Below are positions 1-64,000 of a DNA stretch of 64,000 nt, in pieces. The notes beneath the pieces are model-generated. The model was not told the origin of the DNA, did not search any database, and worked only from the letters and a program-made list of their open reading frames with translations. This DNA comes from Deltaproteobacteria bacterium (GTDB lineage Bacteria > Myxococcota_A > Polyangia > Polyangiales > JADJMO01). The stretch spans positions 1 to 64,000 of the forward strand of contig JALHOE010000004.1 in NCBI GenBank assembly GCA_022843175.1. The letters are read 5' to 3'. Each line of letters opens with the position of its first letter. Positions within the stretch are counted from its first letter, which is position 1. A program made the translations under genes and the position numbers.

Positions 1-452
1 CCGTCGCGGAGCGGGCGGCCCTTGCCGCACGGGCCCGTCGCGTAGCCGTAGCAGCACGCGGCCGGGTCCTTCTTCTCGCGTTGCTCCTTGGTGATGAACT
101 CGATGTACGAGGCGTTCTGGTCCTCGAAGCCCTCGATGAGGGCGTCCTTCGGGATCTTCACGGTGCCGCCGCACTCCAGCGCGAGCGCGCTCGCATCCCA
201 CGGGAACGCGACCTTCGGCCGGCCGGTGGTGCAGAAATGGACGTACGTGCAGTGGCCCGGCTTCTCGGCCGAGCCCTCGAGGATCCACGTCTTCACCTTC
301 GGCTCCTCCGGAGCCACCGGCTTCTTCTTCTTCTTGAGGCCCTCGTTCTCGACGGACGTCGCCTCGCCGAGGTCCTTCTTGCAGGCGACGGGGAGCGACA
401 CGCACGTGAGCGAGAGCGAGACGAACAGACGCTGGCGAAGCCCCGAGTACAT
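1..452 (-). CDS. Secreted cysteine-containing lipoprotein, partial (C-terminus off window)
   Basis: Reading the minus strand from an ATG at 452 gives 150 codons that stay open to the window edge. Residues 1-24 form a signal peptide ending in the lipobox LPVAC, so Cys24 is probably lipidated. A run of five lysines follows at about residue 40, then a globular part with paired cysteines, including a CCYGYATGPCG motif near the cut end. I recognise no enzyme family; the cysteine pattern suggests a disulfide-stabilised surface protein. It lies downstream of sucA on the same strand but is separated from it by a repeat block, so it probably has its own promoter. The function is unknown. Confidence 0.6.
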   Translation of the reverse strand, partial: MYSGLRQRLFVSLSLTCVSLPVACKKDLGEATSVENEGLKKKKKPVAPEEPKVKTWILEGSAEKPGHCTYVHFCTTGRPKVAFPWDASALALECGGTVKIPKDALIEGFEDQNASYIEFITKEQREKKDPAACCYGYATGPCGKGRPLRD

Positions 453-475
453 CCCCCGAGGCTACTGCGCAAATA

Positions 476-648
476 GCCGCGCGCGTAAGCGAGCGCCTGA
501 CACGACAAGCCGCAGCAGCTAGGCGCGCGCGTAAGCGAGCGCCTGACACGACAAGCCGCAGCAACTAGGCGCGCGCGTAAGCGAGCGCCTGACACGACAA
601 GCCGCAGCAACTAGGCGCGCGCGTAAGCGAGCGCCTGAGACGACAAGG
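476..648. repeat. 46-bp tandem repeat, about 3.7 copies, each carrying a GTAA-loop hairpin
   Basis: Units start at 476, 522, 568 and 614 with an exact 46-bp period; the last diverges after about 33 bases. Each unit begins with the hairpin sequence GGCGCGCGCGTAAGCGAGCG, which folds into a ten-position stem with one G/A mismatch and a GTAA loop. In RNA this loop would be a GNRA-type tetraloop closed by C-G. The rest of the unit is a constant spacer. The block lies between the 3' end of sucA and the start of the next minus-strand gene. An inverted copy of the hairpin follows at 677-700. Confidence 0.9.
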
Positions 649-676
649 CTCTGACAGTACCGGCGCGGACAGGACC

Positions 677-700
677 AGGCGCTCGCTTACGCGCGCGCCT
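677..700 (-). repeat. Inverted copy of the GTAA hairpin, directly after the sucA stop
   Basis: The 24 bases are the exact reverse complement of the hairpin core in the 476-648 block. On the sucA transcript the hairpin begins 5 nt after the stop codon (706-708), so it is placed to stabilise or end that mRNA. It has no U-tract, so it is not a textbook intrinsic terminator. With the direct copy at 613-636 it could also pair into a 24-bp stem. Confidence 0.75.
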
Positions 701-705
701 ATTTG

Positions 706-3498
706 CTAGGCGAACGCTTGCTCGATGAGGCGCGCCTGCTCGAGCTTGTGCGCGGCGCTCGACCCCGTCGCGGGCGAAGCGCTCTCGTCGCGGCCGACGC
801 AGCTGAACTTCTCGAAGCGGCGGCGGAACCAGTCGCCGAGACGCGCGTTGACGAACCACCACGCACCCGAGTTCCACGGCTCGTCCTGCACCCAGTTGAC
901 CTGGATGTTGCGAGGGAACTTATCGACCGCCTGGAGGAGCGAGTCGTCGAGCGGGTAGAGCTGCTCGAGGCGCACGATGGCGACGTCTTCGGCGCCGCGC
1001 GCGCGACGCGCATCCGCCAAGTCGTAGTAGACCTTGCCGCTGCAGAGGAGCAGCTTCTTCACCTTCTCGGGCGCGACGCTCAGATCGGGGATGACCCGCT
1101 GGAACGTGCCCTCGGAGAGCTCTTTGATCGTCGATACCGGATGGGTGCCGGGCTGCGCGGCCGCGGGCGCGCGGAGCATGCTCTTCGGCGTCATGATGAC
1201 GAGCGGCTTGCGCCAGGGGCGAAGCACCTGCCGACGGAGCGCGTGGAAGATCTGCGCGGGCGTCGTGAGGTTGCACACCTGGATGTTGTCCTCGGCGGCG
1301 AGCTGGAGGAACCGCTCGAGGCGCGCGCTCGAGTGCTCGGGGCCCTGGCCCTCGTAGCCATGCGGCAGGAGCAGGACGATGCCGCTGAGGCGGCGCCACT
1401 TGTCCTCTCCTGAAGTAATGAACTGGTCGATGATGACCTGCGCGCCGTTGGCGAAGTCCCCGAATTGCGCCTCCCAGATCACGAGCGCATCGGGGAAGTC
1501 GAGCGAGTAGCCGTAGTCGAAGCCGAGGACGCCCTGCTCCGAGAGCGGCGAGTCCCACACCTCGAACTTGCCCTGCTGGCTCGAGAGGTTCTGCAGCGGC
1601 GAGTGCTTCTCGCCCGTCTTGCTGTCGAACAGCACCGCGTGGCGGTGGGTGAAGGTGCCTCGCCGCGCGTCCTGCCCGGAGAGGCGGATCGGCGTGCCCT
1701 GCTCGAGGAGCGAGGCGAAGGCCATCGCCTCGCCGGTGCCCCAGTCGAACGGCTCGCCCGATTCGAGCTTGGCCGCGCGGTCCTCCCACACCTTCGCGAC
1801 CTTCGCGTTGGCGTTGAAGCCCTGCGGGAAGGTGGCCATCTTGCGGGCGAGCGCGATCAGGCGCTGCGCCTCGACGCGCGTGGCCACCTCGGGCGTGGCC
1901 TGGTCGCGGCCGCCGCGATACGGGATCCACACGCCGCCCATCGCGTTCGGCACCCACGAGACCTCGCTCTTGCGAACGAAGTCGAGCGCATCCATAAACG
2001 ACTTATACGTCGTCTCCATGACGCCATCGACATCGGCCTGGGTGGCCGCGCCGGCCGCGATGAGCTCCTTGGCGAAGATCTCGCGGATGGACGGCTTCTT
2101 GTCGATCGCCGCGTACATCGTGGGCTGGGTGAAGCGCGGCTCGTCGGTCTCGTTGTGACCGTATTTGCGGTAGCAGAGCAGGTCGATGACGACGTCGGCG
2201 CCGAAGCGCTGGCGGTACTCCGCGGCCATGCGGGCGACGTGGGCGACCGCCTCGAGGTCCTCGCCGTTCACGTGGAACACCGGGATGCGCAGCATGCGGG
2301 CGAGGTCGGTGGCGTAGCGGGTGCTACGCGAGTCCTTGGGGATGGTGGTGAACCCGACCTGGTTGTTGATGATGATGTGCACCGTGCCGCCGGTGCAGTA
2401 GCCCTCGAGGCGCGCGAGGTTGATCGTCTCGGCGACGACGCCCTGCCCCATGAACGCCGCGTCGCCGTGGATGAGGAGCGGCACCACCTTGTGGCGCTGC
2501 TTGTCGTCCTTGCGGTCCTGCTTGGCGCGGACGCGGCCCTCGACGACCGGGTTGACGAACTCGAGGTGCGACGGGTTGAAGGCGAGCGTGAGGTGGACGG
2601 TGCGACCCGACGACGTGACCCGATCGGTCGACGCGCCGAGGTGATACTTCACGTCGCCCGAGCCGAGGTGCTTCTCGGGCTCGTTGTCGACGAACGCGGC
2701 GAGGATCTCGCGCACGTTCTTGTCCATGATGTTGACGAGGACGCTGAGGCGGCCGCGGTGGGCCATGCCGAGCACGATCTCCTCGGCGCCCATCTCTCCC
2801 GCCTTGTCGATCAAGAGATCGAGCATCGGGATCATCGACTCGCCGCCCTGCACCGAGAAGCGCTTGGCGCCGATGAAGTTCTTGTGGATGAACGTCTCGA
2901 ACGCCTCGGCCTCGGTGAGCTTCTGCAGGATGCGCGAGGACAGCTCGGGCCCGAGCTCGAGGCGGTTGAGCGTCGACTCCATCTGCTCCTGCAGCCAGCG
3001 GCGCTGCTCGGGCTCCTCGATGTCGCGGAACTCGACGCCGATCGAGCGGCAGTAGGTGTGCTGAACGCGGTCGATGATCTCGCGGAGCGTGGCTGTGGGC
3101 GCGCCGGGCATGTCGGCGACGCTGAAGTCGCTGTCGAGGTCCTCCTCGGAGAGGCCGAACGTCTCGAGCGCGAAGTCGGAGTGTGCGGGCGGCGCTTCGT
3201 CCATCAGGAGGCCGAGCGGGTCGATCTTCGCCAGCAGGTGACCGCGCGCGCGGTAGGTCGCGATGAGCTGGGTGACGCCGGCCTGCTTGACCGCCTTGAG
3301 CAGCTCGGCCGCGTTCCCCTCGAACCGTCCCGGCGGGAGACTCGGCGACGACGCCGGCGGCGCCGAGCCCCGGTCGCCCCCACGGATCAGCTCGTCGAGG
3401 TACGCGCGCCACTGCTCGTCGACCGAGCCGCGGTCGTGCAGGTACATGCCCACGAGCTCACTCACCAAACCTGCGTTTACGCCGAAATCCTTGGTCAT
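706..3498 (-). CDS. sucA: 2-oxoglutarate dehydrogenase E1 component
   Basis: This is the thiamine-diphosphate-dependent decarboxylase subunit of the 2-oxoglutarate dehydrogenase complex in the TCA cycle. At 930 aa it is full length for SucA. Residues 1-40 match the short N-terminal helix that binds the E2 partner (LVSELVGMYLHDRGSVDEQW). The diphosphate-binding region GMAHRGRL lies near residue 243, the HGDAAFMGQG cofactor-binding stretch near 346, and NNQVGFTT near 379. The C-terminal transketolase-like half is complete. No sucB or lpd gene follows in the window, so the gene stands alone here. The ATG at 3498 fits the family N-terminus. Its 3' end runs into the hairpin repeat. Confidence 0.97.
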   Translation of the reverse strand: MTKDFGVNAGLVSELVGMYLHDRGSVDEQWRAYLDELIRGGDRGSAPPASSPSLPPGRFEGNAAELLKAVKQAGVTQLIATYRARGHLLAKIDPLGLLMDEAPPAHSDFALETFGLSEEDLDSDFSVADMPGAPTATLREIIDRVQHTYCRSIGVEFRDIEEPEQRRWLQEQMESTLNRLELGPELSSRILQKLTEAEAFETFIHKNFIGAKRFSVQGGESMIPMLDLLIDKAGEMGAEEIVLGMAHRGRLSVLVNIMDKNVREILAAFVDNEPEKHLGSGDVKYHLGASTDRVTSSGRTVHLTLAFNPSHLEFVNPVVEGRVRAKQDRKDDKQRHKVVPLLIHGDAAFMGQGVVAETINLARLEGYCTGGTVHIIINNQVGFTTIPKDSRSTRYATDLARMLRIPVFHVNGEDLEAVAHVARMAAEYRQRFGADVVIDLLCYRKYGHNETDEPRFTQPTMYAAIDKKPSIREIFAKELIAAGAATQADVDGVMETTYKSFMDALDFVRKSEVSWVPNAMGGVWIPYRGGRDQATPEVATRVEAQRLIALARKMATFPQGFNANAKVAKVWEDRAAKLESGEPFDWGTGEAMAFASLLEQGTPIRLSGQDARRGTFTHRHAVLFDSKTGEKHSPLQNLSSQQGKFEVWDSPLSEQGVLGFDYGYSLDFPDALVIWEAQFGDFANGAQVIIDQFITSGEDKWRRLSGIVLLLPHGYEGQGPEHSSARLERFLQLAAEDNIQVCNLTTPAQIFHALRRQVLRPWRKPLVIMTPKSMLRAPAAAQPGTHPVSTIKELSEGTFQRVIPDLSVAPEKVKKLLLCSGKVYYDLADARRARGAEDVAIVRLEQLYPLDDSLLQAVDKFPRNIQVNWVQDEPWNSGAWWFVNARLGDWFRRRFEKFSCVGRDESASPATGSSAAHKLEQARLIEQAFA

Positions 3499-3554
3499 CT
3501 TGGCCCGCCGACCTTAGCAGAAATGCGGCCCGCCGACGCGTCCGCGGCTAGGTT

Positions 3555-4016
3555 ATGGGGATGGGAGACGAGCCGGAGAAGAAGGCCGGCGGACGATTGG
3601 GCGGGACGCGGCCGGGTCCGGGCGTGGATCCGATGCGCCCGCCGAGCCGGATCGATCCCGGCAAGCGGCGCCTCGACCGCGCGGTCTCGGTCGCGATCGC
3701 TATCCCCACGCCGATGGAGCGCGCCGCCGTCGCCAAGGCGCTGATCCAGGCGCAGTGCACGGTCACCATCGTCGACGCCGCCGACGACGTGCGCGACGCG
3801 GAGGTGCTCATCGCCGACGTCGACGTGCCGGAGATGTTCGCGCTGATCGACGCCGTGCGCCGCACGCGCAAGGACATCGGGCTCATCGCGTGGACAAGCC
3901 GTCGCGCGATGGTGGAGCGCGGCTTGTCGGCGATGGACTTCGATCGCTGCGAGTCCATCGACCGCAAGGCGCGCATCTCGGAGCTGGTCGAGGCCGTGCA
4001 GCGCGTCGCCGACTGA
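3555..4016 (+). CDS. Receiver-like (CheY-fold) protein, possibly degenerate
   Basis: The 153-aa product starts with a charged, Pro/Gly-rich tail of about 45 residues. A domain then alternates hydrophobic strands with helices in the manner of a response-regulator receiver: VSVAIAIPTPMERAAVAKAL, then VLIADVDVPEMFALIDAV, then IGLIAWTSR. The acidic pocket is only partly present; the Asp of the ADVDVP strand sits about where the phosphorylated Asp would be. No output domain follows. It is transcribed divergently from sucA, 56 bp away. The start may be the ATG at 3555 or at 3561. A single-domain or pseudo-receiver role is inferred. Confidence 0.55.
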   Translation: MGMGDEPEKKAGGRLGGTRPGPGVDPMRPPSRIDPGKRRLDRAVSVAIAIPTPMERAAVAKALIQAQCTVTIVDAADDVRDAEVLIADVDVPEMFALIDAVRRTRKDIGLIAWTSRRAMVERGLSAMDFDRCESIDRKARISELVEAVQRVAD

Positions 4017-4077
4017 GGGCCGTCCCCTGCCAAGGGCTCGCCGCGGGGGGGCAGGAGGATTGCCTCTCGAGATTCCG

Positions 4078-4165
4078 ATCTACTCGCTATACGCGTTAGT
4101 TCGGATCGAGAACGTATGGCCGGGACGGAGCCAACTACCCGAACTAACGCGTATAGCGAGTAGAT
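4078..4165. repeat. Perfect 27-bp inverted repeat with 34-bp loop
   Basis: The arms are 4078-4104 and 4139-4165; the left starts ATCTACTCGCTATACGCGTT and the right is its exact complement. Arms of this length in DNA this GC-rich are unusual, and the arms are visibly richer in A/T than their surroundings. The element lies downstream of the gene ending at 4016 and downstream of the minus-strand scar at 4237-4399, so it could end transcription from both sides. No transposase and no clear flanking direct repeat were seen. Confidence 0.9.
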
Positions 4166-4207
4166 GCGAACTCGGGTCGGTGCCCGGGTCGAGGTAGGGC
4201 GGCCCGG

Positions 4208-4399
4208 GGCTACCGCTCGTCGCAGCCGCACTCCGCGTATCTCGCTCTCCTCCATCACGATCGGGTTGTGGAGGAGAAGCCCGTCGTCCTTCAAGCGGAC
4301 GACGACCATCGTCTGCTCGAGCGACATCGTGGGGATCGCTCCCCACACGCGCCATGGGTTCTCTGCCAGCTGCTCGAGCTTGCCGTGGGGAAGCACGTT
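4208..4399 (-). pseudogene. Chimeric scar: N-terminus of a metallo-hydrolase-like gene joined to a zinc-ribbon gene tail
   Basis: On the minus strand, 4255-4381 encodes a segment beginning LEQLAENPWRVWGAIPTMSL and ending near LLLHNPIVMEE. It matches the N-terminus of the intact gene at 44746-45444 (LEQLAENLWRVEGDIPRMKL); I count about 23 identities in 44 positions. The homology stops at about 4240. There, 29 bases (4208-4236) are identical to 35101-35129, the last codons and stop of the zinc-ribbon gene at 35103-35267, but in a different reading frame from the upstream piece. The locus is thus a fusion of two broken genes, next to the 27-bp inverted repeat. It should not make a functional protein. 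Confidence 0.75.
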
Positions 4400-4491
4400 C
4401 CACGCGCGGCATTGGTCTTCGCAATACCTCCCCAGCTGGGCGAAGCGCGCCGTGTCGGCGAGCGGTGCCCCGCGCCTCGGACGCCCGGTTG

Positions 4492-4926
4492 CTAACAGCC
4501 GCTGCAGGCGGGAGGCGGCGCCAAGTTTCCGCGCACCGTCGTGATGGTGCAGGTTCCGGGGCAGTCCTCGCCGTTGATGTACCGCGTGGTCTTCTCCGGC
4601 GCGGACGTGGCGGTCGCGATCACCTTTCCGTCGTACGAGAGCGACGGCACGCTGGTGTCGCCGGGAGCGCCCTCGGAGCTCGTGAACCCCACGACGACAC
4701 CGCGGTCCACCACCGGTTGCACGTCGGGGCTCGCGCACGTCGCCGTGGTCGATCCGGGCTGCACGCGACAGCTCGTCGACAACACCAGGTAGGGGCCGGG
4801 TGGCAGCGCACCTGTGGCCGTAAAGACGACGCGCGTCTGGTCCAGGCACGCCATCGCGGGGCAGGCGCGGTCGGCCGGCGAGCAGTGCATCAACGGCAAG
4901 GTAAGAAGGAGCCATCTCATAATCAT
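4492..4926 (-). CDS. Secreted protein of unknown function
   Basis: The predicted protein has 144 aa when started at the ATG at 4926 (or 4920), which puts the signal peptide (MRWLLLTLPLMHC) at the N-terminus; the longer reading adds a non-signal extension. The cysteine at the end of the hydrophobic stretch suggests a lipoprotein, although the preceding residues are not a canonical lipobox. The mature part is a single beta-rich domain with six or more cysteines and ends PPACSGC. The gene stands alone on the minus strand. I recognise no family. Confidence 0.55.
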   Translation of the reverse strand: MIMRWLLLTLPLMHCSPADRACPAMACLDQTRVVFTATGALPPGPYLVLSTSCRVQPGSTTATCASPDVQPVVDRGVVVGFTSSEGAPGDTSVPSLSYDGKVIATATSAPEKTTRYINGEDCPGTCTITTVRGNLAPPPACSGC

Positions 4927-5102
4927 TCCGTGCAGCGTAGCCGCCGCTCCCACGGAGCGCTCCGATGCTGCGGCGTTAGCCTCATAGGGTGTCGCGTACG
5001 TCGCTCAGCGTCCTCCTCCGTGCGGACCATCGACAACGACGCCTCCTTCACGTTCCGGTTTCACGAGCTCGACTGACTTGGAGCCGCGTGTAGCCTCCTC
5101 GA

Positions 5103-5588
5103 ATGACCATTGATGACCAGCGTCTTCGCGCGATCGTGCGTCTCAGCGACAGGGGCGAGACCTACCGCGAAGCCGGCAGCCCCACTGCGGACGACGCCGA
5201 TCGCATCCTCGGCATCGCGGCGATGATGATCCGGGCGGACGGGCAGGAGTATTCGGAGGAGCTCCGCGCCTTTCGCATCTTCGCCGACGAGGTGCGATCG
5301 ATCACCGGCGCCGAAGACGTTGCCGCGCTCGACGACCATCCCTCCGGCCTGGACGAGGAGGGGCGCCTCGCCCGCGTGCGAGCCCTCGCGAAGGAGCTCA
5401 GTTGCCCCGCGGCCGGCGCGCTCGGCTACAAAATCGCCGTCGCGCTGCGCGACTGCGATCAGGCCGTCGTCGACAGCGAGTACGACCTCGAGGACGCTCT
5501 CGCGACGGCGCTCGGCCTGACCGCCGAAGACATCGATGCGTTGACCGCGGAGGTGCACGATGCGCTCGCCGGTCCCGAGTCGCTTTGA
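5103..5588 (+). CDS. TerB-like small acidic protein
   Basis: The 161-aa protein is soluble, helical and acidic. The stretch ILGIAAMMIRADGQEYSEEL (about residues 36-55) resembles the helix-turn of TerB/TerB-like domains, where an Asp-Gly step and acidic residues line a metal-binding site. TerB domains are found in tellurite-resistance and stress-related membrane complexes. No other ter gene is near, so the role is open. The ATG at 5103 is the first start of the open frame. Assignment to the TerB fold is by pattern only. Confidence 0.6.
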   Translation: MTIDDQRLRAIVRLSDRGETYREAGSPTADDADRILGIAAMMIRADGQEYSEELRAFRIFADEVRSITGAEDVAALDDHPSGLDEEGRLARVRALAKELSCPAAGALGYKIAVALRDCDQAVVDSEYDLEDALATALGLTAEDIDALTAEVHDALAGPESL

Positions 5589-5769
5589 AGGCTTCTGCGT
5601 CGCGGCGCGCACCCTTCAACCAATGACATTCGCCGACCGAGAGCTCAGCGTCGAGCGCCCGGTGCTCACGCGTTTGGAACGGCACAGAGATGTGGCTCGC
5701 ACATTCCTTTGAAGCAGCGCAGTCCGCATCGCTCCCGACCACGCACCTGCGCCTTACGCCTGGGCCTGC

Positions 5770-6699
5770 TCACCGCCCACGCCGCCGCTCGGCCGCCTTT
5801 CCCACCTTCTTCGGCGGCGCGCTCAGGCTCTCGGCGAGGAGATCATAGACCAGCCGGATCCTCCGGCTCGTGCGCAGCTCGCGGTGACAGACCAGCCACA
5901 TCGGGATCGGGAGCGGCGCGAGGGACGGCAGCACGCGGCGCACGCGCGGCTCGGCGTCGCCGATCTCCTCCATCATGATGCAGATGCCGACCCCCTGTTT
6001 GCACAGCTCCCACTGCACGAGGTGGTTCTCGGTCACGATCGGGAACTGCTCGCGCGTGACCTCGACGCCGAGCGTGCGGAGGCCGTCGATCATGATGTCC
6101 GTCCGATCGAAGGCGAAGAGCTCCGCGCGCGAGAGATCGCGCGGCGACGCGATCTTCGCTCGCTCGAGGTAGGAGGGCGCTGCGTACATATGCGCGTGGG
6201 AGTCCCGGAGCTTCTGGGCGATGAGATCGGGCTGGCTCACGCGGAAGTTGCGGACCGCGATGTCGGCCTCGCGGCGGTGGAGATCGCGCGCCTTGTTCGA
6301 CGCGACGAGCTCGAGCTCGATGCCGGGGTGCTCACGGCGGAGCCGCGCCACGATCGGGGGCAGCAGGTACGCCGAGATCGCTTCGCTGGCGGTGATGCAC
6401 ACCGAGCCGACGATCGACGACGACTGGCCCGTCGCCGCGAGGGACACGCGCGTCGCCGCCTCGTGCATCGCGCGCACGTGCTCGACGAGATCGATCCCGG
6501 AGCGCGTGAGCGCGAGGCTCGTCCCGACGCGCTCGAACAACGTCACGGAGAGCTCCTCCTCGAGCGCGGCGATCTGACGGCCGACCGTCGGCTGCGTCGT
6601 CCCGAGCGCGCGGGCGGCGGCCGAGAACGAGCCCTCTTCGGCCGTGACGAGGAACGCCCGGGCTCGGTTCCAGTCGAAGGTCGCGGAGCGCCAGTCCAT
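5770..6699 (-). CDS. LysR-family transcriptional regulator
   Basis: The first 60 residues carry the LysR winged helix-turn-helix (FLVTAEEGSFSAAARALGTT then QPTVGRQIAALEEEL). A periplasmic-binding-protein-like effector domain follows to residue 309. With the start at 6699 the length matches the family; an ATG at 6711 is also possible. The gene is divergent from the oxidoreductase at 6770, leaving 70 bp for a shared promoter and operator. LysR proteins commonly regulate the divergent neighbour, so control of that gene is likely but inferred. The C-terminal tail is Arg/Lys-rich. Confidence 0.92.
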   Translation of the reverse strand: MDWRSATFDWNRARAFLVTAEEGSFSAAARALGTTQPTVGRQIAALEEELSVTLFERVGTSLALTRSGIDLVEHVRAMHEAATRVSLAATGQSSSIVGSVCITASEAISAYLLPPIVARLRREHPGIELELVASNKARDLHRREADIAVRNFRVSQPDLIAQKLRDSHAHMYAAPSYLERAKIASPRDLSRAELFAFDRTDIMIDGLRTLGVEVTREQFPIVTENHLVQWELCKQGVGICIMMEEIGDAEPRVRRVLPSLAPLPIPMWLVCHRELRTSRRIRLVYDLLAESLSAPPKKVGKAAERRRGR

Positions 6700-6769
6700 G
6701 CATTTCTGCATACCACCTGTGCGCGCCGGCCCACTTCTCGTTCTCGCTGCGCGTCGCACACTCTGCGGC

Positions 6770-7897
6770 ATGCGAGCAGCCGTCACCCCCGTCTATGGTC
6801 CCCCGGACGTCCTCGAGCTCCGCGATGTGCCGAAGCCGGCGCTCCGCGAGCGCGACGTCCTGATCGAGGTGCACGCGAGCCCGGTGAACGCCGCCGACCA
6901 CCGGCTGCGGTCCGCGGACTTCCCCTCGTTCTCGGCGGTGATCGGCCGCCTCATCATCGGCCTCCGGCGGCCGCGCCACGCCGTGCAGGGCACGATGTTC
7001 GCGGGCCGGGTGGTCGCCGTCGGTCGCGCGGTCACGCGGTACGCCGTCGGCGACGACGTGTTCGGCAGCGCCGACCACGGCACCTATGCCGAGTACCTCG
7101 CGGTGTCCGAGGACGGCCCGATGGCGCGCCTGCCGCAGAACCTCTCCTACGGCGAGGCCGCCGCCCTCCCCTACGGCGCGGTGACGGCGATGCACTTCCT
7201 CCGCGATCTGCGCCCCGGAGAGAAGCTCCTGGTGCTCGGCGCCTCGGGCGGCGTCGGTCGCTTCGCCGTGCAGCTCGGCAAGCACCGCGGCGCCGAGGTG
7301 ACCGCGGTGTGCAGCGCCGCGACGTTCGACCTGGTGCGCGGCCTCGGAGCGGACCACGTCCTCGACTACGCGACCGCGACGCCCGACGGCCGATACGACG
7401 CGATCTTCGATGTCGCCGGCGTCAGCACCTACCCGCGCGCGCGCGCCCTCCTCACGAGCACGGGACGCTACATGACGCTGCTCCTGAGCGTCGCCGTCCT
7501 CGTGCAGATGCTCGTCACCTCGCTGCGCCGCGGACCCAAAGCGCGCTTCGCGATCGCGTTCGGCGACCGGGAGCAGATGGAGGAGATCCGCGATCTCGCC
7601 GAGCGCGGCGTGCTCCGCCCGGTGATCGCGCGCACGTTCCCCCTCGCGCGCATCGCCGAAGCCCACGCGGCGCGGGAGCACGGGGCGGTGATCGTCGAGA
7701 TCGTGAGCTCAGAGCTTCGCCGAGCGGAGCGGGGAGGCGTGATGGAGGGCTCACTGCGCCGTCGCGAGATCCTCAGCCTCGAAATAGCGAATGGCGCCGC
7801 GATCGATCGCCGACAGATCCGTGACGTCGCTGCCGCTCACCCGGAGGTCCAAGAGCTTTGCGCCCCGCAGCGGCGAGAGGTCTCGCACATTGGGTGA
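6770..7897 (+). CDS. Zinc-independent quinone-oxidoreductase-like dehydrogenase with C-terminal read-through tail
   Basis: The protein belongs to the medium-chain dehydrogenase/reductase superfamily. An N-terminal GroES-like domain (MRAAVTPVYGPPDVLELRDV) is followed by a Rossmann fold with the nucleotide-binding loop GASGGVGRFAVQLGK near residue 158. There is no structural-zinc cysteine cluster, which points to NAD(P)H:quinone oxidoreductase or enoyl-reductase activity. Members normally end soon after the stretch at HGAVIVEIV (about residue 310). Here about 65 further residues follow, and most of them lie antisense to the leucine-rich-repeat remnant at 7751-7918, so the tail is probably accidental. 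The ATG at 6770 is the correct start. It is divergent from the LysR gene and probably controlled by it. Confidence 0.85.
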   Translation: MRAAVTPVYGPPDVLELRDVPKPALRERDVLIEVHASPVNAADHRLRSADFPSFSAVIGRLIIGLRRPRHAVQGTMFAGRVVAVGRAVTRYAVGDDVFGSADHGTYAEYLAVSEDGPMARLPQNLSYGEAAALPYGAVTAMHFLRDLRPGEKLLVLGASGGVGRFAVQLGKHRGAEVTAVCSAATFDLVRGLGADHVLDYATATPDGRYDAIFDVAGVSTYPRARALLTSTGRYMTLLLSVAVLVQMLVTSLRRGPKARFAIAFGDREQMEEIRDLAERGVLRPVIARTFPLARIAEAHAAREHGAVIVEIVSSELRRAERGGVMEGSLRRREILSLEIANGAAIDRRQIRDVAAAHPEVQELCAPQRREVSHIG

Positions 7898-7918
7898 AGC
7901 GGACGTCGACGCGTAACA
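7751..7918 (-). pseudogene. Remnant of a leucine-rich-repeat protein
   Basis: The minus strand encodes NVRDLSPLRGAKLLDLRVSG and then SDVTDLSAIDRGAIRYFEAE, ending at a TGA at 7751. The periodic L-x-x-L-x-L with V-T-D-L-S-x-I is the pattern of internalin/PpA-type leucine-rich repeats. About two repeats remain and no start region is present. It overlaps the 3' end of the plus-strand oxidoreductase. It is best read as the C-terminal relic of a larger gene. Confidence 0.55.
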
Positions 7919-8007
7919 GCCGCCTCTTGCCGGCGAGCGGCGTAAGGTCTTCGACCGGCGACCATGCGCAGCACGCCGAGCGACGGCGGAGACGACGAGG
8001 GTGACGC

Positions 8008-8604
8008 TCAGCCGAACAGCCAGCGCCTCTTTGGCGGCGCGAGCATCGACTTGAAGCCGTTGACCATCACGTAGCCGGCTCCGAGCACGAGGAGACTCGA
8101 GCTCGCGAGCATCAGCACATCGAGCGGCACGCGCCAGGTGTCGGCGCGGTGGCGGCCGAACCGCGACTTGAAGCCGTGACGGGTGAGCTCCGCTTTGATC
8201 CCCCACTCCGCGAGGAAGTTGTCGGGCTTGCCGCGGAACAGGTCGACGACCAGGCTCTCGAGGACGTCGATGCGATCGGCGAACATCAGCGCGAGCCAGT
8301 GCATCGTCTGGCCCTCCGACCAGTGACGATAGGCCGCGCGGCGGATGATCCCGGAGAGGCCCTTGGGGGGACACGCGGTGCCGAACACGGGAGTGATCTC
8401 GCGGTGCTCGGTGGACCTCTCGCGCGGGAAGGTCGCGATCTGCTGCTCGGGGACCTCCCAGTGCGCGCCGGTGCTCGCCGGGTCGTAGACCTCCTTCTTC
8501 GCGGCCGGGCGCATCCCCGGGTCGAGGTCGACGCCCCAGCCGGGGATCTTCGCGCGGAGCTCGCGGGTGTCGGGCGCGTTCGGTTTGTTTGCGGTGTATG
8601 CCAT
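8008..8604 (-). CDS. Conserved membrane-anchored protein paired with the alcohol dehydrogenase
   Basis: The 198-aa protein is mostly soluble. A helical middle part contains GLSGIIRRAAYRHWSEGQTM and MHWLALMFADRIDVLESLVV, and there is one membrane helix near the C-terminus (about residues 163-185), followed by a basic tail. The ATG at 8604 lies 9 bp after the stop of the dehydrogenase, so the two are almost certainly one operon. I do not recognise a named domain. The tight pairing suggests it supports or anchors the dehydrogenase at the membrane, which is inference. Confidence 0.75.
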   Translation of the reverse strand: MAYTANKPNAPDTRELRAKIPGWGVDLDPGMRPAAKKEVYDPASTGAHWEVPEQQIATFPRERSTEHREITPVFGTACPPKGLSGIIRRAAYRHWSEGQTMHWLALMFADRIDVLESLVVDLFRGKPDNFLAEWGIKAELTRHGFKSRFGRHRADTWRVPLDVLMLASSSLLVLGAGYVMVNGFKSMLAPPKRRWLFG

Positions 8605-8613
8605 GAGCGCTCC

Positions 8614-9762
8614 TTACGCGGCCCGGGGGAAGACGAGCGGTTTGACGACGTTGTCGAGCTTGCTCGACATCATGTGATAGCCCTCGGCGATCTCGTCGAG
8701 CGCCAGGCGATGGGTGACGATCGCGCTCGGTTTGAGCACGCCGTTCTTCACGTGTTGAAAGAGGCGCGGCCAGTGGCGCTTCACGCTGCACTGCGCGGTG
8801 CGAATCGTGAGCCCCTTGTTCATCGCGTCGCCGAACTTCACCGCAGAGAACAGCGGGCCGAAGCCGCCGACGACCGAGACGATGCCCGCCTTGCGCACGG
8901 AGTCGATCGCCCAGTTGAGCGCGGTCGGCGCGCCGCCCTGCAGCTTCATCTTCACCGTGGCGAGGTGCTGGAAGCCGGCGCCATCGGCCTCGGCGCCGAC
9001 GGCCTCGATGCAGACGTCCGCGCCGAGGTTGTCGGTCACGTCCTTGAAGTGCTGCACGACGTCGTTCACTTGTGTGAAGTTGAGCGTCTCGGCGTGGGCG
9101 AACGTCCTCGCCATCTGCAACCGCCAATCCAGGTGATCGACGACGATCACCCGACCGGCGCCCATCAACCACGCCGACTTCGCGGCGAAGAGACCGACGG
9201 GACCCGCGCCGAAGACGACGACGACATCGCCCTCCTTGATGTCGCCCATCTCCGCGGCCTGATAGCCGGTGGGGCACGCGTCGGTGAGGAGGACCGCGTC
9301 CTCCTCGCTCATCCATTCGGGGATGATGGCGTGGTTGACGTCGGCGAACGGCACGCGCACGAACTCCGCCTGGCCGCCGTCGTAGCCGCCCGCGGTGTGC
9401 GAGTAGCCGAACATGCCGCCGGCCGCGGTCGCGTTGGCGTTGGTGTTGTGACAGCTGCTGTACAGCTGGCGCGCGCAGAAAAAGCACGCTCCGCACGAGA
9501 TGTTGAACGGCATCATCACGCGGTCGCCGCGCCTGAGTGACTGTACGGACGAGCCGACCTCCTCGACGATGCCGGTGAACTCGTGGCCGAACGTGAACCC
9601 CACGCGCGTGTCGGGCATGAGCCCGTGGTAGAGGTGTAGATCGGAGCCGCAGATCGCCGCGCAAGTGACCCGAACGATCGCATCGTTCGGGTGCTCGATC
9701 GTCGGCATGTCCTTCTCCTCGACGCGGACCCGATACGGTCCGCGGTAAACCATTGCGCGCAT
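8614..9762 (-). CDS. Zinc-dependent alcohol/formaldehyde dehydrogenase family protein
   Basis: The protein has 382 aa and is a medium-chain zinc dehydrogenase. The catalytic-zinc region includes AAICGSDLHLYHG and GHEFTGIVEEVG. The structural-zinc cluster with four cysteines (CGACFFCARQLYSSC) is intact, and the NAD-binding loop is FGAGPVGLFAAKSAW. It resembles the glutathione-independent formaldehyde-dehydrogenase-like branch. The start is the ATG at 9762, preceded by a clear AGGAGG ribosome site; the frame is open further upstream but only through the dispersed repeat. It heads a two-gene operon with the 8008-8604 protein. Confidence 0.93.
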   Translation of the reverse strand: MRAMVYRGPYRVRVEEKDMPTIEHPNDAIVRVTCAAICGSDLHLYHGLMPDTRVGFTFGHEFTGIVEEVGSSVQSLRRGDRVMMPFNISCGACFFCARQLYSSCHNTNANATAAGGMFGYSHTAGGYDGGQAEFVRVPFADVNHAIIPEWMSEEDAVLLTDACPTGYQAAEMGDIKEGDVVVVFGAGPVGLFAAKSAWLMGAGRVIVVDHLDWRLQMARTFAHAETLNFTQVNDVVQHFKDVTDNLGADVCIEAVGAEADGAGFQHLATVKMKLQGGAPTALNWAIDSVRKAGIVSVVGGFGPLFSAVKFGDAMNKGLTIRTAQCSVKRHWPRLFQHVKNGVLKPSAIVTHRLALDEIAEGYHMMSSKLDNVVKPLVFPRAA

Positions 9763-9867
9763 GAAGCCTCCTTGAGGGATTTGTCCCCCGAGGGTGCAAC
9801 CACCGCGCCCGACCACGGCTGACGTCGGCGCTACTTCGCGCAGTCCTTCGGGATCGGGGGGTAGGAC

Positions 9868-9964
9868 GTCGAGGCGTCCGCGTGTGATTCCAGTCGGCGA
9901 GTTGACATAGGTCCCCTCCTCCGATCTACCCATCGGACGGCCGGGTTGGGCCGCGACGTCTCTG
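9868..9964 (-). repeat. Dispersed 97-bp repeat, copy A (full)
   Basis: About 97 bp is closely similar to 13026-13121 (copy B), starting GTCGAGGCGTCCGCGTG and ending CCGCGACGTCTCTG on the plus strand. It contains a small hairpin, CCGAT-CTACCC-ATCGG, at 9921-9935. It lies 106 bp upstream of the dehydrogenase start. On the other side it abuts the broken gene at 9966. The half copies at 21.65 kb and 35.0 kb share its right and left parts. Strand is given relative to the downstream gene, which is on the minus strand for every copy. Confidence 0.85.
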
Positions 9965-9965
9965 T

Positions 9966-10075
9966 GAGTACTACGACGTCGCGCAGGAGAAGGGGAAGCC
10001 GAAGAAGATCCTCACCTGCGAGGCGACGTGCAAATCGTTCTCGATTGCTCGCCGGGCTTCACCCGCTTGCGGTAG
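9966..10075 (+). pseudogene. C-terminal remnant of a secreted Cys-containing (VWA-type) protein, frameshifted
   Basis: From 9966 the plus strand reads EYYDVAQEKGKPKKILTCEA. A shift of frame is then needed to continue as DVQIVLDCSPGFTRLR, ending at a TAG at 10073-10075. The order K-I-L-T-C, then V-x-I-V-L-x-C near the C-terminus, resembles the tail of myxobacterial secreted von Willebrand-type proteins. This likeness is from memory of such tails and is not verified. The piece begins two bases after repeat copy A, so the repeat marks the break point. It lacks a start and is not expected to be functional. Confidence 0.5.
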
Positions 10076-10114
10076 ACCGCGCTGCGGATGTTCGTAGCGC
10101 AGGATTAGCGCTGG

Positions 10115-11173
10115 TCAGCGTCGGCGGCGGACGAGCGCGATGGCGAGCGCGGCGAGCGCGAACAGACCCGAACCGCCCGAGCGCCCCGGCGTGTCGCACG
10201 AGCACGCCGGCTTCGCGGCGGGAAGGTCGAACCCTCCGCCGGGCACGCGGGTGTCCGCTTCGCTCGCATCGACGAGCGGCGTCGCGTCGAGCTCCGGCTC
10301 GGTGTCGGGCTGCGCGCTGTCGGCGATCGCGACGTCATCGACCGACGTGTCCGGCGGCGCGGTGTCGGCTACCGACGTGTCGGCTGCCGACGTGTCGGGC
10401 ATCGACGTGTCGGGGATCGATGTATCGGGCATCGACGTATCGGGCATCGATGTGTCGGGCATCGACGTGTCCGGCGGCGCGGTGTCGGGCGTGCCGGTGT
10501 CGACCGGCGCGGTGTCGGCGCCCGCATCGAGCCCGCAAGACGTCTTCGACGCCGAGGAGTTTCGGGCCACGGGGGCCGACGACGCGAAGTCCGCGCTGTT
10601 GTCGTCGGTCTCGGTGCAGCCGGAGCCCTTCCGCTGCGGCGAGGTGAGGATCGTACCCGGCGGCGCCGCTCCGCTGCCCTCGAAGGCGGTCGCTGCGCCG
10701 TAGCCGACGAAGTCGACGACCCCCGAGGCGGTCGCGCATCCGACCGTGCACGTGAGCGCCGTCGACGAGCTCACCAACGCGACCTTGCCGGACAGGGCGC
10801 TGAGGTTGCTCGTCCCCGTCGCGTCCGAGGTCGGCAGGGTGAGCCCGCCGCCCGCGGTGTCGGTGTACATCTGGACCAGGAAGTACCCTCCGGCCGGGAT
10901 CGTCTTCGCGGGCAGCGCGGTGACGGTCCACGACGCTCCGGCGGCGGCGGCGTATTGGAGCGACCATCCGCTCACCGAGACCGAGGTCGTTCCGCGGTTG
11001 AAGATCTCGATGAAGTCGCTGTTGTAGATCGTCCCCGCGTTGCCGGCGCCACCGTAAACCTGGCTGATGACCAAGCCGGTCGACAACGCTTGCTCCGACG
11101 AGGCGAGCTCGGGGCCCGACGACGACGACGAGCATCCCGCGAGCAGCACCATCGACGCGAGCAGCCGGCGCAC
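10115..11173 (-). CDS. Lamin-tail-domain surface lipoprotein with D-T-S-x-P repeats and MYXO-CTERM-like tag
   Basis: From a GTG at 11173 the protein has 352 aa. Residues 1-14 form a signal peptide with lipobox (LLAGC). A lamin-tail domain follows, with the typical opening LVISQVYGGAGNAGTIYNSD and later FIEIFNRG and GWSLQY. From about residue 220 there is a low-complexity linker of DTSMP/DTAPP repeats. The C-terminus, with CSCDTPGRSGG, a hydrophobic helix and four arginines, has the layout of a MYXO-CTERM sorting tag. It is therefore a surface-exposed, possibly sorted protein; lamin-tail domains in bacteria often accompany secreted nucleases or adhesins. Confidence 0.8.
   Translation of the reverse strand: MRRLLASMVLLAGCSSSSSGPELASSEQALSTGLVISQVYGGAGNAGTIYNSDFIEIFNRGTTSVSVSGWSLQYAAAAGASWTVTALPAKTIPAGGYFLVQMYTDTAGGGLTLPTSDATGTSNLSALSGKVALVSSSTALTCTVGCATASGVVDFVGYGAATAFEGSGAAPPGTILTSPQRKGSGCTETDDNSADFASSAPVARNSSASKTSCGLDAGADTAPVDTGTPDTAPPDTSMPDTSMPDTSMPDTSIPDTSMPDTSAADTSVADTAPPDTSVDDVAIADSAQPDTEPELDATPLVDASEADTRVPGGGFDLPAAKPACSCDTPGRSGGSGLFALAALAIALVRRRR
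10340..10520 (-). repeat. 15-bp coding minisatellite (D-T-S-M-P repeats)
   Basis: Within the lamin-tail protein gene, the plus-strand unit GTGTCGGGCATCGAC repeats head-to-tail with small changes, most regularly from 10392 to about 10466, with looser copies on either side. The 15-bp period keeps the reading frame, so copy-number changes would only lengthen or shorten the surface linker. Such arrays are prone to slippage between strains. Confidence 0.85.
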
Positions 11174-11440
11174 GCTGCGAGCATACCGCGTTACGGTACG
11201 ATCGCGCTCTCGTAGGTCGCGTTGAGAGCGTGGGGTTGGAAACAAGACGACTGCGTTCGACCTGTCGGGGACGAGAACGAACGAACGATCGATCACACCG
11301 TCTGCGCCCTGGCGAAATCGGAACCGCGCGACGCCGGGGGGAAGGTTGGCGATTGGGGTGCCCAATCCGCAGTCGCACCGGGAGGTGTCGCGGAGGTTGT
11401 ACTTCGCCCCCGCGAGCGGCGCGCCGCCATGAGCCAGGCT

Positions 11441-12100
11441 CTACGGTGAAGCGACGGGCGCTCCCTCCGAGCACTCGTCTTTCACGCTCTTCTCTGCGTC
11501 GTCACGCACGAACCGCCACTCGGCGCCGAACGACGCGTCGCCCGCCTCGAAGACGATCTTGAACGGCGCGTGGGTGGGCCACTCCGCGCGCGCGATCGCT
11601 TGCGCGAGGGTGCAGGTCGGGCCGTTGCGGTAAGTGCTCGGTGGGCCCGCGATCGTCTGGGTCCAGCGCTCGCCGCCGAATGCGGTGACGCCGAAGCGAT
11701 CGCTCTTGCCATCCCTCGTCCGGCTCCACTCCGCGCTGAAGAAGCCAGTGGTCGGGATGAAACCGGGCGCGTTCATCCCGAACACCGGCGTACCGGACCA
11801 GGTCTTCCCCGAGCACGTGATCGCAAGCCGTCCCTTCGCATCCGCGCATGATGCGCGCGCCCAGACCAGCGTCACCTCGTACCCACCCGCATGCGCGAGC
11901 GCCGCGCCCTCCGCGATGAACGCCTCGAACCCCTCGACCTTCGGCGCGGCGTTCGCCGAAGCCGTCGGCGCGGCGGGATCGGAGCGGATCTCCGCGCGCG
12001 AGGGGCGACGACACGCCATCGCCGCGAGGACAATCACCGAGAAGCGCCAAAGGCTCGGCGGGGAACGCAACGACGCGAGGCTGCACCGAACCTGTGGCAC
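11441..12100 (-). CDS. Lipoprotein of unknown function
   Basis: The 219-aa protein has a long basic N-region, a hydrophobic core and the lipobox AAMAC near residue 30, which argues for lipid anchoring. After a short Ala/Ser/Pro linker there is one globular domain with two conserved-looking cysteine pairs. It contains TTGFFSAEWSRTRDGKSDRF and an aromatic-rich beta region. The start codon is GTG at 12100; shorter starts are possible because the N-region is long. No family is recognised and no operon partner is evident. Confidence 0.6.
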   Translation of the reverse strand: MPQVRCSLASLRSPPSLWRFSVIVLAAMACRRPSRAEIRSDPAAPTASANAAPKVEGFEAFIAEGAALAHAGGYEVTLVWARASCADAKGRLAITCSGKTWSGTPVFGMNAPGFIPTTGFFSAEWSRTRDGKSDRFGVTAFGGERWTQTIAGPPSTYRNGPTCTLAQAIARAEWPTHAPFKIVFEAGDASFGAEWRFVRDDAEKSVKDECSEGAPVASP

Positions 12101-12442
12101 GGTCCCAGCTTATGGCTTTCGCGACCTTGCCACTCGATCGGATCGCGTTCCGGGCCGCAGGCGTCGGGAGGGCCTCGGTGATGAGCTTCGCACGATCGAT
12201 CAGGTGCGAACGCAGATCGGATGCCTCTGAAGGCTGTCCGCACGCTCAACAGAGACGACGCCCCCTCGCCGGCCGTCCGGAGTGATGATCGTGGTCTGAG
12301 TTTTATGGCAACTCGCGCGTCGGAATCTGCGAGGGTCGCTTCCGCTTCCTAGCGCGGCATCGCGTAACCAATGTCCCCATCGAGGTACAGCCGCGCGCCG
12401 TGCTCGGTGTCCACCGTCGCGTTCGATGAGCTCTGTCGGTGA
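12101..12442. other. Intergenic region with weak coding traces
   Basis: No convincing gene is present. On the minus strand, 12349-12430 could encode a tail reading ATVDTEHGARLYLDGDIGYA before a stop; this may be a remnant of a lost gene. A plus-strand open frame of 63 codons at 12094-12285 has no features of a real protein. I see no strong hairpin. Confidence 0.3.
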
Positions 12443-12844
12443 TCAGTCGCCGCCAGCGTCTCCCCCGCAGAGACCGAGCTTCGAGTAGGGCGCGGGCGAG
12501 ACGCCGCCCGCCCAGATGTCCTTGCCGTCGCAGCCGCAGTATTGCCCCGAGATGGCGACATCCGCGCACCGCTGCCAGCGGCGACACACGCCCTTCGGCG
12601 CGTCGCACCCCGGCGCGAGATAGAGGCAGTCGTAGTTGCTGTCGCACGGCTTCGTCGGGGAGCACTCCTCGCCGTCGCCGGGACCGGAGACGGCTTTCGG
12701 CGCCGGCGAGGAGCATGGATCGACGACTGCGTCGGTCGCGGTATCGGTGCTCGCGGTATCGGTGCTCGCGGCATCGATGGGCGCGACCGGACTCTCACTC
12801 GAACAGCCCGAGATCCAGACGATCACCGCGAGGACCCGCTGCAT
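12443..12844 (-). CDS. Short cysteine-rich lipoprotein
   Basis: Starting at the ATG at 12844 gives 133 aa with signal peptide and lipobox (VIVWISGC). An Ala/Ser/Thr/Asp repeat linker (STDTASTDTATDA) follows, and then a compact domain with ten cysteines, including CDSNYDCLYLAPGC and YCGCDGKDIW. The Cys-Gly-Cys-Asp-Gly segment resembles tags seen at the end of many myxobacterial secreted domains. Longer starts at 12859 or 12895 would bury the signal. Repeat copy B lies about 180 bp upstream. It is a surface protein of unknown role. Confidence 0.65.
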   Translation of the reverse strand: MQRVLAVIVWISGCSSESPVAPIDAASTDTASTDTATDAVVDPCSSPAPKAVSGPGDGEECSPTKPCDSNYDCLYLAPGCDAPKGVCRRWQRCADVAISGQYCGCDGKDIWAGGVSPAPYSKLGLCGGDAGGD

Positions 12845-13329
12845 GTGCGCTCGTTGCATCTCCGCAGCGTGTGCAAGCCATGTGCCTCCGGGCATGAACG
12901 TGGGTCGCGCCTACTGCAGGAAGCTGTCGCGTGCATTTGTCGTCACGTTCGCACCGTTGCTCCCGGCGCAGTGTGACGCACCCGAGGCGCCGGGATCTGC
13001 CGCCGACACCGGTTTCGAGGGGGAAGTCGAAGCGTCCGCGTGGGATTCCTGTCGGCGAGTTGAAATGGAATCCCTCCTCCGATCGACACATCGGAGGCCG
13101 GGTTGGACCGCGACGTCTCTGGCACCAGGTCCTCGCGCGGTTGGCTGCGGGGACGAGCCGGCGCACGATCTGGACGGCGCTCGCAGGCGCGGCGGTGGAG
13201 CTGAGCGTCCGCTACCAGGAGAGCTCGTTCGGAGTTCACGAGCTCGACACGGTGAACGCACTGCGCCACCTCAGGGTCTCTCACCCGATGACACCGAGGC
13301 GCTCACCAATAGGCGTACGCTTGCGGTCG
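12845..13329. other. Intergenic region holding repeat copy B
   Basis: The region contains the full dispersed repeat at 13026-13121. To its right (13122-13310) a plus-strand reading gives RTIWTALAGAAVELSVRYQE with no start or stop typical of a gene, so it may be a remnant. Between 12846 and 13025 I see only the upstream region of the minus-strand lipoprotein gene. The gene at 13330 probably has its promoter at the right end. Confidence 0.4.
13026..13121 (-). repeat. Dispersed 97-bp repeat, copy B (full)
   Basis: About 96 bp aligns to copy A over its whole length with a one-base gap and roughly a dozen substitutions. Its central hairpin is longer than in copy A: CCTCCGATCGACACATCGGA (13077-13096) pairs CCTCCGAT with ATCGGAGG. 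Compensating outer pairs are lost in copy A, but the CCGAT/ATCGG core is kept in all three copies that contain it. It is placed upstream of the lipoprotein gene at 12844. Confidence 0.85.
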
Positions 13330-13842
13330 ATGCGCCCGCTCGTGCTCGTGCTCGCCCTCGCTGGCTGCGGACGCCGCACGCCGGAGACGACCATCGAGCG
13401 CCTTGTCGGCGCGCTCGCCGGTTATGACTTCGATCGTGCGCTGGCCCTCGAGGTCTCGCCCGAGATGCTCGCCGAGCACGTGCAGTGCGCGCCGGGCACC
13501 AAGAACGACTTCTTCACCGCGGCGGGCCGCCGCAAACGCCTCGACGAGATGGTGCGCCAGGCGCGCGGACCGACGGGGAAGCCGAGCTACGTCATCGCCC
13601 TCAAGCCGGAGTCGCCCATCGAGCCGTACTATCCCGAGCAATGGAAGGCGCACCGCGCCGGCGACACCATCTACGACGACTGTCGCGCGGTGAAGCCGTT
13701 CGAGGTTCGAGAGTACCGCATCGTGCTCATCAAGCCGGCGCGGTTCGGCGGCCCGACGACGACCTCGACCAAGCCGATCAAGCTGTGGAAGCTCCATGGC
13801 AACTGGTACGCGTGGGATGATCCCCTCGACACCGAGATCTGA
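13330..13842 (+). CDS. Lipoprotein of unknown function
   Basis: The ATG at 13330 gives 170 aa with a short signal peptide and lipobox (MRPLVLVLALAGC). The open frame continues far upstream but without signal-like sequence. The mature part is one alpha/beta domain with the opening TPETTIERLVGALAGYDFDR, typical of small NTF2-like or DUF-type lipoproteins that begin with a helix and a conserved aromatic. It ends with KLWKLHGNWYAWDDP, a strand motif also common in NTF2-like folds. The fold assignment is tentative. The gene stands alone. Confidence 0.7.
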   Translation: MRPLVLVLALAGCGRRTPETTIERLVGALAGYDFDRALALEVSPEMLAEHVQCAPGTKNDFFTAAGRRKRLDEMVRQARGPTGKPSYVIALKPESPIEPYYPEQWKAHRAGDTIYDDCRAVKPFEVREYRIVLIKPARFGGPTTTSTKPIKLWKLHGNWYAWDDPLDTEI

Positions 13843-13958
13843 GACTGGACGGGATGTCCCGTCACACTCCCGATGCGGATGCTTCGATTTCCCAGCCCAT
13901 CGGAGGCGCCTCTGCGATCGGCGTGCCGGGTATGCGGTTGCTGCGCGCTCGACCGCGA

Positions 13959-14186
13959 TCAGTGCGAGGTCTGCACTTCGACGCCGGGGAAGCTCGCACC
14001 GATGTGATCGAGCACCCACGCCGCGCCCGGATCGCTCAGGACGTGCGCGCGGAGGAACAGGCCAGCAAAGAGCGCCGTCTGAGCGATGCTGATCTCCTGA
14101 TCGGTGGTCGTTGTTGATTCCGTCGTGGTTGGCGCCGGCGAACGCTATGTACGCCTTGCCATGCGAAGTGCTCGCATCCCGCAACG
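13959..14186 (-). pseudogene. Frameshifted C-terminal remnant, alpha/beta-hydrolase-like
   Basis: The minus strand reads LRDASTSHGKAYIAFAGANH and then DGINND; after a +1 shift it continues TDQEISIAQTALFAGLFLRA and ends VEVQTSH at a TGA (13959-13961). Both halves look like real protein, and together they resemble the C-terminus of a secreted hydrolase around its catalytic His (GANHDG). One extra base in GACCACC explains the break. The piece follows the KirBac stop directly, with no start of its own. It is a decayed gene or the scar of a deletion. Confidence 0.6.
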
Positions 14187-14188
14187 TG

Positions 14189-15085
14189 TCAGGCCGTCTT
14201 CGCACCGTCGAGCGGGAGGATCTCGTGAAAACGCGTGTAGTCCAGGACGCGCGTGCCGTCGTCGAGCACGGTCAGGATGTCGGCGAAACGAGCGTTGGGG
14301 ACGATGTCATCGAGCGCGTAGGCGTAGCGCGCATGGATCGACTGCATGATGGTCTCGTCGTAGCCGCTGACACTGAGAAACAGCTCGCCATTCTTCGCTC
14401 TCAGCCTCTCTATCGCGCCCTCGCCATAGAATGGACTCGACTCATCGATGCGATGCATCGCCAACCATGTCAGCCCGAACATGGCATTGCGGTCGCGCAC
14501 GAGCTTGATCTCCGTTGGATTGCGCAGCGTGTCGCCCTCCTTGGTGGTGTGCGACAGGAGCAGGATGACTCGCACCTGCGCCTCGACGACCTGGTTGTGG
14601 CGCCAGTTGGCCATGCGAAACACCAAGTGCGGCACGCCGTCGCGCGGCTGGATCACGAGCTTCTCGGTGAAGAGGATCTTCGCGGTTGGTCGCGCGAATT
14701 TCGCGAAGGTCACGCCGGTCATCAACGCCACCGAAACCATGCCGACCAGCGCTTCGATCGCGACGATGACGTTCCCGTAACGCCCCTGCGGCGCCATGCT
14801 GCCGTAGCCGATGGTGCCGAGCGTGTGCACGCTGAAGAAGAACGCGTCCTCGAACGAACCCTCACGCGCGTTGGCGATCGATCCCGGCACCGCCAGGTAA
14901 AGAGCGGCAAACACGGCGTTGATGACCACGAAGGCGACGACCACCAGCGAGAAGAACTGCGACCACGAGCGCGTGAGCACGAAGTGATAGAAGTCCTCGA
15001 GCGGGTGGCGCTGGCGCCCCTTGGTCGCGAGGGTGGGGAGTCGGCCGCGATGCTCACGGAACCGGATCGGCAGCCTGTCGGCCAT
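14189..15085 (-). CDS. KirBac-type inward-rectifier potassium channel
   Basis: The 298-aa protein has two membrane helices around a pore loop whose selectivity filter TIGYG is at about residues 91-95. A large C-terminal cytoplasmic beta-sandwich follows (VIQPRDGVPHLVFRMANWRH; ILLLSHTTKEGDTLRNPTEI). This is the layout of bacterial inward-rectifier homologues. The amphipathic slide helix precedes the first membrane segment (LEDFYHFVLTRSWSQFF). The ATG at 15085 gives the usual N-terminus; an ATG at 15100 adds five residues. It should conduct K+ across the inner membrane, gated by lipids or ligands in characterised relatives. Confidence 0.95.
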   Translation of the reverse strand: MADRLPIRFREHRGRLPTLATKGRQRHPLEDFYHFVLTRSWSQFFSLVVVAFVVINAVFAALYLAVPGSIANAREGSFEDAFFFSVHTLGTIGYGSMAPQGRYGNVIVAIEALVGMVSVALMTGVTFAKFARPTAKILFTEKLVIQPRDGVPHLVFRMANWRHNQVVEAQVRVILLLSHTTKEGDTLRNPTEIKLVRDRNAMFGLTWLAMHRIDESSPFYGEGAIERLRAKNGELFLSVSGYDETIMQSIHARYAYALDDIVPNARFADILTVLDDGTRVLDYTRFHEILPLDGAKTA

Positions 15086-15124
15086 CCCCGGGGAATACAC
15101 TCCGCGGCGATGCGGAGGAAGTTC

Positions 15125-16615
15125 CTATGGCGCGCGCCACACGGCGAGCCACGCATCACTCATTCCGCCGCCCGGCGCCGGCTGGAGCGCGCTCGCCGTG
15201 ATGAGCGCCGGGATCGCGCCGGACTTCGCGGACTGCGCGAGCAACACCGCCATCGCTTTTCCGTCCGTCGCGACGCCGATGGCGCTCTCGCCGTCGCCAG
15301 TCGCTCCGCGAAAGACCGTCCACGCCGACCGTGACTTGAAGTCCTTCGGGATGATCAAGACGTACCCGCCGCCGGCGTATCCGGGCATCGCGGGGGCGCC
15401 GTTCACCGTCTGCGTGGACGCGTTGGGCATGCAGCACGCGGAGTCGCCGCCGACGAACACGGTGCCATCCGCGGTGGCGGTGATGTCGTTCGCGCGCATC
15501 GTGTTGCCCTTACCGGTGTTGAGCCGCACGACGTAGCGCTGGCCGGCCTCGAGCGCGCCGGTGCTCGCGTCGAATCGCGCGATGTACGCCACCGACGCGG
15601 CGCCGTTCATGTTGAACGGGTTCGTGTAGTTGTCGAACGCGACGTTCGGCGCATTGGCTGCGAGATTCCGCGGCATCCGGTTGAACACCGTGTTACCGCC
15701 ATCGCTCCGCCCGGCCAGGTAGAGCTTGCCGTCACGGCCGACGTTCACGCTCACCGCGCGCGAGTCGGCGCACTCGCTCACCGCCGCCACCTCCGCGTGG
15801 GTGAAGTCATAGTTGGTCCACTTCTTCGTGCCGTCGTACGCGAAGCCGTGCATGAACGGCACTTGCAGCTGCGTGCAGCCGCCGCCATCTCGCTGGTTGA
15901 AGCCGGCGACGATCACCGTCTTGCTCGCGGCGTCGATCGCGACGCTCGCGTGCTCGCGGTTCATCGCGAAGGTAGCCTTGCCCAGCGACGTACCCATCGC
16001 GTCGAAGACCGACACCTTCGCGCCGTGCGTCACGGCGACCGTTCCGTCCTCGCCGACCGCGACCGCCTGTCCCTCGCCGTCGAGCGGGTTGGAGAAGATC
16101 AGCTTGCTGCCGTCCGCTTCGAGGACCGCGAGGCCGAAGCCGCCGGTCGTGGCGATCGGTCCCTTGCGCGCGTCGATGGCGGTGACCTTGCTTCCGATCC
16201 GCGTCACGGACAGCACCGCGCGTCCGTTCGGCGCCAGCCGCAGCACGCCCGCCGCGCCGCCTCCGAGCACGGTCGTTGGCGACTTGCCGTAGTTGTCGGC
16301 GCGCAGCGAGCCCGCATAGAGCACGGCGCCGTCGGCACCGAACGCGACGCCACCCGGCACGTCATCGCTCCCATCGGTGAGATACGTCGCGGCGCACAAT
16401 CGGAAGTCGTTGCCGGGGGCGAACGCGGGACAATCGCTGAGCGATCCCCCGGCAGTGGAGCCATCCCCGGCGGAGGTTCCACCGTCGACGGGCACGCCGC
16501 TCTCCGTGACGCCACCGGAGTCCTCGAGCCCGACGGTCTCACCGTCACCCGCGCTCTCCGAGGACGAGCACGCGACGGCAACCACGGCCACAAGAGCGAG
16601 CGGACTTCGGCGCAT
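15125..16615 (-). CDS. Beta-propeller lipoprotein
   Basis: The start at 16615 gives 496 aa with signal peptide and lipobox (VAVVAVACSS). A Ser/Gly/Asp-rich linker runs to about residue 60. The rest is made of repeating beta units with the pattern G-G-x-A-x-x-x-D-G and x-V-x-x-A-G, for example VAVGEDGTVAVTHGAKVSVF and SVNVGRDGKLYLAGRSDGGN, as in SBBP/NHL-like propellers. Several cysteine pairs may staple blades. It is probably exposed at the cell surface; no ligand can be inferred. The open frame extends to 16765 without signal-like residues. Confidence 0.75.
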   Translation of the reverse strand: MRRSPLALVAVVAVACSSSESAGDGETVGLEDSGGVTESGVPVDGGTSAGDGSTAGGSLSDCPAFAPGNDFRLCAATYLTDGSDDVPGGVAFGADGAVLYAGSLRADNYGKSPTTVLGGGAAGVLRLAPNGRAVLSVTRIGSKVTAIDARKGPIATTGGFGLAVLEADGSKLIFSNPLDGEGQAVAVGEDGTVAVTHGAKVSVFDAMGTSLGKATFAMNREHASVAIDAASKTVIVAGFNQRDGGGCTQLQVPFMHGFAYDGTKKWTNYDFTHAEVAAVSECADSRAVSVNVGRDGKLYLAGRSDGGNTVFNRMPRNLAANAPNVAFDNYTNPFNMNGAASVAYIARFDASTGALEAGQRYVVRLNTGKGNTMRANDITATADGTVFVGGDSACCMPNASTQTVNGAPAMPGYAGGGYVLIIPKDFKSRSAWTVFRGATGDGESAIGVATDGKAMAVLLAQSAKSGAIPALITASALQPAPGGGMSDAWLAVWRAP

Positions 16616-16774
16616 CGGGGTGGAGGAAGCAGCGGGCGTGCCGCGAATGAGCGGGCGATCGCTCGCGCTGTTTCGTCGACTCGCCATGGCCCCCGGGGGC
16701 CGGGGCCCGCACGGAAGGGCGCGCGGCCCCCGTGCCAACCGCCTACATTTGCCGAGCCGCAACACGGCGCGAAA

Positions 16775-17233
16775 TCACGGTAGCTGGTAGACCTCCTTGT
16801 CCGTGAGGAAGAAGGTCTTCGTCCTGCCGGCGGCGAGCACATGGATCGTGCGCGCGGTCGCGACGTTGGCGGGCGTGCCGCCCGAGTCGCCGATCTTGTA
16901 GACGCGATCGGTCGGGAACATGCCCGGCTCGACGTAGTGGGTGAGAAACCAGACGTCGGTGCCGTTGCTCACGACGTCGCGGATCTCCACGCCGTCCAAC
17001 ACCTTGGTGACCGCGCCGCCGGTCTTGGCGATGCGGTACAGGGTCTTGGGCGCCGAGAACCACACCGCATTGGTGGTGACGGCGATCCGATGGCCGTAGA
17101 GGTAATCCATCACGACCTCGAACCCGCTCGAGGCGATCGTCTCCGCGGTTCCGCCCGTCTTGCTGACGCGACGAAGGCAGGCTTTCGCGCCGCTGCCGTC
17201 GGTGGCTGCGCGGGTCGCAAATCTGCAGCCCAT
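16775..17233 (-). CDS. Partial beta-propeller protein, no signal peptide
   Basis: The 152-aa product consists of about three propeller-like units (KTGGTAETIASSGFEVVMDY; AVWFSAPKTLYRIAKTGGAV; VWFLTHYVEPGMFPTDRVYK). The repeated W-F and Y-R-I-x-K-x-G-G pattern matches proteins that normally have six or seven blades and a signal peptide. Both are missing here. An in-frame TGA lies immediately before the ATG at 17233. It is probably the surviving C-terminal half of a larger secreted gene; if translated, it would stay in the cytoplasm. Confidence 0.45.
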   Translation of the reverse strand: MGCRFATRAATDGSGAKACLRRVSKTGGTAETIASSGFEVVMDYLYGHRIAVTTNAVWFSAPKTLYRIAKTGGAVTKVLDGVEIRDVVSNGTDVWFLTHYVEPGMFPTDRVYKIGDSGGTPANVATARTIHVLAAGRTKTFFLTDKEVYQLP

Positions 17234-17320
17234 TCACTCGATTTCCTGCCGCCATTGATCGGGCGCATCACAGGAGCGTCCGCGCGCGATGCCGCCGGGA
17301 CGCGCTAGCCTCTTCGGCCG

Positions 17321-19789
17321 ATGGTGCGGTTACGGATGGCTTGGTTGGCTCTGTGCGTGGCGGCGTGCAGCAAGGGCTCGGCAGATGCGTCTCCGCCCAC
17401 GCCAACACCGCGCGATCCGGCGCATTGCACATATGAGCAGCCGCCCGCTCGGGCGACGTTGCCTCCGATCCCGCCGGGGCCACTGCGCGCGGGGTTCGCG
17501 CGGTCGGTGTTGTCGGTGCCGATCGGGGCGCCGCTCGGCGGCTACTCGGCGCGGATCTATGGGCTCGGCGTTGCGGTCGAAGCCGACGATCGCCCGCGAC
17601 GCTTCACCACCGGAATGGCGCCGTCGGTCGGGCAACACGACGCTCCGTTCGTCGAAGCGCTCGCGCTCGACGCGGGTGGCGAGGTGTTCGTTCTGGTTCG
17701 CGTCGACGCGCCGTACGTCACCGAGAACGTGCTCTTCGATCTAGAGCGCGCCGCAGCGCCGGATGGATCGTTGCGTGGGAGGATCCTCCTCACCGCGTCG
17801 CACAGCCACGCCGGCTACGGCGGATTTCAGCCGAGCCTCATCCTCATGTTGGGGACCGATCGTCCGCGACAAGAGATCATCGCTCGCGCCCAACAGTCGA
17901 TGGCGAAGACCGTTCGCGACGCGCTCGCCGCGCGCGAGCCGGCGAAGATCGGCTTCGCCGTCGAGCCACGATTCGACCCCGGGGACACCGTCAGCCGCGA
18001 CCGTCGAAACGAAAACAACGGGCTCGTCGGGGGGAAGGGCAAGGATCCCGTCGCCTGGGCGATGCGCGTGGATCGCGCCGACGGCACGCCGCTGGCAGCG
18101 GTCGTCGATTTTCCGATCCATGGCACCGTCGGCACCGAGAAGAATCCGCTCGCCTCCACCGAAGCACCCGGCGCCGTCGCGCACGCCCTGAGCAGCGAGC
18201 TCGGCTACCCCGTCCTCCATGTGCAGGGAGCGGCCGGCGACGTGTCCCCCGCCGATCCGCGCGGTCGCACCCTCTGCCCCGATGGGCAGCATTGCCTCGA
18301 CATGCCGATGCTCGAGATCATCGGAGCGCGCGCCGCCGCGCTCGCGGGTCCGCTCGTGAAGGGGATCACCACCAGCGCGACCGCGCAGATCGAGGTGGTG
18401 ACACGCACGTTCTACATCGGACGCGACGTGAAGGTGCAGCGCCCGGACGGTCGCTTCCTCGAATACGCGCCGGCCAACGAGGACTACGAGCCCGACGGCG
18501 TCATCTTCGACAAGGACGGCAAGATCGTGTCGCCGATCGACGAGTTCAACGTGCTTGGCGGCGCCGGTCTGTGCGGCGATCCCGACAAGGGCTCCTTCGC
18601 GACGATCCCCGGCGCCAAGGGCATGGGTGTCTATTCCTCGTGCGTCGACGTGCTCCGCGGCCGCGGGTTGATGTTCAGCTTCTTCGACGTGTCGCCGCTG
18701 ATGCCGGTGCCGCTCTGCGACACGACGCGCGCCACGGCGACCGCGGTCAAGATCAATGACTACCTGCTGATTGGCGCGCCCGGTGAGGCCACCGGACCAT
18801 GGGCGGCGGAGCTTCGTGCGCGCTCGCCGGCGGGGGATAAGACGCTGCTCCTCGGCTACACCGACGAGCACATGGGCTACCTGCTCACGCCGGAGGATTG
18901 GATGCTCGGCGGCTACGAGCCGAGCACCAACATGTGGGGACCGCTCGAGGGGGCGGTCGTCCTCGATAACATCCTCGACGCGGCGAAGATCGCATGGACG
19001 CCCGAGCGAGAAGATCCCGCGGCGGGCACCTCTCGGTTCGTCGCGTTCGAGTATCCGCCCACGCCTGCCATTGAGACGCTCGCCACGACCGATCACGGCA
19101 AGCCCGCGCCCGGCGACAAGATGTGGTGGCCCGATGTCCTGACCGCAAAGGTCACTTCGGGACCGATTGCGCGCGCGGTCTCGGTCGCGCGCTTCGCCTG
19201 GTACGGAGGCGATCCGATCGTCGACGCGCCGGCGGTGACCATCGAGCGCGAGACCGGGACCGGCTTTGTTACGTACGCGAGCTCGACCGACGCTGTCGTC
19301 ATCACTTATGTGCCGGAGCCGCTCGAGTCCGCGTCGCCGTCGCACCACATCTACGGAGCGACCTGGCAGGCGGTGCCCCCGAAGCCGTACGCCCTGAGCA
19401 AGCCGCTCGAGCCGTATTCGCTGCCCCTCGGTCGTTATCGGTTCCATGTCACCGGCGCGGCCAAGGGAGCGACCTACGCGCTCGACTCGGAGCCGTTCGA
19501 GGTGACCGCGGCGCCACTTGCGACGGGGTCGAAGGTGACGCTCGGGCCGACCACCACGATTCACGCCACGCTCGGCAACGCCCCCGGCCTGCGCGCGCTG
19601 CGTGAAGAAATCAGTGACGCCGACATCAGCCTGCCCGGACCATGGACGGTGAAGGTCACGTTCACCGACGACACGACCAAGGACTTCACCGTGATGCCGA
19701 GCAAGGGCATCGGCACCCTGACGGTCAGCGGTACTCCGCGCTCCGTCGAGGTTCGCGATCCATTCGGCAACGGCGGCGTGCTGCCGTGA
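17321..19789 (+). CDS. Neutral/alkaline ceramidase-like lipoprotein
   Basis: The 822-aa protein has a lipobox (LALCVAAC) and an N-terminal domain that matches neutral/alkaline non-lysosomal ceramidases. RAGFARSVLSVPIGAPLGGY is the usual opening, the zinc-site region contains LLTASHSHAGYGGFQPS, and HGTV and VQGAAGDVSPAD are further family motifs. The family cleaves the amide bond of ceramide or related N-acyl substrates using zinc. About 250 C-terminal residues form beta-rich domains. Several myxobacteria make sphingolipids, so an envelope-lipid or predation role is plausible but inferred. The ATG at 17321 is supported by the signal peptide. Confidence 0.85.
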   Translation: MVRLRMAWLALCVAACSKGSADASPPTPTPRDPAHCTYEQPPARATLPPIPPGPLRAGFARSVLSVPIGAPLGGYSARIYGLGVAVEADDRPRRFTTGMAPSVGQHDAPFVEALALDAGGEVFVLVRVDAPYVTENVLFDLERAAAPDGSLRGRILLTASHSHAGYGGFQPSLILMLGTDRPRQEIIARAQQSMAKTVRDALAAREPAKIGFAVEPRFDPGDTVSRDRRNENNGLVGGKGKDPVAWAMRVDRADGTPLAAVVDFPIHGTVGTEKNPLASTEAPGAVAHALSSELGYPVLHVQGAAGDVSPADPRGRTLCPDGQHCLDMPMLEIIGARAAALAGPLVKGITTSATAQIEVVTRTFYIGRDVKVQRPDGRFLEYAPANEDYEPDGVIFDKDGKIVSPIDEFNVLGGAGLCGDPDKGSFATIPGAKGMGVYSSCVDVLRGRGLMFSFFDVSPLMPVPLCDTTRATATAVKINDYLLIGAPGEATGPWAAELRARSPAGDKTLLLGYTDEHMGYLLTPEDWMLGGYEPSTNMWGPLEGAVVLDNILDAAKIAWTPEREDPAAGTSRFVAFEYPPTPAIETLATTDHGKPAPGDKMWWPDVLTAKVTSGPIARAVSVARFAWYGGDPIVDAPAVTIERETGTGFVTYASSTDAVVITYVPEPLESASPSHHIYGATWQAVPPKPYALSKPLEPYSLPLGRYRFHVTGAAKGATYALDSEPFEVTAAPLATGSKVTLGPTTTIHATLGNAPGLRALREEISDADISLPGPWTVKVTFTDDTTKDFTVMPSKGIGTLTVSGTPRSVEVRDPFGNGGVLP

Positions 19790-19990
19790 AATGCCGACGA
19801 GCCTCGTCGACGGCGGTCGGTACGTTGTGACGCACCCAAGACATTTGCGCAGCCCGGGTACTGGGAGGAACCCGATCTGCATCGAGACGGTCGTGCGTTC
19901 CCGGCCCGGAGAAGACGCTCGCCTGTCGGAAATCGGCGCCCGCCCCGCGAAGGACGACACCGTTCGATCCAGCGCGCCCCGCGTCGAGGC

Positions 19991-20817
19991 TCAGACCTTA
20001 CGCGCTCGCATCGCCGACGGAGCGGGCAGGCCCGCGCGGCGCAGGAGCACCCCGAGCTGTGACGAAGAAGAACAGCCGACCGCCCGCGCGACGCTCTCGA
20101 CCTTGGCGTCGCCCGCGAGGAGCAGCGCGCGCGCGGCTCGGCTGCGCTCCTCGGCGAGGAGGCTACGAAAGCTCAGACCCGCCGCGCCAAGCTTGCGTTG
20201 CAGGCTGCGCGACGACAGGCCGAGCGCGCGGGCGCAACGTTCGAGGTCTCCGCTTCGCAGGTGATCGCCGATCCAGGTGCGGACCGCGACCTCGATGCTC
20301 CCCATCGCGATCGAGGCGACGAGCTCGTCGACGAGCGCCTGCGCGCCCGGGCCGTCGGTGGGATCGACCCAGCGATACGCCTCGTTCGGATCGGTGAAGA
20401 GACGAAAGGAGTCGCCGGGGCCGAGTGCGGGCAAGAGGGCCGCCGTGCGCGCGCCCCGCACGCCCGGACCGACCACCACCGCCTGTCGTTCGAACAAGCC
20501 CCCCGCGCGCGGCCGCACCTTCGCGACCTCCTCCTCGAGGAGCTGCCACGCGTCCTCGTCGATGGCGGCGAGCGCTCGACCGTCCACCACTCGCAGGAGC
20601 GGCGGACGCAGCTCGGGGTGTTGCGCGAGGCCATACAGTCCCGCGAGCGCCGCGCGTCGCCGACGTCGCGGTGGCCGAAGTGAACCGTGCCGACGAGCCT
20701 CCGCGTGGCGCACCACGTGACGAACGATGCCCCCGCGAGCGCGGAGCCGACGATGCTCGCGGAGGCCTCGGCGACCGACCTCACCAAGCGAAGCTTCCCC
20801 GGCAGCATCGCTGCCAT
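19991..20817 (-). pseudogene. AraC-family regulator with a single-base frameshift
   Basis: The C-terminal two-thirds lies in one frame: AALAGLYGLAQHPELRPPLL and onwards, ending in an AraC helix-turn-helix (ERCARALGLSSRSLQRKLGA and VESVARAVGCSSSSQLGVLL). The N-terminus lies in a different frame, starting at an ATG at 20817 or 20808 (MLPGKLRLVRSVAEASASIV to LVGTVHFGHRDVGDAR). The two join naturally at about 20650 if one base is restored in a GGCGCG run. The gene is therefore broken by a one-base deletion, or the assembly has an error there. The downstream frame has no good start of its own. Confidence 0.7.
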
Positions 20818-20953
20818 CCTACGACGGCGGCGCGAATTCGATAGCGACTGGCGCACTCTCGATGCGCGAGATGCGTAAAGACCGGGTCATGCAGCCTACG
20901 CTCCGCGAGCTGGGACGGACTGTCCATGCGCCGCCCGCCCGCGAGCGCAACTG

Positions 20954-21646
20954 CTACTTCGCATTCGCGGATGGTGCGCTTGCGGCGCCGCCAGCGTCTG
21001 CGCGGAGTGGAGAGAACGCCGCCTTCGCATCGGCGCGAAACGCAACCGGGCCGTGGGAGCTCATGATCACCACGATCGCGCCGTCCGCGGTCGACGTCGT
21101 GGCGATGGTCTGCGCGAGGAGGTCGCCCGCCGGATCGAGCACGACGGACCACTGCGCCCCTTGCCGATCGAACCTCGCGAGGCGCGCTGCCGTCGCCCGG
21201 CCGGAGGGGCCGAGAAAGCTCCCCTTCACGTCGACATGACGAATGAGGAGCACCGCGTCGCTCAATGGAACGGCCACATCCCCTGGGAGCGTAGGCGGCG
21301 ACGGCTTCGTCACGCAGCCGGCGGCGTTGCATCGGACCACCTGGAGCGATTCCTTCAGCGCTGTCATGGTGAGGCCGCTCGCATCACATCCGAGTCGCAC
21401 TTGCTGCGCGAAGTCCCCTGCAAAGAGCGGCGCGAGTGCGTCGGCGGCGACCACGTTCCAAGCACCGCCGATGTCGAGCGCGAGATCGACGGTGTCTTTG
21501 CCGCCGTGGCGGAGCAGAAGAAAGTGTGTCGAGCCCACGCCGCACGACAGGACTTTGGCGGGAAGGTCGCGCAACTTTCCGAGCGTCGCCGTTGTTCCCG
21601 CGGTGCCGTCCGCGGCTAGATCGGCCGCGACCAGGGTGGTGTTGCG
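20954..21646 (-). pseudogene. N-terminally truncated paralogue of the propeller protein at 52147-53514
   Basis: The frame is open from 21700 to 20954, but its first 15-20 codons are the dispersed repeat (copy C), not protein. The real sequence (from TTLVAADLAADG) follows the C-terminal half of the 52147-53514 product. A shared pattern of R-x-G-C with a following strand, x-C-x-A-x-x-C, and a final G-P-V-A/Y-G-A-R-type strand can be aligned throughout. The signal peptide and first blades are missing. The truncation point coincides with the repeat, which suggests deletion or insertion there. Confidence 0.6.
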
Positions 21647-21675
21647 AGATCCCTCCTCCGATTGACACATCGGAC
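21647..21675 (-). repeat. Dispersed repeat, copy C (right half only)
   Basis: The segment ATCCCTCCTCCGATTGACAC followed by ATCGGA matches the central hairpin part of copies A and B, with the CCGAT/ATCGG stem intact. The left part (GTCGAAGCGTCCGCG) is absent. It forms the boundary of the truncated gene to its left. Confidence 0.7.
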
Positions 21676-21833
21676 GTGGAGCCAGCAACGGATCCTGCAA
21701 TCTTCACTCCGGACCGTCGCTCCGGAGACGCGGGCCTCTTTTGAGCGATCACGCAGGGCAGCAGTTGAACCGAGTCGAAAGAGAACTCGTCGCTCACGGC
21801 TCCCCGAGGACGCATGCTAGTTTGCGGGGACGC

Positions 21834-22400
21834 ATGGACCGCTTCTGGAGGCTCTCCCACCCGGACGTGCTGATCTACCGACGTTTCGACGCGCCCCGAA
21901 CGCCCGGCCGCATGACGGCGGCCATTGCAGCAACGCACGTACGTGATTGGCTCGCGCGGCAACCGCACGTCATGGTCGAGGCCCACGACGCGATCGTCGG
22001 GCGCACGTTGACCGTGCTTCGCTGGACCAGGGACGAGCGTCGCCTGTTGGTCGAACGCGTGCTCGAACGAGCGTTCTACGACGGCGAGCTGGTCGCCTTC
22101 GATGTGCCGGTCGTGTTTCCTCTCTTCGAGATCGAGCGACCACTCGAGAACGTGCTCGGGCCACAGCAGCCGGTCGAAGAGGTGCCGGAGGATACGACGT
22201 GGGTCGCCATCGAGCTGGTCGACGACTCCGACCCGCCGGCCCCCGTCCCCTTCGAAGCATACGAGCTCGAGCTCGCCGACGGCTCCGTGCTCACGGGTTC
22301 GCTCGATGCAGATGGCAGAGCAAAGGTCGACCGCGTGGTGAGGGGCCCGACGAAGGTCCGGTTCCCAGCTCTCGATGGCTCCGCATGGAAGCTTTCGTGA
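21834..22400 (+). CDS. Secretion-cassette protein 1 with C-terminal beta-turn (carboxypeptidase-regulatory-like) domain
   Basis: The 188-aa protein ends in WVAIELVDDSDPPAPVPFEA, then a stretch with ADGSVLTGSLDADGRAKVDR, then VRFPAL. This W-I-E-I-E-L ... G-x-L-D-x-x-G-R-A ... F-P-x-L signature is well known at the C-terminus of type VI secretion tip-associated proteins. The N-terminal half is helical (WLARQPHVMVEAHDAIVGRT). The start at 21834 (MDRFWRLSHPDV) is preferred; the ATG-less extension to 21741 runs towards the repeat. It opens a same-strand group of four genes with gaps of 10, 1 and 3 bp, so it is an operon. Confidence 0.7.
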   Translation: MDRFWRLSHPDVLIYRRFDAPRTPGRMTAAIAATHVRDWLARQPHVMVEAHDAIVGRTLTVLRWTRDERRLLVERVLERAFYDGELVAFDVPVVFPLFEIERPLENVLGPQQPVEEVPEDTTWVAIELVDDSDPPAPVPFEAYELELADGSVLTGSLDADGRAKVDRVVRGPTKVRFPALDGSAWKLS

Positions 22401-22410
22401 AGGAGCCTCG

Positions 22411-23157
22411 ATGAAGCACGTAGTGCAGCAGGGTGAATGCCTCTCGAGCCTCGCGGCGCGACTGCGAATGACGGCGAAAGAGCTGCACGAGCTCGCCGAG
22501 AACGCCGAGCTGAAGAAGCTCCGGCCCAATCCGAACGTCCTCGCGCCGGGAGACGAAGTCTGGTTGCCGGATCAGAAGACCAAGTCGGTCCCCATCGAGC
22601 TCGAGAAGAAACATCGCTTCGTCGTGAAGCTTCCCAAGCTGAAGCTACGGGTCGTGATGAAGAACGCGAAGGGCGAACCGCACGACGGCAAGCGCTTCCG
22701 CGTGCTGGTGGGCAACCAGCAGCTCGAAGGCACGACGAGCGCTGGCGTCGTCGAGGTCGACGTCCCGGCGACCGCGAGAACCGCGCTGGTGCAGCTCTGG
22801 CTCACCGACGATCCCGACGATCCCGATCCCGATCTCGAGCGCGAGCTCTCGATCGGCTGTCTCGATCCGATCGAGACGGTCTCCGGCGTACAGGCGCGCC
22901 TGTCGAACCTCGGACACGTCTGCCCCATCACCGGTGAGGTCGATGCGTGGACCCTGCACGCCGCGCAGCTCTTTCGCGCCAAACATGGCCTGCCGCTCGT
23001 CGAGGAGGAGGAGGACGATCCCCCGAACGAGGACGACGACGACCAGGAGGTCGAGGAGGAGACCGACGAAGAAGCGGCGAAACGCATCGCCGACCACATC
23101 GACCGCGTTCTGGACGCGCCCTTCCGCGACAAGCTGCGCGAAGTGTACGGAGGCTGA
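22411..23157 (+). CDS. Secretion-cassette protein 2: LysM plus peptidoglycan-binding-like domain
   Basis: The 248-aa protein begins with a LysM domain (MKHVVQQGECLSSLAARLRM to about residue 50). A beta domain follows (LPKLKLRVVMKNAKGEPHDG), then a PG_binding_1-like helical domain with IETVSGVQARLSNLGHVCPI, and finally a very acidic stretch (EEEEDDPPNEDDDD) before a helical end. This order is typical of adaptor or cargo proteins encoded beside type VI VgrG/PAAR genes. The ATG at 22411 has an AAGGAG ribosome site 5-10 bp upstream. It probably links the cargo to the wall or to the secretion tip; this role is inferred. Confidence 0.8.
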   Translation: MKHVVQQGECLSSLAARLRMTAKELHELAENAELKKLRPNPNVLAPGDEVWLPDQKTKSVPIELEKKHRFVVKLPKLKLRVVMKNAKGEPHDGKRFRVLVGNQQLEGTTSAGVVEVDVPATARTALVQLWLTDDPDDPDPDLERELSIGCLDPIETVSGVQARLSNLGHVCPITGEVDAWTLHAAQLFRAKHGLPLVEEEEDDPPNEDDDDQEVEEETDEEAAKRIADHIDRVLDAPFRDKLREVYGG

Positions 23158-23158
23158 C

Positions 23159-23665
23159 GTGGCCGACAAGAAGAAGAAGAAGATCAAGAAGGTCGCGCCG
23201 CCGCCGAAGAAGCCACCGCCCGTCGCACCGGCCGCCGTCGGTCGCGATGCGGCGCCGAACGTGCTGCAAGACGGCGAGGTCTTCATCCTCGTGAACGAGC
23301 CGGCGATCGCCGACGACGAATTCCTGCTGGTGCCGCTGAAGAAAGACTCGAAGAAGCCAGCGCCCACCGTCTCGAAGTCGAAGGTCGGCGCCCACACGGC
23401 GCACGAGTTCGCGAACATCGTGATGACGAAAGACTTCCGCTACGACCTGATCCACGTGCGTGCGGGCAAGAGCAAGAATCGGATCCGAGGCAACCTCCCC
23501 GGAAGCAGCTTGCCCATCTTCGCGGCGACCGCCTCGAGCCCGGCGACCAGGTTCCCCGAGCCGAAGAAGAAGGTGGTGGTCGACGAGACACCGAAGGACG
23601 AGGACCTCAAAGACGAGCGCGTCACCGACTTCGGAACGCTCGAAGCCGAAGAGCCGGAGGTCTGA
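23159..23665 (+). CDS. Secretion-cassette protein 3: Lys/Pro-rich small protein
   Basis: A GTG at 23159, one base after the previous stop and just behind GGAGG, gives 168 aa. The N-terminus is strongly basic and Pro-rich (DKKKKKIKKVAPPPKKPPPV), and the middle is beta-like (NVLQDGEVFILVNEPAIADD). The C-terminus is acidic and charged (KKKVVVDETPKDEDLKDERV). No family is recognised. The tight coupling to both neighbours shows it belongs to the cassette; a chaperone, adaptor or cargo-loading function is possible. Confidence 0.7.
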   Translation: MADKKKKKIKKVAPPPKKPPPVAPAAVGRDAAPNVLQDGEVFILVNEPAIADDEFLLVPLKKDSKKPAPTVSKSKVGAHTAHEFANIVMTKDFRYDLIHVRAGKSKNRIRGNLPGSSLPIFAATASSPATRFPEPKKKVVVDETPKDEDLKDERVTDFGTLEAEEPEV

Positions 23666-23668
23666 GTC

Positions 23669-26038
23669 ATGGGCACCACCATATCGCCGCAGGAGTCGAG
23701 CGCGGTCGCCGTCTTCTCCCAGCAGGTGCGCTTCGTCGAGTGGAAGGCGATGCTCGCCAACGGCGTCGGCTGGCGGCCGTTCGAGCCGGACCGAGACCGT
23801 CGGAAGAACAGCTGGCGCCCCATCAAGGGTAAGCGGTGGATCTACGTGTTCCGTCGCGAGGAGGCGATGCGCAACGCGCCGGCGGTGTTGTGCGACGAGC
23901 TGATGCTCGATGCCGACGGGAAGCTGCACGCGACGCCGATGAAGAAGATGGACGACCTGCGTGTGCAGGGCGTGAAGGGCACCGACACCGGCATGTCGGA
24001 GAAGTCGAAGGACCTCTGGCCCCACCCGGAAGACCGCCCGGCCCAGGTGCAGGTCGGCGAGACGGTCTGCTTCCCGCAACGCATCCTCGGCGCGGCACAG
24101 CTTCACTACTTCTTCGGCAGTCGGATCCGCCTCTCGAGTGCGTCGATCAACGAGCTGCAGCTGAAGATTTCGGACTGGACGCCAGGTGTGACCTTCGAGC
24201 ACGGCGACCCGAATGTCGTGCTGAACCCCAAGGGAGCCGGCCTTCTGGTGCCGGTGCTCGATCCGATCACCGTCGGGCTTCACCTGAACCGCTACTTCAT
24301 CGAAGCCGCCGACGAGCTGATCAACTACTCCCACGTGCACCCGCAGCAGAGCGAGGCGCACCAGAAGCGGGTCAAGCGGCGGAACAAGAAGATCATCCTC
24401 GCCGACATCGTCAACAAGCTGCTCGATGCCGACGGCACCATGCTCAGCGCCGACACCGTCGACGACGCCAAGCTCTGGACGTTCCGCACCGAAGCCGCGC
24501 AGCAGGTCGCGTACCGTCAGCGCACCGCCGAAGAGTGGGGAGCACACCTGGTTCGCTGGGTGGAGTCGGGGCCCATCAAGTTCCTGGCCAAGGCGCACGC
24601 GGTCGAGAAGGACAGGGATCTCCACATCTTCATGATCCCGATGGCGATGATCCACTCGCGCATCGGCGAGTGTCCGGCCGGGCGCGCGTTGCTCTCGTCA
24701 CAGCTCGACAGCGAGAAGAAGTGGGACTGGGTCCACCGCTACCTCTTCGTGAAGAGCAACGAAGACATGATGCAGGTCGGGCGCAAGATGGGCAGCTCCG
24801 CTCTGGAGTGGCTCAAGTCCTACGCGCCGTTTCTCGCGATGCGCGACATGTCGCCCGAGTTCTACAGCAAGGCGTTGGAGAAGCTGCACGGCTTCGAGGT
24901 CAACGTCTCGAAGGTCACCGTCACCAAGAAACACGTGGTGCTGCACGAGTGGTGGCCAACGCAGAACGAGTATCACCATTACAAGCTCGATCTGAAGAAC
25001 GCCCCCGACGGGGGGATGAAGCCCAAGTGGACGGCCGCGCTCGCTAACGCCTCGGTCTTCCTCGACGCGGTCAACTTCGTGTTCGGCATCAGCGCCCTCA
25101 CCAAGGCGTACGACAACGACAGCGATCGCACGTGGGCGATCATCAACTTCATGGGGAGCACGCTCGACCTCGCCGGTTCGGGCCTCGCGCGATACGCCGG
25201 TACGCGCCAGACGATCCTGAAGATGTCGGCGAAGAAGCTGCTGGCCGTCATCGGCTTCGCCTCGGGCGCGATCGACACCATCGTCGCCGGCAGGAACACG
25301 GTCGAGGCTTTGAAAGAGGGCAACTACGGGAAAGCGGTCGGCAGCGCGCTCGTGGCGGTCGGATCTGCCGGGTCGATGGTCGGCACGGTGCTCTCGCTCT
25401 CCGGCGGCAATCCGTGGGTCGCCGTCGTCGCCTTTGCCATCGTCGGCATCGGCACCTTCGTGCAGATGGTCTTCACCAAGGACGAGAGCGACCACGCGGT
25501 GTTCATCCGGCATTCGCCGTGGGGCCCCGAATACGGCAAGGGCACGAAGAAGCCGTCCTTCTCCGACACCACGACCGCAGAGTGGGCGACCGACATGGAC
25601 GCGATGTTCCGGGCGCTGATGCGGCTGATGTGCAAGGTGTCGATCAAGCGCGTGAACTACCGCGGCAGCGGTCGCAACCATCGCGAGGCGGAGCTCAAGT
25701 TCTTCTGGATCCCCGACGGCGCCGTCATCGAGGTGAGCCTCGAAGAGAACTACTTCGATCACGAGAACAAACTGGAGACGCCGAAGTTGGCCGACGTCCT
25801 GACCTTCGAGCGAGGCGACAAGCCCCCAAAGGCGTCGAAGGGCAACTTCCTCGTCACCGGAAAGGGCCGCACCTACACACTGGTGCCCGACGAGGAGCGC
25901 CTCCGCGCGGCCTGGACGGCCGTGAAGAACTCGCCCCTCCACAACAGCGAGATCAAGGTGCGCCTGAAGGTCTCGGTCGAGGGCGAAGCGTTCAACATTC
26001 CCGTCGACGGAAGCGCGACAGAGAGCCTGTGGCCGTAG
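23669..26038 (+). CDS. Secretion-cassette protein 4: large putative membrane-active effector
   Basis: The 789-aa protein has no signal peptide. The N-terminal 430 residues are soluble (LHYFFGSRIRLSSASINELQ; VPVLDPITVGLHLNRYFIEA). Residues about 450-600 hold three or four Gly/Ala-rich hydrophobic helices: ASVFLDAVNFVFGISALTKA, LLAVIGFASGAIDTIVAGRN, AVGSALVAVGSAGSMVGTVL and PWVAVVAFAIVGIGTFVQMV. The C-terminal 180 residues are soluble beta. A soluble N-domain with central buried helices and no export signal is the layout of VasX/colicin-like type VI effectors. The gene is last in the four-gene operon, 3 bp after gene 3. No immunity gene follows intact; a remnant lies at 26058-26268. The effector role is inference. 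Confidence 0.55.
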   Translation: MGTTISPQESSAVAVFSQQVRFVEWKAMLANGVGWRPFEPDRDRRKNSWRPIKGKRWIYVFRREEAMRNAPAVLCDELMLDADGKLHATPMKKMDDLRVQGVKGTDTGMSEKSKDLWPHPEDRPAQVQVGETVCFPQRILGAAQLHYFFGSRIRLSSASINELQLKISDWTPGVTFEHGDPNVVLNPKGAGLLVPVLDPITVGLHLNRYFIEAADELINYSHVHPQQSEAHQKRVKRRNKKIILADIVNKLLDADGTMLSADTVDDAKLWTFRTEAAQQVAYRQRTAEEWGAHLVRWVESGPIKFLAKAHAVEKDRDLHIFMIPMAMIHSRIGECPAGRALLSSQLDSEKKWDWVHRYLFVKSNEDMMQVGRKMGSSALEWLKSYAPFLAMRDMSPEFYSKALEKLHGFEVNVSKVTVTKKHVVLHEWWPTQNEYHHYKLDLKNAPDGGMKPKWTAALANASVFLDAVNFVFGISALTKAYDNDSDRTWAIINFMGSTLDLAGSGLARYAGTRQTILKMSAKKLLAVIGFASGAIDTIVAGRNTVEALKEGNYGKAVGSALVAVGSAGSMVGTVLSLSGGNPWVAVVAFAIVGIGTFVQMVFTKDESDHAVFIRHSPWGPEYGKGTKKPSFSDTTTAEWATDMDAMFRALMRLMCKVSIKRVNYRGSGRNHREAELKFFWIPDGAVIEVSLEENYFDHENKLETPKLADVLTFERGDKPPKASKGNFLVTGKGRTYTLVPDEERLRAAWTAVKNSPLHNSEIKVRLKVSVEGEAFNIPVDGSATESLWP

Positions 26039-26057
26039 CGCCCGCGACACTTCCCCC

Positions 26058-26268
26058 GGGGAACGCCTCAACCCCCATACCCAGTCCGTCGTCGATGGTC
26101 CGGAGATCGCGTGGTACTTGAACGCGCTCGCGACGGCCGCGAAGCTGCGCGCCGAACACGGGGTGTTGTTCGTCGGGTCGCTTCTCGATCGGCGGTGAGG
26201 AGCTCTTCTCTGCTCGCGCGGTAGCCGCCCTCCTGGAGTTCGCGAAGTTCAACGAGTCGTTGGTTGTC
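26058..26268 (+). pseudogene. Degenerate reading fragments after the effector-like gene
   Basis: Directly downstream, 26058-26199 reads SVVDGPEIAWYLNALATAAK then LRAEHGVLFVGSLLDRR and a stop, without any start codon. A second piece in another frame (26202-26268) reads EELFSARAVAALLEFAKFNE. Both look like protein but are broken from each other. They occupy the place where an immunity gene of a secreted toxin would stand. The identity of the lost gene is unknown. Confidence 0.4.
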
Positions 26269-27897
26269 CTACGTCGATGCGAGGTCGAGCAACGCTTCAC
26301 ATCGCGCAGCGCCTGCTTCATCGCCCTGCGCGCGAAGCGCGGCCGCGTAGTCGCGGAGGATCGGATCGGCATAGACACTACGCGCGCCCCCCCACGGATC
26401 CTTCGGCGCCCACTTCGCTGCGAGCTCGACGACGCGCTCGGTGACGCGCGGTGATGGCCACCGCACCCACAAGGGCCACGCGCCCGACGCGTGCTCACCC
26501 GGCTGCGGGCGATTGTCGAGGCGTGGATCGAGCAACCACGCCTCGCGGACATCGGGAGCGAGCGCGGCCAGGGCACGGCTCGTCGGCTCCGAGAAGAAGC
26601 GCGGGAGGTGCTCGGCGGTCTTTTCATTGATCAACGCTTGGTTTGCAAGCGCTGCGTATGCGTGCGCGAGAGCGACGAGCGAACGCACGGTGTGACACTC
26701 CATCTCGCCGCCGAAGGGATTGTCGCGAAGCCCCGGACCGTCACGCGCGACGCGCGCTTCGATCTCCTCGAGCGCATTCGCCGCCGAGGGCGCCGCCTGT
26801 GCGATCACCGCGACGGACAGATCCCAAGCGCGTTGATTGTGGGCGGTGTTGACGGGGTTGATCCCCCCGAGCTCCTCGACATCGATCGCCGCGCGGACAG
26901 CGTCGGCTGGCGACAGTAGGGCGACGATGGACTCCGCGAGCGCGACGTTGGTGCCATCGTTGCGCGTGACAGCGTCCTGCACGTGGGCGGCGATCGTCGC
27001 GTCGCGATCGCGGAACTTGACGGTCCGATCGAGCGGCGTCGCGCGGCGCGGCGCCGGCCGACCGATGAACTTGCGCGCTGCGCTCACCGACGTCGGAAGC
27101 GCGTATCTCTGCAGGCGCCGCTCGATGTCGCCGCGGATCAGGCCGCCGTCGAGGAGGGCCTCCACGACGCGCTGGGGATCCTTGGGCTTCTTCTCGACCA
27201 ACGCCAGGCCCGCGTCCTCGTTGCCTGCCGCAGCGGCGATGAGCAGGCCCTCGACGCCGCCGCGCTTCACCAACAAGCCAACGGCGAGGTCGGCGATCGA
27301 TCCATCGCCGAACGGCAGCTCCGGCCAGGGCGCAGAGCGCGCGGCGTCGGTGAGGTCGACCTTCTTGTCGGTGAGCGCGCACGCAACCGTCAGCGCTGCG
27401 ACCGTGCGCGTGTCGCCCTCTCGCGGGGGAACCCTCTCGCCGTGCACACCGAGCGACAAACCGAGCGACGCTGTCGCGAGCGGATCGGTCTCGTCCCCGA
27501 ACGCGCGCTGCAGAGGTGCGACGTTCTTGTCATCGACGAACCAAGCGAGAAAAAAGGCCGCCGCCGAGCGGACCTCCGGACGAGAATGCATAATAAAATT
27601 ACGTATCCGCGGGGCGAGCTTCTTGACGGCGGTGTACGCCTTGCCTTTGCGCGTGGTGGGCAGCTCGTAGGTGCGCCCGGCGGCGATCGCGGCGAGGAGC
27701 GCTACGATGCCGGCGAGCGCCGCGTGATCATCACGCAGTTGGGCGGCGAGCAGCGGCACGGCCTCGATGGCCGCTGGATAGACAGTTCCCTGATGCACGA
27801 GCGCGGCGGACAAGTCGGCCGTCGTGTCGTCGCCGCGCGCGAGCTGATCGAAGAGCGGTCCGAGATCCTTCTCATAGGCGTTGTCGCTTAGGGGCAT
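26269..27897 (-). CDS. HEAT-repeat-like protein
   Basis: The 542-aa protein is entirely alpha-helical by sequence pattern, with repeated units of two short helices such as AAIEAVPLLAAQLRDDHAAL, RPEVRSAAAFFLAWFVDDKN and DPLATASLGLSLGVHGERV. This is the HEAT/armadillo solenoid style found in scaffolding proteins. No signal peptide or catalytic motif is seen. It converges on the secretion cassette with about 230 bp between. The start (ATG 27897, MPLSDNAYEKDL) is at the first possible codon. A binding or scaffold role is likely; a link with the cassette is unproven. Confidence 0.7.
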   Translation of the reverse strand: MPLSDNAYEKDLGPLFDQLARGDDTTADLSAALVHQGTVYPAAIEAVPLLAAQLRDDHAALAGIVALLAAIAAGRTYELPTTRKGKAYTAVKKLAPRIRNFIMHSRPEVRSAAAFFLAWFVDDKNVAPLQRAFGDETDPLATASLGLSLGVHGERVPPREGDTRTVAALTVACALTDKKVDLTDAARSAPWPELPFGDGSIADLAVGLLVKRGGVEGLLIAAAAGNEDAGLALVEKKPKDPQRVVEALLDGGLIRGDIERRLQRYALPTSVSAARKFIGRPAPRRATPLDRTVKFRDRDATIAAHVQDAVTRNDGTNVALAESIVALLSPADAVRAAIDVEELGGINPVNTAHNQRAWDLSVAVIAQAAPSAANALEEIEARVARDGPGLRDNPFGGEMECHTVRSLVALAHAYAALANQALINEKTAEHLPRFFSEPTSRALAALAPDVREAWLLDPRLDNRPQPGEHASGAWPLWVRWPSPRVTERVVELAAKWAPKDPWGGARSVYADPILRDYAAALRAQGDEAGAARCEALLDLAST

Positions 27898-28308
27898 TCA
27901 CGCGCGAGCGTAAGGTATGGAGGCCCCCCACGCAGCGGTTGCCGACGATTTCCTGCGACGCGCGCAGTGCTTCCCCTCGAGCCGCCGCTTCCCGACCGCG
28001 AGCTGCCGCCGCGACAGGTCGTTCTCGGCGACCAGCGCCGCGCGTGACGTGAAGAACCCCGCGCCGAGGCGATCCTCCCGAAGGACGCGCTGAAGATCGA
28101 TCACGAGGCGCGCAAGAAGGCGATGAATGGTCTCCTCGATGCGTTTGCCAAGGCCGACTGCTCCGCCAAGAACTCGATGCGCTGGATGGGCAGATTGCCG
28201 CTGGCCAACCCGACTTGAAGCCTGCTCCGCGCGCTAGCGACCAGCCCCTGCTTCACATTCGCAGTTTCGGAGAAGCGGCTCGCCGAGCGGGTGGAGGATA
28301 ATCGCCCC
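27898..28308. other. Intergenic region with a plus-strand coding remnant
   Basis: Within this stretch, 28048-28218 on the plus strand is open after a TGA and reads EEPRAEAILPKDALKIDHEA and then KKAMNGLLDAFAKADCSAKN before its own stop. The composition looks like a real helical protein C-terminus, but there is no start and I recognise no family. The remaining bases contain the upstream regions of the HEAT gene and of the UvrA-like gene, including GGAGG at 28293. Confidence 0.35.
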
Positions 28309-30675
<2,367 letters not shown>

Positions 30676-30724
30676 CGTCGGCGCCCACAGCGACGTTGCG
30701 TGGTATGCCTGCCGGGGGGGCTTG

Positions 30725-31858
30725 ATGACGGCGACCAGGCACGACGAGCTCGAGACGCTGCGCGCACGCGTCGAGGAGCTGTCCGATGCACTGCGTCGCA
30801 GTGAAGCGCGGCTGGCGACCATCCTCGAGAGCTTGCCGTTCGATCTATGGGTCATGGACGAAGAGGGCCGCTACGTACTGCAGAACGAAACGTCGAAGCG
30901 GCACTGGGGCGAGGCGATCGGCATGCGGCCGGAGACCGCCCTCGACATCTCCCTCGAGAAGGAGCGCGTCGCCTCTCGATGGGAGGAGAACAACCGCCGA
31001 GCGTTCGCGGGCGAGACGGTTCGCGGCGAGGTCAGCTACGACCTCGAGGGCGAAACGCGACATTACGTGGAGATCATCACGCCCGTGCTCGACGGCAGCC
31101 GCGTTCGCGGGATCCTCGGCGTCAACATCGACGTGACGGACACCAAGCGTCTCGTGACACAGATCGAGAGGGCGCAGCGCATCGAGTCCCTGTCGTTGTT
31201 CGCTGCCGGAATCGCTCACGACTTCAACAACACTCTCCTTGCGGTGATGGGCGCCACGAGCGTGTTGCAGCGGGAGCTCGGGGCGAACGAGCGAGCCTCG
31301 GCGCTGCTCGCGGAGGTCGACACCGCGTGCCTCGCCGCCCGCGGACTGACCCGGCAGCTGCAGACATTCGCCCGAGCCGGCCCGCCCGAGCGTCGGATCG
31401 TCGCGCTACCCACCCTGCTCGCCGAGACGATTCGCATGATGCTGCGCGGGACGTCGACGAAGTCCGACCTCCAGGTGGAACAGGGGCTGTGGAGCGTAGA
31501 GGCCGACGAGGCGCAGCTGCGTCAGGTCTTCCAGAACCTCGTGCTCAACGCGAGTCAGGCCATGCAGGACGCCGGTGAGGTGCGCGTGCGCGCGACGAAC
31601 ACCGCGTTGGCCTCGATGCGCGGCGGCAAGGTCGGACCGGGGCGGTTCGTGCTCGTCGAGGTCGAGGACAATGGGCCGGGCATTCCCCCAGAGAAGCTCG
31701 GACGCATCTTCGAGCCGTACTTCTCCACCAAAGAGCAGGGACGCGGGCTCGGCCTCGCCGTCGTGCAATCCATCGTCGAGCGTCACGGCGGCGCGGTGTT
31801 CGCGACGTCGAGCGAGGACCGCGGCACGCGCATGGAGGTCTACCTGCCGGCGCAGTGA
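30725..31858 (+). CDS. PAS-domain sensor histidine kinase
   Basis: The 377-aa soluble kinase has an N-terminal coiled segment (ETLRARVEELSDALRRSEAR), then a PAS domain (LPFDLWVMDEEGRYVLQNET to VNIDVTDTKR) and a phosphoacceptor helix with AAGIAHDFNNTLLAV (His near 163). The HATPase domain has the N-box QNLVLNASQAM, DNGPGIP and the G2 loop GRGLGLAVVQSIVERHGG. HDFNN-type kinases often feed hybrid or orphan regulators. No response regulator is adjacent. A TTG at 30722 could add one residue. No membrane segment is present, so the signal is cytoplasmic. Confidence 0.92.
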   Translation: MTATRHDELETLRARVEELSDALRRSEARLATILESLPFDLWVMDEEGRYVLQNETSKRHWGEAIGMRPETALDISLEKERVASRWEENNRRAFAGETVRGEVSYDLEGETRHYVEIITPVLDGSRVRGILGVNIDVTDTKRLVTQIERAQRIESLSLFAAGIAHDFNNTLLAVMGATSVLQRELGANERASALLAEVDTACLAARGLTRQLQTFARAGPPERRIVALPTLLAETIRMMLRGTSTKSDLQVEQGLWSVEADEAQLRQVFQNLVLNASQAMQDAGEVRVRATNTALASMRGGKVGPGRFVLVEVEDNGPGIPPEKLGRIFEPYFSTKEQGRGLGLAVVQSIVERHGGAVFATSSEDRGTRMEVYLPAQ

Positions 31859-31965
31859 TGATCTGCGGCGCAGACGCGATGCCGAGCGCCCGGCGAGACG
31901 CGCCGCCCGCACTCGAACAAACACTCGCGCGGGGAGCGTCGGATCGGTTCGACATCGCGACGCCC

Positions 31966-33654
31966 TCAAGGAAATCGAGGGCGGCGCCAAGCGTCGCGAT
32001 ACGCCTCGCGCAGTCGTTCGACCGCCCGCTCGATTCGCTCGGGCGACCACTTGAACGCCGAGGGCGTCGAGGGCGTCGTCGCCTCGTCCCACGCGCTCGA
32101 CCGACCGTAGATGAAGTTGTTCATCCCCTCATCTCCCTCGAACGAGAGCTTGGCCATCTTGGGGATGCAGTCGGTGGGAGGCGTACTGCTCGGCGACTCT
32201 AGCCACGCGGTGATGATCTGTTCTCCGCAGGGCGGTTGTCCCGGCACCGGCGACTGCGCGATCACCCCGTGGTTCGCGCCGGGCAGCTCGATGTACGCCT
32301 GGCCGGGGGCCGTGTAGACCGATTTGGCGGCGTTCGCGGTCACGATGGTGGTCTGTGCGTCGAGATCGCCGTTGAGCACGAGCACCGGCTTCTTGGTGAC
32401 CGGGAACTTGTCGACGTACATGTCGCGCGGGTACTTCGGCCAGTACGACTCGAGCGCCTTCTCCTTGAAGATCTCGCCGCCGAGAACGAGCGACTCGGCG
32501 CGCGCTTGGAGGACCGCTTCGGTCGGCGAGGGCGTCTCCCAGAGCTCGCTGTACTTCACGTTGAAGTGAAGCACCTGCGAGAAGCGTGGGTTCGCTGCGG
32601 GGTTCCCCGCGGCGAGGACCTCTTCGAGGCGCTTGAGCGCGGCGATGTCGTTGGCGGTGCACCGGTCGTATCGGTGGAGCACCGAGAAGGCGATGGCGTT
32701 CAGCCCCCATTGCGTGAGCATCGTCTTGAATGCGCTCATCGCAAACTCGGGGGGCGGCGCGCCGACGCAGGTCTTGGTCTTCAACGAGGTGACGAACGTC
32801 TGCACCCGCGCCCACGGATCGTCGCCGAGTTTTGTTTTGCAGAACGCGTCGCCCTTGCACAGCTCGGCGAGCTTCTTCGCGACGTGCTCGAACTGCTCGT
32901 CGAACTTCGACATGAACTGCACGCCGGGCGACACGATGCTGTCGAGCACCACGCCGTCCGGCTGCTCGCCCCTCACCTGCAGGTATCGCTGCGCCCAATA
33001 CGTGCCGTACGACACGCCGTAGACGAAGACCTTCTGCCCGGGCTTGCGGACCTTGTCGATGGCGAGGCCGAGATCGAGGGCGGCCTGCGTCGTCGAGAAC
33101 TTCTGCAACCCGCCGTCCGGCCACTTCGCGGACATGTCATCGGCGCACTTCTTCCAGAACGCGTCGACCTCGTCCTTGGTGGGGTTGGTCCACGCGGGCT
33201 CCTTGCAATACAAGCGCTCCGACGCGCCAACCCCACGGTGCTCGAAGGTGTAGATATCGAAGCCCACGAGCGACTTCGCGAGCGTCAGGCCGAGCTCGTT
33301 GAGATCCGCAGCAGAGCCGCCCGGCCCTCCCTGGAGCATCCATAGCTGCGCGGTCGCCTTCGACGTGGTGGCGAGGCGATTGACGAGCACCTTGATCGTC
33401 TTGCCGCCCTTCGCGCCGTGATCGAGCGGAACGTCGATGAGCGCGCACGCCCCGCTGTATCCAGCGGGGCAGATCCCGAACGCGGCGGTCGAAGCCGGCG
33501 CATCGACGGCGGTGTCGAACGCGCCGTCTGCAAGTCCGCCGTCATCGGCGGCCGGCGTGGGCGTGGCGCGAGGCTCGCTCCCCTCGGAGCTGCACGCGCC
33601 AATGAGGAGCGCGGCGACGCCGAGCAGGCGAGAGCTGAGGGTGAAGCGCTTCAC
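31966..33654 (-). CDS. S33-family (TAP-like) alpha/beta-hydrolase lipoprotein
   Basis: The 562-aa protein has a signal peptide with lipobox (LLIGACSS), an Asp/Ala linker, and an alpha/beta-hydrolase fold with the oxyanion stretch LWMLQGGPGGS. The nucleophile motif is GVSYGTYWAQRYL (Ser near 215), the acidic residue lies in NGDLDAQTT (near 430) and the His in PGANHGVI (near 461). This matches tripeptidyl aminopeptidases and proline iminopeptidases of family S33. The GTG start at 33654 overlaps the stop of the upstream gene by four bases (GTGA), so translation is coupled. It is probably an exposed peptidase for nutrient peptides. Confidence 0.88.
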   Translation of the reverse strand: MKRFTLSSRLLGVAALLIGACSSEGSEPRATPTPAADDGGLADGAFDTAVDAPASTAAFGICPAGYSGACALIDVPLDHGAKGGKTIKVLVNRLATTSKATAQLWMLQGGPGGSAADLNELGLTLAKSLVGFDIYTFEHRGVGASERLYCKEPAWTNPTKDEVDAFWKKCADDMSAKWPDGGLQKFSTTQAALDLGLAIDKVRKPGQKVFVYGVSYGTYWAQRYLQVRGEQPDGVVLDSIVSPGVQFMSKFDEQFEHVAKKLAELCKGDAFCKTKLGDDPWARVQTFVTSLKTKTCVGAPPPEFAMSAFKTMLTQWGLNAIAFSVLHRYDRCTANDIAALKRLEEVLAAGNPAANPRFSQVLHFNVKYSELWETPSPTEAVLQARAESLVLGGEIFKEKALESYWPKYPRDMYVDKFPVTKKPVLVLNGDLDAQTTIVTANAAKSVYTAPGQAYIELPGANHGVIAQSPVPGQPPCGEQIITAWLESPSSTPPTDCIPKMAKLSFEGDEGMNNFIYGRSSAWDEATTPSTPSAFKWSPERIERAVERLREAYRDAWRRPRFP

Positions 33655-34952
33655 GGCGTGAACGTGATGGGGCGACTAACGCCGGAGAACTCGACAAAAA
33701 CCGCCTTGGGGTCGGTGATGACCGCGTTGCGGATTCGACTCGCGAGGAGCGGTGGCAGGAGTGCGCGAAGTTCCTCGGGGAGCTTCGGCAGCGTGATCGA
33801 TCCACCCGAGGTGAATGCCGGCGGAACGACGGACCGGAATAGCAAGTCGCCGTTGGTCTTCTGCGCGACCACGAAGGCGGTCTCGTCCTTCGCGATTCCC
33901 TCGAGCGAAATCGGATCGGTGAGCGCCTGCTTCGCGCTCGTGATCGGGAGTGGCATGCGCCAGTCCTTGACCACCTCTCCCTCTGTGGGGATGCGCATGA
34001 GCGTGCGTTCGGACCAGGCGCCGTCGCTGCGATGGAGGCGGAGAACCGTCTTGGAAGTGCCGGCGAACGTCGGCTCGATGTACTCGAGCTCGACGTCGAA
34101 CGCGGTGCCGTCTGCGTTCGGACCGCTCTTGGCGAACAGCCCGACCATCGCGTTCAAGGTGGTGCCGCGCAAGATCCAGCCAAAGGCGAAGCTATCCCCG
34201 CCGAGGGGGCCGTCCGCGCCCCCGGGAATCTCGAGCTTGATCTTCACCCGCTTCGATGTGAGCGCGCTCGGCTTCGTGAAGTCGAGGTCGAACGGGGTGT
34301 CGGCGGTGATCGCGGGATGCTCCGCGATCACCCACTTGCCGACCGTCTGGGTGACCGCGCGCGGCGCGGGCATTTGCAGCGTCTCCACGCCCACGAGCGT
34401 GCCCTTCTCACCCGGCATCACCGCGATGCTGAATTTGTCTGGCACGCCCTGGTGCACGCTCAGCCCATTCGTGCTCGTCGCGACGAGCGTGGAGCCATCG
34501 GCGAAGCCCTTGGCCGCGCCGGTTAGTTTGGGCTGCTTCGAAGCGATCGGAAACACGAGCACCGGCAACGGGTCGGTGGGCGCGCGCCCGAGCTTGGTGG
34601 TGATCTCGAGGGCGACGGCCTTGTTGAAGGGATCGAGCTCGACGCTCGAGCCCTCCTTGCCCGCGGCGACGAAGACGGTCTCGTCGGTGAGCTCGAAGCC
34701 CTCGAGCGTTCCGCTCCCGTCGGCGCCGGTGGTCGTGCTCGCGAGCACAGCGCCGTCCTTCGCGAGGACGAACACCTTGACCCCGCCAACCGGGTGCTCG
34801 GGCGCGGACCAAGAGACAATCTTCGTCGACTTGGCGGCGACGGTGTCGGCGCCGGCGTCGGTGGTCGGGCTCGATGTCGCATCGGGGGACGAGGAGCCAC
34901 AACTCGTAGCGAGAAGTGAGAACACAAAAAATGAGAGTTTTGTCGCGCGCAT
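33651..34952 (-). CDS. Lipoprotein with repeated beta-sandwich domains, upstream of the peptidase
   Basis: The ATG at 34952 has a GGAGGAA ribosome site and gives 433 aa with signal and lipobox (VFSLLATSC). Residues 45-110 resemble a carboxypeptidase-regulatory/Ig-like fold (VGGVKVFVLAKDGAVLASTT to GTLEGFELTDETVFVAAG). The rest is beta-rich, with no catalytic motif. It is the first gene of a two-gene operon with the S33 peptidase and probably serves with it at the cell surface. Repeat copy D lies 43 bp upstream. The upstream in-frame extension to 35027 reads through that repeat and is rejected. Confidence 0.72.
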   Translation of the reverse strand: MRATKLSFFVFSLLATSCGSSSPDATSSPTTDAGADTVAAKSTKIVSWSAPEHPVGGVKVFVLAKDGAVLASTTTGADGSGTLEGFELTDETVFVAAGKEGSSVELDPFNKAVALEITTKLGRAPTDPLPVLVFPIASKQPKLTGAAKGFADGSTLVATSTNGLSVHQGVPDKFSIAVMPGEKGTLVGVETLQMPAPRAVTQTVGKWVIAEHPAITADTPFDLDFTKPSALTSKRVKIKLEIPGGADGPLGGDSFAFGWILRGTTLNAMVGLFAKSGPNADGTAFDVELEYIEPTFAGTSKTVLRLHRSDGAWSERTLMRIPTEGEVVKDWRMPLPITSAKQALTDPISLEGIAKDETAFVVAQKTNGDLLFRSVVPPAFTSGGSITLPKLPEELRALLPPLLASRIRNAVITDPKAVFVEFSGVSRPITFTP

Positions 34953-34994
34953 CGTTCCTCCGCGCAGGAGCGTAAGCGAACGAGGAAATTGGGA

Positions 34995-35025
34995 GTAGGA
35001 GGTCGAAGCGACCGCGTGGGATTCC
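34995..35025 (-). repeat. Dispersed repeat, copy D (left half only)
   Basis: GTAGGAGGTCGAAGCGACCG followed by CGTGGGATTCCA matches the left part of copies A and B; the hairpin half is missing. It lies 43 bp upstream of the lipoprotein gene at 34952. The same strand relation to the gene is kept as in the other copies. Confidence 0.65.
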
Positions 35026-35102
35026 AATGGTGCTGACGGCGACGCCGATCAGACCGCTCGTCGGGGCGCTCCACGCGATCGACCGCGCACCGCGGGCCTC
35101 GG

Positions 35103-35267
35103 CTACCGCTCGTCGCAGCCGCACTCCGCCCGCTGCCCGCCGCACTCGGGGCACTCCTCGATCGGGCAGCCGGGCGCGTGGACCTCGAAGTAGTAGACGC
35201 CGCAGCCCGGGCACGGCGACTCCTCGCGGTGCTTCTCCTCACCGAAGGGGATGCGCCTATCGCTCAC
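35103..35267 (-). CDS. Small zinc-ribbon-like protein coupled to the CDF gene
   Basis: A GTG at 35267 overlaps the end of the CDF gene by 11 bp and opens a 54-aa frame. The sequence is SDRRIPFGEEKHREESPCPG, then CGVYYFEVHAPGCPIEECPECGG and a final CGCDER. Three CxxC pairs (CPGC, CPEC and CGC) suggest a small zinc-binding fold. The frame was found by reading the sequence directly. Its last 27 coding bases and stop occur again, out of frame, at 4208-4236. Partnership with the metal transporter is likely but unproven. Confidence 0.7.
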   Translation of the reverse strand: MSDRRIPFGEEKHREESPCPGCGVYYFEVHAPGCPIEECPECGGQRAECGCDER

Positions 35268-36180
35268 GGTCGTGGGGGATGTCCGGCTCGATGAAGCACC
35301 ACCGCACCTCGGGGCGCTGGGTGCGCAGGTTGGTCTCGAACTCGTTGATCTTGCGGCAGGCCTCGTCGATCACCATGCCGGCGGGGAAGGCGAGCTTCAT
35401 CATCACCATGACCTCGCCCGGTCCCTGCTGCACCGTCACCAGGCGGAGCACCTTCTCGATGTCGCTGTGCTCGGCGACGAGCCCGTGGACCGCCTTCTCG
35501 ATCTCGGGATCGGCGGCCTCGCCGAGGAGCAGCGACTTGACCTCGACCGCGAGGAAGACGGCGACCCCGACGAGCACCAGACCGATCGCGAAGCTGCCGA
35601 CGCCGTCCCAGCGGCCGTCCTTCGTGCGGTCGGCGATGAACAGCGCGATCATCGCGAGCACGAGGCCGAGCACGGCGGCGGAGTTCTCGCCGAACACCAC
35701 GACGAGATCGGAGTCCTTGGTGTCGCGCAGGTACTTCATGAACGGCTTGCCGGCGCGGCGACGATTGAGCTCCTTGATGTTGCCAAAGGTGGCGAAGCCC
35801 TCGAGCAGGAGCGAGAAGCCGAGGATCGCCTCGCCGAGCCACGCCTTCTCGACCGGCTCGGGGTGGTTGATCTTGTGGATGCCCTCGTAGATCGAGAACA
35901 CGCCGCCGCCGCTGAACAGGAGCAGCGCCACCATGAACGACCAGAAGTACACGTCGCGGCCGTAGCCGAGCGGGTGGCTCGGCGTCGGCGCGCGCCTCGC
36001 GCCGCGTACGCCGACGAGGAGGAGCACCTGGTTGCCGCAGTCGGCGCCCGAGTGGAGGGCCTCGGCGAGCATGGCGCCCGATTTGGTGAGCACCGCGGCG
36101 ATCGCCTTGACGACGGCGATGGTGATGTTCACCAACAGGGACTGAACGATGTGTTTTGTGGAGTCGGAGTGGGCCGACAT
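35257..36180 (-). CDS. Cation diffusion facilitator (CDF) family transporter
   Basis: The 307-aa protein has about six membrane helices and a C-terminal cytoplasmic domain, as in CDF exporters of Zn2+, Mn2+ or Fe2+. The first metal site is in EALHSGADCGNQ (HxxxD). The family region with HPLGYGRDVYFWSFMVALLL and GGVFSIYEGIHKI is intact. In the second site region the usual aspartate position reads FGENSAAV, with Glu and Asn. This resembles the SLC30A9-like branch more than ZitB. It is preceded by a 94-aa gene (3-bp gap) and followed by the overlapping zinc-ribbon gene, so the three form an operon. Confidence 0.9.
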   Translation of the reverse strand: MSAHSDSTKHIVQSLLVNITIAVVKAIAAVLTKSGAMLAEALHSGADCGNQVLLLVGVRGARRAPTPSHPLGYGRDVYFWSFMVALLLFSGGGVFSIYEGIHKINHPEPVEKAWLGEAILGFSLLLEGFATFGNIKELNRRRAGKPFMKYLRDTKDSDLVVVFGENSAAVLGLVLAMIALFIADRTKDGRWDGVGSFAIGLVLVGVAVFLAVEVKSLLLGEAADPEIEKAVHGLVAEHSDIEKVLRLVTVQQGPGEVMVMMKLAFPAGMVIDEACRKINEFETNLRTQRPEVRWCFIEPDIPHDRER

Positions 36181-36183
36181 GCG

Positions 36184-36468
36184 TCACCTCGGGCGGGCGG
36201 GCAGCAGCCGATCGCCCTCTACCCGGCCGCGCACCACGAACCGAGTCATGCGTTGCTCGTCCTTGCCGGGCGTCGCGAACGCGTACGAGCTGGCCGGCGC
36301 CGACAGCACCACGCCGCGGGCGGCTGCGATCTCGGTGAGGCGCGCCGTGAGCAGGGCGTTGAGCGCCTTGTCGCGGGCGGCCGCGGGCGTCCCCGGCGGG
36401 AGGTCGAGCGCGAGCTCGCCGGTGATCTCGCCGCCTTCCACTTCGAGCCGAAGCACCTCGCCGTTCAT
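36184..36468 (-). CDS. Small conserved-looking protein, first gene of the CDF operon
   Basis: The 94-aa product is soluble, with two beta strands (VLRLEVEGGEITGELALDLP), a helix (ARDKALNALLTARLTEIAAA) and a closing basic strand. I recognise no family. It ends 3 bp before the CDF start, so it is co-transcribed with it. The ATG at 36468 is the only reasonable start. Confidence 0.65.
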   Translation of the reverse strand: MNGEVLRLEVEGGEITGELALDLPPGTPAAARDKALNALLTARLTEIAAARGVVLSAPASSYAFATPGKDEQRMTRFVVRGRVEGDRLLPARPR

Positions 36469-36507
36469 CGACCGGCGACTCTATACCGAACTTGGTAGGG
36501 TTGCCGC

Positions 36508-37257
36508 GTGAACATCCCCAAGCGGGCCATTCCCTTCGCCGAGGGCCTCGCCGCGCCGTGGAAGGGCCTCGGTTGGCTGATGTCCACGCCGTCGGCGTGG
36601 CCGCTGGCGATCGTGCCGGTGGTGGTCTTCACCGCGCTCGTCGCCGGCGGCGGCTGGCTCGGCGTTCACTTCGTGGAGTCGTTCCTCGCCTCGCGCCTCA
36701 CCAACGCCGAGGGCTGGGCCATGCTCTGGCAGGTCGTGCGGGTGCTCGGCTGGCTCGCGGCGCTCGGCGTGGCGGTGCTGGTCGCCCTCGCCCTGGCGCA
36801 GCCGATCTCGGGGCCCGCGCTCGAGGCGCTCGCCCAGAAGCACGCGCGCAGCCTCAACGCGCCGCCGATGCCGGACACCGGCGTGGCCGCCGGCATGCTC
36901 CGCTCGCTGCGGATCACGCTCTTCGGCCTGCTGCTCACGATCCCGGTCGTCGTCGGCCTGACGATCGTCGAGCTCGTGGCGCCGCCGCTCGCGATCGTCA
37001 CGGTGCCGCTCAAGTTCCTGGCATCGGCGCTGATGCTCGCGTGGGATCTGCTCGACTACCCGCTCAGCCTGCAAGCGGCCGGAGTGCGCGCGCGAATCGC
37101 GTGGATTCGCGCGAACTTCTCCGCCGTGCTCGGCTTCGGGGTGTCGATCGCGCTGATCGGGTTCATCCCATGCGCGGGCCTGTTGTTCCTGCCCGCGGGC
37201 GTCGCTGGCGCGACGCAGCTCGTGGTGGGCCGCAGCGAGCTACGCCCGCTTGGGTGA
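36508..37257 (+). CDS. EI24/CysZ-like integral membrane protein
   Basis: The 249-aa protein has a short amphipathic start ([20 protein letters not shown]) and then four to six membrane helices, including [20 protein letters not shown] and [20 protein letters not shown]. The opening and the end [20 protein letters not shown] resemble the EI24/CysZ family, whose bacterial member takes up sulfate. The start is a GTG at 36508. Its last 18 bp overlap the convergent aquaporin gene. Transport of sulfate is possible but not shown by any residue I can point to. Confidence 0.75.
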
Positions 37258-37959
37258 TTTGGTCTCGGGCTCGCTCGCCATCGCCGGATAGACCACGCCG
37301 GCGGCGATCGCCCCGACGATCGGCGCGAGCCAGAACAGCCACAGCTGCGGGAGCGCCCAGCCCCCCGACGCGAAGAGCGCCGGGCCGGTGCTGCGCGCCG
37401 GGTTGACCGAGAGGTTGGTGACCGGGATGCCGATCAGGTGGATGAGCGTGAGCCCGAGCCCGATCGCGATCGGCGCGAAGCCCGCGGGCGCGCGCGGATC
37501 GGTCGAACCAAGGATGATCATGAGGAACGCGAACGTGAGCACCGCCTCGGCGACGGCGCAGGCGAGGAGCGTGTAGCCGCCCGGCGAGTGCTCGCCGAAG
37601 CCGTTGGCGGCGAACCCGCTGACCTGGAAGCCGGCCTTTCCGCTCGCGATCACGTACAGGACCCCGGCGCCCAGGATCGCACCCAAGACCTGCGCGGCGA
37701 TGTACGGCGCGGCCTCCTTGGCCGGGAAGCGCCGGCCGACGATGAGGCCGATCGTGACCGCCGGGTTGAGGTGGCAGCCGGAGATATGCCCAATGGAATA
37801 GGCCATCGTCAGGACGGTGAGGCCGAACGCCAACGAGACACCGAGCAGGCCGATGCCGACCTGCGGGAACGCCGCCGCGAGCACCGCGCTGCCGCAACCA
37901 CCGAACACCAGCCAGAACGTTCCGAACAGCTCGGCGAGCGCGCGCTTTCCAACCGGCAT
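37240..37959 (-). CDS. aqpZ: Aquaporin Z
   Basis: The 239-aa protein has six membrane helices and both pore motifs: HLNPAVTIG (NPA near residue 66) and [11 protein letters not shown] (near 187). The stretch [18 protein letters not shown] carries the His and Arg of the narrow filter, which mark a water-selective AqpZ rather than a glycerol facilitator. The start [20 protein letters not shown] is standard. It overlaps the convergent EI24-like gene by 18 bp. It would provide rapid osmotic water flow across the inner membrane. Confidence 0.96.
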
Positions 37960-38090
37960 GAATCCCCCTGTGTTGCGGCGAGCGTATCCAAACCACCACG
38001 GTGTCGTCGGATTGCCCCGCTCGCGTCTCGCTCGCTCACGCCGATAGGCCGGCGATCGCGCTGTGCACGCGGCTTGCTCTCGGGACCGTC

Positions 38091-38414
38091 GTGCGCGTTT
38101 ACCGGCTGATCATCCTCTCGCTTGCCGCCCTCTTCATGTGCGGCGCCGTTCGGCAGGACGAGTTCCTGTGCGAAGAGGCGCACGCTCGACTCGTCGAGTG
38201 CTGCCCCGACTTCCACACCGAGGCGGGATACTGCACGTACTCGTCGGGGTGCGGCGACACGACGTACCCCGCGCTCACGAGCGACGAGAGCGAGTGCGTG
38301 CGGCGCTCGTCGTGCGAGTCGCTCCGCAAAGCGGGGCTGTGCACAGAGCTCGCCGCGCGCAAGCCGTTCACCGAAGACGGCGGCGTGCAGGGGCCGCGGG
38401 TGGAGTGCCGATGA
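38091..38414 (+). CDS. Small secreted cysteine-rich protein
   Basis: A GTG at 38091 gives 107 aa with an N-terminal hydrophobic helix ([18 protein letters not shown]), acting as signal or anchor. The mature part has ten cysteines ([40 protein letters not shown]). Such C-x-E-A ... E-C-C-P patterns occur in small myxobacterial envelope proteins of unknown role. The longer open frame upstream has no signal-like sequence. Its stop overlaps the next start (ATGA), so the two genes are translationally coupled. Confidence 0.7.
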
Positions 38415-38926
38415 AATCTATAGCGTTGCTATTGATCGCGCTCGTTCCGGCCGTCGCGCGCGCGGACGACGACAAGCAGAACGCGGTCACGAGCTCGATC
38501 AGCGCGGGCGTCGCGCGCGCGCGAATCTTCAGCGTGCGCCACGACTACCTCGACGTGCGGCTCGGCGTCGGCGGCACGTTCGGGGACGGCCACGTCGCGC
38601 TCGATTGGCTCGGCACGCTGTCGGTGTCGCGCGGGAGCACCGAAGCGGGTCGTGCGACGACCGGCTTCGGGTTCCTCGGCACGACGGCGATCCTCCGCTA
38701 CAAATTCCTCCGCGTGGGCGTCGGCGTGGAGCTCGCGGTGCTGACCGTCGATCGCTCGACCGGCGGCGCAGACAGCGACGGCTACGCGCGCGCCGAGCTC
38801 CTCCTCGGCGCGGAGCTCGTGCGGAGCCGCGATTTCAACCTATTCGTCGACGGTCGGGCCCACACTGCCTCGTGGGGCGGTGCGCCGGCGGACGGGCTGT
38901 CGCTCGCGGTGGGCGTGCGGTTCTGA
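38411..38926 (+). CDS. Outer-membrane beta-barrel-like protein
   Basis: The 171-aa protein has a cleavable signal peptide ([18 protein letters not shown]) and alternating hydrophobic strands such as YLDVRLGVGGTFGDGHVALD, FLRVGVGVELAVLTVD and GLSLAVGVRF. The terminal aromatic (VRF) is typical of small outer-membrane barrels. It is coupled to the cysteine-rich gene by an ATGA overlap. The stop codon directly abuts the stop of the convergent yggX gene. The ligand is unknown. Confidence 0.7.
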   Translation: MKSIALLLIALVPAVARADDDKQNAVTSSISAGVARARIFSVRHDYLDVRLGVGGTFGDGHVALDWLGTLSVSRGSTEAGRATTGFGFLGTTAILRYKFLRVGVGVELAVLTVDRSTGGADSDGYARAELLLGAELVRSRDFNLFVDGRAHTASWGGAPADGLSLAVGVRF

Positions 38927-39208
38927 CTACTTCTTCTCGTCGACGGGCTTGAACTCCTTGGGGACCTCGGAGCCCTCGCCGAAGAAGTACTTCTCGCACT
39001 CGGCAAACCAGGTCTTCTGGTGGGCCGGGTGGGTCATGTCCAAGCGGTACTCGTTGATCAGCATCTTCGAGTGCTCGAGCCACTGACGCCACGCGTCCTT
39101 CGACACGTTGGCGAACAGGCGCTCGCCGAGCTCGCCCTTGAAGGGCTGGCGGTCCATGGCGGGCAGCTCCTGCCCAAGCTTGACGCATTTAACGAGACGT
39201 TCCGACAT
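38927..39208 (-). CDS. yggX: YggX-family Fe(II)-trafficking/oxidative-damage protection protein
   Basis: The 93-aa protein matches YggX throughout: MSERLVKCVKLGQELPAMDR, then PFKGELGERLFANVSKDAWR, and WLEHSKMLINEYRLDMTHPA. The single Cys near residue 8 is the conserved one. The family limits iron-mediated damage and helps keep FeS clusters intact. The ATG at 39208 with upstream GGAGG is preferred over 39235, which adds nine residues. It converges stop-to-stop with the beta-barrel gene. Confidence 0.95.
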   Translation of the reverse strand: MSERLVKCVKLGQELPAMDRQPFKGELGERLFANVSKDAWRQWLEHSKMLINEYRLDMTHPAHQKTWFAECEKYFFGEGSEVPKEFKPVDEKK

Positions 39209-39253
39209 CGTGGCCTCCGCGGTCGTTCGCGGCATCTCTTAGCATGGGTGACC

Positions 39254-40177
39254 ATGAGGAAGATGCGGCTTGCTCTCGCGGTGTCGCTCGCGCTCGCCGC
39301 CCCGGCGGCCAGGGCGCAAATAGTCATGCCGCCCGAGGGCGAGGAGCACGCGTTCCGGGCGCTCGCGGCCGACCTCGAGCGAATGGTCGAGGTCCAACAG
39401 GCCGGCGGCTGGCGGATCGACCGCTACGAGATCGACGACATGGTGCCGGCCGCCCTGCAGACGGTGTGCAAGGTCCCGCGGGACACCCGCGTGCGCGCCC
39501 TCGCCTGGTACGACCGCCGCATCGCGCTCCTCGGCGGCCCGGTCGAGCAGGCGTGGGCCAAGACCAGGGACCTCACCAAGCTCAAGCCGCTCTTGTTCGT
39601 CACCCGGGTGCGAATGCTGCTCGCCGAGACCGACCGGCGCGCGCTCACGGAGTGCCCGTTCTGGCTCGAGCCCGACCGTAATTTCCACGGCATCCAGAGC
39701 GACCGCAATCGCTTCACCTTCAACGTCGAGACCGGCGGCCTCGTGCAGCTCCGCAAGACCGAGGGCCGCTGGACGTACGGCGGCGGCGGCGTCATCCGCG
39801 GGCTGATCGGGCGCGGGTTCGACCACACCTCGCTCCTCATCGGCGCCGAGTTCGCCGGCGGCGCGATGGTGAAGCTCGGGGGCGGCGGCACCTTCGTCAT
39901 CAACTACTTCCCGGCGCTACCGGTCGTCATCCGCATGCACGACCGCACCTATCACTACGACGTCGAGCTCGCGCCGGTGGCGCTCTTCCAGGGCGACGAC
40001 ACGCGGTTCAGCTACGGCATGCGCTTCGGCCTCGGCGGCGGCGTACAGAGCCGCCGCACGCGCGGGTTGATCCCCTGGGCCGGCATCGCCTTCGCCTACG
40101 AGACGTATTTCCCCGGCGCGCGCCCGCAGATGTCCTTCCTCCGCGGAGGCTTGCGGGTCGGCATCGTGTGGAACTGA
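39254..40177 (+). CDS. Secreted protein of unknown function, barrel-like C-terminus
   Basis: The 307-aa protein has a signal peptide (MRKMRLALAVSLALAAPAARA). An N-terminal helical half contains FRALAADLERMVEVQQAGGW and WAKTRDLTKLKPLLFVTR. The C-terminal half is made of strands (HTSLLIGAEFAGGAMVKLGG; GLIPWAGIAFAYETY; GGLRVGIVW) ending in a Trp-Asn pair, as in outer-membrane proteins. I recognise no named family. The ATG at 39254 is chosen; 39263 is an alternative. It is divergent from yggX. Confidence 0.72.
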   Translation: MRKMRLALAVSLALAAPAARAQIVMPPEGEEHAFRALAADLERMVEVQQAGGWRIDRYEIDDMVPAALQTVCKVPRDTRVRALAWYDRRIALLGGPVEQAWAKTRDLTKLKPLLFVTRVRMLLAETDRRALTECPFWLEPDRNFHGIQSDRNRFTFNVETGGLVQLRKTEGRWTYGGGGVIRGLIGRGFDHTSLLIGAEFAGGAMVKLGGGGTFVINYFPALPVVIRMHDRTYHYDVELAPVALFQGDDTRFSYGMRFGLGGGVQSRRTRGLIPWAGIAFAYETYFPGARPQMSFLRGGLRVGIVWN

Positions 40178-40225
40178 GCCCGGCCCGCTGACGCCGGCGC
40201 CCTTTTGAGCCACAGTCGCCGCGGC

Positions 40226-40900
40226 ATGAACCCGTACGCGCCCCCTTCCTCCGAGCCGCGTCGCGTCTCCATCCCGAGCGAGGCGCTCGGCGATGTGCTC
40301 GAGGAGCACCGCGTCGGGAACGACAAGGCGCCGCAGCTGCAGTGGACGCTCACGTTCCACACCCACGCGCTCGCGGCGGCCCGCGCCGACGGGATGCGGT
40401 TCACGCTCACCCGCGCCGAGCTCGTCGCCCACACCGACCTGCTGCTCGGTTCGGTGATCCGTTCGCTCGCGGTGCGCGAGCCGCAGCGCGCGCCGATCCC
40501 GCTCACGCCGGAAGCGCAGGCGGCCCTCCGCCGCTTCATCGAGCCGGTCTACCGCGAGCACCTCGCCGCGACCCTCAAGCGACGCATGCGCTTCACGCTG
40601 CCGATCGGCGTGTTCGTCATCGCGATGTCGGTGCCGCCGCTCGTCCCCGCGCTCGACCTCCGCGGCGCGGTCATCGGCGGCGCGATGATCGCGGTGTCGC
40701 TGCTCACGCGCGTGTGGACCCACCGCGCGCTCTTCCTCGCCGACTCGCTGGTGTGGCTGCTCATCGCGGTGAACAACGCGCTTCTGCTCGCCGCCAACCC
40801 CGGCAAATGGTCGTTCGGCGTCTTCGCCGTCCTCGGCCTGGTGCTCGGCGTCGGCCTCACCAAGCTGTTCGCGTTCTACGGGCCGGCCGAGAGGACGTAG
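40226..40900 (+). CDS. Membrane protein of unknown function
   Basis: The 224-aa product starts MNPYAPPSSEP, an N-terminus often seen in DUF4339/YcxB-type membrane proteins. A soluble part follows with TLTRAELVAHTDLLLGSVIR. Four membrane helices fill residues 115-220 (LPIGVFVIAMSVPPLVPALD; FGVFAVLGLVLGVGLTKLFA). No active-site motif is seen. The start at 40226 is chosen over 40205. Confidence 0.7.
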   Translation: MNPYAPPSSEPRRVSIPSEALGDVLEEHRVGNDKAPQLQWTLTFHTHALAAARADGMRFTLTRAELVAHTDLLLGSVIRSLAVREPQRAPIPLTPEAQAALRRFIEPVYREHLAATLKRRMRFTLPIGVFVIAMSVPPLVPALDLRGAVIGGAMIAVSLLTRVWTHRALFLADSLVWLLIAVNNALLLAANPGKWSFGVFAVLGLVLGVGLTKLFAFYGPAERT

Positions 40901-40926
40901 GGGCGGCTGATGCTACGCTCGAAGCC

Positions 40927-41535
40927 GTGGACGCTCTGACCGCACGTCTCGCACGGGCACGGAGGATCGCGCGCGCCATGGCTCCCGACACGAACGCCGT
41001 CGACGAAGCGCTCCCTGCCGTCCGCGCGCTGTTCGCGGCCGCCGCCGTGCCCTACCGCATCGTTGGCGGCATCGCAGTCGTCCATCACGGGTACACCCGA
41101 ACCACGGTCGACATCGACGTCCTCGTCGGGCGCGACGCCCCCGCGCGGTTGTCGCCGCATCTTCGAGAGCACGGATTCGCGCCATCGAAGCTCACGACGA
41201 GGCTCGTACACGTCGCGAGCGGCGTTCCCGTCGACCTGCTGATCGAGGGGACCACGATCCCGCGGCCCGGCGCCGTGCCGTTCCCCGCTCCCGAGAGCAC
41301 CGCGGCGAGCGGCTCCGATCCCGCGGTGATCGCCCTACCCGCGCTGCTCGAGCTCAAGCTGCAGGCCAAGCGTCACCAGGACGTGGCCGACGTCGTCGCG
41401 CTCCTCAAGCGCCTCGACGACGCGCATTACCTGCGCGTCGAGGCGCTCGTGCGGCCGCCGCTGCGCACCGAGCTCGCACGGCTCCGCGACGACGCGCTCG
41501 AGGAGCTCGCGCTCGAGCCCCCCGCCGACGAGTGA
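40927..41535 (+). CDS. Nucleotidyltransferase-fold protein (AbiEii/MNT-like)
   Basis: The 202-aa protein has the pol-beta-type signature: YRIVGGIAVVHHGY, then TRTTVDIDVLV (G-G-x-A ... D-x-D). ELKLQAKRHQDVADVVAL is the C-terminal pattern of AbiEii-like nucleotidyltransferases. AbiEii is the toxin of a type IV toxin-antitoxin pair. No AbiEi antitoxin gene is adjacent, so this may be an orphan or a different member of the fold. The GTG at 40927 is used; an ATG at 40978 would also leave the motif intact. Confidence 0.75.
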   Translation: MDALTARLARARRIARAMAPDTNAVDEALPAVRALFAAAAVPYRIVGGIAVVHHGYTRTTVDIDVLVGRDAPARLSPHLREHGFAPSKLTTRLVHVASGVPVDLLIEGTTIPRPGAVPFPAPESTAASGSDPAVIALPALLELKLQAKRHQDVADVVALLKRLDDAHYLRVEALVRPPLRTELARLRDDALEELALEPPADE

Positions 41536-41536
41536 C

Positions 41537-42445
41537 TCACAGCCCCGCGAAGTAATTCCAGATCGCCGCGCCCGCGTAGCTCGGCCAGTTGTGGCCGCCG
41601 GTCGCGGACTCGCACCAGATCACCGGCACGCTGCACCCGCCGTACGAGACGCACGGCTCGGGCGCGACCTTGGTGGTCGTGGTGGTGCAGCCCGCCTTCT
41701 TCGTCCAGTAGTCGCGCGAGCCCTGCCCCTCGGTGATCTTCACCACGGCGTCGTCGGTCGAGTGCGCGATCCACGCCGACACCGCGGTGCCGCACGCGCC
41801 GTAGGGACCGCCGCCCGCGACCGGAGCGATCGCGCGCACTGCCGCGGGGCGGAAGCACGCGACGGCGTTGGACATGTAGCCGCCGAAGCTGTGGCCGAAG
41901 CTCACGACGCGCTTGCTGTCGACGCACAGCTTCTCGTTGAGCTCCTTGAGGAGCGCGTCGAAGAACGCGAGATCGCGCCCGGTGCCGGTGAGCACCCAGC
42001 CGGTGTCCTTGGGATCGCTCGTGACCGGTAGGCCGTCCGGGTAGACGAAGATCGCCTTGTCGCCGGCGGCCCTCTCGACGCCGCTGTAAAGCTTGAAGAG
42101 CGCGCCGTTGCCCGTGCGCCCGTGCCACCCGAACCCGAGCAGGTAGGGTTTGTTCGCGTCGTAGCCGGCGGGGATCGAGAGCACGTACTTCCGCTCGACG
42201 CCGCCGACGGTGATAATGCCATTACTGACACCACTCGTTGCCGGCTTGCCGCAACCCCCGGTGGGCGCGGCGTCGGGCGGCGGCGCGACGCTGTCGACGG
42301 CGCCCGCGCTGTCGACGACCTCGCCGTCGGCGACCTCGCTGTCGACGACCTCGCCGTCGACGGGGCTTGCCGCGTCGTTCGCCGCGGCCACGGGCTCCGT
42401 GGTGGAGGAGCAGCCGAGGAGAAGTGCAAGGAGGAGGACGCGCAT
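41537..42445 (-). CDS. LpqC/feruloyl-esterase-like alpha/beta-hydrolase lipoprotein
   Basis: The 302-aa protein has a signal peptide with lipobox (LLLALLLGCSS) and an E-V-V-D-S repeat linker. The hydrolase has a polyhydroxybutyrate-depolymerase/LpqC layout: GGVERKYVLSIPAGYDANKP, the nucleophile SFGHSFGGYMS (Ser near 185) and a His-bearing end SATGGHNWPSYAG. These enzymes cleave secreted polyesters or feruloyl esters. The ATG at 42445 is supported by the signal; the open frame extends to 42829 without one. It is divergent from the MATE gene. Confidence 0.88.
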   Translation of the reverse strand: MRVLLLALLLGCSSTTEPVAAANDAASPVDGEVVDSEVADGEVVDSAGAVDSVAPPPDAAPTGGCGKPATSGVSNGIITVGGVERKYVLSIPAGYDANKPYLLGFGWHGRTGNGALFKLYSGVERAAGDKAIFVYPDGLPVTSDPKDTGWVLTGTGRDLAFFDALLKELNEKLCVDSKRVVSFGHSFGGYMSNAVACFRPAAVRAIAPVAGGGPYGACGTAVSAWIAHSTDDAVVKITEGQGSRDYWTKKAGCTTTTTKVAPEPCVSYGGCSVPVIWCESATGGHNWPSYAGAAIWNYFAGL

Positions 42446-42473
42446 CGCGCGATCGTAGTATGGGAACCGCTCC

Positions 42474-43796
42474 GTGTCGCAGTCCCCCGTCCGCGTGGAG
42501 GCGAGAGAGAACCTCCGCCTGGCGATGCCGATTGTCGCAGCGCAGCTCGGGACGATGTCGATGGGCCTCATCGACACCGCGATCGTCGGCCGCGTCGGTG
42601 AAAAAGCGCTCGCGGGCGTCGCGCTGGGCAACACGCTGGTGATGGGCATCATGCTGCCCGCCTTCGGGGTGTTCATGGCCCTCGAGCCGGTGGCGTCGCA
42701 GGCGCTCGGCGCGGGTGAGCACGCGCGCGCGCACGCCGCCGAACGCGCCGGCCTCCGCCTCGCGTGGTGGCTCGCGCCGCCGGTCGCGCTCATCGCCTTC
42801 CTCGGGCTCGGGCTGCTCCCGCTCCTCAAGGTCGATCCGGCGACGCAGCCCGACGCGCGCGCCTATCTCCTCACGCGCCTCCCCTCGATCCTGCCGTTCT
42901 TCCTCTACATCGCCAAAAAGACGTACGAACAGGCCGCCAACCGCACCCGCGTCGCGGTCGAGGCGGTGATCGTCGCCAACGTGGTCCACGCCGTGGCCGG
43001 CTGGTTCGCGGTGTTCGGCGTCGGCGGCATGCCCGGCTTCGGCGCGGCCGGCGCCGGCATCGCGACGAGCGCGTCGAGCGTCGTCCTCGCGGCGTGGCTC
43101 ATCCTCCGTTCGCCGCGCCCACCGCCCGCGCCGCGCGAGGAGGTCTCTGCGATCGAGAAGAAGCTCCTCCGGCTCGGCCTGCCGATCGGCATGCAGCTCG
43201 GCGCCGAGGTCGGGGTCTTCTCGCTCGTCGCGCTCCTCATGGGACGCATCGGCGGTCGCGCGGCGGCCGCGCACCAAATCGCCATCAACCTCGCCTCGTT
43301 CTCGTTCATGGGCGCGCTCGGCGTCGCGCAGGCCACGAGCGTGCGGGTCGGCACCGCGATCGGCGAGGGCTCGACCGAGCGCGCGCGCCGCGCCGGCAAC
43401 GTGGGCATCGTCCTCGGGATCGGGATCATGGCGTTTTGGGCCGGGCTCTTCGCGTTCATCCCCGCGATCCTCGCGCGCGCCTTCACGCCGGAGCGGCCGG
43501 TGATCGAGGTCGCCTCCGCGCTGATCCGCATCGCCGCCCTGTTTCAGCTCGCCGACGGCGCGCAGGTCGTCGCCGCCGGCGCGCTCCGCGGCGCGGCCGA
43601 CACGCGCTGGCCGCTGGTGCTCAACGTGCTCGTGCACTGGGGGTTCGGGTTGCCGATCGGCTGGTGGCTCGCGTTCCACGCGGGCCTCGGCGCCCCGGGA
43701 TTGTGGTTCGGTCTCACCGCGGGCCTCACCGTCATCGCCGGCTCGCTGATCGTGCGGTTTCTGATTCTCACCCGGCGCGATCTCGTCCGCGTTTGA
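42474..43796 (+). CDS. MATE-family multidrug/Na+ efflux transporter
   Basis: The 440-aa protein has twelve membrane helices in two halves with the family start RLAMPIVAAQLGTMSMGLID and TAIVGRVG. The second half opens LGLPIGMQLGAEVGVFSLVA. The middle P-x-F-x-Y region (LPSILPFFLYIAKKTYEQAA) and AAHQIAINLASFSF are typical MATE features. It exports cationic compounds against a Na+ or H+ gradient. The start is a GTG at 42474, 29 bp from the divergent esterase gene. Confidence 0.94.
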   Translation: MSQSPVRVEARENLRLAMPIVAAQLGTMSMGLIDTAIVGRVGEKALAGVALGNTLVMGIMLPAFGVFMALEPVASQALGAGEHARAHAAERAGLRLAWWLAPPVALIAFLGLGLLPLLKVDPATQPDARAYLLTRLPSILPFFLYIAKKTYEQAANRTRVAVEAVIVANVVHAVAGWFAVFGVGGMPGFGAAGAGIATSASSVVLAAWLILRSPRPPPAPREEVSAIEKKLLRLGLPIGMQLGAEVGVFSLVALLMGRIGGRAAAAHQIAINLASFSFMGALGVAQATSVRVGTAIGEGSTERARRAGNVGIVLGIGIMAFWAGLFAFIPAILARAFTPERPVIEVASALIRIAALFQLADGAQVVAAGALRGAADTRWPLVLNVLVHWGFGLPIGWWLAFHAGLGAPGLWFGLTAGLTVIAGSLIVRFLILTRRDLVRV

Positions 43797-43829
43797 CTTC
43801 CGCGCGCGCGACCCTAGCGTGGTGCGAGC

Positions 43830-44762
43830 GTGGCCAGCGTCGCCTTCCTCGGGAACCTCGTCGCCGCGACAGCGCGCGTCGCAGCGCGGCGTAGCAGGCG
43901 AGGTCCGGCGCGGCCCTCGTGGTCGTTCGGGTTCGAGGTCGTGGCCACGGCGCTCAAGTCGCGCGCCGCCGCGATCGCCAAGCTCGACTGGCAGGCGCAG
44001 CGCCGCGCGTGGGCGTCCATGTCCGCACCCGCGCCCGTCCTGCGGCAGATCGTGCGCGAGAAGGCCGAGGTCGCCGGCCTCCGCGCCGAGTGGTTCAGCC
44101 CGCGCGGGGGGGCCACGCTCGAGCCGGTGATCCTCTACATACACGGCGGCTCGTTCATCTACGGCTCCATCGAATCGCACCGGGAGCTCATCGCGCGGCT
44201 CGCCCTCGCCTGCTCCGCCCGCGTGTGCGCGATCGAATACCGGCTCGCGCCCGAGCACCCGTTCCCCGCCGCGTTCGACGACGCGCGCGCCGCCTATCGC
44301 GCCCTCGCAGCCGAGCACCGCGTCGTGGTCGCGGGCGACTCCGCCGGCGGCAACCTCGCGGCGGCGCTCGGTCTCTTCGAGCGGCCGCTCTGCTGCGTGC
44401 TGTTCTCGCCGTGGGTCGACCTCGCCGCGCGCGGCGGCTCGCTCGAGTCCCACGAGCCCTTCGACTACGCCACGCCCGAGGACTTCGTGCGCTGGGCCGA
44501 CTGCTACCTCGCGGGCGCTGATGCCCGCGATCCACGCGCCTCACCGCGCTTCGGCGACCTCTCCGCGTTGCCGCGCACGCTCGTGGTCCTCGGCGGCGCC
44601 GAGATGCTCGCCGATCAGGTCCACGACTTCGTCGCGGCGAGCGGCGCCGAGCTCTACGAGGCGCCGGACCAGATCCATAACTTTCCTATGTTCGCGGGGA
44701 TGTTCCCCGAGTGCGCCGACGCGTTCGCCCGCATCGGCGCGTTCGTCAGAGCGTCTGCATAG
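43830..44762 (+). CDS. HSL-type alpha/beta-hydrolase (esterase)
   Basis: The 310-aa protein has the oxyanion motif HGGSFIYGSIESH (near residue 104) and the nucleophile motif AGDSAGGNLAAAL (near 169), which mark the hormone-sensitive-lipase family of esterases. The acidic and His residues of the triad are in LGGAEMLADQVHDF and APDQIHNFPMF. There is no signal peptide, although the N-terminus is hydrophobic and basic. The GTG at 43830 is used. It overlaps the convergent metallo-hydrolase by 17 bp and follows the MATE gene by 33 bp. Confidence 0.9.
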   Translation: MASVAFLGNLVAATARVAARRSRRGPARPSWSFGFEVVATALKSRAAAIAKLDWQAQRRAWASMSAPAPVLRQIVREKAEVAGLRAEWFSPRGGATLEPVILYIHGGSFIYGSIESHRELIARLALACSARVCAIEYRLAPEHPFPAAFDDARAAYRALAAEHRVVVAGDSAGGNLAAALGLFERPLCCVLFSPWVDLAARGGSLESHEPFDYATPEDFVRWADCYLAGADARDPRASPRFGDLSALPRTLVVLGGAEMLADQVHDFVAASGAELYEAPDQIHNFPMFAGMFPECADAFARIGAFVRASA

Positions 44763-45444
44763 CCGCGCGCAGCGTCTCGCGGTCGCCCACCGCGCCGTGC
44801 GCGACGATCACCCGGCGGAGGTCGGGGAGCTCCGCGAGCCGCGCGAGGTTCGCGCGATACGCCTGCTTGTCCTTCACCAGCATCAGCTTGCCGATCCGCG
44901 TGACGCGCGGGCCCGGCTTGCTGCCCATGAGCTCGTGGTAGACGAAGCCCCACAGGCCGGGGAAGCGCGCGGGGAGGTTGAAGATCGCGTCGGCGAAGAC
45001 CAGCGTGAGCCCGTCCCTCGAGCGAACGTGCATCACGCCCTCCTGGCCGCGCACGCCGTCGAGCATCTCGAACTTCACGACGTCGTCGGCGGGGAACTCG
45101 TCGAACGTGAGATCGACCGGCACGACCTTCTCAACGCTCTTGCGACCGCCCGCCGGCGCGATGACCTTCACGCCCGGATACTTCGCGCGATACGCGGCCG
45201 CATCGAGCCGATGCCAGCCGTTGGGCACCACGAGGTAGCGCACCGGCCCGAGGAGCTCGAGCGCTGCGTGGTCGTCGAGCGTGATGCCGTTGTGGACCAC
45301 GAGGCCGCCGTCGGCCATGCGCGCGATCGTCATCACGCGCCGGAGCTTCATGCGGGGGATGTCGCCCTCGACGCGCCAGAGGTTCTCCGCGAGCTGCTCG
45401 AGCGGTTGCTCCGCTCGGGATTGAGTGAGGGGGCCGGCGGTCAT
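44746..45444 (-). CDS. Metallo-beta-lactamase-fold-like protein (DUF4336-like)
   Basis: The 232-aa protein starts at an ATG at 45444 with LEQLAENLWRVEGDIPRMKL near the front. It continues VHNGITLDDHAALELLGPVR and YLVVPNGWHRLDAAAYRAKY, a region typical of DUF4336 proteins, a lactamase-fold group with a partly reduced metal site. The later FVYHELMGSKPGPRVTRIG matches the same group. The hydrolytic substrate is unknown. It is joined to the upstream cyclase-like gene by an ATGA overlap. A broken copy of its N-terminus occurs at 4237-4399. Confidence 0.75.
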   Translation of the reverse strand: MTAGPLTQSRAEQPLEQLAENLWRVEGDIPRMKLRRVMTIARMADGGLVVHNGITLDDHAALELLGPVRYLVVPNGWHRLDAAAYRAKYPGVKVIAPAGGRKSVEKVVPVDLTFDEFPADDVVKFEMLDGVRGQEGVMHVRSRDGLTLVFADAIFNLPARFPGLWGFVYHELMGSKPGPRVTRIGKLMLVKDKQAYRANLARLAELPDLRRVIVAHGAVGDRETLRAAMQTL

Positions 45445-46046
45445 GCCCGGAGGAGGTAGTACCTCGAGGGCACACCGCCAAGGCTCACCGTGCGCTCCTC
45501 GGCCTCGAGCGCGGAGCCCTCGCGGAGGAGCTGGTCGTACGCGGACTGCGACACCAGGATCTCGCGCTTGCCCGCGACGTCCTCGCCGAGCTTGAACGCG
45601 ACGTTCACCTCGTCGCCGAAGACGTCGTCGGTCAGCTCGATCACGCGGCCGAAGCCGATGCCGATGCACGGGTACACCCGCTCGTCCTCGGTGAGCTGCG
45701 CGTCGAGCGCGCGCGTGCCCTCGACGACCTCCCGCGCGGCGGCGATCGCGTCGCTCACCCGCTCGAAGGAGTAGATGAGGTTGTCGGCCTCGCGCTTCAC
45801 GCACCGCCCGCCGCGCGCCGCGAGGAGCGGCATCGCCAGGCGGCTCGAGCGGCGGAAGACCGCGAGAAAGTGGAGGATTCCGTGCTTGCGCGTGAGACGA
45901 GTGAAGCCGGAGAGATCGCTCACGAAGATCGCGCGCTCGACCCCGCAGCGCTCCCACACCTCGGCGTCGACGGCGGCCGCCGCGCTGGGCTCGTCGAGAC
46001 GCCGCTCAATCAGCTGGAAGAGCTCTTCGCGAGACAGGCTCGGCAT
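45441..46046 (-). CDS. Class III nucleotidyl-cyclase-homology protein, atypical active site
   Basis: The 201-aa single-domain protein has the class III cyclase pattern: the first metal-binding Asp in FVSDLSGFTRLTRKHG (near residue 43), the second in KREADNLIYSFE (near 87), and FGDEVNVAFKLGEDVAGKRE for the catalytic Asn-x-x-x-Arg motif. The Asn is present but the Arg position reads Lys (AFKLGE), and the usual G-D-G is E-A-D. The protein may have weak, altered or no cyclase activity. Its stop overlaps the next gene's start (ATGA). A signal-responsive partner for the metallo-hydrolase is conceivable. Confidence 0.78.
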   Translation of the reverse strand: MPSLSREELFQLIERRLDEPSAAAAVDAEVWERCGVERAIFVSDLSGFTRLTRKHGILHFLAVFRRSSRLAMPLLAARGGRCVKREADNLIYSFERVSDAIAAAREVVEGTRALDAQLTEDERVYPCIGIGFGRVIELTDDVFGDEVNVAFKLGEDVAGKREILVSQSAYDQLLREGSALEAEERTVSLGGVPSRYYLLRA

Positions 46047-46081
46047 GGACGCAAGCGTAACCCGAGGTTAGACGCCTCGGC

Positions 46082-46486
46082 ATGAGCTCGACGCATCCCC
46101 ACTTCGAAGACCGCGGTCTCAAGTGGCACACCAAGCTGGCCGATGCCCTGGCCGAGGCCAAACGCGACAACAAGCACGTCCTCATCGAGTACGGCCGCGA
46201 GGCCTGCGCCAACTGCCGCGCGCTCGTGCAAAACGTGATGCCCCACCCGCAGATCAAGGCCGAGCTCGAGAAGAAGTTCGTGCTCCTCGCCACCGACTGC
46301 GACAGCCCGGAGCCCGAGGTCCGCGCGATCGGGGCCAAGCACATGTCCCACGCCCGCTCGCTCCCCTTCGTGATGTACCTGCGGAGCGACGGCTCGTTCG
46401 TCTTCGGCACCCAGGGCGGCCGCGATCCGCACGCCTTCTCCCACGACCTCTTGCACGGCGGCGAAGACGCCGGCCACCATCATTGA
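46082..46486 (+). CDS. Thioredoxin-like protein, C-A-N-C motif
   Basis: The 134-aa cytoplasmic protein has a thioredoxin-like fold: [20 protein letters not shown] carries the redox pair CANC (about 42 and 45), and [13 protein letters not shown] contains the cis-Pro-like strand. The fold matches thioredoxin-family members that lack a signal. A His-rich tail (DAGHHH) could bind metal. It is separated from serC by only 2 bp, so the two are one operon. It probably acts as a general disulfide reductase or peroxidase partner. Confidence 0.8.
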
Positions 46487-46488
46487 CC

Positions 46489-47571
46489 ATGAAGCGCGTT
46501 CACAACTTCAACGCCGGTCCGTCTGCGCTCCCCCTCTCCGCGCTCGAGCTCGCGCGCGACGAGCTGCTCGACTTCGAGGGGAGCGGCATGTCGATCATGG
46601 AGCACTCGCACCGCGGCAAGGAGTACGAGCGCGTCCACGACGAGGTGCTCTCCTCGCTGCGTGAGCTCCTCGCGGTCCCCGACAGCCACGACATCCTCCT
46701 GCTCCAGGGCGGCGCGCACCAACAGTTCGCGCAGATCCCGATGAACCTGCTCCGCCCCGGGCAGAGCGCCGACTACGTGATCACCGGCGGCTGGTCCGAG
46801 CGCGCCCTCGACGAGGCGAAGAACTGCGGCACCGTGCGGGTGGCCTGCACCACCCAGGTCGACAAGGTCTACCGCCGCGTCCCCACGGAGAGCGAGCTGC
46901 AGCTCGACCCCAACGCCGCGTACGTGCACATCACGTCCAACAACACCCTGTTCGGCACGCAGTGGCAGACGTTCCCCAAGACGTCCGCGCCGCTCGTCGC
47001 CGACATGTCGAGCGACATCATGTCGCGTCCGCTCGACGTCGCGCAGTTCGGCCTCATCTACGCCGGCGCGCAGAAGAACATCGGCCCCTCGGGCATCACC
47101 GTGGTCATCATCCGCAAGGACCTGGTGGCGAGCGCCCGCACCGACATCCCCAAGATCTTCCGCTACAGCACCCACGCCAAGGAGCGCTCGCTCTACCACA
47201 CCCCGCCCACCTTCTCGGTCTACCTCGCGCGCAACGTGCTCCGGTGGATCAAGGGCCTCGGCGGCCTCTCGGCGATCGAGCAGCGCAACCGCGAGAAGAC
47301 CGACGTCCTCTACGCCACCATCGACGCGCACCCCGAGCTCTATCGCGCGCCGGTCGAGAAGGCGTCGCGCTCGCGCATGAACATCGTGTTCACGCTCCCG
47401 AGCGAGGACCTCGAGAAGCGCTTCCTCGCCGAGGCGCAGAAGCGCGAGCTCATCGGCCTCAAGGGCCACCGCTCCGTCGGCGGCATCCGCGTGAGCACCT
47501 ACAACGCGGTGGAGCTCGCGTCCGTGAAGGTGCTCTGCGAGTTCATGAACGAGTTCGCGAAGACGGCCTGA
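46489..47571 (+). CDS. serC: Phosphoserine aminotransferase
   Basis: The 360-aa protein is full length for Ser[21 protein letters not shown] at the start, [34 protein letters not shown], and the PLP lysine in [13 protein letters not shown] (near 194). It converts 3-phosphohydroxypyruvate and glutamate into phosphoserine and 2-oxoglutarate in serine synthesis and also serves pyridoxine synthesis. The ATG at 46489 follows the thioredoxin-like gene by 2 bp. No serA or serB is in the window. Confidence 0.96.
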
Positions 47572-47628
47572 GAGCGGGCACGCAACCGCCGTCGTGATTC
47601 GGTCGATGGGCTCATGGAGGTAACCCCC

Positions 47629-48225
47629 ATGGACCCGATCACAACGACGAAACCCTACCAACCCCCGCCTCGTTCGCCCGAGCCCGCGCCGGAGCAGAAG
47701 AAGCCAAAGTCGGACGGCCCGACCGGCAACGCGATCCTCGATGCGTTGCCGCCGGCGGCGACGTCGACGGAGAAGGCGTCCATCAAGGACTTCGCGCTCA
47801 AGAACCTAGCGCCGCCGCCGAAGCAGGACGCGCCCGCCGAGCGGTCGCCCATCGGTCACGTACTCGTCGACAAGCTGACCCCGAAGCAGACCTGGCAGGA
47901 CAAGCTGGACGAGGCGCGCCGCTCGTCGAACCCCAACGCGACGATCGGGCCGATCGTGGCAAACATGAGCGCTTCGGGCACGACCTCGGAGGAGAAGGCG
48001 GCGGCCGTGCGCGAGAAGGAGTGCAAGGCCGCGTCTGACACGGCAAAGAAGATCCCGATCGTTGGCGTCCCGCTCGCCAACGAGCTCCCCGCGGAGTGCC
48101 TCCCCGCAGCCAAATCGCCGTTCGGCGTGCTGCCGGGCATTCCCGTCGAGAAGCCGTCGGGCACCGCGCTGCCGAACACGTCCAAAGAGGGTGGGGATCT
48201 GCCGTGGACGCCGATGAAGATGTGA
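47629..48225 (+). CDS. Proline/lysine-rich protein of unknown function
   Basis: From the ATG at 47629, with GGAGGT about 10 bp before it, the product is 198 aa. The N-terminus is disordered (KPYQPPPRSPEPAPEQKKPK). Later parts form short helices (STEKASIKDFALKNLAPPPK; QTWQDKLDEARRSSNPNATI) and a Cys-containing segment (AAAVREKECKAASDTAKKIP). No signal or membrane segment is present. Its stop overlaps the next gene by four bases. The pair has no recognised function. Confidence 0.6.
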   Translation: MDPITTTKPYQPPPRSPEPAPEQKKPKSDGPTGNAILDALPPAATSTEKASIKDFALKNLAPPPKQDAPAERSPIGHVLVDKLTPKQTWQDKLDEARRSSNPNATIGPIVANMSASGTTSEEKAAAVREKECKAASDTAKKIPIVGVPLANELPAECLPAAKSPFGVLPGIPVEKPSGTALPNTSKEGGDLPWTPMKM

Positions 48226-48632
48226 TCGTCCGACCACGGCGCGGTCTCCTCGAGCGTGTTCTCACGCATCGCTTCTGGGAAGGAGCGCCGGACACGCTGC
48301 GGGGGCTCCTCTGTCTGCTCTCGTCGCCGCTGCGGATACTCCGCGACCTCGGACGTGCGGAACGTCGGCGCTCGGTGCGGCGACCCGACGTGATCGTCTC
48401 GCAGACGGCGCTCGAGCTACGCGATGAGACGGGTCGACAGAGCTTCAGGGCGCCGGTGGGGTTCTCCGCTCACCCGCTCTACGGCGGCGGCGCACGCGTC
48501 GTCGCCGCGCTCGAAGACGGAACGCGGGTGGAGCTTCCCGTTGGGGAGCTCAACGTCGCAGAGGCCGACGAGACGGCGACTCGCCTGGAAGCACGTCTCC
48601 GCGACGGGACCGTCGAAGGACGCTATCGCTGA
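48222..48632 (+). CDS. Small protein translationally coupled to the preceding gene
   Basis: A GTG at 48222 overlaps the previous stop (GTGA), giving 136 aa; an in-frame GTG at 48204 is also possible. The N-terminus has a hydrophobic helix (APDTLRGLLCLLSSPLRIL) that could bind a membrane. The rest is beta (SQTALELRDETGRQSFRAPV; ARVVAALEDGTRVELPVGEL). It is likely to partner the 47629 protein. No family is recognised. Confidence 0.6.
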   Translation: MIVRPRRGLLERVLTHRFWEGAPDTLRGLLCLLSSPLRILRDLGRAERRRSVRRPDVIVSQTALELRDETGRQSFRAPVGFSAHPLYGGGARVVAALEDGTRVELPVGELNVAEADETATRLEARLRDGTVEGRYR

Positions 48633-48635
48633 CCC

Positions 48636-48845
48636 TCACCAGCCGCCGACGAGCACGAGCGTGTCGCAGTCGCCGCACATCCACGCGGTGCCATCGAGGC
48701 GCGGTGTGACGGGCTCTTGGCCCTCGGCAACGAACGAGAGGTCGTGAACGAGGCCGCGATCGAGTCGATCGAGCACGGCCGGGAGTCTCCCCGCGATCGA
48801 GGTCTTGCCGAGCTTCATGTGCACGCCGCACTTCGGGCAGTCCAT
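48636..48845 (-). CDS. Small zinc-ribbon protein
   Basis: The 69-aa protein has two CxxC pairs, MDCPKCGVHM at the start and WMCGDCDTLVLV at the end, bracketing a beta segment. The pattern is that of a zinc ribbon used to bind nucleic acid or protein. The stop is 3 bp from the end of the convergent gene. The ATG at 48845 is the only start. Confidence 0.75.
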   Translation of the reverse strand: MDCPKCGVHMKLGKTSIAGRLPAVLDRLDRGLVHDLSFVAEGQEPVTPRLDGTAWMCGDCDTLVLVGGW

Positions 48846-48910
48846 CCGCGGACGCTATCACGTCGAGCGATTCGGCCTCCACGCAACTGGTTCCCTCCGC
48901 CGGTCGACAG

Positions 48911-49037
48911 GGTGCACGGGGCGTTGACCCTCGCGATAGGCATCGCGGTGCTCGCCACGCATCGTTCGAGCGTCACCGTGGATGGCAAGCCCATCGCGCG
49001 TCGCTTCGACCTCGCGACGGGTTCGTTCGTGTTCTGA
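48911..49037 (+). pseudogene. Possible C-terminal remnant
   Basis: The plus strand reads VHGALTLAIGIAVLATHRSS and then VTVDGKPIARRFDLATGSFV to a stop. It looks like a membrane helix with a short soluble end but has no convincing start and overlaps no other gene. It may be the tail of a lost gene. Confidence 0.3.
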
Positions 49038-49079
49038 CCGTTAGAGTTTGCGGGTGACCACGCCGCGATCCAACTTGCG

Positions 49080-49847
49080 TCACTTCACCGCAGCGAGGCG
49101 CTCCACGGCTTGGCGCAGCGCCTCGGCGTCGAGGTCCTGGAACAGGGCGGTCGCGGCGATGTGCTCGCCGAGCTTGAACTTCACGCGCTCGGAGTTGGTG
49201 GCGTCGACGTCGGCGGCGCAGACGACCGCGTGCTTGTCGTGATCGTAGAGGTAGCCGCGGCCCTTCAACCGACCGGGCGTGAAGCTGTGCGTCGCTTCGT
49301 CGGCGAGGGGCGGCTTCCACTCCTCGCGCACGAGCACGAGGTCCCACGTCAACCTGATCGCGTCGAGCTTCCGCGCGTCCTCGAGGAAGCTCTCGAGGGT
49401 GCTCGAGCCCTCTACCGATCCGGCCTTGCGTGCGAGGTCGCGCGGGCTCGCCGCCTCCAGCGTCGGCAGGTCGTGCTGTGCGACGGTCGTCATGTTCTGC
49501 AGGAAGGCCATTCCCCCGACCGCAGCGTTGACGGCCGCGGTGCCGTTGTCGAACGAGGTCTTGGCCTGCCCGTTCATCTCCGGCGGCAACGGCACGTGAA
49601 TCGGGCACGGGCCCTCGGCGCTCGGCTTGCTCTCGTCCGCCTTGGTCAGCGCCGCGCGCACCTCGCGCATCGCGGCGTCGGCGCGCTTCTTCGCGGCGTC
49701 GATGTGGGGGCGCGCGGCGTCGCTCTTCTTCTGCGCGTCGGACTCCTCGTGTCGTTTCCACGCGTGGAGAAACCCGCGCCACGCCACGACCGGCACCGCG
49801 AGGATCGCGACGAGCACCCAGACCGAGCTCTTCCCCGATGCAGTCAC
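49080..49847 (-). CDS. Membrane-anchored protein of unknown function
   Basis: The 255-aa protein has one N-terminal membrane helix (SVWVLVAILAVPVVAWRGFL) and then a long, highly charged helical section (EESDAQKKSDAARPHIDAAK to RAALTKADESKPS). The second half is mixed (NGQAKTSFDNGTAAVNAAVG; GYLYDHDKHAVVCAADVDAT). The coiled section may dimerise. No family is recognised. It overlaps no neighbour and has its own promoter region. Confidence 0.68.
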   Translation of the reverse strand: MTASGKSSVWVLVAILAVPVVAWRGFLHAWKRHEESDAQKKSDAARPHIDAAKKRADAAMREVRAALTKADESKPSAEGPCPIHVPLPPEMNGQAKTSFDNGTAAVNAAVGGMAFLQNMTTVAQHDLPTLEAASPRDLARKAGSVEGSSTLESFLEDARKLDAIRLTWDLVLVREEWKPPLADEATHSFTPGRLKGRGYLYDHDKHAVVCAADVDATNSERVKFKLGEHIAATALFQDLDAEALRQAVERLAAVK

Positions 49848-49956
49848 GCGCCGGAGGATACCCCGCCGTTGGTCCCGCGCGCCGTGGACGATTCCCGGGG
49901 TGCGAACGAGGTGAGGTGAGGACCGTCTCGAGGGTGGGAGCTAGGATGCCCTCGCG

Positions 49957-51034
49957 ATGGGCGAGCCGATCGAGAGCTTGTGGGCGACCGCCCAGCGCGG
50001 CTTCGACGCCAACGACGTGGACGTCTCCGCCGCGCTCCCGCACGTCTCGCTCGAGCAGCCACACCTCGAGCTCCTCGCGCTGCGTCGCCGACCACGACAT
50101 CGACGAGCCGGTGTTCGAGCAGCGCGTCGTCGGCGTGCGGGTCAAGGACCGAACGACGGGCGAGACGCGCGTCCTCGATGCCGAGCTCGTGGTCGACACC
50201 TCCGGCCGCGGCTCGCGCGCGCCGCAGTGGCTCGAACGGTGGGGCCACGGCGGAGTGAGCGAGTCGATCGTCAAGTGCAACATCGGGTACACGACCTGCG
50301 AATTCCCTCGAACCGCCGGTGAGTTTCGCGACTCGATCGGCGGCGTGGTGATCGGCACGCCGCCCAAGGAAAAGCGGGGCGGCGCGTGCTTCGCCGTCGA
50401 GGGAAAGCGATGGGTCGTCACGTTGTTCGGCGCGCTCGGCGACCACCCACCCACCGACCTCGCCGGCTTTCGCGAGTTCGCGCGGTCGCTGCCCACGCAC
50501 GAGATCTTCGATCTGGTCCGCGAACGCGAGCCGCTCGGCCCCGCGCACGTCTACAAGTTCCCCGCGAACCAGCGGCGTCACTACGAGAAGCTCGCCTCGT
50601 TCCCCGAGGGGTTCCTCGTGCTCGGCGACGCGATGTGCAGCTTCAACCCCGTGTACGGTCAGGGCATGTCGGTCGCGCTGCTCGAGGCGCGCGCCCTCGA
50701 CGATCTACTCAAGGAGAGCCGGCGCGAGCTCGCGCGACGCTACTTCTCGCGGGCCAACGCGATCATCGAGATCCCGTGGACGATCGCCACCGGTGAGGAC
50801 CTGCGCTACCCCGAGGTCGAGGGCCCGCGTCCGCCGGGGTTCTCGATCATCAATCGCTACATGGAGCGCGCGCATCGAGCAGCAACGATCGACGTCGTCG
50901 TGCTCCGCAGGTTCTTCGAGGTCGCGAACCTGCTGCGCGCTCCCACCGCGATGCTCTCGCCCGAGATCGCCTACCGGGTGCTCCTCGGCGGACGCCGCAG
51001 CGCGCCCCCGCCCGCGCCCGCGCCGCGGGCGTAG
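49957..51034 (+). pseudogene. N-terminally truncated FAD-dependent monooxygenase fused to an unrelated start
   Basis: From about 50085 the frame reads ADHDIDEPVFEQRVVGVRVK and onwards as a flavoprotein monooxygenase: the middle sheet (GGVVIGTPPKEKRGGACFAV) and the FAD ribityl-contact motif LVLGDAMCSFNPVYGQGMSV are intact. The N-terminal GxGxxG nucleotide fold and substrate cap are missing. Upstream in another frame there is a start-like piece, MGEPIESLWATAQRGFDAND (from 49957), that does not belong to this family. A deletion with frameshift has joined them. The product cannot bind FAD normally. It ends 2 bp before the convergent Rieske gene. Confidence 0.72.
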
Positions 51035-51036
51035 CG

Positions 51037-52068
51037 TCAGCTCGCGGGCTCCGGGGGCGGCCCCGCCTCGGCCCCGTCGCCCTCGCCACTCGCGTAGAAC
51101 TGTCGGCACCACTTGCGATAGCGCCCCACGGGGCCGTCCCCATCGGCGAGGAGCGGGCGGCGGATGTGGCGCTTGTTCTCCCAGATCTCTCGGTCCTGCA
51201 TCACGTCGGCGCGGTAGTGGCGCATCGTTGCCGGCGCGATCAAGTGGTCGACGACGGCGCGCGGCAACCACCCGAGCCCGCGCCTCGAGCCCTCCGATTT
51301 TCGCAGCGCCACGCCGAGGCGAAGCGCCGTCTGGCCGTCGCCGAGCGCCGTGGGAAGCACGAAGTGCCGGAGCGAGAGCCCGAGTCCCTCGACGTTGGCA
51401 TCGACGTACGAGAACCCGAGTCCCCACACGAAGACCGCGATGTCGACGCGGATGTCCCTCGCCCACCCGGGGAAGCCGCTCGGACGCGTGAACGAATAAC
51501 GAGTGTGGAGGCGCGGCCCATCGACCTCGAGGGCCCGGAGCTGCACGTCGCGGTACCCGTGCACGAAGGGGAAGTGCCCGAGATCGACGCTGTTCTCGGT
51601 GGTCTCCTGGGGGTGCGTGCGCAACACCGAGAGGTGGCGCTGGAGCGGACTCCAGCCCGCTGCGTCGAGCACGGGCGGCGTCCACGACGGGGGTCGCCCG
51701 CTCGGGTGATACCAAGCGAAGAGCCACCCGCCGCTGCGGTGCGTGGGCAGCGACACGAGCCGCGCCGCCGGTGGTGGCTTGGTGCCGTAGCCCGTGGCCA
51801 CACACGCCCCGTTGCGGTCGAAGCGGAAGCCGTGGAACGGGCATTCGAGCGTGCCCTCGCGCACGCAACCCCCGTAGCCCATGTGGGCACCGAGGTGCGG
51901 ACAGTGGGCGGAGACCACGGCGGGCTCACCGCGGGCGTCGCGGAAGGCGACGTAGTCTGCGCCGGCGAGCCTGCATCGGACCGGCCGGTCCGCGAGGAGC
52001 TCGTCGTCGGCAGCGACGGCGAACCAACCAGAGGGATACGGGAGCTCGGCCGGGTCGGAGCCAATCAC
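51037..52068 (-). CDS. Rieske non-heme iron oxygenase
   Basis: The 343-aa protein has an N-terminal Rieske domain, with 2Fe-2S ligands in SAHCPHLGAHMG (near residue 54) and LECPFHGFRF (near 76). A catalytic domain follows with the mononuclear-iron motif TENSVDLGHFPFVHG (near 158: N-x2-D-x4-H pattern). The layout matches steroid or sterol-directed Rieske oxygenases such as KshA/cholesterol-7-desaturase types. It would need a reductase, which is not in the window. The broken monooxygenase next door could be a former partner. The start at 52068 is clear. Confidence 0.9.
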   Translation of the reverse strand: MIGSDPAELPYPSGWFAVAADDELLADRPVRCRLAGADYVAFRDARGEPAVVSAHCPHLGAHMGYGGCVREGTLECPFHGFRFDRNGACVATGYGTKPPPAARLVSLPTHRSGGWLFAWYHPSGRPPSWTPPVLDAAGWSPLQRHLSVLRTHPQETTENSVDLGHFPFVHGYRDVQLRALEVDGPRLHTRYSFTRPSGFPGWARDIRVDIAVFVWGLGFSYVDANVEGLGLSLRHFVLPTALGDGQTALRLGVALRKSEGSRRGLGWLPRAVVDHLIAPATMRHYRADVMQDREIWENKRHIRRPLLADGDGPVGRYRKWCRQFYASGEGDGAEAGPPPEPAS

Positions 52069-52146
52069 CGGGACGACCCTATCACCGCTTGCCCGCTCCG
52101 CTACGGCCCTTGGCGAAGCGTCCCGTTCCCAGCGGCATCGCGCGGG

Positions 52147-53514
52147 TCACTCGAGCGGCGCGAGCGCCCCCTTCTTGTCGACGCGCGCTCCGTAGAGGCC
52201 CGCGTCGCTGTAGGAGAGCAGGACCGCGGCCTCGCCCATCGCCACGACGTCGACCCCCCGGAAAACAGTCTTGGGCCCGCCGACGTTCTCCATACCCAAC
52301 ACGATCTGCCACGGCCCCTCGTGCAGCTTCGCCATCGGGCCCATGCGCATCTGCAACGAGAACGTGGTGGCCCGCAGGGGCGATGGGGCCAGGGCGATGC
52401 GCGCCACCAGCACGTTGTCGCCGAGAGACGCCGCCCTGATCGTTTTGCCCGGCGGCCCCGGGAGCGGCTGCGACGTCTCTGCGACGCACTTCTCCGCGGT
52501 GCAGGACAGCCGACCGATAAGCGCGTCCGAGCGCACCCAGGTCAGATCGATCGCGCGCGGACGACACCCACGCCTGAGGCCGCCGTCGGGATCCATCGTC
52601 GAGCGCTGCTTCGTCGTCAGCTCGAGCGCGGGGGAGACGGCGTACGCCCCTGCGGTCCGCCAGACCGACACCGCCGTGGTGCGTTCGGGGGTGCCCTCCT
52701 CGACCCCGAGGATCGCAGCGAGGTCGTCGCCGTCACGACACGCCGTCACGCCATGGATCCCGCGCGGCACCTTGCCGACCTCGACCGGCTTCGCGAGCGG
52801 CGGCGCCGTCAGCTCCTGCAAGTGCAGCGTCGCGTCGCCGGTGGCCGCCTCGTCGAGCAGGAAGAGGTAGCCCGCTGCCACGTTCAACACGCGCCGCTTG
52901 CCGGGAAGCGCGAGGGGGGTGCTCGTGATCTTGCCGGCCCGCGTGATGTGCACCGCGGCGCTCTTGTCGCGGTCCCACCCGACGACCGAGCCATCGGGGA
53001 GGACGAAGGCGTCGCTCTCGACCGGCGCCGGGAAACCCTTGGCTCCAAAGACGACACGCGAGTCCTTCTCGAAGTAGTCGTAGACCACCCACTCGTCGCC
53101 TGCTCCGGACAGGGGCACTGCGAGCGAACCGAGCTTCGTGTCGTTGGGCTGACAGCGCGCCGCCCCCGCCGCGGGGAGAAGGCAGCCGTAACCGCTCTTG
53201 TTGTCCATCACGAGGACACGCACGTCGGAGCCGGGATTCGGCTCGGGATGCACCTGGTAACCCAGCGCGTCTCCGAGACGGCGCAGGGCGCCGAGCTCGA
53301 ACCGCGGGGCGACGGGCGCGGGCGCTTCTGGCGTCGCCGCCGTCGTCGGGTGCTGAAGTCCCGCGCTCTTCGCGGCGCCCATGACAGCGGCGAGGACGAT
53401 GCTCGCGGCGGCCGCGGGCACGCCGACGGAGACGCCCCCGAGGTAGGCGAGAAACCCGACCAGCAGGAGCAGCGGCGCCGAGAGCCCGAGCAACGCGACC
53501 CGCACGGTCTTCAT
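52147..53514 (-). CDS. Membrane-anchored beta-propeller-like protein
   Basis: The ATG at 53514 gives 455 aa. Two hydrophobic helices at the N-terminus (VRVALLGLSAPLLLLVGFLA; GVPAAAASIVLAAVMGAAKS) precede a Pro/Ala linker and a beta-rich extracytoplasmic part of propeller-like strands (DEWVVYDYFEKDSRVVFGAK; AAGYLFLLDEAATGDATLHL). Cysteine pairs (GYGCLLPAAGAARC; LSCTAEKC) could staple blades. A truncated paralogue of its C-terminal half lies at 20954-21646. No ligand is inferred. It is divergent from the stress-protein gene. Confidence 0.75.
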   Translation of the reverse strand: MKTVRVALLGLSAPLLLLVGFLAYLGGVSVGVPAAAASIVLAAVMGAAKSAGLQHPTTAATPEAPAPVAPRFELGALRRLGDALGYQVHPEPNPGSDVRVLVMDNKSGYGCLLPAAGAARCQPNDTKLGSLAVPLSGAGDEWVVYDYFEKDSRVVFGAKGFPAPVESDAFVLPDGSVVGWDRDKSAAVHITRAGKITSTPLALPGKRRVLNVAAGYLFLLDEAATGDATLHLQELTAPPLAKPVEVGKVPRGIHGVTACRDGDDLAAILGVEEGTPERTTAVSVWRTAGAYAVSPALELTTKQRSTMDPDGGLRRGCRPRAIDLTWVRSDALIGRLSCTAEKCVAETSQPLPGPPGKTIRAASLGDNVLVARIALAPSPLRATTFSLQMRMGPMAKLHEGPWQIVLGMENVGGPKTVFRGVDVVAMGEAAVLLSYSDAGLYGARVDKKGALAPLE

Positions 53515-53601
53515 CCTCCGAAGGTACTCTTGCCGAATGCGCACCGCGATCCGTCGACGACGCGGGTTGCGCTTGCGCGCGCGAGGCCCTACTCGAAACG
53601 C

Positions 53602-54402
53602 ATGAAGCCCAACCTGCGGATGGTGGTCGCGACCGATCTCGGACCGGCGGGCGACCTGGCCCTCTCGGCGGCCACCACCTGGGCGCGACGCCACGACGGC
53701 GGCGGCGTCGTCCTCCACATCGCGCGGGGCGCTGCACGGGAAGCCGCGCTCGACGAACGGATTCGCGCCGTCGCGGGCGAGCTCGCTCCCCGCTTCGAGC
53801 AGCGGATCGAGCACGGCAACACCGCCGACAAGATCCTCGAGGTGGCGCGGGGCACGCACGCCGACCTCATCGTGCTCGGCGGACGCGACGAGGAGCATTC
53901 GCGGTGGCGCTTCGGCAGCGTCGCCGAGCGCGTCGTCACCCACTCGGAGATCCCGGTGTTGGTCGCCCGCGCGCACGCCGAGACCGGCCGGGTCCTCGCC
54001 GTCTCCGACCTCTCCGAGGCCTCGCTCGTCGCGATCGCCCCGGCGCGAGAGATCGCGCGCGCCGTGGGGACTCGCGCGACGGTCGTGCACTGCGTCGAGC
54101 CGTCGCTCCCGCACGAGGAGACCCTCGAAGATCTCGCGAGGGACCCCGAGCTCACCGCGCGGGCGGTCCGTCGAGAGGTGCGCGAGCGGCTACGTGCGCT
54201 CGCTGGCGACGGGGTCGACGTCGAGGTGGTCGTGGGCTCCGTCGTTCCCACGTTGATCGAAGCGGCCGAGGCGCACGACGCGGAGGTCGTCGTCACCGCC
54301 TCGCGCGGCCGCACCGGGATCTCGCGGTTCTTCCTCGGCAGCGTCGCCGGAGCGCTGGTGCGCGAAATTCACCGTTCCGTGCTCGTGGTCCAGCGGCGAT
54401 AG
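53602..54402 (+). CDS. Tandem-domain universal stress protein
   Basis: The 266-aa protein contains two UspA domains. The first opens LRMVVATDLGPAGDLALSAA and has LIVLGGRDEEHSRWRFGSVA; the second has LAVSDLSEASLVAIAPAREI and closes VVTASRGRTGISRFFLGSVA then LVREIHRSVLVVQRR. The G-x2-G-x9-G-S nucleotide loop is well kept in the second domain and altered in the first. Tandem Usp proteins help cells survive stress, often binding ATP. The ATG at 53602 is clear; the very long open frame upstream is antisense to other genes. Confidence 0.92.
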   Translation: MKPNLRMVVATDLGPAGDLALSAATTWARRHDGGGVVLHIARGAAREAALDERIRAVAGELAPRFEQRIEHGNTADKILEVARGTHADLIVLGGRDEEHSRWRFGSVAERVVTHSEIPVLVARAHAETGRVLAVSDLSEASLVAIAPAREIARAVGTRATVVHCVEPSLPHEETLEDLARDPELTARAVRREVRERLRALAGDGVDVEVVVGSVVPTLIEAAEAHDAEVVVTASRGRTGISRFFLGSVAGALVREIHRSVLVVQRR

Positions 54403-54498
54403 ACGCGGCGCGGGGTGTAGGGGATTGCGGACACTCCTCGGGTGTTGCGACCCGACGCTCGATGCCTAACTAATCTGCCTCGCTCGCCGGTTCGAACG

Positions 54499-55248
54499 AT
54501 GTCCGCTCTCCACACGACCAGCACCATTTACTCCTGGCGTCACCTGCCGAGCTGGATGCTGCTCGCGTTCGCCGGGGGCGGCGTCAACGCGGGCGCGCTG
54601 CTCGCCTGCCAACGATTCGTCTCCCACGTCACCGGCACGGCCACGCGCGTGGGCATCGACGCGGGCAAACCGATCTTGTTCCTCGACTACGCCCTCGTCC
54701 TCGGGTGCTTCCTCGTCGGGGCGATGACCTCGGTCCTCGCGATCCAGGGGCGCCGCGCGCGCGGCAAGGAGCCGCTCTGGGCCCTGCCCCTGGTGCTCGT
54801 CGCGATGGTGCTGTTGCTCGCGTCGTTCCTCGGCTGGCGCGGCGCGTTCGGCCCTTTCGGCTCCACGGTGGAGACCCCGGGCGACTTCTTCCTCCTCTCG
54901 ATCCTGTCGTTCGCGATGGGGCTGCAGAACGCGACGGTCTCCACCAGCACCGGCCTCGCGGTCCGCACCACGCACATGACCGGCCCCACGAGCGATCTCG
55001 GCGTCCATCTCGCGACGGCCTACTTCGAGCAGGGCGAGTCGCGCCGCGCCGCGCTGCGGGGCGCCGGGCTCCGCGGCTTGAAGCTCGTGTCGTTCATCGC
55101 CGGGGGAGTGGCGGCGATCCCGCTGGCGTCACGGTTTCAGTACTTCTGCTTCGCGGCGCCGGCCGTGGCGGTGCTCCTCGGCGCCGCGCTCAGCTTCGTG
55201 CCCGCCTGGAGCCCGAACGACCTCGGCCCGTTGCCGCGCACGACGTAA
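54499..55248 (+). CDS. YoaK/DUF1275-family membrane protein
   Basis: The 249-aa protein has six membrane helices with the family signs LAFAGGGVNAGALLACQRFV, SHVTGTATRVG, and ILSFAMGLQNATVSTSTGLA, then TTHMTGPTSDLGVHL. DUF1275 proteins carry this T-G-T ... G-L-Q-N-A ... T-H-M-T-G pattern and have no proven substrate. The ATG at 54499 is chosen over 54442. It is convergent with the next gene, 1 bp apart. Confidence 0.9.
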   Translation: MSALHTTSTIYSWRHLPSWMLLAFAGGGVNAGALLACQRFVSHVTGTATRVGIDAGKPILFLDYALVLGCFLVGAMTSVLAIQGRRARGKEPLWALPLVLVAMVLLLASFLGWRGAFGPFGSTVETPGDFFLLSILSFAMGLQNATVSTSTGLAVRTTHMTGPTSDLGVHLATAYFEQGESRRAALRGAGLRGLKLVSFIAGGVAAIPLASRFQYFCFAAPAVAVLLGAALSFVPAWSPNDLGPLPRTT

Positions 55249-55249
55249 C

Positions 55250-55696
55250 TCACGCTACGTGCGGGCGTGCCACACCGCCGGCTTCGTCGCCGACGATGAC
55301 CGCCACCAGCGCGCCGGCTCCGACGTACGACACGAGGTAGTGGAGCAGGCCCCCCACGAGCAGCCACGGGCTCATGGCGATGAACTGGAAGTAGAAGACC
55401 TCGTGGATGCCGACGAGCAGGGCGAACACCAGCGCGCCGAACCGCGCACCCCGGATCGCGGCGGTCCGCCCCGGCAGCCGACGCCCGAGTTGGGCGTAGG
55501 CGACGGCGAGAAGGACGCCCCACACCAGCGAGGTGATCGGCAATCCGGGAAGCCGCAGAGCGTGATCGTCGGGACGGAAGAAGGTGTGGCGATCGTGCGC
55601 TGCGCCGAGCCAGACCTCGTTGATGAGGTAGCTCGCGACCCCCATGAGGGCTGCAGCGGCGACACCGGCGAGCGCGTAGCGAGGGATGCGCGACAT
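55250..55696 (-). CDS. Four-helix membrane protein
   Basis: The 148-aa protein has four hydrophobic helices: YALAGVAAAALMGVASYLIN, PITSLVWGVLLAVAYAQLGR, FGALVFALLVGIHEVFYFQF and LLVGGLLHYLVSYVGAGALV. It ends in a short soluble tail. The pattern is that of small DUF1761-like membrane proteins of unknown role. The ATG at 55696 starts just before the first helix. Confidence 0.7.
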   Translation of the reverse strand: MSRIPRYALAGVAAAALMGVASYLINEVWLGAAHDRHTFFRPDDHALRLPGLPITSLVWGVLLAVAYAQLGRRLPGRTAAIRGARFGALVFALLVGIHEVFYFQFIAMSPWLLVGGLLHYLVSYVGAGALVAVIVGDEAGGVARPHVA

Positions 55697-55741
55697 GCGC
55701 GCGGGACGATAACCGACACGGCGCGTGGTAGGGTCGGCATC

Positions 55742-56713
55742 GTGGCCGTGAGCGGGACGACGTCTTCGTTGCTCCACGCCTTCGCCCACGGCGCCGTCAC
55801 CCGAAGCGACGGCGCCTCTCGCGCCGAGCTGGTGACGGGCGATTCGCTCCTCTTCCGCGGCGAAATCTCGCTCGCCCTCAGCGGATACGGGGGCGACTGC
55901 GCCGCGGTGCGCTCCGCCGAGGGCCGCTTCGACTTGTCGGAGCGCACGGGACTCGCCGTGGGTGCGCGCGGCGACGGACGGACCTACCGATTGCGCCTGC
56001 GCACCTCCGAGTCCTTCGCGGGCGTCCACTACGAGGCCGAGCTGAAGACCGATCCCGGCGCGCTCCGCGACATCCAGCTCCCATTCGCGGTGTTCCGAGC
56101 CGTGTCGGGGTGGAGTGAATATGCCGGGCATCCACCGCTCGACCCCGCGCTCATCACGTCGTTCGGGCTCGCCGTTCCGCGAAGCGTCGCGGGTCCGTTC
56201 GCTCTCGAGCTGACCTCGCTGCGCGGGTACCGGTCGCCCTCGATCGAGCTCCCGACCGAGCGGGCGCCGAACGCCGACGCGTGGGAGTCCTGGTTCGATC
56301 GCGTGCTCTGGCCGGGGGCGCGCGAGGCCGCCGAGCTGCCGCCGTCGACACGCCCGACCGAGGTGTTCCAGGGCGCCTCACTGCGTCGCGCGGAGGAGCG
56401 CATCCCCTGCTACCAGACCGGAGCCGAGGTCGCGTGCGAGGAGCTCCTCGTCGTGCACGCGGCGAACACCGTCGCACGCCGCGCGCCCGGAACCGTGCGC
56501 GCGTGCGAGGCCGTCGTCTACCTGGCGATGGAGGCCGCCTACGAGCGCGCGGTCGCCCTCGACCTCGCGGCCGAGACGGGCGACTACTTCGCCCGAGAAG
56601 CGGAGGCCGAACGGGTCTACGCCCGCTGGCTCGCGCTCGCGGCGTCAATTCCCGCGTCGCTGCGCGAAGCCGGTCTCGAGGTGGACTCCGTGCCCAGCGA
56701 TGCGAGTGGTTGA
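55742..56713 (+). CDS. CIA30-domain protein with helical C-terminus
   Basis: The 323-aa protein starts at a GTG (55742). Residues 35-165 match the CIA30 (NDUFAF1-like) sugar-binding-type beta domain: GDSLLFRGEISLALSGYGGD, DLSERTGLAVGARGDGRTYR, LRTSESFAGVHYEAELKTDP and IQLPFAVFRAVSGW. The remainder is helical with paired cysteines (ERIPCYQTGAEVACEE). In bacteria such proteins are often found beside oxidoreductases; here an FAD oxidoreductase follows 41 bp later on the same strand. No signal peptide is clear. Confidence 0.8.
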   Translation: MAVSGTTSSLLHAFAHGAVTRSDGASRAELVTGDSLLFRGEISLALSGYGGDCAAVRSAEGRFDLSERTGLAVGARGDGRTYRLRLRTSESFAGVHYEAELKTDPGALRDIQLPFAVFRAVSGWSEYAGHPPLDPALITSFGLAVPRSVAGPFALELTSLRGYRSPSIELPTERAPNADAWESWFDRVLWPGAREAAELPPSTRPTEVFQGASLRRAEERIPCYQTGAEVACEELLVVHAANTVARRAPGTVRACEAVVYLAMEAAYERAVALDLAAETGDYFAREAEAERVYARWLALAASIPASLREAGLEVDSVPSDASG

Positions 56714-56754
56714 GTGATCTCGGTCACGGCCCCCCGCCCGGCCCACTGCTACGC

Positions 56755-58044
56755 ATGCATCCCATGCGGGTCCTCGTCATCGGCGCTGGGATCGCGGGCC
56801 TCGGCGCCGCGACGTACTTCGCGAAGAAGGGGCACGACGTGCGCGTGCTCGAGGCCGGGGACCGCGTCGGCGGGCGCGCGCTCACGTTGAAGCGAACCAG
56901 GGGCGCCGATCGCGTCGACGTCGGCACGCAGTACTACCACTCGAGCTACACCCGCACGCTCGCGCTCATGCGAGAGGTCGGCATCGACAACCTCACCAAG
57001 GTCGCCGGCGACTCGCGCTTCTTCGACGATCGCGTCGAGCGCGGCTCGTTCGTCGTCGACCACCGCATCCCCTGGATGCGCTCCGCGGGGGTGTGGGGCA
57101 ACGCCAAGATGCTCGGGTTTCTCCTCACGAAGCTCCTCGCGAACCCCATGAGCACCTACGCGCTCGAGGAGCAGACCAAGCTCGACAACACGAGCGCGCT
57201 CGACGTCCTCGATCCCACGTTGCTCGAATACATGGTCCGCCCCCTCACGCTGGCGGGGGCCATCACCGAGCCCGAGCCCACCAACGTGAGCCTCCTCCAC
57301 GTGCTGCGTCTGATTCGCATCATCGTGCTCACCGACTACCTAGTGCTCCCCGACGGAATTGCGTCGTTCCACCACGCGCTCGCGAAGCGCCTCACCATCG
57401 AGCTCGAACGGCCCGCGGCGCAGCTCGTCGAGGAGCGCGGCAAGATCGTGGGCGTCGCGCTGGAATCGGGCGAGGTGCGCAAGGCCGATCACGTCGTGGT
57501 AGCGACCACCCCGCACGCCGCTGCGCGTCTGCTCCCGCGAGACTGGACCGACGAGCGCGCGTTCCTCGAGGGGGTCGTCATCCCGCCGTTCGCGTTCCCC
57601 ACGTTCTTCCTCGATCGACCGATGGAGCCGGGGATCTGGTCGTGGGTGTCGCAACGCGCGCGAGGCAAGAAGGTGTCGATCATGATCGATGCCTCCCGCA
57701 AGGCGCCCGCGATGGTGCCGTCGGGCAACTCCGTGGTGCTCGCGTGGCCGTGTTTCCCCGCGTCGCGCGAGCTCGTCCCGCTCACCGACACCGAGATTAT
57801 CGACGCGTGTCGGCACGAGCTCGACGAGTACTTCCCCGGCTTCTCGTCGTGGATCGAAGAGGCGCACGTCACGCGCCACGCGCACGCGGTGCCGTTCCAT
57901 CCGGTCGGGCACCAAGCGCGCGCGATGCGCTTCGTCGAAGCGGCCGATCGACGCGCCGTCTCGTTCGTCGGCGACTACCTCTCGGGCGGCTACCTCGAGC
58001 CCGCGCTGTGGAGCGCCGAGCGCGCAGCCACGCGACATGGGTGA
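56755..58044 (+). CDS. FAD-dependent amine-oxidase/protoporphyrinogen-oxidase-like protein
   Basis: The 429-aa protein begins with the dinucleotide fold VLVIGAGIAGLGAATYFAKK, followed by VRVLEAGDRVGGRA, and ends with the matching FAD motif SFVGDYLSGGYLEPALWSAE. The middle carries a hydrophobic pocket region (NVSLLHVLRLIRIIVLTDYL). The family removes hydride from amines, porphyrinogens or carotenoid-like substrates, and the exact substrate is unknown. The ATG at 56755 or 56764 is the start. It is probably co-transcribed with the CIA30 gene. Confidence 0.88.
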   Translation: MHPMRVLVIGAGIAGLGAATYFAKKGHDVRVLEAGDRVGGRALTLKRTRGADRVDVGTQYYHSSYTRTLALMREVGIDNLTKVAGDSRFFDDRVERGSFVVDHRIPWMRSAGVWGNAKMLGFLLTKLLANPMSTYALEEQTKLDNTSALDVLDPTLLEYMVRPLTLAGAITEPEPTNVSLLHVLRLIRIIVLTDYLVLPDGIASFHHALAKRLTIELERPAAQLVEERGKIVGVALESGEVRKADHVVVATTPHAAARLLPRDWTDERAFLEGVVIPPFAFPTFFLDRPMEPGIWSWVSQRARGKKVSIMIDASRKAPAMVPSGNSVVLAWPCFPASRELVPLTDTEIIDACRHELDEYFPGFSSWIEEAHVTRHAHAVPFHPVGHQARAMRFVEAADRRAVSFVGDYLSGGYLEPALWSAERAATRHG

Positions 58045-58149
58045 CGTCGCGCCAACTTACTTCGTCTGTCTCCACTCCCATGCACATTGTGCTCTGTGGC
58101 CGGACGCCCTTGGCGAACGAGCATTCGAGCGGCGTACACCTCTCCGATC

Positions 58150-59748
58150 ATGCGTCGCCACACACTCGCCCTCGCGCGCGTCGTAGCAACCATCGCGTTG
58201 GGCTGGACGGCGGGTTGCTCGCCCGCGGCCGGGCAACCCGATGATCGGGTCGGCGACGCCGCGAAGTCGTCGGACGCCGACGGCTCCGCCGAAGATTTCG
58301 ACGCCGAGGCCCCGGCCGACGGCACGATCGCCACCGACACCGCACCCCTCACCGACGACACCGCACCCGTCACCGACGACACCGCACCGGTCACCGACAC
58401 CGCACCCGTCACCGACGCGGCGCCCGATGCGACCAAGGACGCGGCCGCCAGCCCTCCCGAGTGCACGGTGGGAGGAGGCGAGTGCGGCGCCTCGCGAGAG
58501 TGTTTGGCCGGCACCTGTCGCGACAAGTGCGTCGGCGGCTTCTACTGCGGCTCCGCGAAGTCGGGGCCGTTCTGCCAGGCCGGACTCTGCGTCGAGTGCA
58601 AGACGGCAGCAGACTGTCCCGGCACCCGCTACGCCTGCGATACGGCGTCGTGGACCTGTAAGGACAAGCCGATCGATCCGACGAAAACAAAGATCGGCAT
58701 CTTCTATCACACGTGGCACTGCCCCTCGGCCGCCAAGGTCTACGACCTCACGGAGATCCTCGCGGGCAAGGCTTCCTACGGTCCCTACAACGGGTCGCAC
58801 TGGTGGGGAAAACCGGCCGAGGGCTACTACTGCCTGAGCAAGAACGACGGCTTGCTCGCCAAGCACGCGCAGCAGCTTCGCGACATGGGTGTCGACTTCG
58901 TGTTCGTCGACGTCACCAATCACGCATACAACAGCAACGCGCTGAACGACCGACCGGTCGAGATGATCCTCGAGCCGTTCGCCCGCATGGTGGAGGTGTG
59001 GAGCGGCGTCGCGGGCGCGCCGCGCATCGTGCCGTGGGTGCCCATCGTGAAGACCGACGGGGCCCACCCGAAGAGCACGCACATGGTCTACACGCTGCTC
59101 GACATGCTCGGGAAGAAGCCCGGGCTGCAGTTCGTGTATGCGGGGAAGCCGCTGATCCTCGTGACCGAGAACTCGAGCTACCCCGTCGACGAATCAAAGG
59201 TGACCGAGCTCTCGGCGAAATACACCCTCCGCAAGACGTGGGCGGGCGAAGCCGCCGGCAGCCCCAAGTGGAGCTACATGGAGCGCTGCCAGAAGTCGCC
59301 GCTCGACGCTGCGCTCTGCAAGCAGCGGACGGCGACGCTCGGCGGCGCGATGGAGCAGCTCCCGATCGCCGTCGCGTACCAGGCCGACTACATGAGTCAC
59401 CCGGCCACGGCGACTCCGAAGCACAAGGGGAAGACCTTCCGCAAACAATTCGAGACACTGTTCAACAACCCCGAGGTCCCCATCGCGATGATCACCGGCT
59501 GGAACGAATGGGTCGTCGGGCGCCTGCAGTGCGACGTCGCGCCGCTGTGCAAGTGCTCCGATTCGCAGGACGTCAACGGCTGTTTCCTCGATCAATACAA
59601 CGTCGAGTACAACCGCGACATCGAGCCGGGCGCCAATCCGATGGGCGACTACTATTATCGACTCGCGCGCTCGTGCATCAGCCTGTTCCGAGCCGGCGCC
59701 AAGTGCGACGCGGCGCACGCCACCGATCCCTGCTGCAAGGATTACTGA
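58150..59748 (+). CDS. GH99/WbsX-like secreted lipoprotein with Asp/Thr repeat linker
   Basis: The ATG at 58150 gives 532 aa with signal and lipobox (LGWTAGCSP). An Asp-rich linker contains four T-A-P-V-T-D repeats (58336-58415). A cysteine-rich domain follows (CTVGGGECGASRECLAGTCR to CDTASWTCK), then a barrel-like domain beginning KIGIFYHTWHCPSAAKVYD and containing MITGWNEWVVGRL. The W-N-E-W motif and opening strand match GH71/GH99 and WbsX-like glycan-processing proteins. It is probably an exposed glycosidase or mannanase-type enzyme acting on polysaccharide. Confidence 0.75.
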   Translation: MRRHTLALARVVATIALGWTAGCSPAAGQPDDRVGDAAKSSDADGSAEDFDAEAPADGTIATDTAPLTDDTAPVTDDTAPVTDTAPVTDAAPDATKDAAASPPECTVGGGECGASRECLAGTCRDKCVGGFYCGSAKSGPFCQAGLCVECKTAADCPGTRYACDTASWTCKDKPIDPTKTKIGIFYHTWHCPSAAKVYDLTEILAGKASYGPYNGSHWWGKPAEGYYCLSKNDGLLAKHAQQLRDMGVDFVFVDVTNHAYNSNALNDRPVEMILEPFARMVEVWSGVAGAPRIVPWVPIVKTDGAHPKSTHMVYTLLDMLGKKPGLQFVYAGKPLILVTENSSYPVDESKVTELSAKYTLRKTWAGEAAGSPKWSYMERCQKSPLDAALCKQRTATLGGAMEQLPIAVAYQADYMSHPATATPKHKGKTFRKQFETLFNNPEVPIAMITGWNEWVVGRLQCDVAPLCKCSDSQDVNGCFLDQYNVEYNRDIEPGANPMGDYYYRLARSCISLFRAGAKCDAAHATDPCCKDY

Positions 59749-59797
59749 GGGCTCCGTACGGGCTCGTCGAGCAAACCCTCGCGCCTCGCCGGCAGCC

Positions 59798-60850
59798 TCA
59801 GCGCGAGGCGAGCCAGCCGAGCACGTCTGCGGAGAGGCGCGCGTGGCTCGCCTCCTCGCTCGCCACTCCGAGGAGCGCGCGGGCACGCTCGGGATCCGGC
59901 GTGCGCTGCGCCTCGCGGGCCAGCGCGCGCGCCGCGCCTCCCTCGCCGAGCACGCCGTCGATCCAAGCCTCTCTGGCCAGCTTGGCGAGGCTCGGCCGCG
60001 CGCGCCGTCGCCGCGGGTGCACGCGCGATCGGAGGCGCACGCCCGAGCCGGCGTACGCGAGGCACAGCGCGGCGTGCCTCCGCTCCTCTTCCGCGGCGCG
60101 AACCGCGCGAGCCACCAGCTCCGAGGGCGCACCGAGCGCATCGAGGTCGTCGGCGAGCCAGAGGAAGCTCTCGATCGACGCGTGCTCCAACCGCGCGTCG
60201 CGGATCCATCGAACACGATCGGCGGGCGACGCGCCGCGCGTGCGTCCCTCGAGGACGTCCGGCAGGAGCGCAACGCCGTCCTCGTCACGCAACGGACGAC
60301 CGCCGGCGGAGATGTTTCCGAGCCCCGGGGAGAAGTAGCCGAGGTTCTCCCAGTTGCGCACGGGCACCGGCAGCTTCACGGCGAGCGCAAAGCCCGTCTC
60401 CCACCCGTAGCCGCCGTCGCGATCATCGATCGGGAGCGTCGTGCGCCACGCGAACGAGACGATCCCGAGCGAGACGTACGGGGCCACGTGTAGCCCGTGC
60501 TGCGCAGGGTGCGCGCCGTCGGACCGACGGAGGGCCCAACCGAGCTCGAGGCCGAGGAGCTCATAGACGACCTCGGCCGCGAGGGCGGTGCGCAGATGAC
60601 TGCCGCCGTACGACTGGAGCTGGCCCACCACTCCGAAGCCGGCGTACTTCGTCACGTTGGGGATGTGGACGACGCTCAGCTCGACGCCATGGCCGCGGAC
60701 CGGAACGGGCCCCGCCATCGTGCTGAACAGGTAGCCGGGGCTCACCAGCGTGATGGATTCATCCCGCGCCGCCGGCTCGCGCGCCGCTGCCGGAGACGTC
60801 GCGGCAAAGGCCGCTGCGGCGAGCGCCGAGGCGCGGATGGCTCCGCTCAT
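59798..60850 (-). CDS. Fusion of an outer-membrane-barrel-like domain and a ferritin-like domain
   Basis: The 350-aa protein has a signal peptide (ASALAAAAFAATSPAAA). Residues 35-200 are beta strands in outer-membrane style (GVELSVVHIPNVTKYAGFGV; YVSLGIVSFAWRTTLPIDD). A helical domain then contains ARLEHASIESFLWLADDLDA with a later ERRHAALC, and DGVLGEGGAARALAREAQRT with a later EEASHARL. The two E-x-x-H pairs with preceding Glu helices are the di-iron pattern of ferritin-like four-helix bundles. This pairing in one chain is unusual. The frame is continuous and the start is at 60850. Confidence 0.72.
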   Translation of the reverse strand: MSGAIRASALAAAAFAATSPAAAREPAARDESITLVSPGYLFSTMAGPVPVRGHGVELSVVHIPNVTKYAGFGVVGQLQSYGGSHLRTALAAEVVYELLGLELGWALRRSDGAHPAQHGLHVAPYVSLGIVSFAWRTTLPIDDRDGGYGWETGFALAVKLPVPVRNWENLGYFSPGLGNISAGGRPLRDEDGVALLPDVLEGRTRGASPADRVRWIRDARLEHASIESFLWLADDLDALGAPSELVARAVRAAEEERRHAALCLAYAGSGVRLRSRVHPRRRRARPSLAKLAREAWIDGVLGEGGAARALAREAQRTPDPERARALLGVASEEASHARLSADVLGWLASR

Positions 60851-60915
60851 CAGCGAGAGCGTACCCTCAACGGAGGACTTGAAGCCCGCCCTTCTCGGGC
60901 GCGTACCATGGCGCG

Positions 60916-62556
60916 GTGAAGCACTTCATCAACGAACGCACCGCGATCGTCACCGAGGCCCTCGACGCCGCGGTGATGCTGGGAGACGGCAAGCTCGCGC
61001 GACTCGACGGCTATCCGTCGATCAAGGTCATTGTGCGCGCCGACTGGGACAAGTCGCGCGTCGCGGTCATCTCGGGCGGAGGCGCCGGCCACGAGCCCGC
61101 GCACGCAGGGTTCGTCGGCGAGGGCATGCTCACGGCCGCGGTGTGTGGAGAGATCTTCGCGTCTCCCAGCGTCGACGCGGTGCTCGCCGCGATCCTCGCC
61201 GTCACCGGCGACGCGGGCTGTCTCTTGATCGTGAAGAACTACACCGGCGATCGCCTGAACTTCGGGCTGGCGGCGGAGCGAGCGCGCGCGATGGGCCTCG
61301 CGGTGGAGGTCGTCGTGGTCGGCGACGACATCGCGCTCCCCGATTCGCCGCGCCCGCGCGGCGTCGCCGGCACCCTGTTCGTTCACAAGGTCGCCGGGCA
61401 CCTCGCGCGCGCCGGGGCGTCGCTGCAGGCGGTGACGGCAGCCGCAGAGCGCGTCGCATCGGCGGTCCGATCGATCGGCGTCTCGCTCTCGTCGTGCACC
61501 ATCCCCGGCCAAGCGGCAGAGGCGCGCATGGCTCCCAACGAGCTCGAGCTCGGACTCGGGATTCACGGCGAGCCCGGCGCCGAGAAGCTCGAATATCAGC
61601 CTGTCGCCGCGCTCGCGGAGATCCTCGCGGCACGGCTCGATCAGGCGCTCGGCGCGACGCGGGCGCCGCTCGCGCTCCTCGTCAACGACCTCGGCGGCGT
61701 CCCGCCGATCGAGATGGCCGTCGCGACGCGCTCGCTGCTCGGCGCGATCTCGCGTGACGTTCGCCTGGTGTTCGGGCCGGCGCGGCTGATGACTTCGCTC
61801 GACATGAAGGGGCTCTCGGTGTCCGCGCTGCCGCTCGACGCGGAGCTCGAGCTCGCGCTGCTCTCGGAGGTCGCCCCCTCGGCGTGGGCGGTCGCGCGCC
61901 GCGTGACGCGCGTCGCGCCGGTGCCGCTCCCCGCGCAGCTCTCGCGTCCGGCGATCTCGCCGTCGGCGCACGCCGAGCGGCGGCGGTTGCTCGAGGTGGT
62001 GTGCGACGCGTTGCTGGCGTCCGAGAGCGAGCTCAACGCCCTGGACGCGAGGGTCGGAGACGGGGATACCGGCTCGACGTTCGCTTCGGCAGCACGCGCC
62101 ATCCGCGCCGATCTCGAGCGCCTCCCGCTCGCCGAGCCCGCAGCGCTGTGCGGCGCGATCGCCGACCGGCTGTCGACGGTGATGGGGGGCTCGAGCGGGA
62201 TCCTGCTCTCGATCGGCGTCGCGGCGATGGGCGTCGCGGTGGGCGCGCCGCCGAACTGGTCGCGCGCCCTGAGCGAGGGCATCGACCGCATCCGGCACTA
62301 CGGCGGTGCGAGCGAGGGCGATCGGACGATGCTCGACGCGCTGATCCCGGCGGTCGCTGCGCTCTCCACCGAGGGTGTGGTGGCAGCGGCGGCGGCGGCC
62401 CGCGCGGGCGCCGAGAAGACGGCGACGATGACTCGGGCGCGCGCCGGGCGATCGGGCTACGTGCCGGCAGACTCCCTGCGCGGCGTACCGGATCCCGGCG
62501 CGGTAGCGATGGCGCGTGTGTTCGAGGCGTTGGCGCGCCAGGTGAACGCGCCCTGA
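60916..62556 (+). CDS. Fused DhaK-DhaL dihydroxyacetone kinase
   Basis: The 546-aa protein joins both halves of ATP-dependent dihydroxyacetone kinase. The DhaK part has SGGGAGHEPAHAGFVGEGML (about residue 53) and the covalent-substrate His in GLGIHGEPGAEK (near 217). The DhaL part has LDARVGDGDTGSTFASAARA (near 381) with the Mg/ATP aspartates, and MGGSSGILLSIG. It phosphorylates dihydroxyacetone or related trioses in glycerol use. The start is GTG at 60916. No glycerol dehydrogenase or PTS partner lies in the window. Confidence 0.95.
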   Translation: MKHFINERTAIVTEALDAAVMLGDGKLARLDGYPSIKVIVRADWDKSRVAVISGGGAGHEPAHAGFVGEGMLTAAVCGEIFASPSVDAVLAAILAVTGDAGCLLIVKNYTGDRLNFGLAAERARAMGLAVEVVVVGDDIALPDSPRPRGVAGTLFVHKVAGHLARAGASLQAVTAAAERVASAVRSIGVSLSSCTIPGQAAEARMAPNELELGLGIHGEPGAEKLEYQPVAALAEILAARLDQALGATRAPLALLVNDLGGVPPIEMAVATRSLLGAISRDVRLVFGPARLMTSLDMKGLSVSALPLDAELELALLSEVAPSAWAVARRVTRVAPVPLPAQLSRPAISPSAHAERRRLLEVVCDALLASESELNALDARVGDGDTGSTFASAARAIRADLERLPLAEPAALCGAIADRLSTVMGGSSGILLSIGVAAMGVAVGAPPNWSRALSEGIDRIRHYGGASEGDRTMLDALIPAVAALSTEGVVAAAAAARAGAEKTATMTRARAGRSGYVPADSLRGVPDPGAVAMARVFEALARQVNAP

Positions 62557-62572
62557 AAGCGGAGCGGCGGTC

Positions 62573-63574
62573 TCACAGCGAGGGACATCGATCGGCGTCG
62601 ACGCAGATCGCCGACGATCCCGACGAGAGCGGATCGCAGCATCGGTCGCCGCATCCCGCGCACGGACACTTGGTGCAGAACGGAAGCGGCTTGTACGACT
62701 CGCAATTGCCGTCGACGCACAGCTCCGTTGCGCTGCACGAACGACCGCACTCGCCGCAGTGCAGGTTGCTCGTGCGCGTGTTCACGCACCCGCCGGCGCA
62801 CATCCGCGTCCCGCTCGGACACATCGTCGACGTCGGCTGGCAGGCTCCCGCGGCGCACGCCTGGCCGGCCACGCAGGGTTTGCCGCATCCGCCGCAGTTC
62901 GCGGGATCGCTCGAGGTGTCGACGCAGTTCGCGCCACACGCGGCGAGACCGGGCTTGCAGCCGCAACTTCCGGCGGCGCACACCTGCGCTGCGGCGCACG
63001 TCTTCCCGCAGTCGCCACAGTTGACCGGATCGGTCGTGACATCGGTGCAGCGCATGCCACAGGTCTTGGCGGTGCTCGGACAGCTGCAGGTTCCACCGAC
63101 GCAAGCGAGCGTCCCGCAGTCGGTCCCGCACGTCCCGCAGTTCCGCGGATCGTTCGTCGTGTCCACGCAGCGGCCCCCGCAGGTGGTGCCGGTGCACGCG
63201 CACTTGCCAGAGATGCAGGCGCTCGCTGCGCCGCACCCGTCCCCGCACGCGCCGCAGTTGTTCGGATCTTTCGAGAGATCCTTGCAACCGCCGTTGCAGT
63301 TGACGAGGCCGGCCGGACAGGTCGCACCGCAAACGCCGGCACCGCATACCTGGCCCGCGGCGCAGCGGGTCCCACAGCCTCCGCAGTTGTTCGGGTCGGA
63401 TGCGGTATCCGTGCACCGCCCTCCGCAAGTCGCCGGGCAAGCGCCAGCATCGGCGTTCGCTGACGTGTCGGCCGAGGCATCGCCGAACTCCTCGAGCGCG
63501 GAGCGATCGCCGGAGCCGCAGGACGCGAGGAGAAGCCCGGAGAGCACGAGGGTGCAGGCGCCAAGGACCTTCAT
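62573..63574 (-). CDS. Stig1-like cysteine-repeat lipoprotein
   Basis: The 333-aa protein has a signal with lipobox (LSGLLLASCGSG), a short Asp/Ala linker, and then seven or so copies of a cysteine repeat. Examples are CGGRCTDTASDPNNCGGCGT, CGGRCVDTTNDPRNCGTCGT and CGANCVDTSSDPANCGGCGK. The D-P-x-N-C-G-x-C-G core is that of Stig1-like extracellular modules, common in myxobacteria. It is a rigid disulfide-rich surface protein. The ATG at 63574 is supported by the signal peptide. Copy number could vary by recombination. Confidence 0.85.
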   Translation of the reverse strand: MKVLGACTLVLSGLLLASCGSGDRSALEEFGDASADTSANADAGACPATCGGRCTDTASDPNNCGGCGTRCAAGQVCGAGVCGATCPAGLVNCNGGCKDLSKDPNNCGACGDGCGAASACISGKCACTGTTCGGRCVDTTNDPRNCGTCGTDCGTLACVGGTCSCPSTAKTCGMRCTDVTTDPVNCGDCGKTCAAAQVCAAGSCGCKPGLAACGANCVDTSSDPANCGGCGKPCVAGQACAAGACQPTSTMCPSGTRMCAGGCVNTRTSNLHCGECGRSCSATELCVDGNCESYKPLPFCTKCPCAGCGDRCCDPLSSGSSAICVDADRCPSL

Positions 63575-63687
63575 TCCCCTCTGGTACCGGGAGAGGCCTC
63601 GGATCAGGCTGCCTGATTCCGGGTGGCACGCGGCACCGAGCCGGCGCGGGTCGCGTCGACCGTTGACCGTTGGAAACACACCCGAAT

Positions 63688-63752
63688 AGGCGCGCGCGTA
63701 AGCGAGCGCCTACCGGCGCGAATCACCGAGGCGCTCGCTGACGCGCGCGCCC
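63688..63752. repeat. GTAA-hairpin repeat, one direct and one inverted copy
   Basis: The direct copy (63688-63711) is identical to the hairpin core of the 476-648 block. The inverted copy (63729-63752) has GTCA in place of GTAA on its coding strand and a changed last base. The loop between them begins TACCGGCGCG, the same bases that separate the last direct copy from the inverted copy at the left of the window (659-668). It lies between two minus-strand genes, downstream of the 63856 gene. Confidence 0.88.
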
Positions 63753-63855
63753 ATGGGTCCGCACGGTCGACGGTCGACGGCGGCGTAAGGGCAGCGCCCG
63801 CGTCGATCATCGAAAGCGGAAAGTGCTCCAGGTGCGCGCCACGCTCACGTAGCGC

Positions 63856-64000
63856 TCACCACCGCAGCTTCACGACGCAGTTCTCGTGCCCCCAGCTCAC
63901 GCACTTGTCGCGGCGGCACTCCAGCACCTTGCGGCCGCTCCGCTCGATGAGCCGGCGGCGCACCTCCATCGAGATGCGGCACACCGCGGGGTCGTGGTTC
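63856..64000 (-). CDS. C-terminal end of a cysteine-containing protein, partial
   Basis: The minus strand is open from the window edge to a TGA at 63856-63858. It reads NHDPAVCRISMEVRRRLIER, then VLECRRDKCVSWGHENC and VVKLRW. Regular cysteines and a basic helix look like real protein. The start and the family cannot be determined. The GTAA hairpin pair follows its stop by about 100 bp. Confidence 0.5.
   Translation of the reverse strand, partial: NHDPAVCRISMEVRRRLIERSGRKVLECRRDKCVSWGHENCVVKLRW

Follow-up and report, generated by a model that had tools for sequence, protein, structure and literature searches.

A genome-restricted family of short inverted repeats with frozen arms and drifted interiors in a member of the order Polyangiales

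We examined an inverted repeat at positions 4078–4165 of a 64,000-nucleotide stretch of DNA (hereafter, the window) from a member of the order Polyangiales. The repeat belongs to a small family that is real, is unmatched in the collections searched and has unusually frozen arms, which enclose drifted interiors of preferred lengths. We lean towards regarding the family as a lineage-specific inverted-dimer element, the arms of which would be the recognition sites of a putative trans-acting protein.

The inverted repeat in the window and its copies

The sequence-only reading had described a perfect inverted repeat of relatively A/T-rich sequence, and both observations were confirmed. The 27-bp arms, the left at 4078..4104 on the minus strand (ATCTACTCGCTATACGCGTTAGTTCGG) and the right at 4139..4165 on the plus strand, are perfectly complementary across a 34-bp interior (4105..4138), and 13 of the 27 arm bases are G or C (48%), vs 68–70% in the surrounding two kilobases. 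The complementarity was 94% when the arms were lengthened to 32 nt. Within the arms lies a conserved 20-bp core, CTAACGCGTATAGCGAGTAG, which is read on the minus strand at 4080–4099 and on the plus strand at 4144–4163. The column profile of all 44 arms of the family (see below) extends the element to 4063..4180, with weaker conserved outer flanks of the form WTSSGAATTY...GG that reach 17 bp beyond each core. Among inverted repeats with exact arms of at least 16 nt separated by no more than 160 bp, this was the longest in the window, and the scan returned only three others there, all of them pairings of a single 26-bp repeat at 520–701. The chance expectation for such a repeat in 64 kb, estimated from base composition, is approximately 1e-8. 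The predicted RNA fold of 4066–4178 was 10.3 (plus strand) and 8.9 (minus strand) SD below dinucleotide shuffles, and no T-run follows the stem on either side; the plus-strand sequence past the stem is ATGCGAACTCGGG.

The element occupies the gap between a 153-aa open frame (3555–4016, plus strand) and a called frame at 4492–4890 (minus strand). No Pfam family was assigned to either frame, and the 153-aa frame was unmatched at E 1e-10 in G001, a genome of the same genus. The sequence-only reading had placed a chimeric scar directly beside the repeat; there, the stretch 4199–4492 (minus strand) has the appearance of a gene remnant, and its Pfam search was also empty. An Rfam search of window positions 1–12000 gave four matches, every one under its gathering score; one of them falls on the element (mir-275, 24.5 bits vs 56 required).

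We searched the 121-bp region against its own genome (G000; 9.75 Mb in 470 contigs) using BLAST and obtained 76 local matches at E values up to 1. The core was found with no more than 3 mismatches at 44 places in this genome, and the reversed control was found at none, which excludes both chance and a local assembly artefact as the source of the repeat. The 44 arms form 21 complete pairs, all inverted and all with the core pointing outward, and two halves at the starts of contigs C18 and C39. Both halves begin within GC-rich interior sequence of a similar kind and could be opposite ends of a single copy, which puts the family at 22 or 23 elements. The 21 complete pairs are located on 21 contigs and have different interiors and flanks. 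Six of the 23 copies are found no more than 250 bp from a contig end (contigs C18, C39, C123, C142, C265, and C357), where about 0.6 were expected by our own arithmetic, a sign that these hairpins tend to interrupt the assembly.

The distance between core starts was 100–102 bp in 13 of the 21 complete pairs and 64 bp in four, and the others measured 41, 75, 81, and 86 bp. The corresponding interiors, measured from 5 nt inside the core, are 70–72 nt long in 13 pairs and 34 nt long in four, the window copy among the latter. Its total length is 118 bp, and that of the commonest size class is about 155 bp. The sequence-only reading had considered the repeat a possible mobile-element end and had suggested looking for copies that enclose a gene; the core starts are 41–102 bp apart in 21/21 complete pairs, and a mobile element with cargo was therefore rejected.

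Conservation of the arms and divergence of the interiors

Read outward, the arms have the consensus CSSAW CTAACGCRWATAGCGAGTAG WTSSG AAYY, with weaker conservation continuing to two G residues 17 bp past the core. Twenty-three columns are invariant in 44/44 arms. The exact core is present in 32 of the 44, and the remaining 12 differ only at core positions 8 and 9, which form the loop of an imperfect palindrome within the arm itself, CTAaCGC-RWATA-GCGagTAG, whose stems are small (3 + 3 bp). We trained a weight matrix on the 44 arms themselves and ran it over 539 kb of the genome (464 kb plus all copy loci); the arms scored at least 54.9 bits, and the next sites scored 3.3 (on C178) and −14.3. 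Beyond 3 core mismatches, copies could be picked up only via BLAST and within this 539-kb scan. The C178 site (L090, 179–198; CTAACGCGTATACGCGGTAG-ATCGG) is solitary, has 4 mismatches from the core, adjoins a perfect palindrome (GGTATCCCACC-a-GGTGGGATACC), and was left out of the copy counts as a doubtful singlet.

Two further regularities were seen around the core. In 43 of 44 arms, the SS dinucleotide outside the core (columns 22–23) reads CG or GC, as does the one inside the core in 40 of 44, and the state of one arm does not predict that of the other. The outer flanks, at least 17 bp beyond the core, contain more G than C on the outward strand (skew 0.10 on the left and 0.15 on the right).

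The interiors are near chance similarity. When the 13 long interiors were compared in register, they were 38.2% identical untrimmed vs 32.5% for shuffled sequences, 35.8% vs 34.7% with 6 nt cut from each end (p 0.05), and 35.5% vs 34.1% with 10 nt cut from each end (p 0.03). Their mean local scores were 9.8 vs 8.6 for shuffled sequences, and reverse complements scored equally so. These small excesses may be a trace of common origin. Fifteen of the 21 interiors were also searched in the genome, where, among the 40 of 239 candidates that were scored, 14 retrieved themselves (the fifteenth has 11 nt), three other weak matches had E values of 0.002–0.004, and the interior of the window copy occurred nowhere else.

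Recently copied elements would have alike interiors, and old neutral ones would have decayed arms; neither is the case, which argues for selection. The perfect match had been attributed beforehand to recent origin or strong selection, and the comparison favors the second over the first: 23 columns do not vary in any arm, and the interiors retain little more than chance similarity. A recent burst was rejected on the same ground, although, contrary to this rejection, BLAST aligns the C115 element with several others at 72–77% over about 135–165 bp, arms included. As judged from the aligned copies, the letters of the arms and their spacing are constrained, and the letters of the interior hardly so.

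We compared the two arms of each copy in order to assess the pairing between them. Nine pairs vary in the core: both arms changed alike in two (C5 and C103), both changed differently in one, and only one arm changed in six. Among the 29 variable columns, agreement between left and right arms somewhat exceeded random expectation at two, column −8 (p 0.03) and column 7 (p 0.06); the arms otherwise vary largely independently. Averaged over 20 interiors, predicted folding matched that of shuffles (mean z −0.19, SE 0.29), and three interiors fell below −2. Judged by these substitution patterns and predicted folds, pairing between the arms is not clearly a feature under maintenance, and an RNA hairpin under pairing selection is not favored, given the scant left/right agreement beyond chance and interiors that on average fold like shuffles. 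The perfect arms themselves would be expected to pair.

Genomic placement and comparison with relatives

None of the 23 copies overlaps a called gene. Both neighbors were called for 17 copies, of which 7 lie between convergent, 9 between tandem, and 1 between divergent genes. These calls come from a simple codon-usage script and are rough: a gene beside C13 was probably missed, and the caller was blind to the tmRNA beside C115, the counting of which makes that case tandem. The neighbors scanned with Pfam include dnaK and genes for a MoxR-type ATPase, an RNase H, a PAPS-reductase-domain protein, a CoA-binding protein, and a DUF2505 protein, and no theme common to these was seen. Some copies are upstream of genes (cysD-like, tmRNA). 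The 22 loci other than that of the window contained no tRNA and the one tmRNA neighbor. The MoxR-type neighbor, used as a probe, retrieved distant relatives only (47–58% identical). At C115 (L086), a phage-type integrase gene (267–1888) directly adjoins the 3′ end of the tmRNA gene and is likely part of a genomic island in ssrA.

The search for the arm among relatives that the sequence-only reading had proposed succeeded at home, with the 44 matches, and failed elsewhere. Allowing 2 mismatches, we found the core in none of the 182 further genomes searched from the order, which include G001 and three more of the same family. The exact core pattern was found neither in a genome-contig collection nor in viral contigs, collections that may omit near relatives, and a BLAST search of the element against plasmids and phages was empty.

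We compared the 23 loci with 1.72 Mb of G001. At least one flank was matched in 8 loci, and both flanks were adjacent in two, C115 and C16; at C13, both flanks were on one G001 contig, about 6 kb apart. The spacer between tmRNA and the DUF2505 gene at C115 is 246 bp here vs 100 bp in G001 (146 bp shorter) between blocks that are 83–85% identical, and the C16 spacer is about 450 bp here vs 321 bp (about 130 bp shorter) between blocks that are 75–79% identical. Both G001 spacers lack the motif. The differences approximate a whole element with its interior, which indicates that arms and interior were gained, or lost, together; arms that wrapped a pre-existing interior were rejected for this reason. 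At these two loci, the whole element was probably gained in the present lineage. With two loci, one relative, and diverged spacers as the basis, gain here is the simpler reading than loss in G001. Dispersal as a unit is thus indirectly supported by two shorter orthologous spacers.

Other comparisons at related loci gave negative results. A similar inverted repeat was seen in G001 neither downstream of dnaK nor upstream of the PAPS-reductase-domain gene. The dnaK orthologs of G001–G004 and the sulfate-gene orthologs of G001–G003, with one conserved flank each, were accompanied only by inverted repeats of other sequence. When 741 kb of G001 was scanned de novo for a comparable dimer, 32 exact pairs emerged, which were mostly inverted heptamer arrays, the rest being single palindromes. 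No target-site duplication was established; the flanks were judged by eye, and the orthologous sites were too diverged. Insertion into pre-existing palindromes was rejected, because the outer flanks of the same copy were no more alike than those of different copies (permutation p 0.44 and 0.24; 20/21 copies); C115 alone has 10-bp complementary flanks.

Both genomes contain other repeats. A second family with the hairpin AGGCGCGCGCGTNAGCGAGCGCCT occurs in the window at 476–699 and 63689–63751 as singles, inverted pairs, and tandem arrays. At no more than 1 mismatch to one form, it has 573 places in its own genome (304 + 269) and none in 27 relatives, and its center, CGCGT-N-AGCGAG, resembles the present arm core, CGCGT-AT-AGCGAG. 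IS200-like Y1 genes on C15 (L094), C46 (L096), and C367 (L093) have nearby copies of CCTGCCGGSGGCNTNNNNGGCGAAGC, which are inverted on C15 and C46 and single on C367; this sequence has 10 places genome-wide, eight of which are on these three contigs, and together with the Y1 genes it is likely a REPIN-RAYT system. In G001, a long tandem GAACGC array extends downstream of dnaK from about position 590 of C18 (L197), and inverted heptamer arrays are accompanied by recurrent words of its own, such as the palindromic CCCCGGACTGAAGTCCGG in 8 bins. Repeat families seem to be particular to each genome.

Origin and possible role of the family

The family is REP-dimer-like in layout and probably also in origin; it is not filed as a REPIN. 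In the published accounts, REP dimers and REPINs are inverted pairs with spacers of 20–100 bp, possibly of like length but unlike sequence, and they favor convergent and tandem gene pairs (PMC3733652, PMC3116915, PMC8049555). The present copies are two inverted short palindromic units with a short spacer in 21/21 complete pairs and, by the rough caller, lie between convergent or tandem genes in 16/17 cases. The REPINs of Pseudomonas and enterobacteria are likewise two short conserved inverted units that are intergenic, have a predicted hairpin fold, and enclose a spacer that is diverse in sequence and preferred in length (PMC3116915, PMC8049555). The GTAG- and CGTC-tagged REP dimers share spacers of 20–100 bp, some of like length and unlike sequence, and a position mostly at convergent or tandem gene ends, and many of their families number 20–100 units or fewer (PMC3733652).

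The differences concern the enzyme, the foot, and the pattern of decay. An adjacent RAYT (Y1 transposase) gene is absent here, none of the five Y1 hits in the genome being on a core-carrying contig; an unlinked cognate enzyme for the arms may exist. In a published account, the GTAG foot precedes the palindrome (PMC8266576), whereas here GTAG is at the outer 3′ end of the arm, and no GTAG or CGTC foot is 5′ of the palindrome in the arm consensus. The consensus contains no CGTC, and its stems are of only 3 + 3 bp. Unlike REPINs, the family has only 22–23 copies, changes (within 3 mismatches) at two loop positions only, at most one singlet, and no clear sign that pairing between the arms is maintained; mutated classes and decaying singlets were not among the 44 hits within 3 core mismatches. 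MITEs are short non-coding units with terminal inverted repeats. The family resembles them as a short non-coding unit with perfect inverted ends, but its interiors are not clearly homologous, and no longer, gene-bearing autonomous copy was found, core starts being at most 102 bp apart in the complete pairs. Among the papers listed for REPINs or palindromic repeats in myxobacteria, none concerns such a family by its title.

The explanation we favor is an element consisting of two near-identical short palindromic units, inverted with respect to each other at preferred distances and located between genes, that would have dispersed intact within this lineage, in the fashion of REP dimers or REPINs. 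The candidate recognizers are a strand-processing enzyme that would fold each arm as a small hairpin and a DNA-binding dimer that would read each arm as a near-palindrome. Recognition by such a putative protein would fix the letters and spacing of the arms and let the interior drift. No arm-recognizing protein was found, which counts against this explanation. Moreover, a mobile population should hold partly decayed copies and singlets, and C178 is the only candidate, which fits selection by the host on each copy better than mobility. We also entertain, as a tentative possibility, that the roughly 23 chromosomal sites are a young lineage-specific network that arrived mobile and was then taken over by the host, the arms coming under purifying selection and the rest drifting. 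Each site would then be two exactly spaced arms bound by a dedicated putative protein.

It is unlikely that the family is a classical REPIN, a non-autonomous hairpin whose movement relies on one of the IS200-like tyrosine transposases of the genome itself (RAYT type). The genome does have five Y1_Tnp hits, four of them above the cut-off, and the layout, the intergenic placement, the few divergent neighbors, and the diverse spacers of like length match REP dimers and REPINs as portrayed in PMC3733652, PMC3116915, and PMC8049555. However, the core, even with 3 mismatches allowed, is on none of the five Y1 contigs, the five Y1 loci contain no arm-like site (best score −34.6), and the Y1 genes on C15, C46, and C367 are accompanied by a different repeat, CCTGCCGGSGGC..., with 10 places genome-wide. 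Two further points stand against it: GTAG is on the 3′ side of the palindrome, opposite to its place in GTAG REPs, and no cloud of mutated copies exists within 3 mismatches.

It is improbable, too, that the copies are host sites unrelated to mobility, about 23 putative binding sites at which a dedicated nucleoid or regulatory protein would bind two arms at a set spacing. Such sites would account for arms that are frozen in every copy while the interiors drift, the preferred spacings, the largely independent variation of left and right arms, and the lack of partly decayed copies within 3 mismatches. However, G001 and 181 further genomes of the order lack them even when 2 mismatches are allowed, which would be unusual for a basic chromosomal function, and the two syntenic loci look as if an entire unit had been gained there.

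The data lend no support to a plain terminator, recent copying, or chance. The sequence-only reading had placed the repeat where a bidirectional terminator would be useful, and a bidirectional intrinsic terminator or an mRNA-stabilizing hairpin would suit the strong predicted hairpin, the position of 16 of 17 copies between convergent or tandem genes, the two core-variable pairs of nine that changed alike, and an agreement somewhat above random at columns −8 and 7. We nevertheless consider this very doubtful: the T-run after the stem is missing, an exact 20-bp core is unnecessary for such a function, among the nine varying pairs the change affects a single arm in six and differs between the arms in one, similarity at variable columns is not clearly higher between same-copy arms than between different-copy arms, the interiors on average fold like shuffles, and some copies are upstream of genes. 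An assembly artefact, suggested by the excess of copies near contig ends, has a negligible probability given the different interiors and flanks of the 21 complete copies.

Repetitive palindromes of bacteria are mostly regarded as selfish DNA that replicates slowly, and hosts may retain them for a purpose. With arms frozen in every copy found, interiors that are scarcely more similar than chance, no transposase linked to the copies, and almost no decaying copies, this family is a clean case for examining whether selection acts on each copy.

Follow-up and report, generated by a model that had tools for sequence, protein, structure and literature searches.

In IS91 and IS801, transposition begins at the right end (ori), terminates at ter or a sequence resembling it, and is carried out by an enzyme working in trans (PMC3189936, PMC6354349, PMC5714925). 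One-ended right-end fragments of IS801 with lengths of 229, 360, and 679 nt, each ending at a tetranucleotide, have been caught experimentally, and the tetramers at which the fragments start include GAAC, GGAC, CAAG, CGAC, and GCAC (PMC3189936). The copying of a short tail in this one-ended manner is a known behaviour that has seldom been documented.

A dispersed repeat was analysed in a stretch of 64,000 nucleotides (hereafter the window) and in the 9.75-Mb genome to which it belongs (G000; 470 contigs, designated by C and a number), together with a sister species (G001) and a relative (G002). The earlier note on this DNA had aligned two copies, A and B, over their whole length, and pairwise alignment bears this out with 87% identity across 101 bp. 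The unit of about 97 bp given there was too short, however, because comparison of the 1-kb flanks of all copies limited the similarity to about 111 bp, ending abruptly on either side, and the true repeat unit is 111 bp. Since no similarity between A and B extends beyond these 111 bp into the flanks, a duplicated gene fragment was ruled out, and the same sharp ends beside unrelated flanks leave a recombination scar, one of the origins considered in that note, unsupported. A DNA search with copy A gave 17 matches at E<=0.001 in G000 and none at this threshold in 37 relatives, and a search of G000 with R1, a sequence-only profile built from 13 copies, gave 29 matches at E<0.01. Matches at E<1e-10 or close numbered 16 in this genome and were spread over several contigs. 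The genome holds many further copies, and the copy number is far above chance expectation. Copies A and B are included among the matches without the upstream sequence of longer copies, referred to as solo copies.

Copy A is a complete solo mini-element of 111 bp on the minus strand (9857-9967; R1 model 1-111, 105 bits, E 1.2e-29 genome-wide), with the right end CCTACCCCC at 9857 and the left end TCACAGAGAC at 9967, and is 86-88% identical to a transposase-linked copy on contig C69. Its conserved right terminus, GCCTCGACGTCCTACCCCC (9857-9875, minus strand), matches the right ends of related elements and is the putative origin end; the TCCGAT...ATCGGA palindrome, the hairpin of the earlier note, is read at 9920-9937 on the same strand. 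Copy B, also a solo mini-element on the minus strand, occupies about 13014-13122 (R1 match 13017-13122, 93 bits, E 6.8e-26), and in the alignment its left tetramer is altered (TGCC) and its right terminus decayed. Two partial copies had been proposed in addition, both on the minus strand. Copy D is genuine and consists solely of 40 bp from the right (origin-side) end (34991-35030; R1 model 72-111, 22.5 bits, E 8.8e-4 genome-wide), whereas copy C, a possible internal fragment with the hairpin part, is borderline (21640-21676; R1 model 29-66, 17.7 bits, E 0.027 genome-wide). Copies A to D do share one orientation, but a fifth, diverged copy on the plus strand, with a left end reading GCTCAAC directly followed by AGAGAC, had been overlooked (12249-12351; R1 model 3-106, 40 bits, E 2.9e-9). 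The longest-ORF starts of two minus-strand ORFs (8614-9933 and 20954-21700) extend into copies A and C, so that automatic annotation may add false N-terminal extensions to the dehydrogenase and the neighbouring protein. Elsewhere in the window, the minus-strand gene at 14189-15100 encodes a potassium channel of the bacterial inward-rectifier type, with matches to IRK_C, IRK, and Ion_trans_2.

An intact gene for a 610-aa HUH transposase was identified at C69:22193-24022, the only intact one in G000, in which the remaining transposase matches are truncated; the transposase search of this genome gave no match on the window's own contig. The C69 protein matches Y2_Tnp (2e-25) and Zn_Tnp_IS91 (5.2e-21), both past the Pfam cut-offs, carries an HVHFH motif (residue 201) together with C..C pairs (81 and 100), and combines the HUH rolling-circle transposase with the N-terminal zinc-binding domain expected of an IS91/ISCR-family parent. 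The catalytic tyrosines of IS91 are two, Y249 and Y253 (PMC5714925), and this pair, characteristic of the IS91 family sensu stricto, is lacking in the transposases of both species (G000 and G001), where one tyrosine only (Y348, RYCARPP) was found in that region. The score of the C69 transposase was below the cut-off for the IS91 equivalog NF033538 (96.9 bits against 125) and also for ISCR clade Ia NF052416 (309 bits against 925), which is yet its best NCBIfam match. As judged from its sequence, this transposase is a relative of ISCR clade Ia and not a member, and the parent element is a divergent IS91/ISCR relative under the curated cut-offs. No relative of the transposase was found among solved structures.

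The C69 copy of the repeat begins 80 bp past the transposase stop codon. Four longer copies besides C69 were found (C36, C5, C18_49, and C34), three of them with a truncated transposase, and the upstream similarity among C69, C36, C5, and C18_49 extends 397 to 1387 bp, halting at the common right end. GC-rich hexanucleotide microsatellites (GGAAGC-type) adjoin both transposase copies (L009:1640-1800 on C69, L010:5330-5430 on C36), and the truncated transposase of C36 is joined directly to such a tract. In L009 and L138, a GCCGGCGGCCGCCGGC-type palindrome lies 5' of both transposase genes (L009:1967-2035, L138:2373-2410) and is a candidate true left (ter) end of the transposon.

The right end, …TTCCTACCCCC, is common to the solo copies. 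It reads CTCGACGTCCTACCCCC in copy A, with CCTACCCC as the right-end border, GCTTCGAGTTCCTAGCCCCC / TTCGAGTTCCTAGCCCCC in G001, and GCTTCGACTTCCTATCCCCC / TTCGACTTCCTATCCCCC in G002, in which an R1 match lies directly behind the transposase (C554). Related elements in betaproteobacteria, with about 33% protein identity, have the right end GTTGGATTTCCTATCCCC; homology between their copies halts at TTGGATTTCCTATCC(CC), and their terminal motif, TTCCTATCC(CC), is the same motif as the right end in this genome. The transposase linkage in G000, G001, and G002 and the betaproteobacterial right ends together indicate that the repeat is the right terminus, the last 111 bp or so, of an IS91/ISCR-like rolling-circle transposon. 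The GAAC/CAAG tetramer of the IS91/IS801 type is absent from the right flanks of aligned copies. An integron attC site, considered from RYYYAAC-like runs, was set aside when the repeat was identified as a transposon end.

Nearly all solo copies start abruptly inside the element at one position, where N(C/A)A(C/G) precedes AGAGAC. The four bases 5' of (A)GAGAC are mostly TCAC, in other cases CCAC, GCAC, CAAC, GAAC, or CAAG; the T of TCAC is absent in some copies, and copies B and C17 are without a fitting left tetramer. Compared with the transposase-linked copy over the 60 nt before this border, solo copies are at background level, with 17-35% identity against a background mean of 29%, and longer copies reach 60-83%, with 90-100% in the nearest 20 nt. 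GC precedes about 15 of 26 solo copies (binomial ~1e-7 at the window GC-dinucleotide frequency of 0.13, as counted by eye and post hoc). The aligned copies have no common inverted ends, and no flanking duplication was seen with one partial empty site examined, in which the copy at C18:35837-35941 borders on a segment with a 98%-identical paralogue that continues without the element. The nearest G001 dehydrogenase, taken as the empty-site candidate for copy A, is only 42% identical and is therefore not a safe orthologue for this comparison. The mobile miniature element of the earlier note is accordingly not a classical MITE with inverted repeats, the left and right ends being unrelated and no duplications being seen among the aligned copies; the solo copies have instead the constant right (origin) end, the internal tetramer-like left border, and the new flanks of a one-ended product.

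The transposase of G001 is 64% identical to that of C69, and an R1 match lies just 3' of its gene (C79:33028-33127), with 17 further R1 matches, mostly solo copies, in this genome. The G001 solo copy at C66:32229-32352 is identical to the transposase-linked C79 end at 124/124 positions despite unrelated flanks, indicating recent transposition. In a search with the G001 end, most left-intact copies begin within 2 nt of one internal point (query 138-140), and the copies terminate at query 260-264. Tandem right-end partials consisting of the last 27, 33, and about 66 bp were found in G001 at C66:32.2-33.3 kb (L100) and C29:146.9 kb (L097), and are compatible with a fixed right end and a variable left end.

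What is directly seen is that the 111-bp block closes transposase-bearing copies in G000 and two relatives, and that copies have a common right end, a fixed internal left border, new flanks, and, in G001, signs of recent copying. The repeat is very probably a non-autonomous mini-derivative of the right (transposase-3', origin) end, left by one-ended transposition. The HUH transposase acting in trans would nick at the right end, and rolling-circle displacement would head toward the transposase gene but stop 111-124 nt from the origin at the tetramer-like N(C/A)A(C/G) before AGAGAC and not reach the true left end, after which the short strand would be inserted elsewhere, often directly after 5'-GC. 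The presence of about two dozen scattered stubs in G000 and a separate set in the sister species suggests that copying and insertion can involve the tail by itself. Solo copies, with the origin and a left end resembling a terminator still in place, could be mobilised again once formed.

A less probable though possible alternative regards the 111-124-bp unit as a two-ended mini-transposon (RC-MITE) that has evolved a true left end recognised by the transposase, in which case solo copies would give rise to further solo copies and one-ended failure of a longer element would be of little importance. The single left border in nearly all solo copies of two species, the number of solo copies far above that of intact transposases (one in G000), and near-identical solo pairs (98% between the C29 copies, 96% between C5_95 and C218) agree with such an element. 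On the other hand, the solo copy C18_44 is closest to the longer copy C18_49 on its own contig, the G001 copy on C66 is identical to the transposase-linked end on C79, and shorter right-end-only fragments have other left borders (D, C215:9993-10094, and the tandem 27-66-bp partials). Extending this idea, one might tentatively propose that the 111-124-nt units make up a class of their own, minimal rolling-circle mini-transposons in which the origin is packed together with a dedicated second end. Such elements would be conserved as a unit throughout a myxobacterial family and moved in trans, and their local clustering and strand bias would reflect insertion at replication forks, where the DNA is single-stranded. 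It is unlikely that the copies are remnants of full-length insertions with deleted 5' parts and not short transposition products: transposase genes are variously truncated or missing in the longer copies C36, C5, C18_49, and C34, and many copies are diverged or partial, but random deletion would not give most solo copies one left border in two species, and would leave the 124/124-identical solo copy in new flanks unexplained.

Conserved cis-regulatory DNA or structured RNA in gene leaders, akin to the shared regulatory sequence also suggested in the earlier note, is highly improbable, even though most copies overlap no predicted gene and a zinc-type alcohol dehydrogenase gene follows copy A at a distance of about 90 bp. 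The TCCGA/TCGGA stem (5 bp) is, as had been claimed, mostly invariant in G000, but in the alignment it is not retained in G001 copies, and compensatory changes were none (covariation term +0.39). A mostly invariant stem without covariation, not retained in the sister species, is not evidence of selected structure; the folding z-scores of the repeat were near 0 against shuffles, and with no covariation and no Rfam match to the repeat, a structured RNA or riboswitch was rejected. The claim that copies always lie upstream of minus-strand genes did not hold. Of 39 copies placed in two genomes, about two-thirds had the predicted gene on their 3' side in the same orientation and about one-third in the opposite orientation. 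Many placed copies lie between opposed genes, several overlap ORFs, and the downstream genes have no common class. With this mixed orientation and no promoter-like site found within 9600-13400 of the window, a regulatory leader was rejected, and the direct linkage to a transposase gene in three genomes also stands against it. Because ISCR1 origins have outward promoters (PMC6218425), copy A could still affect the neighbouring dehydrogenase gene. The A and C69 copies are readable as MxRSExxxxVNSPTGIxRGR..., but a short encoded peptide was rejected as chance, since the matching stretch in G001 copies contains stop codons.

Copies are clustered, with five on C18 against 0.21 expected and four on C4 against 0.34 expected, and 36 of 40 follow the majority orientation within their contig (28.8 expected, p about 0.0007). 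The shared orientation of A to D is therefore attributable to a local orientation bias of insertions and not to gene regulation. GC skew, used as a proxy for replication direction, was weak and inconsistent, so that copy orientation is not linkable to replication. The higher identity among same-contig copies (permutation 386/2000 and 127/2000) is no more than suggestive of kinship between neighbouring copies. A segment of 590-730 bp occurs three times on C18 (30670-31400, 35942-36672, and 48604-49193; 96-98% identical; L011, L012) among the five repeat copies, and one segment copy terminates exactly at a repeat. At C5:100133-100243 and 100419-100528 (L013), two copies of the repeat stand tail to tail with about 175 bp between them.

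In the literature, as far as covered, no report of such right-end mini-elements in myxobacteria was found. These observations altogether suggest that one-ended IS91-type transposition, seen in the laboratory for IS801, has left a lasting and uniform family of mini-elements in nature. The family provides a natural set of junctions for mapping where poorly understood transposases start, stop, and insert, and accounts for a repeat that could otherwise be mistaken for a regulatory motif.

The repeat is similar to IS801 of Pseudomonas syringae (IS91 family; PMC3189936, PMC6354349) in the short right-end fragments, the constant origin end, the tetranucleotide left border, the transposase acting in trans, and the absence of inverted repeats. 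It is different in that IS801 fragments are of several lengths and mostly from an assay, whereas one preferred length of 111-124 nt dominates here among naturally occurring copies of two species, whose left border is conserved and whose right flank is without the GAAC/CAAG tetramer. Uniform, conserved right-end mini-elements in natural genomes exceed the IS801 precedent in this respect. With ISCR elements (IS91-related, oriIS 3' of rcr; PMC6218425, PMC13393415), the parent shares the HUH transposase, one visible catalytic-type tyrosine, and, on the 3' side of the gene, an end that resembles an origin. It differs from ISCR clade Ia in its score far below the cut-off and its myxobacterial-type host, and here solo origin ends proliferate, while resistance-gene capture is the trait of ISCR. 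REPs rely on a hairpin that is conserved and on an IS200/IS605-like enzyme that has been domesticated. The REP/BIME sequences with Y1 transposases (TnpA-REP; PMC8266576) resemble the repeat as short, non-autonomous, palindrome-bearing sequences plausibly moved in trans by an HUH enzyme, but the hairpin of the repeat is not conserved between species and its partner enzyme is IS91-like.
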